Shown here in pieces: positions 1 through 39,361 of a stretch of DNA of 39,361 nt. The notes below the pieces were generated by a model, which ran no database searches, was not told the DNA's origin, and saw nothing but the letters and a program-made list of their open reading frames with translations. Each line of letters begins with the position of its first letter. The first letter of the stretch is position 1. The DNA comes from a virus, in IMG/VR virus record IMGVR_UViG_3300046804_000658, positions 1 to 39,361 of that record, one strand, 5' to 3'. The position numbers and the translations under genes are program-made.

Positions 1-2
1 AA

Positions 3-104
3 AGGTACGCAAGAATGATGTTCCCTGATGAAGCCGAACCCAAACGGTATGCGCGGGTCTATTGCCGCGAGGTGCTAACAATGTCAGATTTAAATGGAGG
101 GTGA
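3..104 (+). CDS. C-terminal end of an upstream gene (partial)
   Basis: An open frame enters from the left edge and stops with TGA at 102-104, giving 33 residues rich in Arg and acidic residues and ending in MSDLNGG. It is the only one of the three forward frames without an early stop, and its stop lies one base before the next likely start at 106, the packing seen across this arm. The product is not recognised from this short tail. It could also be chance, because only about 100 bases are visible. Confidence 0.5.
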   Translation, partial: RYARMMFPDEAEPKRYARVYCREVLTMSDLNGG

Positions 105-105
105 G

Positions 106-375
106 ATGAACTGGAGATACGGAATTATGCAGTACCTAGAGACACCAGATAGCTCAGTGTTTGAGGTCATCGAGGTGCATGAGAGTGCAGACGGTGACAG
201 ATGGTGGGCTAGTCCGTTCGTCATGGGCGACGATATGGATGGTCTAGTGCGTGTTACAGCAATGGTAACGAGCGACATAAAAGACCTGAAGCAACCCGAC
301 GTTGTCACTACGCTAACCGAATGGTGGTGGGCAGACAAACCCGACGTGCTGTACATGGTGGACAAGGGGGAGTGA
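106..375 (+). CDS. Small hypothetical phage protein
   Basis: This 89-residue acidic protein is rich in Trp (WRYG, DRWWAS, WWWADKP) and Met and has no family I recognise. I chose ATG at 106 over the in-frame ATG at 94 because GGAGG at 96-100 is a good Shine-Dalgarno 5 bases before 106, whereas the earlier start has no such site. No signal peptide or membrane segment is visible. It opens a run of short co-directional genes ahead of the MoxR gene; such leading-arm proteins are often early or host-takeover proteins, which is only an inference here. Confidence 0.7.
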   Translation: MNWRYGIMQYLETPDSSVFEVIEVHESADGDRWWASPFVMGDDMDGLVRVTAMVTSDIKDLKQPDVVTTLTEWWWADKPDVLYMVDKGE

Positions 376-381
376 TGAGCC

Positions 382-546
382 ATGAAAGAGAAACCACGAA
401 CATTGCTCCCGCCGGTCAAGCGTGAGCCATACGGAACCAAGATAAAGGCCAAGCGTGAAGCAGAAGAACGCGAGCTACAAGCACTACTAGAGAAGCTACG
501 CACACCAGAGATGCTAGAGAAGATACGGGAGGTATTGCATGAGTGA
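382..546 (+). CDS. Short basic helical protein
   Basis: This 54-residue open frame starts MKEKPRTLLPPVKREP and continues as a charged Lys/Arg/Glu-rich helix with Leu spacing (QALLEKLR, MLEKIREVL) that could form a coiled coil. A purine-rich stretch GGGGGAG at 366-372 sits about 9 bases upstream as a ribosome-binding site. It fills the gap between its neighbours and overlaps the next gene by 8 bases. No function is recognised. An alternative frame from ATG 375 stops after 16 codons. Confidence 0.65.
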   Translation: MKEKPRTLLPPVKREPYGTKIKAKREAEERELQALLEKLRTPEMLEKIREVLHE

Positions 547-739
547 AGAAGATAGCGAGAGACTATTGGAGCTAGCGAAGAATGAGATATATGCTCAGAT
601 GCTAGGGACACTATACGAGCACACTCAGGAGGACTTGAGGTGGTGGAACGACCTGAAGTATCAGAACCCCGACGAGTTTGAGTTTCTCATACGCCACGCA
701 AAGGAGAAGTATGGGTGGTACAGATGGAAAGGACTATAA
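539..739 (+). CDS. Small acidic hypothetical protein
   Basis: This 66-residue protein is probably all helical, with a charged N-terminal helix (SEEDSERLLELAKNEIY) and an aromatic-rich second half (RWWNDLKY, YGWYRWKGL). GGGAGG about 8 bases before ATG 539 acts as Shine-Dalgarno. It overlaps the preceding gene by 8 bases and ends directly against the ATG of the next small gene, so it is probably translated by coupling. I do not recognise the family. Confidence 0.7.
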   Translation: MSEEDSERLLELAKNEIYAQMLGTLYEHTQEDLRWWNDLKYQNPDEFEFLIRHAKEKYGWYRWKGL

Positions 740-823
740 ATGGACGTTGACACATGGGTGGTGCTGGCTTGCACAGTCGGTATTTTTGTAGTGGGAGTGC
801 TAATTATAGCGGAGGCTATATGA
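740..823 (+). CDS. Very small membrane peptide
   Basis: A 27-codon frame begins at the base after the preceding stop and overlaps the next start by 4 bases (ATGA). Apart from the first five residues (MDVDT) the product is a single hydrophobic stretch (WVVLACTVGIFVVGVLIIAE), typical of a one-span membrane peptide. The exact fit between neighbours and the coherent transmembrane composition argue that it is translated. Its role is unknown; a holin-like or inner-membrane early protein is possible but not shown. Confidence 0.5.
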   Translation: MDVDTWVVLACTVGIFVVGVLIIAEAI

Positions 824-1011
824 GTGACATGGAACTGGTATCTCTTTGCGCCGTTGCGATGGCGCTTTTAAATTTGTACCTGCTGCGGCAACTGCATCAC
901 GTGCGACTCGCAGTCAACATGGCATGGGACATCTTGCAAGACGTAGCCAAAGGCGACGTGACAATAGAGTGGGATGGTAAGGGTATCAAGGTAACAGCAG
1001 TGAAGCAGTAA
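820..1011 (+). CDS. Small membrane-anchored protein
   Basis: This 63-residue protein has one N-terminal membrane span (about residues 5-23, LVSLCAVAMALLNLYLL), then an amphipathic helix and a short C-terminal beta segment (VTIEWDGKGIKVTAV). I chose ATG 820 rather than the upstream in-frame ATG 754 because GGAGG lies just before 820 and the start then overlaps the preceding stop by 4 bases. Two membrane peptides in a row suggest a paired function at the host inner membrane, an inference only. Confidence 0.65.
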   Translation: MSDMELVSLCAVAMALLNLYLLRQLHHVRLAVNMAWDILQDVAKGDVTIEWDGKGIKVTAVKQ

Positions 1012-1017
1012 AACATT

Positions 1018-1034
1018 AACCACGAAGGAGCTAA
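1018..1034 (+). promoter_or_regulatory. Shared 17-base leader with Shine-Dalgarno
   Basis: The sequence AACCACGAAGGAGCTAA lies directly before the MoxR gene start at 1037. The identical 17 bases recur at 18387-18403 before the 131-residue replication-block gene. It contains a strong Shine-Dalgarno (AAGGAG). An inverted match to this element lies in the 3' non-coding stretch at 22791-22825. Confidence 0.75.
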
Positions 1035-1036
1035 GC

Positions 1037-2101
1037 ATGGAAATTAATTTCGGAACCAAGGTAACACTGAAGCAAGCTGCAAACCTGATCGCATCAACCC
1101 CGATGAACCGCTACATGCTACGTGGCGAGCCCGGCATCGGCAAGTCAAGCATCATGGCTGCGCTGAAGGAGAAGTTCCCGACCCATGGGCTAGCGTACAT
1201 CGACGTGCCGAACATGGACTTGGGCGACATTGCAATGCCGGTCATTGACCACGAGACTAAGACTACCCGCTACTATCCTAATGCTAGGTTCGGGTTCCAC
1301 ACCAACAAGCCGATGATCGTGATGCTCGACGAGTTCAGTAAGGGCTTCCCTGCGGTCATCAACATGCTGCATCCCTTGCTTGAGGCGCACAACCCTAGAC
1401 TCGGCGACATACCTGTGCACCCCGATTCGTTCGTCTTTATGACTGGCAACCTAGCCACAGACGGCGTGGGCGACGTGATGAAGGCGCACACACTGAACCG
1501 CATCATCCCTGTCGAGGTATCCAAACCTAGCTTCGACGAGTGGGCTGAGTGGGCTATGAACAACGACATAGCACCAGAGATACTTGCGTTCGGTAAGCAG
1601 TTTCCACAAATCTTCGCCAGCTACACCGACAGTGCGGAGAAGGAGAACCCATATATCTTCAATCCGACTAAGCCTATGCAAGCGTACGTATCGCCGCGTT
1701 CACTCGAACGTGCATCACACATCGTCAAGGTACGCAAGACGCTAGACCAAGACACGCTACTCGCTGCATTGAAAGGCGCTATCGGTGAGGCTGCGGCACG
1801 AGACTTCCAAGCCTACCTTGACTTCGCCGACCAGCTACCTACGTGGGAGTCAACCATACAAGACCCGCGTCACACCCCTGTGCCTAAGTCAGCAGGTGCA
1901 TGTGCCATCGTGGTGTTCGGTGCTATCAGCAAGGTCGAGAAAGACACCATCACGCCGTTCATGCAATACCTTGAGCGGTTCGAGCCTGAGTGGCAAGCAG
2001 CGTTCGCTATCAACATCGCTAAGTCACAAACCAAGCAGAAGGTTGCGTTCGCATGCAAGGCGTTCAGCGACTGGGTTGCTAAGAACGAGGACTTGCTATG
2101 A
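1037..2101 (+). CDS. MoxR-family AAA+ ATPase
   Basis: This 354-residue ATPase has a Walker A loop GEPGIGKSS at about residues 30-38, a Walker B LDEF at 97-100, and a sensor-1-like segment (FMTGNLATDGVGD) where MoxR ATPases carry an Asn. MoxR proteins work as hexameric, chaperone-like ATPases that act with a VWA-domain partner carrying a metal-binding site. The VWA/metallopeptidase gene at 2677 is the likely partner, and the 4128 gene may be a third member. The start at 1037 follows the shared leader AACCACGAAGGAGCTAA. Its target is unknown. Confidence 0.85.
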   Translation: MEINFGTKVTLKQAANLIASTPMNRYMLRGEPGIGKSSIMAALKEKFPTHGLAYIDVPNMDLGDIAMPVIDHETKTTRYYPNARFGFHTNKPMIVMLDEFSKGFPAVINMLHPLLEAHNPRLGDIPVHPDSFVFMTGNLATDGVGDVMKAHTLNRIIPVEVSKPSFDEWAEWAMNNDIAPEILAFGKQFPQIFASYTDSAEKENPYIFNPTKPMQAYVSPRSLERASHIVKVRKTLDQDTLLAALKGAIGEAAARDFQAYLDFADQLPTWESTIQDPRHTPVPKSAGACAIVVFGAISKVEKDTITPFMQYLERFEPEWQAAFAINIAKSQTKQKVAFACKAFSDWVAKNEDLL

Positions 2102-2466
2102 AGATGAGACAGAGAATATTCGCAGTTAATTGGAGCTATGCACGCAGGATACACATAGCCAAGAGCTTACTCATACAACACCGCAAGCTGCTGTACGCAG
2201 CAAGATTAAACGGTTTGGTATTCAGGGCATGGATACGCGACGGGCATCCTAGGTATCAGGTGCTTCACTACGACAATGCTTCACTTGCTGCGATGTTCTA
2301 CAGAGCGATAGGTGCGCCGTTGCCTATGAAGTTTACAGATAGGTACGTGACAGTAGGTGGGCTTACGAGGTTGATAGGCTATCTGAAACTGCACATCACA
2401 CAAGAACAACGTGACATTGCAGAGGAGGAGATACTAGAGAGCGAAGTGGAGGACGAGGATGGCTGA
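2098..2466 (+). CDS. Hypothetical protein between ATPase and VWA partner
   Basis: This 122-residue protein has a strongly basic, aromatic N-terminal half (RIFAVNWSYARRIHIAKS) and an acidic C-terminal tail (AEEEILESEVEDEDG). The start overlaps the MoxR stop by 4 bases (ATGA), so it is translationally coupled to it. No known motif is seen. Its position inside the ATPase/VWA unit suggests an accessory or adaptor, which is an inference from context. Confidence 0.7.
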   Translation: MKMRQRIFAVNWSYARRIHIAKSLLIQHRKLLYAARLNGLVFRAWIRDGHPRYQVLHYDNASLAAMFYRAIGAPLPMKFTDRYVTVGGLTRLIGYLKLHITQEQRDIAEEEILESEVEDEDG

Positions 2467-2686
2467 GTACTACGTAGCGTGGGCTGGAGAAGATAACCCC
2501 GGATGCGGCGTGTTCACGCGTGATAAACGTGAGCCTGTGTTGTTCAAAGTATGGCGTGTTAACCAGAGAGAAGGGAGTGAAGCAGTAACAGAAGCAATGA
2601 CGAAAGATGAAGCAAACGAGATGCTGCGCAAAATTAAGTTGTTAGACCCACCAGCACAAAAGGAGCTAGACCTAAAATGGCGATAG
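2459..2686 (+). CDS. Small hypothetical protein
   Basis: This 75-residue protein starts with a beta-rich part (AEYYVAWAGEDNPGCGVF) followed by a helical charged part (MTKDEANEMLRKIKLLD). It overlaps the gene before it by 8 bases and the VWA gene after it by 10 bases. GGAGG about 8 bases before ATG 2459 is the ribosome-binding site. The family is not recognised. Confidence 0.65.
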   Translation: MAEYYVAWAGEDNPGCGVFTRDKREPVLFKVWRVNQREGSEAVTEAMTKDEANEMLRKIKLLDPPAQKELDLKWR

Positions 2687-3867
2687 ATAAAGAAGAACGC
2701 AAACTTAAGAAAGTCAAGATCAGCCTGATGCGTAACCCTGAGTTCGCAATGTGGTCAGGCATCTTGATGGTAGGCAAGACCGCTATCGTGGACAACATAC
2801 CTACCGCATGCACTAACGGACGCGACGAGTACTACGGTCGTGAGTTCGTCAAGGTGCTAGATGAGAAGGAGCTAGCCTTCGTCGTACTGCATGAGGCTAT
2901 GCACAAGGCGTATCGACACCTGACTACTTGGCAAAAGCTGTACAAAGAAAACCCTATGCTTGCTAACGCAGCATGTGACTACGTAATCAACATTCAGCTG
3001 AAAGACCTAGACCCTACCGGCAAGGTGCTGAAGTTCCCTGTCATTGGTGGTAAGCAGATAGGTCTAGTCGATGATAAGTATCGAGGCATGAACGCTAAGC
3101 AAGTCTTTGATCTGTTGAAGCAAGACATGGAGAAAGGCGGCGGTGGCGTGGGCGATAGCTTCGATGAGCATGACTGGGACGGTGCTGAAGGACTGACCGA
3201 CGAGGAGAAGCGTGAGCTTGAGCGTGAGGTAGACCAAGCGTTACGGCAGGGGGCTATGGCGCACAAGAAACTCAAGGGTGAAGGTGCGGGTGGCATCAGT
3301 CGTGAGTTGCTCGACATGTTAGAGCCTAAAGTTAACTGGCGCGAGGTGCTGCGCGAGTATGTCAAATCTATTTGCAAGGGGAAGGACGCATCATCATGGC
3401 GACGAGTAAACAGACGGTTCCTATCTGGCGACACTTACATGCCTACGCTAGTAAGCGAGAAGGTCGGGCATCTAGTCATCGCCGTGGACACAAGTGGTTC
3501 TATCGGGGGTCGGGAGTTAGCAGACTTCCTGTCAGAAGTTAAAGGCATTGCAGAGGAGGTTACACCTGACAAGGTAGACCTACTGTATTGGGATGGGGAG
3601 GTAGCAGCGCATGAAGAGTACGACTCTTATTCTGTGGGTACGCTCGTGGGTTCAACGAAGCCAAAGGGCGGTGGCGGTACTTCGCCTAGTTGCATTACTC
3701 GCTATCTTAAGAATAAGAACATCAAGCCTGAGTGCAGCATCGTGCTCACCGACGGATACGTTGGTTCGGATTGGGGTGGGGACTGGGACTCGCCCGTACT
3801 CTGGGTCATTTGCGGCGGTAACACTGTCACTTCACCAGTGGGTCAGACTATTCACATTAATGACTGA
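2677..3867 (+). CDS. Metallopeptidase-like plus VWA domain protein
   Basis: This 396-residue protein has two parts. The N-terminal part carries HEAMH at residues 72-76, the HExxH zinc site of the DUF2201_N putative metallopeptidase family. A Gly/Glu-rich linker follows. The C-terminal part is a von Willebrand A-like domain with a MIDAS motif DTSGS at 271-275 and a later LTDG. VWA proteins of this kind pair with MoxR ATPases, here encoded at 1037. The substrate is unknown; proteolysis or metal-dependent remodelling of a host or phage complex is the likely type of action. AAGGAGCTA at 2660-2668 is upstream of the start. Confidence 0.85.
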   Translation: MAIDKEERKLKKVKISLMRNPEFAMWSGILMVGKTAIVDNIPTACTNGRDEYYGREFVKVLDEKELAFVVLHEAMHKAYRHLTTWQKLYKENPMLANAACDYVINIQLKDLDPTGKVLKFPVIGGKQIGLVDDKYRGMNAKQVFDLLKQDMEKGGGGVGDSFDEHDWDGAEGLTDEEKRELEREVDQALRQGAMAHKKLKGEGAGGISRELLDMLEPKVNWREVLREYVKSICKGKDASSWRRVNRRFLSGDTYMPTLVSEKVGHLVIAVDTSGSIGGRELADFLSEVKGIAEEVTPDKVDLLYWDGEVAAHEEYDSYSVGTLVGSTKPKGGGGTSPSCITRYLKNKNIKPECSIVLTDGYVGSDWGGDWDSPVLWVICGGNTVTSPVGQTIHIND

Positions 3868-3877
3868 AGGAGGCTAT

Positions 3878-4111
3878 ATGGCTAAGGTAATACTGACGTT
3901 CGGTTATAGATCGTTCGTAGTAGATGGTGACAAAGCCTTGCAGATAATGGAGCTACTGCAAGGTGCAGAGCAGTACGAGTGCAAGTACCGTACTGCTGCG
4001 GAGGGGGGTAGCACACACCACGTTTTCGATACGGACTTAGCCGCTGTCGATCTTAAATTCTTACCTAACGAGCTGTACCAGATGTACAAGTTAGCTGGCA
4101 AACCTGAGTAA
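3878..4111 (+). CDS. Small hypothetical protein
   Basis: This 77-residue protein looks mostly beta/alpha (MAKVILTFGYRSFVVDGDKA, then a helix and a VFDTDLAAVDLKF segment). I start it at ATG 3878, which has GAAGGAGGCTAT just upstream; the longer in-frame extension back to 3611 lies wholly inside the VWA gene and is rejected. The gene is 10 bases after the VWA stop and 16 before the next gene. Function unknown. Confidence 0.7.
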   Translation: MAKVILTFGYRSFVVDGDKALQIMELLQGAEQYECKYRTAAEGGSTHHVFDTDLAAVDLKFLPNELYQMYKLAGKPE

Positions 4112-4127
4112 TCACAAGGAGGGGATC

Positions 4128-4988
4128 ATGAGCATATCAGCAAGCGCAGTACTCGTAGAACTCAACGTATCTACATGGGGTGCAAGTAAGCTAGACCGTG
4201 ACGTGGCGGATAGCGTGAACATAAGCAACAACGCAGCGGCGGACGCATCCAAGGTCTACAAGAATCTGATGGCGGGCACTAGCCTAGTCTCGGATATCAG
4301 CAAATATGCAGCACGTATCAGGCTGTACCACAACGAGATGACCCTACCGTGGTCAAACAAGGGCGCACGTATCCTGCCGGTGAAGCTGGTGCTGGACTAC
4401 AAAGCGCAGATGAATCAGTTCCGTACTACCTACGATAGTATGTGTAACAAACTTTACAATGAGTACACTAACCTGATCCATACCGCACAGCAGAACCTAG
4501 GTGCACTGTACAAGGCAAGCGACTACCCTGACCTTGACGACGTGAAGGCTAAGTACGGTATGCGGCTGGTGTTCTCGCCGCTACCTGAAGCAGGTGACTT
4601 CCGACTAGATGCAGCGAACGAGGACTTGCGTGAGCTACGTGCGGAGATGGAGCAGAGCTACCAGCAAGACTTCGACGACCGTGTGGGTAAGGCGGTACGT
4701 GAAGCATGGGACAGACTGCATGAAGAGTTGCAAGCCTTGTCTAGCAAGTTGAAGGACGAGGGCGACACAAAGAAACGCTACCACGACAGCTTGCTAGAGA
4801 ACCCACAACGGCTGTGCACCCTGCTTACCAAGCTAAACATTACGAACGACCCGCAGCTTGAGCAGGCGAGGCGCGACCTTGAGCGAGCCTTGGTGGGCGT
4901 GGACATTGAAGATATCAAAGACCATGCAGGTGTGCGCAGTGATGTGAAGGCGCAAGTGGACATTATTCTTGAGAAGTTCGACTGGTGA
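4128..4988 (+). CDS. DUF3150-like helical protein
   Basis: This 286-residue, mainly helical protein has an N-terminal segment (LVELNVSTWGASKLDRDVA) resembling the start of DUF3150 proteins, which often lie beside MoxR/VWA genes. The second half is heptad-like and charged (about residues 160-260), suggesting a coiled coil. AAGGAGGGG lies before ATG 4128. The match to DUF3150 is from memory of its N-terminal pattern and is tentative. By context it would be a third component of the ATPase/VWA module. Confidence 0.65.
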   Translation: MSISASAVLVELNVSTWGASKLDRDVADSVNISNNAAADASKVYKNLMAGTSLVSDISKYAARIRLYHNEMTLPWSNKGARILPVKLVLDYKAQMNQFRTTYDSMCNKLYNEYTNLIHTAQQNLGALYKASDYPDLDDVKAKYGMRLVFSPLPEAGDFRLDAANEDLRELRAEMEQSYQQDFDDRVGKAVREAWDRLHEELQALSSKLKDEGDTKKRYHDSLLENPQRLCTLLTKLNITNDPQLEQARRDLERALVGVDIEDIKDHAGVRSDVKAQVDIILEKFDW

Positions 4989-5000
4989 AGGGAGGGTGAT

Positions 5001-5909
5001 ATGTTCGGTAACAGCATGAACAACAGCGGCATCACGCAGCTGACTAACTACGAGCAGGCACTAAAGCACTACGAGGCGGTGGTGCCTATCAGGGGGTACG
5101 GGTCTAACGCAGGTACAAAGCCACTAGGCATGCGCAACAAGCCGCAGTTCCAGATAGTCATGGACACAAGCGACGCGGTGTCGTGCAGGCTATACAAGAC
5201 TGATGTGATTACGTTCCGTCCCGACGGCACTATTAGGTTCAGGACTGACCGGTACAACACCAGCACTACGGCTAACTTCATAGCGCAAGTCTTGGGTACA
5301 CCATGTAGCAAGTTCGACAACCGGCTGATACTCGCTGTCAACGGCGGGGCATACACAGTCAACGAGATGCTGGTGCTACGTAGCGAGGGGGGAGCATACA
5401 AGGTATGGCGATGCGAGCCAGACATAGTGCACACCATAGACCGCAAGGCGATGAACGCAGTACGCAAAGAGATGGGGGAGTTTATAAACTACGTGTCGGG
5501 TGTGATGAAGATGCAGGAGGGCAAGCTGTCACCGGATGAGTATGACGAGGGGCTGAAGCCTCTTGCTGGGACGCTAGGAGCTACACTCAGAACGCAAGTA
5601 CCACGCATTACCATCGACTCATGGAGCCACAGCCACACGCAGACCAGTGCGCTTATAGATAAGTTCTTATCTCTTGTGCGTAGCGGGGATGCAGGGAACT
5701 GGTATCTTTCTTTCCTCTGGCTAGTTCATTCAAGTTCCCACACGTGGAGTTCGCAGGTCGTGCGTTACGTGTACACCGAAGTCATGGACACGCTAAACGA
5801 CATACTGATAGCAGCAAACCCGCATGTGCTCAAGGCTGTCAAGGTTGACGCAGGCGTGGTCAAGGTAGATAGGTACAAGAAGTTCAGACCATTCAAGGAG
5901 GAACAATGA
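5001..5909 (+). CDS. Hypothetical protein in the MoxR module
   Basis: This 302-residue protein is not recognised. Its first half is beta-rich with repeated short strands (VSCRLYKTDVITFRPDGTIRF, and NGGAYTVNEMLVLRSEGGAY with two similar GGAY turns). The second half is helical with a Trp/Ser/His-rich patch (LVHSSSHTWSS) near residue 240. GGGAGGGTGAT precedes ATG 5001. It overlaps the next gene by 4 bases. No catalytic motif or membrane segment can be pointed out. Confidence 0.75.
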   Translation: MFGNSMNNSGITQLTNYEQALKHYEAVVPIRGYGSNAGTKPLGMRNKPQFQIVMDTSDAVSCRLYKTDVITFRPDGTIRFRTDRYNTSTTANFIAQVLGTPCSKFDNRLILAVNGGAYTVNEMLVLRSEGGAYKVWRCEPDIVHTIDRKAMNAVRKEMGEFINYVSGVMKMQEGKLSPDEYDEGLKPLAGTLGATLRTQVPRITIDSWSHSHTQTSALIDKFLSLVRSGDAGNWYLSFLWLVHSSSHTWSSQVVRYVYTEVMDTLNDILIAANPHVLKAVKVDAGVVKVDRYKKFRPFKEEQ

Positions 5910-6133
5910 TCGTAGAGAAAGCATGTTGGGAGCGCGGGTGCGCGTGTTACGACTATCGTCTAGATGAGGGAGTAGAGGTTACGTTGGTGCAGCGCGAATG
6001 GGTTGGGCTGACGGATGAAGAAGTACGTGAGTTTGAAATATGGCTTGATGGTGAAGAAGAAAAACATGGGTGGAATCCACCGGCAGACATTGTGAAATAT
6101 CTTGAAGCCAAACTAAAGGAGAAGAACACATGA
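5906..6133 (+). CDS. Small acidic hypothetical protein
   Basis: This 75-residue acidic protein has three early Cys (CWERGCACYD) that could bind a metal, and a helical second half (LTDEEVREFEIWLDGEEEK). A strong Shine-Dalgarno AAGGAGGAA sits 2-3 bases before ATG 5906. The start overlaps the previous stop by 4 bases, and the stop overlaps the next start in the same way. Function unknown. Confidence 0.7.
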   Translation: MIVEKACWERGCACYDYRLDEGVEVTLVQREWVGLTDEEVREFEIWLDGEEEKHGWNPPADIVKYLEAKLKEKNT

Positions 6134-6975
6134 CACAAGCGTACCCACTATATAGCAACATCATCCTGCGTAAACTCGACGACAACGGAGAGGTGCTACA
6201 CATACAGCCGTTCCTAGAGACACTGATATACAAGCTCGCGGAGACTCATCCTGAGTGGACGCTGGAAGAGGATAGCGGTACTTGGTATCAGGGCAGGCGC
6301 TATGTCGGCCAATTCAAGGTGTTGGTTACAGCTACTAAAGAACTCATAGGCAATGTAGGAATTGATACTAGGCGACACTCCGAGAGGGGCAACGAGGAGG
6401 TGTTCTCCATACACAACGACCGCCTGTCGAAAAAGCGGGAGCGGGGACACAGTTATAAAACTACTAAGCTCAAGGACGCGCTGAAGGTCATCAACAAGGA
6501 GTTCTACCCGCGCACGATACGAGAGCGTACGGACTCTGCATGGCAACAGGCACAGTGGCATATCGGTCATGCCCTGCGTACTTCGCAACATGATCTAGAA
6601 GATGTACAGCGGAACCTAGGCAAGATAGCCCTAGGCGTAGTGCGACAGCTGCACTGGGATGCGTTCTTGAACGGGCTGAAAGACTCACCGGAGCTTGCCA
6701 AAAAAGCCATGGAGCTTGACGATCTGATAGAGCACCACAATCAGGTGGAGCTTGTCCATAAGAATTACTCATCCAAGAAATTGTTGACGGTAATTATTAC
6801 CGGTGATAAATATACGGTTGTAGATAATGCGGACATACGCACCTACACATCTGACGATCTGCCGGAACAGGTAAGACAGCAGGTGGGATTACTAAAGCTG
6901 GTGCAGGAGAAGGAAGTGGTTGCTGGTGTCGGACTGCGCGTCGGTGACCTATATCTTATCAATGCAGTCATCTAA
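6130..6975 (+). CDS. Hypothetical protein
   Basis: This 281-residue protein has no family I recognise. A basic, charged middle (about residues 85-130: RRHSERGNEE, SKKRERGHSYKTTKL) suggests nucleic-acid contact. Helices follow with Trp/His (WQQAQWHIGHAL), and the protein ends in beta-strands (LLTVIITGDKYTVV). It is coupled to the previous gene by a 4-base overlap. It is the last long unknown gene before a set of very short ones. Confidence 0.7.
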   Translation: MTQAYPLYSNIILRKLDDNGEVLHIQPFLETLIYKLAETHPEWTLEEDSGTWYQGRRYVGQFKVLVTATKELIGNVGIDTRRHSERGNEEVFSIHNDRLSKKRERGHSYKTTKLKDALKVINKEFYPRTIRERTDSAWQQAQWHIGHALRTSQHDLEDVQRNLGKIALGVVRQLHWDAFLNGLKDSPELAKKAMELDDLIEHHNQVELVHKNYSSKKLLTVIITGDKYTVVDNADIRTYTSDDLPEQVRQQVGLLKLVQEKEVVAGVGLRVGDLYLINAVI

Positions 6976-6988
6976 TCAGGAGCTAACC

Positions 6989-7372
6989 ATGGAACTCGTA
7001 TTCCAGAAGATGATGGAGAAAGCAGTAAAAGACCTTGACGCACTGGAGCGCAAAGGCCACTTGCAGTTCAAGGTATTCACAACAGATGGTAAAGAGTACG
7101 GCACTCTGAAAGCCGCCACACCCAAGGTTAAGAAAGAGCGTAAGCGCAGCCCTAACATGTTCCCCATGGGCGAGGTTCGTAAATACATCCTGCCCTATCT
7201 CGAAAACCTAAAGCCCGACAGCATTGTCAGCGTACCTGTAGGTAAATATCTTGCCGAGAATCTGCGCGGTAACGTCTGCTCGTGGTGCACTGTGAACTGG
7301 GGTAAGGGCACTTACTCGTCTACGTACAACAAAGAAAAGCAAACCGTAGAGATTTATCGTCACGCTGTGTAG
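6989..7372 (+). CDS. Hypothetical basic protein
   Basis: This 127-residue protein has a Lys-rich centre (TPKVKKERKRSPN, residues 45-57) and a C-terminal part with CSWC and alternating Thr/Tyr/Lys (GKGTYSSTYNKEK). ATG 6989 is chosen because AGGAGCTAACC lies directly upstream; the longer frame from 6920 overlaps the preceding gene by 56 bases. DNA or RNA binding is plausible from the charge but is not shown. Confidence 0.7.
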   Translation: MELVFQKMMEKAVKDLDALERKGHLQFKVFTTDGKEYGTLKAATPKVKKERKRSPNMFPMGEVRKYILPYLENLKPDSIVSVPVGKYLAENLRGNVCSWCTVNWGKGTYSSTYNKEKQTVEIYRHAV

Positions 7373-7380
7373 GAGTATCT

Positions 7381-7563
7381 ATGCTTAAAGACGGCAAATT
7401 CATAAGGGAAGAGCCGCCTAAAATCGGGCGGTTCTACATACCAAAAATAAAAGACGACGATCACACACCGGAAGAACGCTTCGCGCAAGACCTGTTACTG
7501 GGTGCAAAGCAGGAGCGGGTTTCTTTTCTTTCCAAATTTTTTGGATACATGCTGAGGGTATAA
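7381..7563 (+). CDS. Short hypothetical protein
   Basis: This 60-residue charged protein (MLKDGKFIREEPPKIGRFY...) ends in an amphipathic hydrophobic helix (VSFLSKFFGYMLRV). AGGAGTATCT precedes ATG 7381. It lies 8 bases after one gene and 2 bases before the helix-turn-helix gene. No family recognised. Confidence 0.6.
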   Translation: MLKDGKFIREEPPKIGRFYIPKIKDDDHTPEERFAQDLLLGAKQERVSFLSKFFGYMLRV

Positions 7564-7565
7564 CT

Positions 7566-7790
7566 ATGCAAGAACCTAAGAACCCTAACGCTTTGTTAGA
7601 CCATCTACGTGCCATCGGTGTAGGCAAAAGTGACCTAGCCATAGCAAAGAAGCTAAACATCACTCCCCCCGTTATCAGCCGTATTCGTAACGGTAAGAAG
7701 GGCTTTACAGCTAAGATCATTCTCGCTATCTACGATGCCACAGACCTGAGTATCGAGCAGATACGTGAGCTGGCTAGGAAACAGTCATGA
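7566..7790 (+). CDS. Cro/CI-type helix-turn-helix protein
   Basis: This 74-residue protein is essentially a single helix-turn-helix domain. Residues about 19-43 (VGKSDLAIAKKLNITPPVI then SRIRNGKKG) match the XRE/Cro pattern of a positioning helix, turn and recognition helix, followed by two closing helices. Such small proteins bind operator DNA, usually as dimers. It is the only recognisable transcription regulator in the window and sits just before the sugar-transfer cluster. No integrase or CI-sized partner is visible, so a lysogeny switch cannot be claimed. Confidence 0.8.
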   Translation: MQEPKNPNALLDHLRAIGVGKSDLAIAKKLNITPPVISRIRNGKKGFTAKIILAIYDATDLSIEQIRELARKQS

Positions 7791-7948
7791 GATTCTGGGT
7801 CTATGACGAGGACGGTGTGTTGTTCCGCAAGTTCTGGGAGCGATGGGAAGCAGTGAAGTTTTTGCAACCCGGCTGGACGATGGTAGAGAAAGCCAAGCAC
7901 CGCGAGGATAAACCTACGCCTGAAACGCATGGGGAGGCGTTACTGTGA
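7787..7948 (+). CDS. Small hypothetical protein
   Basis: This 53-residue frame begins in a 4-base overlap with the HTH gene (ATGA) and ends in a 4-base overlap with the next gene (GTGA). The product (MRFWVYDEDGVLFRKFWERWE...) is aromatic and charged and has the compact look of a real small phage protein. The double coupling is the main evidence. Function unknown. Confidence 0.65.
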   Translation: MRFWVYDEDGVLFRKFWERWEAVKFLQPGWTMVEKAKHREDKPTPETHGEALL

Positions 7949-8958
7949 TTCAATTTAATAAATACTCAGACCCTGCGGAAGACGCGGAGCGGCTAGCTGC
8001 TATAGCTGCAAGGCGCTACCTGTGGGGCGACAGGAAGGAGCTAGACGCTATACCTGACAAGCTACCCAAGAACTTTTTCTACAAGCAGGAGATCGTAGGG
8101 TGCCTAGGGCTAGAGTTGTCGCACGAGAAGTTTGGCATAACCTACGAGCAGTTCAAGCTGTACTCTGGCTTTCCGCACTACGCGATAGAGATGCCTAGCT
8201 TCATACCCAAAGGCGAGATGGTCTATCAGCCACGCAACAGTGGCTTCTTCTCAGTGATAGAGAACATCGTGGTGGCTTCGTTCGTTGCAGCTATGAACGA
8301 GAAAACGCTGGTGCTTGACGGTACGTACGACTGGTGGGGCTACACCGAGCCATTCCAGAAGATATTCCCTCACATCAAGGTGGTAGACAGATTATCCGAC
8401 TCGCCACAAGCTGTGCACTTTGAGTCTATGCGAGAAGCTATATTCAACGCAGACGACAAGCTGATGCACATGTTCATGGCGTTCAAGGAGCAGTTCTACC
8501 GCGAGGTGCGCACCGCCATAGACAACTTCTATGATGGCGACCATTACAGTGTTGCGAACACTGCGGTGGTTTACGTACGTGCAGGGGATAAGTTGCAGAC
8601 AGAAACTATTGAGCCGCCTCCGCACTCTCTCATCAAAGACTTGTACGATTTAAGTAGACGGTCACTGAAAACTTTTATACTATCAGATGACCACGAGTAC
8701 GCAGAGAAGGTTAGAAGGTTAGGTACGAGCAACACGCGCAATATCACGCCGGTGCTAGCTGAAGGGTATCACCATGACTATGGCGGTAAGGTGTCGTGCA
8801 TGCACATACTTAAGAACTACATAGCGTTGGCGAACTGCAAAGAAAGCGTGTCTTGCCCTAGCGCAAACCTAGTCAACGCAGCACACTGGACTCGTGGGTA
8901 TGGTTCAGACTTCAACCCTAACTGCTACAACCCCGTCTACCGGTATGCACTTATATGA
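7945..8958 (+). CDS. Fucosyltransferase-like glycosyltransferase
   Basis: This 337-residue protein resembles the GT-B fold fucosyltransferase superfamily (alpha-1,2/1,6 and O-fucosyltransferase type). VYVRAGDK at about residues 210-216 matches the family H-x-R-x-G-D-K segment that contacts GDP-sugar, with Tyr in place of His. It is followed by ILSDDHEYAEK and a C-terminal NYIALANCKESVSCPSANL region like the donor-binding end of that family. The start is GTG 7945, overlapping the preceding stop. It heads a run of five sugar-transfer genes. Acceptor unknown; family call moderate. Confidence 0.65.
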   Translation: MIQFNKYSDPAEDAERLAAIAARRYLWGDRKELDAIPDKLPKNFFYKQEIVGCLGLELSHEKFGITYEQFKLYSGFPHYAIEMPSFIPKGEMVYQPRNSGFFSVIENIVVASFVAAMNEKTLVLDGTYDWWGYTEPFQKIFPHIKVVDRLSDSPQAVHFESMREAIFNADDKLMHMFMAFKEQFYREVRTAIDNFYDGDHYSVANTAVVYVRAGDKLQTETIEPPPHSLIKDLYDLSRRSLKTFILSDDHEYAEKVRRLGTSNTRNITPVLAEGYHHDYGGKVSCMHILKNYIALANCKESVSCPSANLVNAAHWTRGYGSDFNPNCYNPVYRYALI

Positions 8959-9164
8959 GCGCTAAATACAGAGCACAAGAACTAGCCGACTACCTACGAC
9001 ACTTACCACGAGATGAAAGGGACTTAGAAGCAGCAAAGATGTTGGAGACAATGTCGCAAGTTTATGAGGTAGCAAAGGAGATGGTGTTCGCAAGAACACA
9101 CGAGCACAGCAGAGCCGCTTACTCCGAGATGATAGACCTAATAAAAGGTAAGCGCGTAGACTGA
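8955..9164 (+). CDS. Small helical hypothetical protein
   Basis: This 69-residue charged helical protein (YRAQELADYLRHLPRDERDLE...) lies between two fucosyltransferase-like genes and overlaps the first by 4 bases. No motif is recognised. Being coupled to the glycosyltransferase may point to a shared expression unit rather than a shared function. Confidence 0.65.
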   Translation: MSAKYRAQELADYLRHLPRDERDLEAAKMLETMSQVYEVAKEMVFARTHEHSRAAYSEMIDLIKGKRVD

Positions 9165-9177
9165 CACAAGGAGCTAT

Positions 9178-10134
9178 ATGAAAGTTGTAGTCCAAAACTA
9201 CTACGAGTTCATCACTCGTGACGGGTACTTATTCAAAGAACCACAAAGTGACATAGGTCACAACCTGCTCAAACCTTGGAATGATCTATTCCTAGCGGCT
9301 GACGATCTTGGTATCAAGCTGTACACACCTGACCAACTTACACCGGCTATAGCTAGTCGCCCGAGAGAAGAGGTAGACCTAGCGATCTATATGGATGTGC
9401 CGAGAAGCAGGGTACCAGCAAAGAAGTCGATGCTGATTATCTACGAGCCGCCCTTCCTGATACCTGAAAACTGGGAGCCGGTGCTGCATGACTCCATGGA
9501 TAGGGTCATGACGTGGAACGACAACTTGATAGACAACAAGAAGTTCTTTAAGAACAACTTCACCGCCGAGCTAACCGGTGTACAGCATACGCTATCGAAG
9601 GAGCAGTTTTTCCTACGCAAGCCACTGGTGATGATGCAGACACACAAGAACCACCCTCACAAGAACTGTCTGTATCCCCGCCGCATAGATGCCATCTTAT
9701 TCTTTGAACGCACCGCTCCCGCTGAGTTTGATCTGTACGGACGTGGGTGGGATGGGCGACCGTCAAACCGTGGGGCTGTGACTAACAAGCTAGAGACACT
9801 CAGCAACTATAGGTTCTGCGTGGCCTACGAGAACTGCGACGATGCACCGGGCTACGTCACAGAGAAGATGCTGGACTGTCTGCTGGCAGGCGTCGTGCCT
9901 ATCTACTGGGGCGCACCTAACGTCACCGACCACATACCTAAAGAGTGCTTTATCGACGTGCGAGACTTTGATTCGTACGAGGAGCTACTTAAGTTTGTAC
10001 GCGACGTGGACTACACACAGTACCTAAAGTACCTAGGGGCTATCAACACATTCCTAGCCAGCGAGAAGTCACAGCAGTTTAGGAACGACTGGATTGTCGA
10101 TCAGATGCTACACCACATACAGGAGCTAGCATGA
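9178..10134 (+). CDS. GT10-family alpha-1,3-fucosyltransferase
   Basis: This 318-residue protein carries the diagnostic GT10 donor-binding motif at residues 217-246: YEN, then GYVTEK at 225-230, then AGVVPIYWGAP. GT10 enzymes move fucose from GDP-fucose to GlcNAc-type acceptors by inversion and are best known from animals, plants and Helicobacter. AAGGAGCTAT precedes ATG 9178. It lacks a membrane anchor, so it should be cytoplasmic. It could alter host surface glycans or decorate a virion protein; GDP-fucose must come from the host, since no synthesis genes are visible here. Confidence 0.85.
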   Translation: MKVVVQNYYEFITRDGYLFKEPQSDIGHNLLKPWNDLFLAADDLGIKLYTPDQLTPAIASRPREEVDLAIYMDVPRSRVPAKKSMLIIYEPPFLIPENWEPVLHDSMDRVMTWNDNLIDNKKFFKNNFTAELTGVQHTLSKEQFFLRKPLVMMQTHKNHPHKNCLYPRRIDAILFFERTAPAEFDLYGRGWDGRPSNRGAVTNKLETLSNYRFCVAYENCDDAPGYVTEKMLDCLLAGVVPIYWGAPNVTDHIPKECFIDVRDFDSYEELLKFVRDVDYTQYLKYLGAINTFLASEKSQQFRNDWIVDQMLHHIQELA

Positions 10135-10895
10135 TAGACGGCAAACCTACAGTGATGATTGGCACCCCTGCGTATGGTGGTTCAATGTTCATGGAGTACG
10201 TGGACAGCCTAGCCCGAAACCTATCTTTCCTTGAGCAAAAGGGCATCCGTACTCGTTGGCAATTTATGAACAAAGAAGCTCTTATCACGAGGGCAAGGAA
10301 CGAGATCGTCAGATACTTTCTGGACGAGACAAGAGATGATTACTTGATGTTCATCGACGCAGACATTTGGTTCCCCACGGATGCTATCTACCGCCTGCTG
10401 GAGCACAACAAGTCTATCTGCTGCGGTGTGTATCCTAAAAAATTTCTATTTTGGGATCGTATCCGCGAAGCGGCGCTGCGCGGCGAGAAAGATATAGATA
10501 AGTTTGGTTGCAGCTACGTGCTTAACGCCGTGGCTGACGATGGTGACAAGGTTCCTGTTGGTGAGGATGGTCTAGTCGAGGTGCTGCATGGCGGGACAGG
10601 GTTCATGCTGATACACAGAGATGTGTTCAAGGCGCTGCGCTTCAAAGTACCAACGTATCGCACGTCACTAATTACCGACCCTGCTAACGGACAGTTTCTT
10701 GCGCCATTGACGAGGGAATTTTTTGGTACGTCCATCACGGAGCTAGGGCTTTTGCTATCCGAGGACTACCACTTCTGTGAGCTATGGAAGAAGGAAGGTG
10801 GGCAAATACACGCCGACCCGACGATAGAGCTGCGTCATGTAGGACAGCACGTGTACGCAGGGGACTTGATGAGGGCGGGGAGGAACAACACATGA
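10131..10895 (+). CDS. GT-A glycosyltransferase, paralogue 1
   Basis: This 254-residue protein has a GT-A core: an N-terminal nucleotide-binding strand (VMIGTPAYGG), an ITRARNEIV segment, and the metal-binding DxD as FIDADIW at residues 76-78. The C-terminal half has GGTGFMLIHRDVF and LLSEDYHFCELW, which match the paralogue at 11820 closely. Such enzymes transfer a sugar from a nucleotide donor with a divalent metal ion. The start overlaps the GT10 stop by 4 bases. Donor and acceptor are unknown. Confidence 0.8.
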   Translation: MIDGKPTVMIGTPAYGGSMFMEYVDSLARNLSFLEQKGIRTRWQFMNKEALITRARNEIVRYFLDETRDDYLMFIDADIWFPTDAIYRLLEHNKSICCGVYPKKFLFWDRIREAALRGEKDIDKFGCSYVLNAVADDGDKVPVGEDGLVEVLHGGTGFMLIHRDVFKALRFKVPTYRTSLITDPANGQFLAPLTREFFGTSITELGLLLSEDYHFCELWKKEGGQIHADPTIELRHVGQHVYAGDLMRAGRNNT

Positions 10896-11086
10896 ACAAA
10901 GAAGATGCTTACTTAAACTGGGCGAAGTTTGACCCGTCGAGAAAAGGTGTGCTGCAACAAGAAGCATACGCTGCGGGATGGAAAGCAGCGATAGAACACT
11001 GCGTGAACGTGGTAAAGCTGTCGTACATAATTGATGAAAGCGAAGATATTAAAGAAATCATACTAGATAATCTGGAGCGCACATGA
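10892..11086 (+). CDS. Small hypothetical protein
   Basis: This 64-residue protein (MNKEDAYLNWAKFDPSRKG...) is helical and acidic at its end (IIDESEDIKEIILDNLE). ATG 10892 is chosen because GGGGAGGAA lies before it and it overlaps the previous stop by 4 bases; the longer frame from 10784 runs inside the glycosyltransferase. It is coupled to the following glycosyltransferase by a 4-base overlap. Function unknown. Confidence 0.65.
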   Translation: MNKEDAYLNWAKFDPSRKGVLQQEAYAAGWKAAIEHCVNVVKLSYIIDESEDIKEIILDNLERT

Positions 11087-11820
11087 GCTACAGCGTCGCA
11101 GTGGTGACTTGTACCATAGGCAGAAAAGAACTAGAGGAGACTATACAAAGTGTTAAAGAACAGACTAGGAGTGCGAAGCACTACGTTTTCGTCCATGGCG
11201 ACGAGTACAGGGAAGGGGCTGATGCGGTTCTCAGCAAGCATAGAGACGTTGTTCCTGTTTACCTACCTTACAACAATCATAATGGCGGTTATGGGATGGC
11301 TCCTGTTTACGCTCTCGCCCCATACGTTGTTAGAGAAAACGTTATTTGTTTTCTTGATGATGACAATTGGTATGAACCTACGCATATTGAAGAGACTGTC
11401 GGCCTCATCGAAGAACACGGGCTAGACTGGGCGTACTCGCTACGTAATATAGTGGCGCACAACCGTGAGTTTATCTGTCAAGACAACTGCGAGTCACTAG
11501 GCGTACACCCTAACGCTACTGGACACTTGCTTGTAGACAACTCGTGCTTTGTGGTTAAGAACGAATATGCAAAGCAGCACAGCCATGCGTGGTACGTGAA
11601 GTGGGGTTCAGACCGCAGCTTCATGAGTGCGCTGCTACATGCTAGGTTGAAGGTAGGCACTACAGGTAAGCACTCCGTTAATTACCGCATATCAAAAGAC
11701 AGCATACAGTCTATGCCGGTAGAGAACTTTTTAGGTAACAACAGATACATGGAGGCTAAGTTTGGTAAACAGTTTCCGTGGCTACAACGCTCAGTTTTTG
11801 ACTACAAGGAGAATCGCTAA
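11083..11820 (+). CDS. GT2-like glycosyltransferase
   Basis: This 245-residue protein opens with the GT2 strand-loop (SVAVVTCTIGRKELEETIQS), has the DxD-type metal site FLDDDNWYEP at residues 91-99, and a later SDRSFMSALL acceptor-side segment. GT2 enzymes are inverting transferases with a nucleotide-sugar donor. No membrane helix is seen. It lies between the two paralogous GT-A genes, sharing single or 4-base overlaps, so all appear co-translated. Substrate unknown. Confidence 0.8.
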   Translation: MSYSVAVVTCTIGRKELEETIQSVKEQTRSAKHYVFVHGDEYREGADAVLSKHRDVVPVYLPYNNHNGGYGMAPVYALAPYVVRENVICFLDDDNWYEPTHIEETVGLIEEHGLDWAYSLRNIVAHNREFICQDNCESLGVHPNATGHLLVDNSCFVVKNEYAKQHSHAWYVKWGSDRSFMSALLHARLKVGTTGKHSVNYRISKDSIQSMPVENFLGNNRYMEAKFGKQFPWLQRSVFDYKENR

Positions 11821-12605
11821 TGACTAAACTCTTCATTTCTACACCTATGTATGGGGGCATGTGTGCAGGTTACTACGCGCAGTCGCTGCTTAGCCTACAG
11901 AATATGCTACGTGACAACCGCGTGGACACTGCATGTAGTTTTCTCTTTAACGAGTCGCTTATTCAACGCGCACGTAACGCGCTGGTGCATGGCTTCCTAA
12001 AGACTGACTTTACGCACCTGATGTTTATTGACGCGGACATAAAGTTTAATCCGCAGGACGTTCTGCCCATGATCTTGGCAGACAAGCCGATCATTTGCGG
12101 TGTGTACCCAAAGAAAGAAATTAACTGGAACATGGTGCACAAGGCCGCAGTGGCTGGTGTGCCACCCCACGAGCTACGCAAGTACACAGGCTCATTCGTG
12201 ATTAACCTCGTCGGGTACAAAGAAGAGCAGCAGGTAGAACTTAATCAACCAGTGGAAATCTGGAACGGCGGTACGGGCTTTATGCTTATCAAGCGCGAAG
12301 TGTTTGAGCAACTCAAAGAACATGTGCCTAGCTACATCAATGATACGAATGACTTAGGTGGCAACATAGGAAAAGATCGCATTCATGAATTCTTTGCTAC
12401 CAGCATCGAACCGATGGGTGAGCGCCTTCTGTCTGAGGACTACCACTTCTGCAAAATCTGGCGCGAGAAGTGCGGTGGCCAAGTATGGGCTGCACCGTGG
12501 GCACAGCTAGGACACATCGGTACGCACATGTTTGATGGGGTGCTGACTCCTACACCTACCCCTGCTCAAGCACCTACAGTAACCCCTATAGCTCGTCCGG
12601 TGTAA
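11820..12605 (+). CDS. GT-A glycosyltransferase, paralogue 2
   Basis: This 261-residue protein is a clear paralogue of the 10131 gene: STPMYGG, FIDADIKF with the DxD at residues 71-73, ICGVYPKK, GGTGFMLIKREVF, LLSEDYHFCKIW and GHIGTHMFDG align in the same order. A Thr/Pro-rich tail (TPTPTPAQAPT) has been added at the C-terminus. The TAATG overlap couples it to the gene before. The two copies probably act on different links of the same glycan, an inference from the retained active-site residues in both. Confidence 0.8.
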   Translation: MTKLFISTPMYGGMCAGYYAQSLLSLQNMLRDNRVDTACSFLFNESLIQRARNALVHGFLKTDFTHLMFIDADIKFNPQDVLPMILADKPIICGVYPKKEINWNMVHKAAVAGVPPHELRKYTGSFVINLVGYKEEQQVELNQPVEIWNGGTGFMLIKREVFEQLKEHVPSYINDTNDLGGNIGKDRIHEFFATSIEPMGERLLSEDYHFCKIWREKCGGQVWAAPWAQLGHIGTHMFDGVLTPTPTPAQAPTVTPIARPV

Positions 12606-12607
12606 CT

Positions 12608-12916
12608 ATGGCAACACCAGAAGCTAAAGTCAAAACCGCTGTCATAAAAATACTGAAGGCAAATAACGTCTACTACTTTTTTCCGGCTACCCACGGTTAC
12701 GGTCGTTCTGGTGTTCCTGATATTGTTTCTTGTGTTCGTGGTCGGTTTGTAGCCATCGAATGCAAGGCTGGTAACAATAAACCCACTGCACTGCAAGAAC
12801 GTGAGCTAGATAATATACGCAGAGCGAGGGGTATAGCGGTAGTGATTAACGAAAATAATATTGATCTACTAGAAACTATCCTAAAGGAGCTAAACCATGG
12901 AGAAGTACAGAGCTAG
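12608..12916 (+). CDS. VRR-NUC domain nuclease
   Basis: This 102-residue protein is a stand-alone VRR-NUC (PD-(D/E)xK) domain. It shows GYGRSGVPDIVSCV with the catalytic Asp, then FVAIECKAG, which supplies the E-x-K pair, and a final VVINENNIDLL strand-helix. VRR-NUC proteins cut branched DNA and resemble Holliday-junction resolvases, so it probably resolves replication or recombination intermediates. It opens the replication block and overlaps the next gene by 20 bases. Confidence 0.85.
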   Translation: MATPEAKVKTAVIKILKANNVYYFFPATHGYGRSGVPDIVSCVRGRFVAIECKAGNNKPTALQERELDNIRRARGIAVVINENNIDLLETILKELNHGEVQS

Positions 12917-13391
12917 TGTACGCACCATACTATCCCGTATAGAGTCGCACCCCGACGAGTTCAGAGAGCACTTCGGTAAGTGGGAAGATATACAGAACGC
13001 TGTGGCTGACCGCATAGGTGGAGAGCGCAACCGCCTGCGTGGCCTGACCGACGAAGAAGTTGAAGCCATATTCAACAAGCTAAAAGAACACATATGGGGG
13101 CCACAGTTCGATACGCACGTCATGGAGAAAGTGCTAGACCCACAAAGAGAAGAACGTAGTTTAGACGCATACAATATTTCTCTTGGTAAAAGCGGACTGA
13201 AAGTAAACCCTTACGGATGGAACGACCCCAGACTACTACAAGCAATAAAGCCAGAGGAAATTTACGCAGTCCCCGACCCCATGGCAAGACAAAAAGCCGA
13301 GCTACAAAAAATATACGAAGAGCAAAGACGCCAGCAAGCGGAGCAGAAAGAATCCGTGATGCAAAAGTTAATCAACAAACTAAAACCATGA
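12897..13391 (+). CDS. Hypothetical protein upstream of polymerase
   Basis: This 164-residue helical protein (IGGERNRLRGLTDEEVEAIF...) has a Gln/Lys/Glu-rich C-terminal coiled-coil segment (KAELQKIYEEQRRQQAEQK). AAAGGAGCTAAACC gives a strong ribosome site for ATG 12897 although it lies within the nuclease gene end. The stop overlaps the polymerase start by 4 bases. It may be an accessory protein of the polymerase by position; no motif supports this. Confidence 0.65.
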   Translation: MEKYRASVRTILSRIESHPDEFREHFGKWEDIQNAVADRIGGERNRLRGLTDEEVEAIFNKLKEHIWGPQFDTHVMEKVLDPQREERSLDAYNISLGKSGLKVNPYGWNDPRLLQAIKPEEIYAVPDPMARQKAELQKIYEEQRRQQAEQKESVMQKLINKLKP

Positions 13392-15214
13392 AAATAATCG
13401 CCTTGGATTTTGAAACGTACTACGACAGAGAGTACAGCCTGTCCAAGCTAACTACAGAGGAGTACATTCGTGACGAGAGGTTTGAGGTCATTGGCGTCGG
13501 GGTTAAAGAGGAAGGACAAGACGCAGTGTGGGTATCAGGTACACGTGACACGATCAAGAAGTATCTGGACTCGCTTAACCTACAGCAGCACTTGGCACTG
13601 GCTCACAATGCAATGTTTGATGCTGCTATCCTTAATTGGCATTTTGGTATTAAGCCTCGCGGTTGGCTTGACACTCTTAGTATGGCACGTGCTATCCACA
13701 CCATCGAGGTGGGAGGCTCCCTTGCGGCCTTGGCACAGTACTACAGCATCGGGGAGAAAGGAACCGAAGTTGTAAACGCGCTAGGTAAAAAGCGCACAGA
13801 CTTTACAGCCAGCGACCTAGCTGCATACGGTGAGTACTGCAAGAACGACTGCGAGCTGACACTAGAGTTGTTCAAGATACTGTCGCAGGGGTATGCCAAC
13901 GACGAGCTAAAGCTGATCGACCTGACCATCAGGATGTTCTCTGAACCAGTGCTGGAGCTAGACGCTAACGAACTGCTAGACCATATACATGAGGTGCAGG
14001 TAGAGAAGCAAAAGCTACTAGAAGCAGTCACCATGGTAGACAAAGACCAGCTGATGAGTAACGACAAGTTGGCAGCTGCATTAAGAGTGATAGGGGTAGA
14101 GCCGCCACGCAAGGTCAGTGCAACCACAGGCAAAGAAACATGGGCGTTTGCCAAGAGCGACGAAGAGTTCAAGGCGTTGCTGGAGCATCCTGATGTACGT
14201 GTACAGACTATCGTAGCTGCTAGGCTAGGCGTTAAGTCTACGCTGGAGGAGACAAGAACCCAGCGGTTTATTGAGATCGCCTCACGCGGAACGATGCCAG
14301 TTCCCCTCCGCTACTACGCCGCCCACACCGGACGTTGGGGAGGTGATGACAAAATCAACATGCAAAACCTGCCACGCAAGTCTGCCATCAAACACGCAAT
14401 CATGGCACCGGCTGGTTATCAGATCATAGACTCTGACTCATCACAGATCGAAGCGCGGACGCTGGCGTGGCTGGCGGGACAAGATGATTTAGTGGAGGCA
14501 TTCGAGAATGGCGAGGATGTTTATAAGATCATGGCGTCGGCAATATACGGTAAGCCGGTCGCTGCTATCACAACGGAAGAGAGGTTCGTTGGTAAGACTA
14601 CGATCTTGGGGTCGGGGTATGGCATGGGTGCGGCTAAATTTCAATCGCAGCTTAAAACCTTCGGAGTATATCTTGACCTTAAAGAATGCCAGCGCATTAT
14701 CAGCGTTTATCGTGAAACCTACCCACGCATCGCCGCGTTTTGGAAAGCGGCAGGTAAAGCGCTTGAGCATATCCGCGACAATCAAACAAGCACACTGGGG
14801 CGCGACAAGATACTAAAAATAGAAGGCACCAAAGGCATCAGGCTACCGAACGGTATGTACATCAAATACCCGAACATCAGGATGGTACAAAAAGATGACG
14901 GCTCTACAGAAATGGTGTACGATACAAAGAGGGGTAAAGCCACTGTACCAAATAGGATATATGGCGGCAAGGTAACGGAGAATGTTTGCCAAGCCCTAGC
15001 GCGGATTGTCATCGGTAAACAGATGCTCATGATCGCCAAAAAGTACAAGATAGTAATGACAGTGCACGACGCTATCGCATGCCTAGTGCCTGACGAGGAA
15101 CTTGAAGCAGGGAAAGAGTTCGTTGAGCTTTGCATGAGGCTGCGCCCAGAGTGGGCACCGGACTTGCCCCTTAACTGTGAAGCAGGGTATGGAAGGAGTT
15201 ACGGGGAATGTTAG
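13388..15214 (+). CDS. polA: Family A DNA polymerase with 3'-5' exonuclease
   Basis: This 608-residue replicative polymerase has an N-terminal proofreading exonuclease (DFE at 7-9, N74/D78, Y150-x3-D154) and a polymerase domain: motif A DSSQIEAR with Asp350, motif B R399-x3-K403-x3-L407-x3-Y411 G, and motif C VHDA with Asp561. Leu407 falls at the position of E. coli Pol I Phe762, and motif C has Ala where HDE is usual. There is no 5' nuclease domain. I start at ATG 13388, next to the previous stop; the frame from 13217 lies inside that gene. Motif Asp residues are all present, so the enzyme should be active. Confidence 0.9.
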   Translation: MKIIALDFETYYDREYSLSKLTTEEYIRDERFEVIGVGVKEEGQDAVWVSGTRDTIKKYLDSLNLQQHLALAHNAMFDAAILNWHFGIKPRGWLDTLSMARAIHTIEVGGSLAALAQYYSIGEKGTEVVNALGKKRTDFTASDLAAYGEYCKNDCELTLELFKILSQGYANDELKLIDLTIRMFSEPVLELDANELLDHIHEVQVEKQKLLEAVTMVDKDQLMSNDKLAAALRVIGVEPPRKVSATTGKETWAFAKSDEEFKALLEHPDVRVQTIVAARLGVKSTLEETRTQRFIEIASRGTMPVPLRYYAAHTGRWGGDDKINMQNLPRKSAIKHAIMAPAGYQIIDSDSSQIEARTLAWLAGQDDLVEAFENGEDVYKIMASAIYGKPVAAITTEERFVGKTTILGSGYGMGAAKFQSQLKTFGVYLDLKECQRIISVYRETYPRIAAFWKAAGKALEHIRDNQTSTLGRDKILKIEGTKGIRLPNGMYIKYPNIRMVQKDDGSTEMVYDTKRGKATVPNRIYGGKVTENVCQALARIVIGKQMLMIAKKYKIVMTVHDAIACLVPDEELEAGKEFVELCMRLRPEWAPDLPLNCEAGYGRSYGEC

Positions 15215-15411
15215 TAGAAGCTATCGACTACAAGAAAATATGGGCGTTCATTAACGCTGTGTGGGCAAAGTCACTTGTAGCTGTGGCGCTGTTTTGTCTG
15301 GGGTTATGGATAGGCATAGTCAACACGGAGAGCAGCATCGCTGCTGACTGCAAGTTTGCTGGCGCGTTCCGCGTAGACATTCAGGCGTTCGTCTGTCAGA
15401 GGAAGATATGA
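15208..15411 (+). CDS. Small single-span membrane protein
   Basis: This 67-residue protein has one membrane span (about residues 20-41, KSLVAVALFCLGLWIGIVN), a charged N-terminus and a periplasmic-type tail with two Cys (DCKFAG, VCQRK). GGAAGGAG lies upstream of ATG 15208, and both ends overlap neighbours. It sits inside the replication block, where a membrane protein is unexpected. Function unknown. Confidence 0.65.
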   Translation: MLVEAIDYKKIWAFINAVWAKSLVAVALFCLGLWIGIVNTESSIAADCKFAGAFRVDIQAFVCQRKI

Positions 15412-16079
15412 CTTTAGCGTGGTCGTACAGCAGCCTAAAGACTTTCGATCAGTGCCCGAAGAAGTACTACCATCTGCGTGTACTAAAGGATGTAAAAGAT
15501 GCGGACTCTACGGCAACCATATACGGCAAGGAGTTGCACACAGCTGCTGAAAACTTTATCAAAAGTAATGAAGCCATCCCGCCAAAGTTTAGCTTTATCG
15601 CGCCGACACTGGAAGTTCTCCGCAATATTGATGGAGAGAAGCACTGTGAGATCAAACTTGGCGTGGCGAAGAGGGGCGGTAAGTTTGCCCCCTGCGACTT
15701 CTTTGCGAAAGATGTCTGGTGGCGAGGAATAGCAGACCTACTGATTATTAACGAACAGAAACAGCAGGCATGGCTTGTTGACTATAAGACAAGTAAGAAC
15801 GCAAAGTACGCTGACACGAAGCAGCTAGACCTGCTGGCGGGTGCTGTGTTTACACACTTCCCAAAGGTAGTTAATATAAAGTCAGCCCTGCTCTTTGTAG
15901 TCAGTAATGAGATGGTTAAGAAGGAACATGAGTACATCATGAAGTCCTCGTACCTGAACTGTATGGAGCCTGAGCTAACCAAACTAGAAGGTGCTATGCA
16001 AAACAACGTCTGGAACCCGAACGCTGGGCCGCTGTGTAAGTTTTGCCCGGTAACAGAGTGTGCACATAATAGGAGCTAA
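15408..16079 (+). CDS. Cas4/RecB-like PD-(D/E)xK nuclease
   Basis: This 223-residue nuclease starts WSYSSLKTFDQCPKKYY, the N-terminal signature of RecB/Cas4 nucleases. It has GIAD (Asp110) and VDYKTSK (Asp125, Lys127) as the catalytic core. Cys16 and the C-terminal CKFCPVTEC (Cys210, 213, 218) match the four-Cys arrangement that holds a 4Fe-4S cluster in Cas4/AddB-type enzymes. There is no CRISPR array or cas gene here, so it probably processes DNA ends in recombination or host DNA degradation. Confidence 0.85.
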   Translation: MTLAWSYSSLKTFDQCPKKYYHLRVLKDVKDADSTATIYGKELHTAAENFIKSNEAIPPKFSFIAPTLEVLRNIDGEKHCEIKLGVAKRGGKFAPCDFFAKDVWWRGIADLLIINEQKQQAWLVDYKTSKNAKYADTKQLDLLAGAVFTHFPKVVNIKSALLFVVSNEMVKKEHEYIMKSSYLNCMEPELTKLEGAMQNNVWNPNAGPLCKFCPVTECAHNRS

Positions 16080-16080
16080 C

Positions 16081-16404
16081 ATGAGTGAAGAGCTAAGCCA
16101 AGAATCCGTAGACGCAGCAATCATTTTAGAGAACAAAATCAAAGAGCGCGTTCAGGAAATAGTAGTGTACGAAATAAACAAAACGGTAGTTAACATCATA
16201 GGTAAAGTATTCAAACAACAGCAAGAAGCCATGATGATGGAGATAGCTATTAAGCTTGGCCAGATAATGCGGACGACAGAGAAAGAGCACCGCAGGCCGT
16301 TGTGGGATAGCAAGCCTGAAGATTTTGGTCTGAGTGCACAGGAGCTTAATACTCACATGCTGGGTACAAAGGAAGAAGATCATGCCATACACAAAGTCCC
16401 CTAG
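16081..16404 (+). CDS. Hypothetical coiled-coil protein
   Basis: This 107-residue protein has a long N-terminal amphipathic helix (AIILENKIKERVQEIVVYE...) and Met-rich continuation, with an acidic/His C-terminus. ATG 16081 has AGGAGCTAAC directly before it and lies one base after the preceding stop. It overlaps the next gene by 23 bases in another frame. Function unknown; oligomerisation through the helix is likely. Confidence 0.65.
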   Translation: MSEELSQESVDAAIILENKIKERVQEIVVYEINKTVVNIIGKVFKQQQEAMMMEIAIKLGQIMRTTEKEHRRPLWDSKPEDFGLSAQELNTHMLGTKEEDHAIHKVP

Positions 16405-16666
16405 GCCGTACAAGAAGGAATATCAACAGCAAAAAGAGCGTGGCGAGCTAGCTGATCGCATGGAACGTCAACGTGCTAGACGTGCGCTAGACAAGAAAGG
16501 CGTGGACCGCAGCGGTAAAGATGTTGCACATACTAAAGCACTGTCTAACGGCGGTACTAACAAAGACGGTATCAAGCTGGAGTCACCAAGCCGCAACCGT
16601 TCGTTCCGTCGTAACGCAGGGCATGACCTTGTGTCAGAGACTAGCAAGCGCGAACGTAAAAAATAA
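16382..16666 (+). CDS. Small basic HNH-like protein
   Basis: This 94-residue basic protein has a C-terminal pattern GKDVAH (His50), SNGGTN (Asn60) and SPSRNRSFRRN (Asn72). It resembles the His-Asn-Asn metal finger of small phage HNH proteins, where the usual form is VDH, GGxN and SxxNRS. Ala replaces the Asp before His50, so catalysis is uncertain and it may only bind DNA. The N-terminal half is a charged helix (KKEYQQQKERGELADRMER). It sits between the Cas4-like nuclease block and the SNF2 helicase. Family call is moderate. Confidence 0.6.
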   Translation: MPYTKSPRPYKKEYQQQKERGELADRMERQRARRALDKKGVDRSGKDVAHTKALSNGGTNKDGIKLESPSRNRSFRRNAGHDLVSETSKRERKK

Positions 16667-18222
16667 TGCAAATAATAGATAACAAGGTACTCGTGATAAG
16701 AACAAGACGACCACACCTTGTCACGGAGAAAATTAAAAAGAGCAAGATCATCGGCTGGCTACCAGACGGGCTACACGATGTTGCTGTTTTCTTCGGGCTC
16801 AAGGAAGCGCAAGAGCTAGCGCAACTAAAGATAAAGAACGTACCGAGCACGATCAGCAGGGACTACGACTGGCCGGGACTACATAAGCCGTTCGCGCACC
16901 AGAAAGAAACTGCTGCGTTCCTAACGCTACGCAAGAAGGCGTTCTGCTTTAACGAGCAGGGTACAGGCAAGACGGCGGCGGTCATCTGGGCGGCTGACTA
17001 CCTGATGAAGCTAGGGCTGGTGCGCAGGGTGCTAATCATCTGCCCCCTGTCAATTATGAAGTCGGCATGGCAAGCTGACCTATTTAAGTTTGCTGTGCAT
17101 CGCACATGCGACGTAGCCCACGGTAAGAAAGACCAGCGCATCAAAGTCGTGCTGGGTGATGCAGAGTTTGTCATCATCAACTTTGACGGTGTGGATATTG
17201 TCAAAGATCAAATAGCTCACGGTGGCTTTGATCTGATTGTGGCTGATGAAGCCTCAGCCTATAAGAACATGCAGACTAATAGGTGGAAAGCACTTAAGTC
17301 TCTTGTGACTGCTGACACATGGCTATGGATGTTGACGGGCACACCTGCTGCGCAGTCGCCGGTAGATGCGTACGGACTTGCCAAGCTAGTAAACCCTGAC
17401 GGGGTGCCTAAGTTCTTTGGTCAGTTCCGCGACAAAGTTATGGAGAAGGTAGGGCAGTTCCGCTGGATACCACGGCAGAACGCAGAGCTCACGGTGCACA
17501 ACGTGCTGCAACCAGCTATACGGTTTGAGAAGGCGCAGTGTCTAGACCTACCGGATGTGACGTACGTCGAGCGGGAAGCACCACTGACCCCGCAGCAAGC
17601 CAAGTACTACAAGGTGTTGAAAGACCAGATGCTGATGGAGGCAGACGGTGAAGAGGTTACAGCAGTTAACGCAGCCGTAAAGATTAATAAACTGCTACAG
17701 ATATCCGGCGGTGCGGTTTACTCAGATGACAAAGAGGTCATAGAGTTCGACGTGACTAACCGGCTTAACGTAGTGCAGGAAGTCATTGAAGAGTCGAGCC
17801 ACAAAGTCTTGGTGTTCGTGCCCTTCACACATACTATCCAGCTTCTTAAAGAGCATCTCGCAAAAGCGGGAATTACCGCAGAGATAATTAGCGGTCAGGT
17901 AACAGTTAATAAAAGACATGACATTATCCAGAAGTTTCAAAATGAAAAGGAGCCGAAAGTTCTCATCATACAGCCACAAGCTGCATCGCATGGACTTACG
18001 CTTACTGCTGCCAACACGGTCATATGGTACGCACCCGTCACTAGTGTGGAGACATACCTTCAGGCTAATGCGCGAATTAATAGACCGGGACAGAAGAATG
18101 CCATGACTATCGTACATGTAAAGGGTAGCGAGGTAGAGCGCCGCATGTATTACATGTTGCAGAACAACATTACCAATCACACCAAGATTATCGATTTATA
18201 TAAACAAGAAATTAGCGGTTGA
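16666..18222 (+). CDS. SNF2-family DNA helicase/translocase
   Basis: This 518-residue superfamily 2 ATPase has a Q-motif-like PFAHQKETAAF, Walker A QGTGKTA (about 98-104), a DEAS box (194-197), LTGTPAAQSP (motif III, 223-232) and a C-terminal ARINRPGQ (motif VI, about 473). These are SNF2/RapA-type features. Phage members remodel branched DNA or displace proteins, like T4 UvsW in role. It begins in a TAATG overlap with the preceding gene. It is the only separate helicase in the replication block; the primase fusion has its own ATPase. Confidence 0.85.
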   Translation: MQIIDNKVLVIRTRRPHLVTEKIKKSKIIGWLPDGLHDVAVFFGLKEAQELAQLKIKNVPSTISRDYDWPGLHKPFAHQKETAAFLTLRKKAFCFNEQGTGKTAAVIWAADYLMKLGLVRRVLIICPLSIMKSAWQADLFKFAVHRTCDVAHGKKDQRIKVVLGDAEFVIINFDGVDIVKDQIAHGGFDLIVADEASAYKNMQTNRWKALKSLVTADTWLWMLTGTPAAQSPVDAYGLAKLVNPDGVPKFFGQFRDKVMEKVGQFRWIPRQNAELTVHNVLQPAIRFEKAQCLDLPDVTYVEREAPLTPQQAKYYKVLKDQMLMEADGEEVTAVNAAVKINKLLQISGGAVYSDDKEVIEFDVTNRLNVVQEVIEESSHKVLVFVPFTHTIQLLKEHLAKAGITAEIISGQVTVNKRHDIIQKFQNEKEPKVLIIQPQAASHGLTLTAANTVIWYAPVTSVETYLQANARINRPGQKNAMTIVHVKGSEVERRMYYMLQNNITNHTKIIDLYKQEISG

Positions 18223-18407
18223 TTTTCTAACGAAGTGTTGTAAGATAAAGTTTCGTGCTGATGATCGAGCAACGAACGCCAAGCGGTGTGTGGCGAGTAA
18301 CTACCGCAGCAGGGGCCGGGCCAAAGCCAGTATAGGGTTTGTACGTTTACCTATATATGACCTCCTACCCGGTGACCCTGCGTTTCAACCACGAAGGAGC
18401 TAAACCA
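18223..18407 (+). other. Non-coding leader region with possible hairpins
   Basis: These 185 bases hold no convincing gene and form the longest gap of the left arm. Two imperfect hairpins can be drawn: 18250-18277 (cgtgct pairing with agcaacg, one bulge) and 18283-18307 (gcggt pairing with accgc). An A/T-rich segment near 18334-18360 could include a -10 box, but I find no well-spaced -35/-10 pair. It probably holds the promoter for the ssDNA-binding/primase unit. The final 17 bases before the start repeat the leader at 1018. Confidence 0.45.
18387..18403 (+). promoter_or_regulatory. Second copy of the 17-base leader
   Basis: AACCACGAAGGAGCTAA is identical to 1018-1034 and places the Shine-Dalgarno 9 bases before ATG 18408. 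The surrounding bases differ between the two copies, so the conservation is limited to the leader itself, as expected for a functional element. Confidence 0.75.
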
Positions 18408-18803
18408 ATGAGTGATACGTCAGTGAATCAGCTGGCCTCTATCTACCTCAAAATACGTGACGAGCGGGAAAAAATAAAAACCGCGTACGAAGAGGAAGAT
18501 AAAAAGCTAGCTGAGCAGATGGCTGTTGTCGAAGCCGAAATGCTAGAGGTGTTCAGGGACACCGAGTCTACTAGCATCAAGACCCCTACTGGTACCGTCA
18601 TACGTCGTGTAGCTACACGCTACTGGACTAACGACTGGGACACCATGTACAACTTCATCCGAGATAACGATGCGTATGGTTTGCTTGAGCGCCGTATTCA
18701 TCAGACTAACATGAAGCAGTTCTTGGAAGAGAACCCTGACCAGTACCCACCCGGCATGCTAGCCGATAGCCAATATAAGATAACCGTAAGGAGAAGCAAA
18801 TGA
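18408..18803 (+). CDS. Hypothetical coiled-coil protein of the replication block
   Basis: This 131-residue protein begins with a long charged helix (about residues 8-50, REKIKTAYEEEDKKLAEQ), likely a coiled coil. A compact basic/aromatic domain follows (VIRRVATRYWTNDWDTMYNF). ATG 18408 is set by the strong ribosome site of the shared leader; the frame from 18339 has none. It overlaps the putative ssDNA-binding gene by 4 bases. A nuclease-inhibitor or single-strand-binding accessory role is possible from position, but no family is recognised. Confidence 0.75.
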   Translation: MSDTSVNQLASIYLKIRDEREKIKTAYEEEDKKLAEQMAVVEAEMLEVFRDTESTSIKTPTGTVIRRVATRYWTNDWDTMYNFIRDNDAYGLLERRIHQTNMKQFLEENPDQYPPGMLADSQYKITVRRSK

Positions 18804-19705
18804 GCAACGAAGTCTCTATTTTTAAGAACCGTGATGTAGCGGTCGTCGGAAAGAAAGCACCCAGCGCACTGACTCAGTCGCTGATGAAAGCAACGCGCAT
18901 GAAACGCATCTCGCCGCGCAACGGTAAGTTTGTGCGTGTGGTCAACGGTGATGTAGCAGGCAAGCTCAACGCCCCGCTGCGTGTGGTACTGGTAGGTGTA
19001 GCTCAGGCAACGGCACAGCGCACCTTTTACATGAAAGCCTATGACCCCAGCGCCGAGGCAACCGCGCCTGACTGCTGGTCGAACGACGGCAACAAGCCAG
19101 ACGCTAGCATCAAGAACCCGCAAGGCAAGACCTGCGAGACGTGCCCACAGAACGTCAAGGGCTCCGGTCAGGGTAGCACCCGCGCTTGCCGCTTCGAGCG
19201 CCGCGTAGCTGTTGTGCTGCCAGACGAGGTGGGTGGCAACAACCACGGTGACATATATCAGCTGCGTCTAGCGTCGAAGTCTATCTTTGGTAAAGGTGCA
19301 GGTCAGCTGTTCCCACTGAACGCCTACATCGACTACGTTATTGCTAACGGTGAGAACATCGACGGCGTGGTTACCGAGCTGAACTTTGACGAGGACGACA
19401 ATCAGGTTGTGCGCTTCCGCGCTGTGGACTTCGTGGCTAGCCATCCTGAGCTACAAGCTGTGGTCGAAGAGGGTGTAGCTTCACCTGAGGCAGTAAAGGC
19501 AGTGACGCTGACCGTTGCCGTTGTCGATAAGGGCGAGGATGACAATGAGGAATTTGAGACTGCGCCGAAGCTTGCTGCGAAGGAAGAAGAAGCCAGCCCC
19601 GATATTTCGGAACCTACGAAGCGAGCGAGCAAGAAACCGACGCCAGCACCTACGACGGGCAAGAGTCTGGCTGACGTTGTTGATGCGTGGAGCGCTGACG
19701 ACTAA
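18800..19705 (+). CDS. Putative ssDNA-binding protein
   Basis: This 301-residue protein has a beta-rich core and a Cys cluster at about 95-135 (DCWSND, CETCPQN, RACRFERR) that could bind zinc, as in T4 gp32. A Pro/Ala/Lys/Glu linker follows, then an acidic, Trp-containing end DVVDAWSADD. An acidic C-terminal tip after a disordered linker is the classic protein-docking tail of SSBs. The gene lies directly before the primase and is followed by a terminator. No OB-fold motif can be proved by eye, so SSB is an inference from architecture and position. Confidence 0.6.
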   Translation: MSNEVSIFKNRDVAVVGKKAPSALTQSLMKATRMKRISPRNGKFVRVVNGDVAGKLNAPLRVVLVGVAQATAQRTFYMKAYDPSAEATAPDCWSNDGNKPDASIKNPQGKTCETCPQNVKGSGQGSTRACRFERRVAVVLPDEVGGNNHGDIYQLRLASKSIFGKGAGQLFPLNAYIDYVIANGENIDGVVTELNFDEDDNQVVRFRAVDFVASHPELQAVVEEGVASPEAVKAVTLTVAVVDKGEDDNEEFETAPKLAAKEEEASPDISEPTKRASKKPTPAPTTGKSLADVVDAWSADD

Positions 19706-19735
19706 ATGACTTCTCGCGCCGCGCCTTGCGGCTTC

Positions 19736-19762
19736 GGGAGGGGGCAACCCCTCCCTTTTTTT
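19736..19762 (+). terminator. Rightward intrinsic terminator
   Basis: An 8-bp perfect stem (GGGAGGGG with CCCCTCCC) with a GCAA tetraloop is followed by seven T. A second small hairpin (GCCGC/GCGGC, 19718-19732) lies just before it. It separates the putative SSB gene from the primase-helicase gene, which starts 12 bases downstream, so it can work as an attenuator lowering primase expression. Confidence 0.85.
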
Positions 19763-19773
19763 CCGAGCTAAAA

Positions 19774-22605
19774 ATGGCTAACTTCGACTTGTTAGATACA
19801 GTACTTGCCCCCGAAGGGTGGTACGCCGTTGTAGGTATCAAAGGCAAGAAAGTTGACCAGCACCTTGTAGAGACTAGAGAAGAAGTAGATGACTTAGTCG
19901 AGGAGCTTCTATCCCAAAAATTTGACGTGTACTTTGGTTGTGCCAAATATGCAACGGGGGAAAACCGCACCAAGGACAACGCTACCTACTTCAAAGCACT
20001 GTGGGTAGACATAGACTGCGGTGAGGAGAAGGCCGCTTCCGGGGATGGTTACGTAGACCAAGCCACCGGACTACAAGAGCTGCAACGCTTCTGCAAAACT
20101 ATCGGATTGCCCAGACCCGTCGTTGTAAATTCTGGGCGCGGTATCCATGCCTACTGGCCTTTTACCGAGGTGGTGGGTAAGGACAAGTGGGTGCCGATGA
20201 GCGACCGGCTTAAAGAGCTATGCCGCATCCATGAGCTGTTGGTAGACCCTGCATGCTTCGAGCCAGCGCGCATCCTACGGGTGCCGGGGACTTTGAACTT
20301 CAAGGACAACCCAGCCTCTCCGGTTACTGTAATAGCTGGAGCCAACGCTACTGAGCCCGGTGAGCTACACACTACGCTGGGTGTTACAGAAAAAAAATTT
20401 ACTCCGCGTCGGCAGGTACAGCGCAGCGCCCTGACTATGTCTTTGATGGGCAACCGCATCTCTAAGTTCAAGACGATCATGCTGAAGTCTGCGAACGGCG
20501 AGGGCTGTAACCAGCTACTACATTGCTATCAGAATCAGGATTCTATTAGCTATAACCTATGGCGCAGTGCTTTATCCATAGCGGCGTTCTGTGAGGAAGG
20601 CACCACAGCTGCCCACAAGATGTCGGAGAACTACCCCGGCTATGACCCTGAAGAAGTAGAAATAAAAGTACAAGACCTGCAGCGCAAAGGCGGCCCACAT
20701 TTTTGCGAGACGTTCGAAAAAGAAAACCCCGACGGGTGCGATGGTTGCCAGCACAAAGGCAAGATCACTACACCTATTACGCTAGGTAAAGAGATAGCGG
20801 AAGCTGAGAAGTCCCAAGATGGGACTTACGTGGTCGAGGACGAAGAAGAGCAAGTTTCTTACAGTATCCCGTCGTTCCCGTTCCCCTACTTCCGTGGCAA
20901 GGCTGGCGGCATTTACCGGTCAAGCCCCGAGGATGAGGAGCCAGTGCTGATCTACGAGCATGATCTGTACGTGGTTAAGCGCATGAAAGACCCAGAGATA
21001 GGGGAGGTTGCGTACATCCGGTTGCACCTGCCACAGGACGGCGTCAAGGAGTTCACGATGGCAGCCAGTGCTTTGTTAGGAAAAGACGAGCCTAAGAAGT
21101 TGCTGGGTCAGCACGGGGTCATCGGGCACAAGGGGCAGATGGATAACATTGTAAGTTTTTTGGTCAGCTCTATTAAAGACATACAACTATCAAAGAAGGC
21201 AGAGATTATGAGAACACAATTCGGATGGGCAGACAACGACAGCAAGTTCATCATCGGCGACCGTGAGGTCACGGCAGACAACGTCTACTACAGCCCCCCG
21301 TCCACGCACACCGCAAACATCGCGCAACACATGGTGGCTAGGGGGACGTTAGAAAAATGGAAAGAAGTATTCAACATGTACTCCCGCCCCGGTCTGGAAG
21401 CTAATGCGTTTGCTGCACTTACTGCGTTTGGCTCCCCGCTGCTGAAGTTCATGGGGTTGAGCGGGGCCATCATCAACGTCATCTTCAAGAACTCTGGTAG
21501 TGGTAAGTCCACCACGTTGTACATGTGCAACAGCGTCTGGGGGCACCCACATAAGCTAGCCTCCATCCCTAGCGACACCATGAACGCCCGTATGCACAAG
21601 CTGGGCGTGATGAACAACCTGCCCTTCACCATGGACGAGATCACGAACATGAAGGCTGAGGACTTCTCTAACATGGCCTACGCTATGTCGCAGGGGCGGG
21701 GCAAGGACAGACAGAAGGCGTCGGCTAACGAGCTGAGGGCTAACAACACCACGTGGGGCAACATATCTTTAACCTCAGGCAATGCTAGCTTCTACGAGAA
21801 ACTTGCCAGCTTGAAGGACAGCCCGGATGGGGAGCGCATGCGCTTGGTCGAGTACGAGATCGGCTACAGCAACGCTGTATCGCTGGAAGAAGGCAAGCAG
21901 ATGTTCGACCATCAGCTACTGGAAAATTACGGTCTAGCTGGCGAGGTATACGCACAGTGGCTGGTCGGCAACAAAGAGTCTGCTATTGAGCAATTGCTGG
22001 AGGTACAAGCCAAGATCGACAAAGAGCTGCGCCTGACTCAGCGCGAGCGGTTCTGGTCCGGGGTGGTTGCATGCAACATCATGGGTGGGCTGATCGCTAA
22101 GTCGCTGGGGCTGCATGACTACGACATGAAGGCTGTGTACCGCTGGGCATGCGAGATGATACGTGACATCCGCAAGGACAATGAAGCGCCTGTAGACGAC
22201 GCAGCTGGCATCATCGGTGACTTCATCAACCGCCACATGCGCAACATTCTGGTCGTGGACGGCGAGGCTGATGCTAGGACTAAGATGGCACCTGCTCCGA
22301 TCATGGAGCCCTACGGCGAGCTTATCATTCGCTACGAGCCCGACACCAAGCGCATGTACATCGTGAACAAGGCGTTCAAGAACGACTGCGTGGAGAGACA
22401 AGTTAACTACAAGCACACCCTAAGAGAGCTGCATGACAAAGGCATCTACAAGGGCAGCACCACAAGGCGCATGACTACAGGCACCAAGATTAAAGGCCCG
22501 CCTGTGCATGTGATGGAGTTTGACTGCAACACCCCTGAGTTCATTAACGTAGATACTTACGTGGAGAGCGCAAGTGAGGATAGAGGGCGTCAGCTTCCAA
22601 ATTAA
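19774..22605 (+). CDS. Primase-polymerase/helicase fusion
   Basis: This 943-residue replication protein has an N-terminal archaeo-eukaryotic primase-type domain: DID at 79-81, SGRGIH at 120-125 and RVPGTLNFK at 169-177, the three catalytic motifs of PrimPol-like enzymes. A Cys-rich patch (FCETF, GCDGCQHKG, about 310-330) may bind zinc. The C-terminal half resembles DUF927 helicases, with Walker A NSGSGKST (573-580) and MDE (620-622). It would make primers and unwind DNA at the fork for the family A polymerase. ATG 19774 is chosen because the longer frame from 19726 runs through the terminator stem. Confidence 0.8.
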   Translation: MANFDLLDTVLAPEGWYAVVGIKGKKVDQHLVETREEVDDLVEELLSQKFDVYFGCAKYATGENRTKDNATYFKALWVDIDCGEEKAASGDGYVDQATGLQELQRFCKTIGLPRPVVVNSGRGIHAYWPFTEVVGKDKWVPMSDRLKELCRIHELLVDPACFEPARILRVPGTLNFKDNPASPVTVIAGANATEPGELHTTLGVTEKKFTPRRQVQRSALTMSLMGNRISKFKTIMLKSANGEGCNQLLHCYQNQDSISYNLWRSALSIAAFCEEGTTAAHKMSENYPGYDPEEVEIKVQDLQRKGGPHFCETFEKENPDGCDGCQHKGKITTPITLGKEIAEAEKSQDGTYVVEDEEEQVSYSIPSFPFPYFRGKAGGIYRSSPEDEEPVLIYEHDLYVVKRMKDPEIGEVAYIRLHLPQDGVKEFTMAASALLGKDEPKKLLGQHGVIGHKGQMDNIVSFLVSSIKDIQLSKKAEIMRTQFGWADNDSKFIIGDREVTADNVYYSPPSTHTANIAQHMVARGTLEKWKEVFNMYSRPGLEANAFAALTAFGSPLLKFMGLSGAIINVIFKNSGSGKSTTLYMCNSVWGHPHKLASIPSDTMNARMHKLGVMNNLPFTMDEITNMKAEDFSNMAYAMSQGRGKDRQKASANELRANNTTWGNISLTSGNASFYEKLASLKDSPDGERMRLVEYEIGYSNAVSLEEGKQMFDHQLLENYGLAGEVYAQWLVGNKESAIEQLLEVQAKIDKELRLTQRERFWSGVVACNIMGGLIAKSLGLHDYDMKAVYRWACEMIRDIRKDNEAPVDDAAGIIGDFINRHMRNILVVDGEADARTKMAPAPIMEPYGELIIRYEPDTKRMYIVNKAFKNDCVERQVNYKHTLRELHDKGIYKGSTTRRMTTGTKIKGPPVHVMEFDCNTPEFINVDTYVESASEDRGRQLPN

Positions 22606-22768
22606 CTGGAAACAATTCAAGAAGGGGCACTCGTTCTTTTTACCCTGCTTAAATTGTTACACGACAACCGACATGGTGAAGAAAGTTACAAAGCGCCTGA
22701 AATACAACGTGGTAACTAAATGTGTTATCGAAGATGGTATACGGGGTGTACGTGTATGGAGAATATGA
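22574..22768 (+). CDS. Small basic hypothetical protein
   Basis: This 64-residue basic protein starts at GTG 22574 after GGAGAG and overlaps the primase end by 32 bases. It has aromatic and Cys residues (INWKQFKKGHSFFLPCLNCY) and a C-terminal IRGVRVWRI strand. The same layout (a SFF-PCL turn, a basic helix and a GVRVWR end) is common in tiny phage proteins encoded near replication genes, by my recollection. Nucleic-acid binding is plausible. It is the last gene of the left arm. Confidence 0.65.
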   Translation: MRIEGVSFQINWKQFKKGHSFFLPCLNCYTTTDMVKKVTKRLKYNVVTKCVIEDGIRGVRVWRI

Positions 22769-22778
22769 TATAAAGCAC

Positions 22779-22862
22779 CTGACGGCGTTGTTAGCTCCTT
22801 CGTCGTCAGTCTCCTTTCGTGGTTACACGATAGTTCCCCCGGCTTAGTCCGGGGGTTTTTTT
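22779..22862 (+). ncRNA. Candidate 3'-UTR small RNA with anti-Shine-Dalgarno loop
   Basis: Downstream of the last left-arm gene, a 9-bp stem (22779-22787 with 22801-22809, one G-U pair) encloses a 13-base loop TTGTTAGCTCCTT. Within it TTAGCTCCTT is the exact complement of the AAGGAGCTAA ribosome site used by several genes here. An unpaired segment at 22811-22825 (CTCCTTTCGTGGTTA) is complementary, with one bulge, to the upstream half of the 17-base leader at 1018 and 18387. The RNA would end at the terminator 22836-22862. This is the layout of a trans-acting riboregulator. Alternatively it is a stray inverted ribosome-binding site. Confidence 0.4.
22836..22862 (+). terminator. Rightward intrinsic terminator at the arm junction
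   Basis: A 7-bp perfect stem (CCCCCGG with CCGGGGG) and a 6-base loop CTTAGT are followed by seven T. It ends transcription of the left arm and touches the stop codon of the leftward giant gene at 22861. Read leftward, the stem is followed by AACTA and not by a T-run, so it is not expected to stop the virion operon efficiently. Confidence 0.9.
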
Positions 22863-25800
22863 ATTCTTTCGCCTCGTCCAGTATTTTTTGTAGCGCCTTC
22901 TCACGCAGCTGCTCTTCCGCAATATTTTCTTCAGTAAGCTCTCTACCACGCAGCTTAATCTTGTCTAGCTTACCTTCAAACGCATCGTCTAAAGTATCAG
23001 GCGTGATCTCCCAACCTTCTCGTGGGTACATCAAATTAAATTCATAAACCCTACGCGAAGCGTTTTCTATAAGTTCCTCATCCCCGCGACGCATAGCCTT
23101 GACCCACGCGTTTACGATAGCTTGCTTCCTATCTTCAATCTTTCGTTCTTCTTTCTTCAGGAAGGCGTTAAGGTCTTGAATTTCAGCCAGCCCTGAGGTT
23201 TTAAAGCCTAGCCCCTGCATAACTAACTGCCCCGCCGTAAACTCTTCTGCTTCACGGATAGGGTCTAGGTCTTTATCCAACACGCCTTCCGTGCTGTAGC
23301 GATATGCCACTGCGGGGGAACGAAGCATCTTCATTGGTATCCAACGCTCCATTGCTTTTAGCGTGTCGCCTTCTGACCACTCTCTATATGCTTGCGCTGT
23401 CATTTGATTAACAAGGCCAGCAAACGGAGCTATGTTATTGAACGTCATGAAGTCAGCTAGAGCGTTCATGTCAAATTCATTCGGTAAGTCACGGAACCAC
23501 AGACCACCTTCAGATATACCAGACGACAGGTTTATACCCGTGAACGCGTCCAGAAGCCCGTTAGCTAGAGCATCTGCTATCCTTACATCTGTGCCCGGTA
23601 TTTTTGCGTCACCAAAAGTTTCAGGTAGCCATACGTTGTTGAACCACCGTACGATGTTCAGCTGAGATATATCAACTGCTTCTGGGTCATCTTCATACAG
23701 GTTGTTAATAGCGGCTTGCAAAACACCGAACATCCACATCATTGTGCTAACACCAAACGCACCAGCCACCCCAGCGCCTAACGCGCCCATCATCATAGAA
23801 CCAAAGAAAGCATAGGCCGCGCCTTTACGTACGTCCGACGGCAGGCTGCCTGTCATCTCCTTAAAATTCATGTAGTAGTAGAACGTGGTGTACAACGAGT
23901 ATTTCTTAAACTGAAACGCCAGCCTAGCGATGGGCTGGTTAAGGAACGGTGGAGACTCGTCTGGTAAATAGCGGTATAGCGCTTCTTCAGTAATATTTTG
24001 CGCGTTGTCCACCGCCTCCATAGGCGACATACCTTTTTGCCTAGAAAGTTTATACGCCGTCAAGAACGTAATTTCTCGGGCTATACGCTCGCTGCCTTGG
24101 TGCAAAGAACCTGATACACGTACCATAGTGTCTAGCACTACTTCAGGCGTGGACATAGTTTTAGCTTTGTTGCCAAAGTACAGGTCAGCTGTTTGCGTAG
24201 ACTGGTCAGAGATTTGCCGTAAATCCATCTGTCGCACGGCGAACTGAAGCTCAGCGGGGGTAAGCCCCGTTAGAAGCTGCGCAGCTTTAGGGCTACGTGT
24301 TACCAGAGAAGAGCCAAAAGAGGGGAATGTATATTTAACATTACCTGCGCTGTCTACCCGTTTTACCCCTACCTGCGCTGGCATAGCAGCTAGCAGTTTT
24401 GTAAGCTCTTTAGTTGCTGCTACAGGACCAAAATATTTAATGAGTGTAGGGAATGATTTACCCGGTACACCCCATACGTTATTGAACACCGCCCGCATAT
24501 CTGTAAGCAGATACATGAACGTAAACTTAGTCGCAGCATTTACAACCTTATCCAGCATGCCGGGTTCTTGCGGTTGCGCGTATGAACCGTTGGTACGTCT
24601 TTCTAGTTCGTTGATGAGCAGCTCTAGGCGGTCACGCTTAGGGTTGTCACGGATGTTTTCCTGTGCAGCATCAAAGTTATTGTTAACCTGCTGTAAGTAC
24701 CGCATCTTTGCCAGCTGGTTTGCCATGCGCGTACCAGTCGAGATGAAGTTACGCAGCGCGTCACGAGAATAACCTGCCCGTGCTTTACGGGTGATAAACA
24801 TCTTGCGCATGCTGTTCTCAGGCAGCACAAGCAGCATAGACTGAAAAATATCATTTTTAAGCTGGTCTACAGCCGCAGTAGAACCTAGCGCAACAGCGTC
24901 TATTTTTGAAAAAATATTACGTAACGCGATATTCTCTTTAGCAATTTTCTTACGCAGCACTTCTGCTTCGTTACCTTTAGCAGCTTCTTTAGCAATTACA
25001 AGCTCTTCGTAAGTGCGTTTGTCTCCGCGCTTGTTACGTTCTTTTATTTGCTGCTTTATGAATTTGTCCCGTTGTTTGGCGCTGTCAAACATTTGGAAGT
25101 TTACATCTTTGCCTTTACCAAACTGAGCCCAGAATTCACCGTGGCGCATCAAAGGAAAATACGGCCCCTTACCCATGTTGCGTTCATAGGTAGTCTTTAA
25201 GTCCTCCCACAGCTTACCTTTGGGGGTAGTAGGGTCGTTAATACTTCCAGCTAAGTTTGATGTAGCTATCTTCTGCTTGAGTGTAGTGAGGAACAGCTGA
25301 TAGCTTTGCTTGTAAAAGTCTCGTGCGTTTTTATAAAGCTTCTGTTGTTTGGGGTTTAACGCATTCCACATGCGGTTTAGTTCCGGCACTGTGGTGTTAA
25401 CAGATGGGTCTACTTGTATGTCAGTAGACAAATTCATAATATCCGCCAGTGCGTCTTTTTCTTTCCTACCAAGTTTTGCCCATTCTGTAGCTATAGCTGT
25501 CATAGCGTTCATGGCATTTACACGGAAGGTGCCCATCTTGCGCGTGTTATCCCTAGCGTCTTTTAAACTCTGTATGCCATTTGCAATACCTATACGGTAA
25601 AGCACACTAGTAGGCGCTACCTTAATAAACGACTTAAGGAACGCCATGTCCAAGTTAGGGAACGCAGCGCTGACGTAATCACCTAAAGCTTTTGGCGTAC
25701 GCCCAGCACTTTGCACGGGGCCTATACGTTGAATAACCTGCCGGGCGTCCTGAGACGCTTTGAGGTCGCGTATTGCCGTGTTTACATTTTTAACTTGGCG

Positions 25801-28800
25801 TTTAGCCTCTAGTATAGATTTAGTGATGTCCTCGCCAAAGGCGGCTTCCATCTGCTCTATGCTAGGCTGCTCAGCTTTCATAATCTCGTGCGAGATAAGC
25901 ACGAGGTCTTTTAGCCCGGACTTTAGCTTAGGGTCTATACCAAATAGTTTCAGCAAGGCGTCAATAAAAATATCGAAGCCTGACTTCTTCTCCGATACGC
26001 CTTTGACTTCATTCAACAAAAACTGCTTCATCGCAGCGTTCGTCATACCGTAGGCGTAAAACTCTTGAATGTCCGTAAAAGCATCTGCTTCAGCGGCAAA
26101 CTTTAGTTCTGCGTTTACGCTCTTCTTGCTGTCATACGCTGCCTTTGCGCGTACCATCAAATCTTCTAGCGCGTTCACTGCCTCGACAAGGTTAGCTTCA
26201 ACCTCCATGCCGTTACTGCGCGCTGCTAGGACAAAATCTATTTTCTTACTGCCAGATACGTGCATAGCTTCATGGAGCACGATCTCGTTGTTAATACCTT
26301 GGTTCTCGTAGCTATCCCCGCGTACATACACCGTGCCACCTACGGTGGTAGGAGAAAACATACCAACAGTGCCTTTGTTTAGCATCTGTTTAGCAGTTTT
26401 GTCTTTTAGTTTGGTGTCTCTATCTACGACAACAAAATTAACATTACGCAACGTAGGCGCGTTGTCCCGCTGCAACAGACGTGCAGCCAGCATGGCTTCC
26501 AGCTCGTTAGGCGACTGGGCTATCTGTATCAATGCACCAGCTATTGTGTCTACGTCGTAGAAGCCCAGATCAGGTTCCATGTCTAGCTGCTGCTCAGCTA
26601 GGTACTCAGGACCTTTTCTACGGCGCGCGGGTAAAGCGCGCATACCACGGCGCTCTACCGGTTTTTCTTCTCGTATGGCGGCTACTTCTTCCTTGCGTTC
26701 TTCTTTAGGCGCTGTGGGTGGTACCTTCTCGGTCACCGTTTTTGTAACAGGCGCAACCTGTTGACGCACAATATCTTCAGCTACAGCTGCCTTGCCGTTG
26801 ATAAAATCCATGGTGTGCGCTGGGTTCTCAGGCACCACAAACATTTTTGCGCCGTCTATTTGGTTTTCGTGCCCTGCTAGTAAGTTTCCGTACACCCCTT
26901 TAGGTACATTTATGCAGCCAAAAGAGTAACGTGAATCTAGTGGGCCGGGTTTCTCCAGCGCAGCCAGACGCTGCTTAGCGTCTTTCTCTTTAGTCCATAC
27001 GGAATGAAACAGCGTGACTGAGTACTCACCGTCTATGGCTTTGTCCAGCACAAATACTTTGCCATAATCGTATGCGCCTGCCGTCTTGGCTTCGCTACCT
27101 CCACGTGCTGCATCACGCAGCCCAAGGTTAAATAGCCCAGCAGGGGTAATACGGTTTTGTACTACCTCAGTATTACCACGGTAAAAATCACCCATGGTTT
27201 TACCAAGCAGCACTTTACTTTGTGTAAGCAAAGAACCATCGGGGTTAAATACGTACAGGTTAGCACTGGGTTTGTCCGTAATGATAAACAGCTTGTTAGT
27301 GGCTTTAAGCCCTTTTTCAACTGCTGGGTATATAGTGGCGTAAGCCTGACGACCACCTTCAGACATACCTACAACATCGGCGGGGACCGTAGCTCTAACT
27401 TGTACAGTGCGTGATAACGTAGTGGGAGTAGCTACAGGTATAGTAGGCGTTATGAACGAAGTGTTTACCACCATGATAGCGGCTAACATACCTGCCTGTA
27501 GACGCTTGATAATGTCGTGCAGAACCCTAGAGACTGCATCCAGTCCCTCGTTCATTGCCTTTACTACATCCTCAACAAACTTACGCTTAGCAACTTCGTT
27601 GTAAGATGTTTCGCCGTAGTGCTCAGCAATAACGGCCTTATCTTCGTCGTCTAGCTGGTCATGTATAGCAGCGTCTTGCAGCTCTTCCTGCGCGTTACCT
27701 ACAGGCTCTTCCTCCAACATAGTTGCGGCTCTATCCGCTTTAGACATCGAGCTTCTTAGTAGCTGAGCGTTATAGTCTGTCCACCGTGTTTTCTCTTCAG
27801 GCGCTTTTTCTTTTTCACGGGCAGCTTTACCTTTTTCCTCCCACAACCCCTGATACTCAGCAAGCCATAGTGGCGTACCAAAAGTTTCCGTAACCGGACG
27901 AAGCACGGGTTTTAGTTCTTCTTTTACTTCTGTTTCTTTAGCTGGCCGTGCTTTCTTTACAGGTTCAGCAACAACTTCTTCTTCCGCCGCTCTTATTTTT
28001 TCTATAGCTTTCTTACGTTGCGCAGGGGTGGATAATGAGTCTGGTAAGGGAGGCAGCGTAGTAAATTTTTCACGGCCTTCAGCCAACGCCTTGGCGCGTT
28101 CTTGCTCCGCAGGTTTTAAACTCTTTATGTATTTGCCAGCTTGTGCGTAAGCAACAATAGGACGGGACTTAAATTTTTGAGCCGCTTTATACAGACTAGC
28201 GCGAAGTACATCTATAGATAAATCCCGCAATGCTTCACGATAAGCTTTTTCTTCTGCGGTGCGCGCTGCTATACCAAAGTAGTCCCCACTAGCGCTACGC
28301 TCTAATTTACGTACGGCACTAATTTCGGCTAGCGTATCTCTGGTAAGGTTAATAACATCGGCAGCTTGTTCTACGCGCTCTGCCCCAGTCTTAGCAGCTT
28401 TTGATACCTCACGCCCTCCACCCGGAGCGCGTCTACGAGGTTCGCCCGCAGCCGTAGCACCAAACTCCGCAATGAGCTGCTGCTTTAGTTTTTCAGGCGA
28501 TGTTCTAGCTACGGTGTCTAAAATAGACGGGTCAACCTCTAGTTCTTCTTTACGCCCAGCTTCTAGTTCGAGGGGTGCGGCTGCCTCGGTGGGTTGCGCT
28601 GGTCTTTCCTCTTTTGCTTTGACGGCTTTAGGGGCTTCAGGGCCACGTGGTTTCTCCTCTACAGGCTGAACAACTTCAGGAACAACAGGTGCTTCCACCG
28701 CTTCGGTAGGGGCAGCTTCAGCAGCTGGCTCAATACGCTCCTCGGGTCTTTCTCCCACCATCGGAGCAGCAGGCGCGCGACGTTCAAAAGCAGGACGAGC

Positions 28801-30894
28801 ATCACGAGGAGGCAGTCCACCAAGTTCTTCCAGTCGGGCATAAGCAGCCTCTTGATATGCTTCAGGTGTAGGGTTAGTAGCTAGAGTGTCTCGCACCCAG
28901 CTAGCACCAAGGGTAAGACCAAGATCAGGGTAAGGCTCTCTAGCAAACCCACGGGATATCGCACGTTCTGCAAGTTCTTGCTGTTCTACTAGTGCAGCAC
29001 GTTCCAGCTCTTCTCTTCCAGCAAGTTGTCTAACAGCGCTGCTAGCAGCACCCAGTCCTCTATCGATAGGGGTTGTAGGTAGCTCGGCGGCTCCAGCCTC
29101 TGCGCTAGGCACAGGAATGCCTCGCTCATCTGTGCTTGGCTCAGTGACAAAAGGTGGCGGCTCGGTCGTGGGAACATTGTCTCCCTCCATTTGAAGTGCG
29201 GCGCGTTCAGCCCGCCCGGCCATAGTCCGCGCTTCATCTTCAGCGGACTTACGTTGGGTAACTCTACCTTCTGCCCCTGTAACAGGTGGCTGTAAAGCTT
29301 GAATATCAGTCTGTGCCTGAGTTTGAGCTTGTTCAGGCGGCATGCCTTGTTCTTGGTACGACTGCGCCAAAGCCTGCACACGAGGGTCAGTGGGCTCTAT
29401 CTCTAGCTCAGGGCGACGTGCTGCCTCCAACGCGGTCAACGGAGGACGTGCAGGTTCACCTTCTAGCTCTACACGACGTGCTTTTTCTAGCGCAGTCAGC
29501 CTAGGTCTATCTGATTGTAGGTAAGAATTTACATCCTGCTGTATAGCATCTGCCAGTGCGAAGTCAGGGCGCGCCTCTTGTATCTTCTCGATACCTTTAC
29601 TGAGTACTTTAGAGCCCCCAGCCATCAGGCCAGACTGCATCAAAGTCTGCACCGTGGTGTCGCCCACTTGCTGCAGATAGTCGCCAAATGTGGCGTTGGG
29701 TGAAAGACCGACAGAAGATAGGTCAGTTAAGAACTGCCCCGTGGTTGTAAGAATTTCACCGGGTAGCTCGCGCTTCAGGGTATTGCCAAGCCAGCCTTTG
29801 AGCACGTCGTTAGACATACCTTGCGTAGCCTGTCTGATCTTGTCCATCTGAAACTTAAGACCAAACTTCTCTCCGACTACTTCAAAGGCGGCGTACAACC
29901 CTGCACGAGTAGCTGCTGTAGCGCCCCCCAGACCTTTAGCCGTACCTTCTGCGTACTCCTGCCCGAATGATTGCGCAAACATTGACGCCAGCACAAGCCC
30001 TTCAGAGCCGGTCGCTACACCCCCAACAAGAGCAGGCAGCTGCTGGGCTATGGAATTAATCGCGCCTTCAAACATGCGCCCGGCATACACCGGGTTCTCG
30101 CCCATAGACTGCACGACGTTCCGAGCTTCGGCAGCACGCTCACCAAACCTAGTAGCAAACTCATCCGCCCCCAACAGGTCAGCTACAGCTTGGTTAATAC
30201 CCAACGCACCTTGCTTGTATCCCTGCCATCCAGCCATCGCGCCGCGCAAAACAGGGTTAGCGTTTTTGTACTGGTTGTAAATATCAAAATCAAATTTGGT
30301 AGGTTCTAGTGCGCCTTCGGCTTGTATAGCCTGCACTTCTTTACCCGGCACGACGCCCATCTCGGCAGCGCGCTGTGCCGCAGCACGAGCAAACTCAGGC
30401 TTCTCACCTTGCTGGATAAGACGTTGTGCACGTTCCTCGGCGGCTGGGGATAGGCGCGCAGCAGCCTCAGGTGCTCGCTCTGCCTGTTTATATTCTTGTG
30501 CCCGCTGGCGTATGACATCACCCACCGCACCGGGAGCCTTCTCCATGTTGGCGCGTTTCTTGGGTGAGGCAGCATCGTATTCTGCTTCAATAGCAGCACG
30601 AACTTCAGGGCGTAGAGGGGCTTTGCTAGGAGTTTGAACAGGCGCAGCGGGAGTTTTGCCGCTCATTACGCCCAGACCTTCCCCTGCCTGACTCATGATG
30701 GCAGAACCTAAGTCCTCCCCCATAGGTGACGTAGTAGCAAAGTCTTGCCTCGGCTTCTCTGCTTTTTTAGGTTCCGGCTTAGGCTCTGCTTTTGGGGTAG
30801 GCAGCTGTTTCAGCGCAGCAGCCATGTCGTCCCGACTCATACCGTCGGGGAACTCTACGGTACCTACACCTTCTACCTCAACATACTGTGCCAT
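22861..30894 (-). CDS. Giant virion protein with L,D-transpeptidase and HExxH domains
   Basis: This 2677-residue protein begins with a motif common in phage virion proteins (VEFPDGMSRDDMAAAL). Then come a Pro/Lys linker, an Ala/Gly-rich helical region (about 199-432), Pro/Glu-rich linkers (about 640-850) and a hydrophobic segment near 1136-1155. A YkuD-type L,D-transpeptidase domain spans about 1198-1365, with His1297 and catalytic Cys1327 in SFGCIN. An HEAMH zinc site lies at 1541-1545, with hydrophobic segments near 2355-2400. It is probably an internal protein ejected into the cell that modifies peptidoglycan and spans membranes. SHGC is changed to SFGC. It starts 4 bases after its neighbour's stop. 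Confidence 0.8.
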   Translation of the reverse strand: MAQYVEVEGVGTVEFPDGMSRDDMAAALKQLPTPKAEPKPEPKKAEKPRQDFATTSPMGEDLGSAIMSQAGEGLGVMSGKTPAAPVQTPSKAPLRPEVRAAIEAEYDAASPKKRANMEKAPGAVGDVIRQRAQEYKQAERAPEAAARLSPAAEERAQRLIQQGEKPEFARAAAQRAAEMGVVPGKEVQAIQAEGALEPTKFDFDIYNQYKNANPVLRGAMAGWQGYKQGALGINQAVADLLGADEFATRFGERAAEARNVVQSMGENPVYAGRMFEGAINSIAQQLPALVGGVATGSEGLVLASMFAQSFGQEYAEGTAKGLGGATAATRAGLYAAFEVVGEKFGLKFQMDKIRQATQGMSNDVLKGWLGNTLKRELPGEILTTTGQFLTDLSSVGLSPNATFGDYLQQVGDTTVQTLMQSGLMAGGSKVLSKGIEKIQEARPDFALADAIQQDVNSYLQSDRPRLTALEKARRVELEGEPARPPLTALEAARRPELEIEPTDPRVQALAQSYQEQGMPPEQAQTQAQTDIQALQPPVTGAEGRVTQRKSAEDEARTMAGRAERAALQMEGDNVPTTEPPPFVTEPSTDERGIPVPSAEAGAAELPTTPIDRGLGAASSAVRQLAGREELERAALVEQQELAERAISRGFAREPYPDLGLTLGASWVRDTLATNPTPEAYQEAAYARLEELGGLPPRDARPAFERRAPAAPMVGERPEERIEPAAEAAPTEAVEAPVVPEVVQPVEEKPRGPEAPKAVKAKEERPAQPTEAAAPLELEAGRKEELEVDPSILDTVARTSPEKLKQQLIAEFGATAAGEPRRRAPGGGREVSKAAKTGAERVEQAADVINLTRDTLAEISAVRKLERSASGDYFGIAARTAEEKAYREALRDLSIDVLRASLYKAAQKFKSRPIVAYAQAGKYIKSLKPAEQERAKALAEGREKFTTLPPLPDSLSTPAQRKKAIEKIRAAEEEVVAEPVKKARPAKETEVKEELKPVLRPVTETFGTPLWLAEYQGLWEEKGKAAREKEKAPEEKTRWTDYNAQLLRSSMSKADRAATMLEEEPVGNAQEELQDAAIHDQLDDEDKAVIAEHYGETSYNEVAKRKFVEDVVKAMNEGLDAVSRVLHDIIKRLQAGMLAAIMVVNTSFITPTIPVATPTTLSRTVQVRATVPADVVGMSEGGRQAYATIYPAVEKGLKATNKLFIITDKPSANLYVFNPDGSLLTQSKVLLGKTMGDFYRGNTEVVQNRITPAGLFNLGLRDAARGGSEAKTAGAYDYGKVFVLDKAIDGEYSVTLFHSVWTKEKDAKQRLAALEKPGPLDSRYSFGCINVPKGVYGNLLAGHENQIDGAKMFVVPENPAHTMDFINGKAAVAEDIVRQQVAPVTKTVTEKVPPTAPKEERKEEVAAIREEKPVERRGMRALPARRRKGPEYLAEQQLDMEPDLGFYDVDTIAGALIQIAQSPNELEAMLAARLLQRDNAPTLRNVNFVVVDRDTKLKDKTAKQMLNKGTVGMFSPTTVGGTVYVRGDSYENQGINNEIVLHEAMHVSGSKKIDFVLAARSNGMEVEANLVEAVNALEDLMVRAKAAYDSKKSVNAELKFAAEADAFTDIQEFYAYGMTNAAMKQFLLNEVKGVSEKKSGFDIFIDALLKLFGIDPKLKSGLKDLVLISHEIMKAEQPSIEQMEAAFGEDITKSILEAKRQVKNVNTAIRDLKASQDARQVIQRIGPVQSAGRTPKALGDYVSAAFPNLDMAFLKSFIKVAPTSVLYRIGIANGIQSLKDARDNTRKMGTFRVNAMNAMTAIATEWAKLGRKEKDALADIMNLSTDIQVDPSVNTTVPELNRMWNALNPKQQKLYKNARDFYKQSYQLFLTTLKQKIATSNLAGSINDPTTPKGKLWEDLKTTYERNMGKGPYFPLMRHGEFWAQFGKGKDVNFQMFDSAKQRDKFIKQQIKERNKRGDKRTYEELVIAKEAAKGNEAEVLRKKIAKENIALRNIFSKIDAVALGSTAAVDQLKNDIFQSMLLVLPENSMRKMFITRKARAGYSRDALRNFISTGTRMANQLAKMRYLQQVNNNFDAAQENIRDNPKRDRLELLINELERRTNGSYAQPQEPGMLDKVVNAATKFTFMYLLTDMRAVFNNVWGVPGKSFPTLIKYFGPVAATKELTKLLAAMPAQVGVKRVDSAGNVKYTFPSFGSSLVTRSPKAAQLLTGLTPAELQFAVRQMDLRQISDQSTQTADLYFGNKAKTMSTPEVVLDTMVRVSGSLHQGSERIAREITFLTAYKLSRQKGMSPMEAVDNAQNITEEALYRYLPDESPPFLNQPIARLAFQFKKYSLYTTFYYYMNFKEMTGSLPSDVRKGAAYAFFGSMMMGALGAGVAGAFGVSTMMWMFGVLQAAINNLYEDDPEAVDISQLNIVRWFNNVWLPETFGDAKIPGTDVRIADALANGLLDAFTGINLSSGISEGGLWFRDLPNEFDMNALADFMTFNNIAPFAGLVNQMTAQAYREWSEGDTLKAMERWIPMKMLRSPAVAYRYSTEGVLDKDLDPIREAEEFTAGQLVMQGLGFKTSGLAEIQDLNAFLKKEERKIEDRKQAIVNAWVKAMRRGDEELIENASRRVYEFNLMYPREGWEITPDTLDDAFEGKLDKIKLRGRELTEENIAEEQLREKALQKILDEAKE

Positions 30895-30897
30895 AGG

Positions 30898-33630
30898 TTA
30901 TTTCCACGATTGTGTCTGCGGGTCCCATTTTGGTATGGCACGAGCAGCAGGGGCAGTAGGTGCAGTAGGGGCAGGGGCAGGGGCAGCAGACGCACCTTCT
31001 CTTAATATATCGTACGCTGGTTTATTTTTAATTTCCTGTTCAAACCGCTCGCGTATAGCAGCTTTCTCCTCTTTAGTTTTACCTTTAATAGCGGCTTGGT
31101 ACGCTGGGTTAGTAGCTGTTAGAGTCCTTAGCTCTTTGGTCAGTTGTTTTTGTGCGTTAATCTTAGCCTCAGACACGCGCGCTTCAGCACCGGGTTTATC
31201 TACTGTTTTTAGTTTGTCCCCCTCTAAACTAACACCAGCATAACGCGGGCCTGTAGCAATACCAGCGGAAATAACTCCCGGCATGTCCCTTGCAGCTTGT
31301 TTAATCGCGGTTTCGTAAGTGGTAGCGTTAGCAGGCGCGCCTTGTTCTATTGCTGCTTTAAAGTAAGCATCTGCTACTTGCAGCACAGCGGTTTTATTCT
31401 GCCCCTTAGCTACTGCTAGATCGTTCTTCAACTGCTGAATCTCTCGCTTAGTTTCGGCATCCAGCTGCTTGATAGCCAGCTGAGCTTTAATGCTAGCGAG
31501 GTCTTTAGCAACATCAAAAAAGTCTTTACCAGCTTTGTCGATCCGGGCCTGTGCTTTGTCCATGTCGCCAACTTTGCGCAGGTACTCAGCTTCGTTAAGC
31601 GCAGCTTTGGCATCATCCAGTTGGTCAAGAGCTTTCTTACGCTCCTTAGTGTCTGTAATGTTATTTGCTACAAGCTCACTGCCTGCCTCAATAGCGCCAC
31701 GCATGGCAGAGCCCGGAGTCTGACCCCAGCGGATAAGGAACTGACTGAGTCTGGACATAGCTAGCTCTTTAGCATCAGCATCAATCCTAGCTTTGCGTTC
31801 GTCTAGTTCTTTTTGACGCCCAGCAGTCGGGTCAACAATGCCCATTTGCTCTCGTTCACCAGCTATTTTAGTCATAATGTCGGGCACAGATGCTTTGCGT
31901 TCTTCACCTAGCTCTTTCATACGACCAGACAGCACACCTAAGTCTTGCTGCAGCGTGCTAACCGACGGCCCTTGTTCCTCGTCCACCCCTTCCTGATACT
32001 GCGCCATAGCACCGGGGGTAGTGGGGCTCAGACCACCAAAGCCTTGAACGTCAGGCGCATCAGTCTGTATGCCGCGTCCAGCAGTCGGGTCTTTCTCGCC
32101 CGACGTGTCGATCATGTCTTTAGGTAAAGATACTTTGCCAGCTTTTTTGAACGCAACGATGCCCCCGCCTGCCATGCCACGCAGCTTTTGACGGCGCATA
32201 GTCTCAGACTGGAATATATTTTTAGTAGCCGGGTCAGTTTCTTTGTCCTGCATCTTCTTCTGCAGGTCCTCGTCACGCATCATCTCAGCCATGTCCGCTA
32301 GCTTGCCCGGCTGTACACCCGTGGCTACGCCGCCCGGTGCCATCTTGACCTCACCACCTTTTTTGAACAGCCCGGCGGTTTTACCCTGCTGATAGACACC
32401 TAACCCCGCACCCGCCAGACCTAGCGCTTGATTAATAGCAGAAGGTTGAGTCTGGTAAGCCTGAGTAGTGGTAGCCTGCATAGGCAGACCGCGCAGCATG
32501 TTAGACAACACACCCAGCTGCATGAGCGGGTACTGTTGTTGCGTAGCGTAGTTTTGGATAGCTTGGTCGAGGACCCGTTGTTGCTGCGCCTGCTCCATGC
32601 CGCCAGCTTGCATTTTGGCTTGCAGTGCTGCCATGTCTTGCTGGAACTCTTGCGCGCCTTGTTGACCTAGCAGCTGGGCAGCTTGTAGCGTCTGACCATA
32701 ACCTTGGATACCCAGACCCGCGCCGAACTGGCGTGACTGTTCTTGCAGCTGCTGCGCTGCCTGCTGAGCCTGAAGGTTCTGGATAGCAGCTTGGAGGTTA
32801 GCCTGCTGGTTAGCTTGCTGCGCCGCTAGGTACGCCTGCTGCTCGGCGTTAAACTGTCCCATGCCAGCACCGTACGCCTGCTGCAGACCTTGAGCTTGAA
32901 TGTCACCCAGCTGCTGAGCTAGATTGCGCTGACGCTCCGCTTCGACAATAGCCTGACGGGAGCCACCAAAAGCCCCTGCACCTACAGCCTGCGCCTGCTG
33001 TTGCTGTCTAGCTATCTCAGATGCACGGCGAGCTTCACGCTGTTGTACATTAACAACATTCTGCATATACGGTGACATATACGCACGGGATACACCGGGG
33101 GCTGTGAAGCTGTCTGAGTAGACTTGCTGAGGGCGGCCTAGCTGAAAGCGCTCGGCAACGAGCGGAGAATAATACCCACTAGCAGCGGAGCGCCCTGCTA
33201 CATCCCCGGCGATCTGGCTAGCAGCGGAGCCTTGCTGTGGTTGTACGTACGAGCCTAGGCCCATCATGGCTTGCTGCTGTAACGGGCTAAACGGAGCTAC
33301 CGTGGCCTGCGCCTGCTGTGTAGGGGTATTGGTATAAACAAGGTTTCCTTGTGCATCGCGTATAGGTTTACCCTGCGCATCCATCTGGTACGTAGCACCA
33401 AATGGTACAAACTGCTGGAACCCTGTGGGTTGAAACTGACCTTCCGGTCCAGTGGTACCCGTGTAAATTTGACGCTGTGTAGCGCCTAGCATCTGCTCAA
33501 CATAAGGCTGAGCGTACTCAGGAATGTTTGTCTGATAAGAAGTAGTTTGAGTAGGAGCACCGCCACCGCCCATGCGGAACGTATAGAAGTCTGGATTAAA
33601 TATCCACTTGAACAGGTTAAACAGCTTCAT
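30898..33630 (-). CDS. Gln/Ala-rich virion protein
   Basis: This 910-residue protein has a short hydrophobic N-terminus, a GGGGAPTQTTSYQTNIPEY segment, and a long Gln/Ala-rich helical zone (about residues 200-380: QQANQQANLQAAIQNLQ). Glycine motifs such as MAGGGIVAFKKAG follow, then coiled-coil helices (about 600-760) and a Pro/Ala tail. This composition is typical of internal or tail-associated proteins of aquatic podoviruses. It overlaps the GNAT-like gene by 4 bases and ends 3 bases before the giant gene. A role in DNA ejection with the giant is an inference. Confidence 0.7.
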   Translation of the reverse strand: MKLFNLFKWIFNPDFYTFRMGGGGAPTQTTSYQTNIPEYAQPYVEQMLGATQRQIYTGTTGPEGQFQPTGFQQFVPFGATYQMDAQGKPIRDAQGNLVYTNTPTQQAQATVAPFSPLQQQAMMGLGSYVQPQQGSAASQIAGDVAGRSAASGYYSPLVAERFQLGRPQQVYSDSFTAPGVSRAYMSPYMQNVVNVQQREARRASEIARQQQQAQAVGAGAFGGSRQAIVEAERQRNLAQQLGDIQAQGLQQAYGAGMGQFNAEQQAYLAAQQANQQANLQAAIQNLQAQQAAQQLQEQSRQFGAGLGIQGYGQTLQAAQLLGQQGAQEFQQDMAALQAKMQAGGMEQAQQQRVLDQAIQNYATQQQYPLMQLGVLSNMLRGLPMQATTTQAYQTQPSAINQALGLAGAGLGVYQQGKTAGLFKKGGEVKMAPGGVATGVQPGKLADMAEMMRDEDLQKKMQDKETDPATKNIFQSETMRRQKLRGMAGGGIVAFKKAGKVSLPKDMIDTSGEKDPTAGRGIQTDAPDVQGFGGLSPTTPGAMAQYQEGVDEEQGPSVSTLQQDLGVLSGRMKELGEERKASVPDIMTKIAGEREQMGIVDPTAGRQKELDERKARIDADAKELAMSRLSQFLIRWGQTPGSAMRGAIEAGSELVANNITDTKERKKALDQLDDAKAALNEAEYLRKVGDMDKAQARIDKAGKDFFDVAKDLASIKAQLAIKQLDAETKREIQQLKNDLAVAKGQNKTAVLQVADAYFKAAIEQGAPANATTYETAIKQAARDMPGVISAGIATGPRYAGVSLEGDKLKTVDKPGAEARVSEAKINAQKQLTKELRTLTATNPAYQAAIKGKTKEEKAAIRERFEQEIKNKPAYDILREGASAAPAPAPTAPTAPAARAIPKWDPQTQSWK

Positions 33631-34034
33631 ATTCTTGCCCCTACAATAGTATATTTCTCTTTGAGTCCGTAACGACGTAGCATACGCACTATGGACTTTC
33701 TGCCAGCAGCTTCTATATACGTAGCCCCAAACCCTTTTACTAGCATAACTAACTGGCTATACGTATCTTCGTTGATAATAAATTTGCCGCCTACGCCTGT
33801 TACAAACGCAACCCGATCATTAGGTCGCGTTACAAAACTTAGAGTCATAGCGCCGTGAATGTTGTTTTGTTCATCTACAGCTACAATTAACAACCACTGA
33901 CCCGTTACTACAAAAGTTTTTATTTGTTCTAACGTATAATCTTCGGGAGCATAATCTAAAGCCGTTCTAAAGTAGCCCTCAATTTGCCCCCACAATTGAT
34001 GCCTATATTCTATGGCTACATGCTGTATCTTCAT
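33627..34034 (-). CDS. GNAT-like acetyltransferase
   Basis: This 135-residue protein has the size and strand order of a GNAT fold: an N-terminal helix, central strands (WLLIVAVDEQNNIHGAMTL, VAFVTGVGG), a helix, and the late ATYIEAAGRKSIVRMLRRYG then YTIVGARI. GNAT enzymes move an acetyl group from acetyl-CoA to amines. The acetyl-CoA loop (Q/RxxGxG/A) is not clear, so activity is uncertain. GNAT-like genes are known in virion operons of podoviruses, where the role is unclear. It overlaps both neighbours by 4 bases. Confidence 0.55.
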   Translation of the reverse strand: MKIQHVAIEYRHQLWGQIEGYFRTALDYAPEDYTLEQIKTFVVTGQWLLIVAVDEQNNIHGAMTLSFVTRPNDRVAFVTGVGGKFIINEDTYSQLVMLVKGFGATYIEAAGRKSIVRMLRRYGLKEKYTIVGARI

Positions 34035-35707
34035 GCAGGCAGATGTTTGTCTGCTTTAGAATCCACAGCTACTTTACCTTTTCCTACAGATTTCTTACGG
34101 CCTTTTTGTACACGGTCCATCATCGCGTACAGCTTACGTGCACCGGCTTCCGTGCTACCGTTACCCAGTTCAGACACGATACGAGCCGGAACTACAAATT
34201 CGCCATCAGCAAGACGAGCAGGCTGCCTGCCCCCAATAGAAGCAGGAATTGAATCAGATACTCCATCGCCCGGCCCTTTCAAAAGACGACCGCCATCGGA
34301 ATAGCCGCCGAGGTTGTACATGATGCCGCCACCTGCTGCTTCTTCTACGTTTATATCCATCGGCTCTTTTATCTTAGGCAGCGCAGACTTGATGCCGCGC
34401 TTCTTTAGCATAGCCGCTAGTTCATCTTGTGCAGCGGTGGCAGGGCTAGATAGCTGCTGCGCACGGCTACGGGGGACAATACCAAATCCAGCAGCCTCTG
34501 CGGTTGCCTTAGCACGCCTAGCGTCTCTTTCTAGTTCGTCAGGAGACTTTCCCTCCATCATTTTTTTGTAGTCTGGTAAATCTGCAGCGCCCCCGCTTGC
34601 AAAAGCAGGCATGCCGGTGTATGGGTCTAACCTGCCACCTTCACCTACATCCAGTACATTTTGCGATATAGGGTTTTGCATGCCGGGATTTGCATAGGCC
34701 AGACGCGGCTGCTGCGACATGGGGTAGTACGGGTTACCGCCTACGGCGTTCATGTTTGACATGGCTTCTACCGGACCACCATCAGCAAAACCGGTTTGCC
34801 CAGTGTAAGGGTAAAACGGCGATCTTGTAGGTTGGAACCCAGACATGTTTGTCGTTGATTTATACTTTTTCTGTTCAGGTTGTTTCTGCTCAAACAAACC
34901 CAGCTTCTTAGCAGCTAAACCAGCGCCAAGATATTGCGCCGCTGCCGGGGCTTTTTTGTACTCTTCCCACCCTTTGCTGGCGAGGTCTATCGCCGTTTTG
35001 ATACCGCGCTGTAAACCGTTAAGTGTGGCATCAGCAGCTGCAGTTTCTATCGGCGGTACGTTAGACATAGGTCCTGTCAGGTTGCCCGGTAGACTAGCAG
35101 ATTCAGGCATCACAGGGCCTACGTTACCCAAAGGCGCTTGCGTTATACCTTGGGCTTGCTGAAAAGTTTCAGCGGCGTTTTGCATTCCCGTCATATTGCC
35201 CGGCAGGCTAGCAGGGGTACCGGGTATAGAGCGAGTCAGGTTTTGTTGCATTACTTGGGCAGCGTTAGGTAGCTCCCCAGCGGGCACCGGAGGAACCGCG
35301 CCTGTTTGCGCTACGGGTAGAGGGTAGCCTGAACCCGCAGCCATAGCGCTTTGTTGTACAGCCTCAGGAGTCATCGCCTGCATGATGCCCGGTGCATTAC
35401 CCGAAGCTAAATTAGCCGCGATTTCCGGGGAAGCCTGAGCCAGCGTGGATGCAGTGCCAGCAATTTGAGGTGCCACACTAGCAGCTTGAGCAGCGCCCGC
35501 AGCGGGAGCAAGTGCGCCCGAGCCACCCATAATGCCCGGTAAAGCAGTAGTAGCGGCTAAAGTAGGAGCGGCAGCGGCAGTAGTAGCAGCCAAAGTGGGA
35601 GCGGCAGCGGCGGCGGTTGTAGTAGCGGCAGTTGCAGCGGCAGCGGCTGCGGCCTGAGCAGCGGCCATCTCAGCGGCTGTAGTGGCAAAAACAGCGAACA
35701 TTGGCAT
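34031..35707 (-). CDS. Ala/Gly-rich virion protein with conserved C-terminus
   Basis: This 558-residue protein begins with an Ala/Thr-rich stretch (about 1-58) built on short repeats (PTLAATTAAAA). A Pro/Gly/Met-rich low-complexity middle follows, with Gly-rich turns (FADGGPVEAM, GGGIMYNLGGYSDGG). The well-formed C-terminal segment (ARLADGEFVVPARIVSELGN, then GARKLYAMMDRVQKG) is a recurrent phage virion signature. A virion-assembly or internal protein is most likely. It overlaps the cupin stop by one base (TAATG). Confidence 0.7.
   Translation of the reverse strand: MPMFAVFATTAAEMAAAQAAAAAAATAATTTAAAAAPTLAATTAAAAPTLAATTALPGIMGGSGALAPAAGAAQAASVAPQIAGTASTLAQASPEIAANLASGNAPGIMQAMTPEAVQQSAMAAGSGYPLPVAQTGAVPPVPAGELPNAAQVMQQNLTRSIPGTPASLPGNMTGMQNAAETFQQAQGITQAPLGNVGPVMPESASLPGNLTGPMSNVPPIETAAADATLNGLQRGIKTAIDLASKGWEEYKKAPAAAQYLGAGLAAKKLGLFEQKQPEQKKYKSTTNMSGFQPTRSPFYPYTGQTGFADGGPVEAMSNMNAVGGNPYYPMSQQPRLAYANPGMQNPISQNVLDVGEGGRLDPYTGMPAFASGGAADLPDYKKMMEGKSPDELERDARRAKATAEAAGFGIVPRSRAQQLSSPATAAQDELAAMLKKRGIKSALPKIKEPMDINVEEAAGGGIMYNLGGYSDGGRLLKGPGDGVSDSIPASIGGRQPARLADGEFVVPARIVSELGNGSTEAGARKLYAMMDRVQKGRKKSVGKGKVAVDSKADKHLPA
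35544..35609 (-). repeat. 33-bp tandem repeat (two copies)
   Basis: Two adjacent 33-base units (35544-35576 and 35577-35609) differ at three positions. They encode the 11-residue repeat in the Ala/Thr-rich start of the 34031 virion protein. The exact codon multiple shows that expansion by slippage would keep the frame. Confidence 0.85.
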
Positions 35708-36021
35708 TAGGACACCTCACTCAACGTCTCGGGTTCCTCTAAGCCGGTACCCCGTAGGTTATGCAAACAACATAGCACCACGTTGTCCGTAACGGACTGG
35801 AACGCGTGCTTCTTCCCGGCAGGCACCGTGATGACGGCTGGCGCGTCGTACTGCGCAACCTCCACTCCATCCTGCCAAAATTTTACAGAGCCACTTGCCA
35901 AAAGGGTAATGTGGTCATGGGTATGTACATGCTGGGCCGCAACGGAGTGCGCTTTATCAAGGGTGTATGCCCTGATCCACATACCGTCTACTTCAGCGAA
36001 TTCTATATAGTCGTTCTTCAT
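35707..36021 (-). CDS. Cupin-domain protein
   Basis: This 104-residue small beta-barrel has cupin motif 1 around HVHTHDH (residues 31-37) and motif 2 PAGKKHAF (67-74), with His33, His35 or His37 and His72 as likely metal ligands. Cupins bind metals and small molecules or sugars; the reaction here is unknown. I start at ATG 36021 rather than the TTG at 36051, which would overlap the neighbour by 17 bases. A clear Shine-Dalgarno is missing, so it is probably translated by coupling from the upstream virion gene. Confidence 0.75.
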   Translation of the reverse strand: MKNDYIEFAEVDGMWIRAYTLDKAHSVAAQHVHTHDHITLLASGSVKFWQDGVEVAQYDAPAVITVPAGKKHAFQSVTDNVVLCCLHNLRGTGLEEPETLSEVS

Positions 36022-36034
36022 ACGTAAATAAAAG

Positions 36035-36931
36035 TTAGAGCGCTGATACAAAGGATGCCGTCATGATTACTGACGGGATCAATGGCCTGTCCGGGCTGGT
36101 GCTGGCAGGCAGCGTCTGCAGCGAAATACTTGAGTTGTTCGTGTACCACATGATCTCAAGATAATCAGTCGGCTCAAGATCAATAAAATAGTTCAGCGCC
36201 GCAATCAGGTGCCCGTCTACCCCGCCATGGCTGTTTGGCACAGACCACTTGCTGTTGCTCTTGGGTATATCTACCCCGTTTTTTCTAAACCAGATTTCAA
36301 TGTCGTGAATCTGCACGGAAGTATTAACAACTTGTACACTAAACTGAATGTTGTACAGACCAGTGTAGTCAACCGTGATACGCGACAATAACGTACCTGT
36401 AATTGCCACGTTAGAAACATTTAGCGAGTCGCTGACAACATAAGTGCCTACATTACCGGTGCCTGTTACAAACGCGGTAACGCGTGTGTTGTTACCTAGC
36501 CCACTTCCTGCCAGCTTCATCCCAGCGTATATCTGACCGCTGGTCATGGTAGTCACATTCATTGATGTGCCGTTACCACCTGCGCCGTTACTAATCGTAG
36601 CGGTAAAGGAAGCGTTAGCTGAACTTACATGCACGCCGTTGCTGTAGTCCGTTGTGTCGTACGTCAGGTAGTACGTAGTGCTTGCGTTGCCATCAAACTG
36701 ATCTTGGTTATCCTGAAACGCCCCGTACGGCAAGATGATGTTGGTTGTCGTATTGGAACCGTTAGCGGTTAACTGCCCTATGAAGTTATCAATCTGCGAA
36801 AAATATAGACGCAAGACGTTATTAAGCTGGTCTATATACTGACGGCTGTACTCTGTAGGTGCAACAGGCAGCGCCGGGGCTTTTGTCCTCGATAGAGTTA
36901 CAACCTCAGTAGTGACAATTTTTGTAGTCAT
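36035..36931 (-). CDS. Jelly-roll virion protein with an inserted domain
   Basis: This 298-residue protein has an N-terminal helix (RQYIDQLNNVLRLYFSQID), probably for trimerisation or attachment. It then has a C1q/TNF-like jelly roll: TTDYSNGVHVSS (93-104), resumed at SRITVDYTGLYNIQFSVQV (183-201) with EIWFRKNG and YLEIMWYT. Between these parts (about 106-181) lies a Gly/Thr-rich beta module of the widespread phage TSGQIYAGMKLAGSGLGNNT type. It is probably a head or tail decoration or receptor-contact protein. It starts one base into the preceding stop (TGATG). Confidence 0.7.
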   Translation of the reverse strand: MTTKIVTTEVVTLSRTKAPALPVAPTEYSRQYIDQLNNVLRLYFSQIDNFIGQLTANGSNTTTNIILPYGAFQDNQDQFDGNASTTYYLTYDTTDYSNGVHVSSANASFTATISNGAGGNGTSMNVTTMTSGQIYAGMKLAGSGLGNNTRVTAFVTGTGNVGTYVVSDSLNVSNVAITGTLLSRITVDYTGLYNIQFSVQVVNTSVQIHDIEIWFRKNGVDIPKSNSKWSVPNSHGGVDGHLIAALNYFIDLEPTDYLEIMWYTNNSSISLQTLPASTSPDRPLIPSVIMTASFVSAL

Positions 36932-39066
36932 CAACGTCTGCCGTCAGGACGCACATCGATCCTAGGTACACCCAGCTGCCACTGACAGCCTAGCTGGTCA
37001 GAGCTGACGCGAAACGCCATCTGACGGCCACGAAGCCTTGTGTACACAATCTGAGTGAACTCCTGCACCGTGTAGTTACGCTGGCTGTTGTAAGACTGAG
37101 CAGAAGTTACCAAGGGGGTATCAGCTGTGCCATAGGGCGCACCGGGGTTGTAGCGTGGGCGCACCGTGAATGTCACCTGTGGCCTGTCAGGCGTAGCTGT
37201 ACTTGACCCATCGAACGTAATGTCGGGGATCATCCTCCACACGAAGCCGTAGTTGTGCCCGTCACCGATGTCAAAGTCGGACGACTGGATGTAAGAGTTT
37301 ATGGGCAGCACGGTGCCGTTAGCCTCTATGTCGTCGTTGCCGTTCTCGTGGAACACCACGGTACGACTGTAGGTCGCAGCCATCGGATACTCACGCAGCG
37401 GGCTATCTAGCCAAGCTGTTCTGGCCATAGTGCCGTAGTACCAAACTTGGTCAAGGTAGTTATATATGACGTACCGGTCGATCACGTTACTGTTAGCAGA
37501 GCAGTAGAACCACCAGACCTCGCTGTACCCCTCGTTAGTGCCCGCCACAACCTGAGCTGACTGATCCAGATTAATGTCGCCAAAGACAAACTGACGCAAG
37601 GAGCAAGGCAGCGTCTCGACCCGTCCAGAGTAAGCATAGAACTTATCCACGCCCATCCAGTAGGTGATGTTGTTGGCTGTGGCTACTGCGTTCTGCCCCA
37701 TGATCGAGATGTTGTCAGACAGAATATTAAAGCCCCAGACGTACGGCGGCCCCAGATACTGCATCGAGAACACCGCTGCATCCGTAAAGACAAGAATCTC
37801 CTGACGAGTCTGCTGGGCTGTGACTATGGTTGAGCCCGACGAAAGCCTGAAACTGCCAGCCTGATTAGTAGCTGCCGGTGCCCACACCTGATAGTTCTCT
37901 TGATCCGACCAGCGGATCAGCATCGGGTCTTGTGTAGTACTGCCGTAGTCATTGCACCCGAACGATATGACGAACCTCGACGAGTCCGACACCATGACGA
38001 AAGCCGAGACTGATGGGCAGCTTGTGTCAGTCTGGTACACGCCAGCGCTGGTAGAAGAGAGCAGGGTAGCTGGGGTAGAGAAGAGCAAGTTACCTGCGCC
38101 AGAATAAGCTGGCACCCACATGTACAGCGCGCCGTCCCGTGGGTTGATAATGAGGTAGTCGCCGTAGTTAGCCTCTGACCACAAACGCAGCTGCTGTGGA
38201 ATGCCCGACGCCGCAGACTGACCCCAGCCCGTATAGTTGTTGGCGTTGTAGACAATAGTGCCGTTAGAGTGCGAGATAGCCACCGTACCGTTCGCGCCTC
38301 GTGTAGCTCCAGTGAAAGTAGTCGCAGTGTTGCCAGTGTACTTAGCCAGCTCCGAGTCTATTAAGACCGTACCCGTGGCGTTAGAGAAGCCCGTAGTAGA
38401 GGCAACGGTTATGGTCGTGTTAGATGCGTCCAGCGTAGCTGTTAGCGTTGTCTGCCTAGCACCAAGCACAAACCCGCCCCATAGACCTGCACCCCAGCCA
38501 GCTGCGTAACCAAAGACTTCTTGTCCGACGTTGATCTGGTATGTAGCAGTTACAGTCCCCCCACCCGTAGCATCAGCGTTGGCATTGGCAGAAGCAGTGA
38601 TGGTATAACTGTTAGTGTTGACGTAAGTGATTCTGAACTCACCGTTCAAGGTCAGGCCACCTACAGCCGTAGCCCCTGAGAAAGTCACATAGTCGCCGTC
38701 AATAGCACCGTGGTTAGCGTCCGTAACTGTTACCGTTCTGGAGCCGTTAGTGGTAGTGAAGGGGTCGGTTAGGGTCTCGGTAGCCCTGATCGGCGTGATG
38801 TCGTTGTATGCACCGCCGCTCTCGATGTAGTACTTGATGTTAGTGCCAACACCCAGCAGGTTATACCCACGTAGCGTCACCCAGTTCCAGAGCGAACGCG
38901 CTGTGCCTAGATAAGTATTAGGAGAGATAGGTTGCCAGCCGCCTAGCTTTTGCGGATAGCCAGAACGAAAGCGAATCTTGTCGCACTCAAACCATCCGCC
39001 CTCGTTGGCGAGTGTCGTCGATTCCCTGTTGACGCCCGGACGGAGTTGCAGCTTTTGTAAAGGCAT
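36931..39066 (-). CDS. P22 gp10-like tail/stabilisation protein
   Basis: This 711-residue beta-rich protein opens with a conserved PLQKLQLRPGVNRE then NEGGWFECDKIRFRSGYPQK, typical of packaged-DNA stabilisation or tail hub proteins of P22-like and marine podoviruses. The LRLWSEANYGDYLIINPRDG and VISFGCNDYG, IRWSDQENY segments look like propeller blades. Two extra modules are inserted: about 103-176 (TVTVTDANHGAIDGDYVTFS) and about 206-272 (ITVASTTGFSNATGTVLI). The gene starts 2 bases after the M15 stop. It probably closes or extends the neck after DNA packaging; gp10 is the best guess, not certain. Confidence 0.65.
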   Translation of the reverse strand: MPLQKLQLRPGVNRESTTLANEGGWFECDKIRFRSGYPQKLGGWQPISPNTYLGTARSLWNWVTLRGYNLLGVGTNIKYYIESGGAYNDITPIRATETLTDPFTTTNGSRTVTVTDANHGAIDGDYVTFSGATAVGGLTLNGEFRITYVNTNSYTITASANANADATGGGTVTATYQINVGQEVFGYAAGWGAGLWGGFVLGARQTTLTATLDASNTTITVASTTGFSNATGTVLIDSELAKYTGNTATTFTGATRGANGTVAISHSNGTIVYNANNYTGWGQSAASGIPQQLRLWSEANYGDYLIINPRDGALYMWVPAYSGAGNLLFSTPATLLSSTSAGVYQTDTSCPSVSAFVMVSDSSRFVISFGCNDYGSTTQDPMLIRWSDQENYQVWAPAATNQAGSFRLSSGSTIVTAQQTRQEILVFTDAAVFSMQYLGPPYVWGFNILSDNISIMGQNAVATANNITYWMGVDKFYAYSGRVETLPCSLRQFVFGDINLDQSAQVVAGTNEGYSEVWWFYCSANSNVIDRYVIYNYLDQVWYYGTMARTAWLDSPLREYPMAATYSRTVVFHENGNDDIEANGTVLPINSYIQSSDFDIGDGHNYGFVWRMIPDITFDGSSTATPDRPQVTFTVRPRYNPGAPYGTADTPLVTSAQSYNSQRNYTVQEFTQIVYTRLRGRQMAFRVSSDQLGCQWQLGVPRIDVRPDGRR

Positions 39067-39068
39067 TT

Positions 39069-39361
39069 TTACCCACCTGACTTGTACGGGCGCGTGCCCT
39101 TCTTGTCAATGATAAGCGCCATTTTCCTTGGTTTGGCATCTCTTGTGTTAGGAATACTAACGTGTGTCCACCCGCCGCCACGCACCGGGTCTGAGAATTC
39201 ACGAATCACTTGGTCATACGGCAGCGTAGACGCGAGTATCTTTTTAACAACTTGGTCTGGCACCATCCCAGCCACCCTAATATCCGCTGCCGTTCCATGA
39301 CAGTGCTGGCTGGTTTTGGAGCCCTTTATAGCCGCGTTGACCTCAGGACTACGATAAGCTG
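39069..39361 (-). CDS. M15 peptidase, probable endolysin (5' end outside window)
   Basis: The frame is open to the right edge and stops with TAA at 39069-39071, so the N-terminus is missing. The visible 97 residues include SQHCHGTAADI, the SxHxxGxAxD zinc motif of M15 D-Ala-D-Ala carboxypeptidases, and GGWTHVS, which supplies the third His. M15 enzymes cut peptidoglycan peptide stems; in phages they act in lysis or entry. It heads the visible virion operon. An internal GTG at 39275 would miss the catalytic motif and is rejected as start. Confidence 0.85.
   Translation of the reverse strand, partial: AYRSPEVNAAIKGSKTSQHCHGTAADIRVAGMVPDQVVKKILASTLPYDQVIREFSDPVRGGGWTHVSIPNTRDAKPRKMALIIDKKGTRPYKSGG

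Follow-up and report, generated by a model that had tools for sequence, protein, structure and literature searches.

A candidate phage-encoded small RNA predicted to block Shine-Dalgarno sites of several early genes in a lineage of uncultured phages

Small RNAs acting on Shine-Dalgarno sites and the element described here

Temporal control in phages is usually attributed to polymerases, sigma factors, repressors, and antiterminators. Among the phage RNAs of known function covered in one review, most are from temperate phages (PMC12197685). The c4 RNA of P1/P7 is phage encoded and blocks translation of a phage gene by pairing its loops with the region where ribosomes bind; it acts on one gene (ant) in the immunity of temperate phages (PMC12197685). 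VpdS of VP882 and PreS of lambda are trans-acting small RNAs (sRNAs) that are encoded by temperate phages, linked to Hfq, and active in infection, and VpdS acts on phage as well as host mRNAs (PMC12197685). Among bacterial RNAs, LhrC, RsaE, and RNAIII have redundant C/U-rich single-stranded segments in loops and a linker that bind the Shine-Dalgarno (SD) sites of host targets by means of a UCCC motif (PMC4132741). The chromosomal RNAs of the families RF02278 (Betaproteobacteria toxic small RNA; reported at 57 to 92 nt [PMC4603805]) and ncS16 (RF02866) are short, with an unpaired UCUCCU segment and then a strong terminator.

Here, we analyzed a putative sRNA gene in IMG/VR record IMGVR_UViG_3300046804_000658, a tailed-phage genome of 39,361 bases that was covered in full (from here on, the window) and that is probably incomplete because relatives reach 67 kb. 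The element resembles c4 in being phage borne with a loop complementary to ribosome-binding regions of phage genes but differs in that it has its own promoter far from its targets and several predicted early targets. It differs from VpdS and PreS in being lineage-wide and in co-varying with early phage leaders. Unlike RNAs of the LhrC type, it carries CUCCUU instead of redundant UCCC motifs in loops and linker and is predicted to target the phage's own early genes, i.e., it would work alike without being a member. It shares the layout of RF02278 and ncS16 RNAs; however, its scores of 22.4 bits (gathering cutoff, 50) and 20.8 (cutoff, 48), respectively, place it outside both families. No Rfam family reached its threshold for the element, and Rfam gave no hit to C4 (RF01695), either in the window or in any of six related loci. 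These comparisons suggest that the element functions like SD-blocking sRNAs while lying outside RF02278 and C4, as judged by Rfam score, and outside the LhrC type, as judged by motif.

Anatomy and conservation of the RNA gene

The rightward early/replication arm of the phage encodes a MoxR-like AAA protein, a DUF2201/VWA protein, a family-A DNA polymerase, an SNF2 helicase, a Gam-like protein, and a DUF927 primase, while the structural (late) arm runs leftward; the element sits where the two arms converge (Table 1). Upstream, it adjoins a 64-aa ORF, whose C-terminal end (..GVRVWRI, stop) is kept in relatives and whose stop codon belongs to the RNA promoter. Downstream, the end of its terminator coincides with the stop of a 2677-aa late gene (22861-30894, minus strand). 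We note that the C-terminal third of this late protein matches a DarB-like antirestriction PHROG, that the MoxR-type gene and the DUF2201/VWA-like gene (2677-3867) are adjacent and retained as a pair in the relatives examined, and that the early arm has a fucosyltransferase-like (Glyco_transf_10) gene at 9178-10134.

An earlier note on this DNA had proposed an RNA at 22769-22862 comprising a 9-bp hairpin with an anti-SD loop, a second segment complementary to the same leaders with one bulge, and an intrinsic terminator directly downstream. Rechecking the sequence confirmed all three parts: the stem consists of 22779-22787 and 22801-22809, with one G-U pair among the 9 bp, the loop (22788-22800) reads TTGTTAGCTCCTT, and the terminator has a 7-bp all-GC stem followed by T7. 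The proposed 3' end agrees with that predicted from the terminator, but the proposed 5' end is probably not the real one, since 22769-22774 is the -10 box; the TGA stop codon also supplies the TG of an extended -10 promoter, and transcription is therefore expected to start near 22781. The same note had made expression dependent on the left arm being read to its end. This is not needed, as a conserved promoter-like box lies directly before the RNA, which thus does not require transcription of the whole arm. By sequence, the element has the promoter and the intrinsic terminator of a free-standing transcription unit. The folding energy of the element region is -36.5 kcal/mol (z = -4.6), and the RNA of the window contains two copies of CUCCUU. 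Hairpin 1 has three base pairs that are changed on both sides with pairing preserved within the near clade, which lends modest support to this predicted hairpin.

Table 1. Coordinates of the RNA gene and of its predicted target leaders in the window
Feature	Position	Strand	Remarks
64-aa ORF	22574..22768	+	3' of primase; start codon uncertain
Extended -10 promoter TGATATAAA	22766..22774	+	TGA is the ORF stop
Predicted small RNA, ~82 nt	22781..22862	+	5' end inferred from -10 box, 3' end from terminator
Hairpin 1	22779..22809	+	9-bp stem, 13-nt loop with anti-SD
Pairing site 1 TTAGCTCCTTCGT	22791..22803	+	10 bases in loop, 3 in stem
Pairing site 2 CTCCTTTCGTGGTTA	22811..22825	+	complements same leaders (TAACCACGAAAGGAG), one bulge
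Intrinsic terminator CCCCCGG-CTTAGT-CCGGGGG-TTTTTTT	22836..22862	+	stem 22836-22855
Predicted target: leader of MoxR/AAA gene (1037-2101)	1018..1036	+	13-nt complement at 1022-1034; rank 2/64, -11.5 kcal/mol; co-variation in relatives
Predicted target: leader of Gam-like gene (18408-18803)	18387..18407	+	13-nt complement at 18391-18403; rank 4/64, -9.9 kcal/mol
Predicted target: leader and start codon of gene 16081-16404	16071..16082	+	rank 1/64, -12.6 kcal/mol
Predicted target: leader of gene 12897-13391	12884..12893	+	exact 10-mer; rank 3/64, -10.2 kcal/mol
Predicted target: leader of DUF2201/VWA gene at 2677	2660..2669	+	weaker predicted site, rank 6/64
Predicted target: leader of glycosyltransferase-like gene at 9178	9168..9177	+	weaker predicted site, rank 7/64

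Using the primase, we gathered 80 related loci from viral contigs, many of them contig fragments with simple gene calling, and 17 genomes were added later. The search for the RNA gene in relatives that the earlier note had suggested was borne out: in a pattern check, the gene was present in the same position in 86 of 89 related loci, with a sigma70-type -10 box, an exposed CUCC, and a terminator. The three exceptions are two diverged copies and L027 (55% by primase), the only one without the RNA; the leader of its Gam-like gene has degenerated as well, so that both are lost together in this one case. L080, G051, and G054 have no CUCC. In nearly all relatives, the ORF stop is followed by the -10 box, a variable hairpin/linker with CUCC, and a GC-rich terminator. 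The -10 box is of the TATACT/TAAACT type (TAnA(C)T) and fixed at positions +3 to +8 after the stop of the 64-aa ORF; among 35 representatives with mutually dissimilar RNA sequences, its positions are conserved as T35 A35 n A33 C26 T30. TTGCGN is often found 17 nt upstream of it, but the -35 overlaps conserved codons, and its conservation is therefore not independent evidence. In the same 35 representatives, the anti-SD has a mean unpaired probability of 0.84, compared to 0.52 for the core; an unpaired complement of target SDs is thus present as in SD-blocking sRNAs, and here it extends to complements of 13 nt. Outside the -10 box, the exposed CUCC, and the terminator, the RNA sequence turns over fast.

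Beyond these relatives, no such RNA was found at the corresponding place in Pseudomonas phage Rollin, the nearest named phage by primase (30%), or in G039 (39% by primase), and blastn of the region against known phages gave no match. Two contigs from bacterial MAGs (GTDB), one betaproteobacterial and one actinobacterial, both carry the RNA; we considered these too weak a basis to name a host.

The region could be a mere terminator between convergent operons, in which the anti-SD motif reflects chance or pyrimidine bias. A good terminator is indeed present and ends the left arm; however, CTCC is present in 34 of the 35 dissimilar cores while GGAG, the same motif on the opposite strand, is present in 2, the -10 box is fixed after the stop codon, and the RNA co-varies with early leaders (see below), all of which make this explanation very improbable. 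We give even less credence to a function of the minus strand, as a 3' element of the late mRNA or an antisense of the RNA, or to a DNA- or protein-binding element. On the minus strand, AAGGAGCTAAC resembles an SD and there is a weak match to a promoter, and relatives have palindromic operator-like repeats that in a few genomes lie right at the RNA start, but the minus strand has no terminator there, and both the orientation and the conservation of the -10 box, the T-run, and CTCC are those of the plus strand.

Complementarity between the RNA and early leaders

To rank potential targets in the window, we scored 64 leaders by hybrid energy minus opening costs for short sites; a first accessibility-corrected scan had returned meaningless long duplexes and was replaced by this one. 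The exact 13-base complementarity of pairing site 1 to the MoxR and Gam-like leaders, as claimed in the earlier note, was found. The expectation that these two leaders would rank first was not upheld, as they came second and fourth with accessibility included (Table 1), and two further partners had been overlooked, one with an exact 10-mer (12884-12893) and one with a match of 11 bases (16071-16081). Thus, MoxR and the Gam-like gene, which opens the replication block, are good predicted targets but not unique, and 16081 and 12897 score similarly. All of the 14 best-scoring leaders are on the plus strand. A lone 13-nt match in 39 kb is unsurprising; what is unusual is that two genes are matched at their ribosome sites. 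Such complements to two gene leaders were rare among random 61-nt windows drawn from this genome (0.23%), and where a window contained CTCCTT, two 13-nt leader complements were seen solely inside the element.

For co-variation analyses, we used 29 long genomes with 14 clades as units and scored each leader containing an SD-like motif against its own and all other RNAs; scores were double-centered, which removes effects of RNA composition and leader strength. Using clade averaging, by which shared ancestry is handled only partly, the own RNA outperformed foreign RNAs on early-arm (plus-strand) leaders in seven metrics (P from <2e-5 to 4e-4, all ≤0.0005; 14 clades), with P = 0.00014 for the SW max and z = 5.4 for the exact-match top3. 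By contrast, late-arm leaders showed no own-RNA gain in the same 29 genomes and 14 clades, and some metrics were below expectation (p_down, 0.004 and 0.011 for two of them). Likewise, perfect complements of at least 11 nt were present in 34 of 968 early leaders versus 1 of 661 late leaders. Because the controls are themselves foreign anti-SD RNAs, the SD core alone does not account for the own-RNA advantage. These data support that pairing with early-arm leaders is conserved through co-variation. They also support the idea in the earlier note of a phage RNA whose C/U-rich loop faces the phage's own ribosome sites, as does conservation of the gene, but not its restriction to two targets.

Alternatively, the RNA could be a broad anti-SD RNA directed chiefly against translation in the host, and its matches to the phage's own genes could merely follow from SD cores that they have in common with host genes. 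CUCCUU could pair with many SD sequences, and the best sub-threshold Rfam hits are betaproteobacterial sRNAs with UCUCCU and a terminator, one family of which is toxic to E. coli. We nevertheless regard this as unlikely: the own RNA outdoes foreign RNAs even though these have the core as well, and it does so specifically on leaders of early phage genes, and flanking bases co-vary even where the SD differs, as in the Gam-like leader of G058 (AUGGAGCUAAC), with UGGAG as SD, and in L079, with the SD changed to GGAAC. The two roles could coexist.

Returning to pairing with the phage's own leaders, the largest shifts were found in the ortholog groups of DUF3310 (positive in 13 of 13 clades), MoxR (10/12), the Gam-like protein (9/14), and the 12897 family (6/9). 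In a sign test with correction for 41 groups, only the DUF3310 group (Pfam) would survive; a DUF3310 homologue was not found in the window. A separate test of MoxR leaders in 13 genomes gave P = 0.0001. In L006, the MoxR leader ACGACGAAGGAGCUAACA is complementary to the own RNA at 18 of 18 positions, and pairing site 2 (CTCCTTCGTGGTT) pairs 13/13 with the Gam-like leader. Other co-varying leaders are those of MoxR in G055 (AGGAGAAACAA) and L047 (GAAGGAGCUACA) and of the Gam-like gene in G048 (AGGAGCGAUUC) and L021 (CAAGGAGAUAG). None of the genes is a strong partner throughout all clades, complementarity is weak in the L026/L038 group, and in several genomes, foreign RNAs equal the best-leader score and the own RNA is mid-rank for the single best leader. 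The predicted target set thus appears to comprise more than two genes and to shift between clades. The Gam-like leader as a universal partner was rejected, as RNAduplex energies revealed no co-variation (diagonal, -19.0 versus -18.9); long duplexes dominated that test, and local pairing scores over all leaders were used instead. A high-scoring match in G057 proved to be the antisense of the RNA itself and was excluded from the clade tests.

A sigma70-like promoter of its own precedes the Gam-like gene in many relatives, with a short 5'UTR that is about the pairing site itself and would be suited to SD-blocking control. In L018, L052, G055, and G058, this promoter (TTGACA..TATAAT type) lies ~55 bp before the gene, its -35 overlaps the palindrome TTGACAnTGTCAA, and the 5'UTR is roughly 20-30 nt; other genomes, e.g., G048 and G032, likewise show the -35 TTGACA.

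A 13-14 bp palindrome, CTAACA(A/T)TGTTAG, is present in 5-21 copies in ~20 of the 29 genomes (e.g., L018/G007, L052/G018, L069/G023, G055, and G048), with ~0.007 expected per 60 kb. Almost all copies are in the early arm, where many overlap an ATG or precede a gene start by 20-40 or 110-150 nt, and they look like an operator or stoperator array. The palindrome is absent from the window, the near clade (L006, L012, G030, G036, and G041-G043), and L035. In the G050/G051/G054 clade, the palindrome CTAACAATGTTAG is located at the predicted start of the RNA (G051 8825, G054, and similar genomes).

Proposed mode of action and implications

Based on its layout, conservation, and co-variation, we consider it likely that the element encodes a stand-alone trans-acting sRNA that blocks the SD sites of several early phage mRNAs; as such, it would probably be a self-directed translational brake. 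We infer the transcription, repression, and timing of the RNA as follows. A host-type RNA polymerase would start at the extended -10 promoter that is built around the stop codon of the 64-aa ORF, and the intrinsic terminator would end transcription after ~82 nt. The exposed CUCCUU-containing loop and the linker would then pair with the SD region and start codon of several early-arm mRNAs, here those of MoxR/AAA at 1037 and the Gam-like gene at 18408 and probably those at 16081 and 12897. By analogy with CU-rich sRNAs such as LhrC (PMC4132741) and c4 (PMC12197685), this pairing would bar the 30S subunit, and translation of the targets would fall.

That the RNA times the transition from early to late expression is speculative, and the fact that late leaders are not matched fits a switch without being proof of one. 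More broadly, the RNA may be a lineage-wide post-transcriptional early-to-late switch, in which early mRNAs are shut off by seed pairing at ribosome sites, early leaders and seeds co-evolve fast, the target set shifts, and late leaders avoid complementarity; we hold this reading tentatively and with some doubt. In the part of the literature covered, we found no description of a phage RNA that is present across a lineage and co-evolves with the early leaders of the same phages. If the RNA acts as proposed, an RNA regulator would be common to a large lineage of uncultured phages, and its dozens of natural seed/leader pairs may offer a natural experiment on the co-evolution of an sRNA with its regulon.
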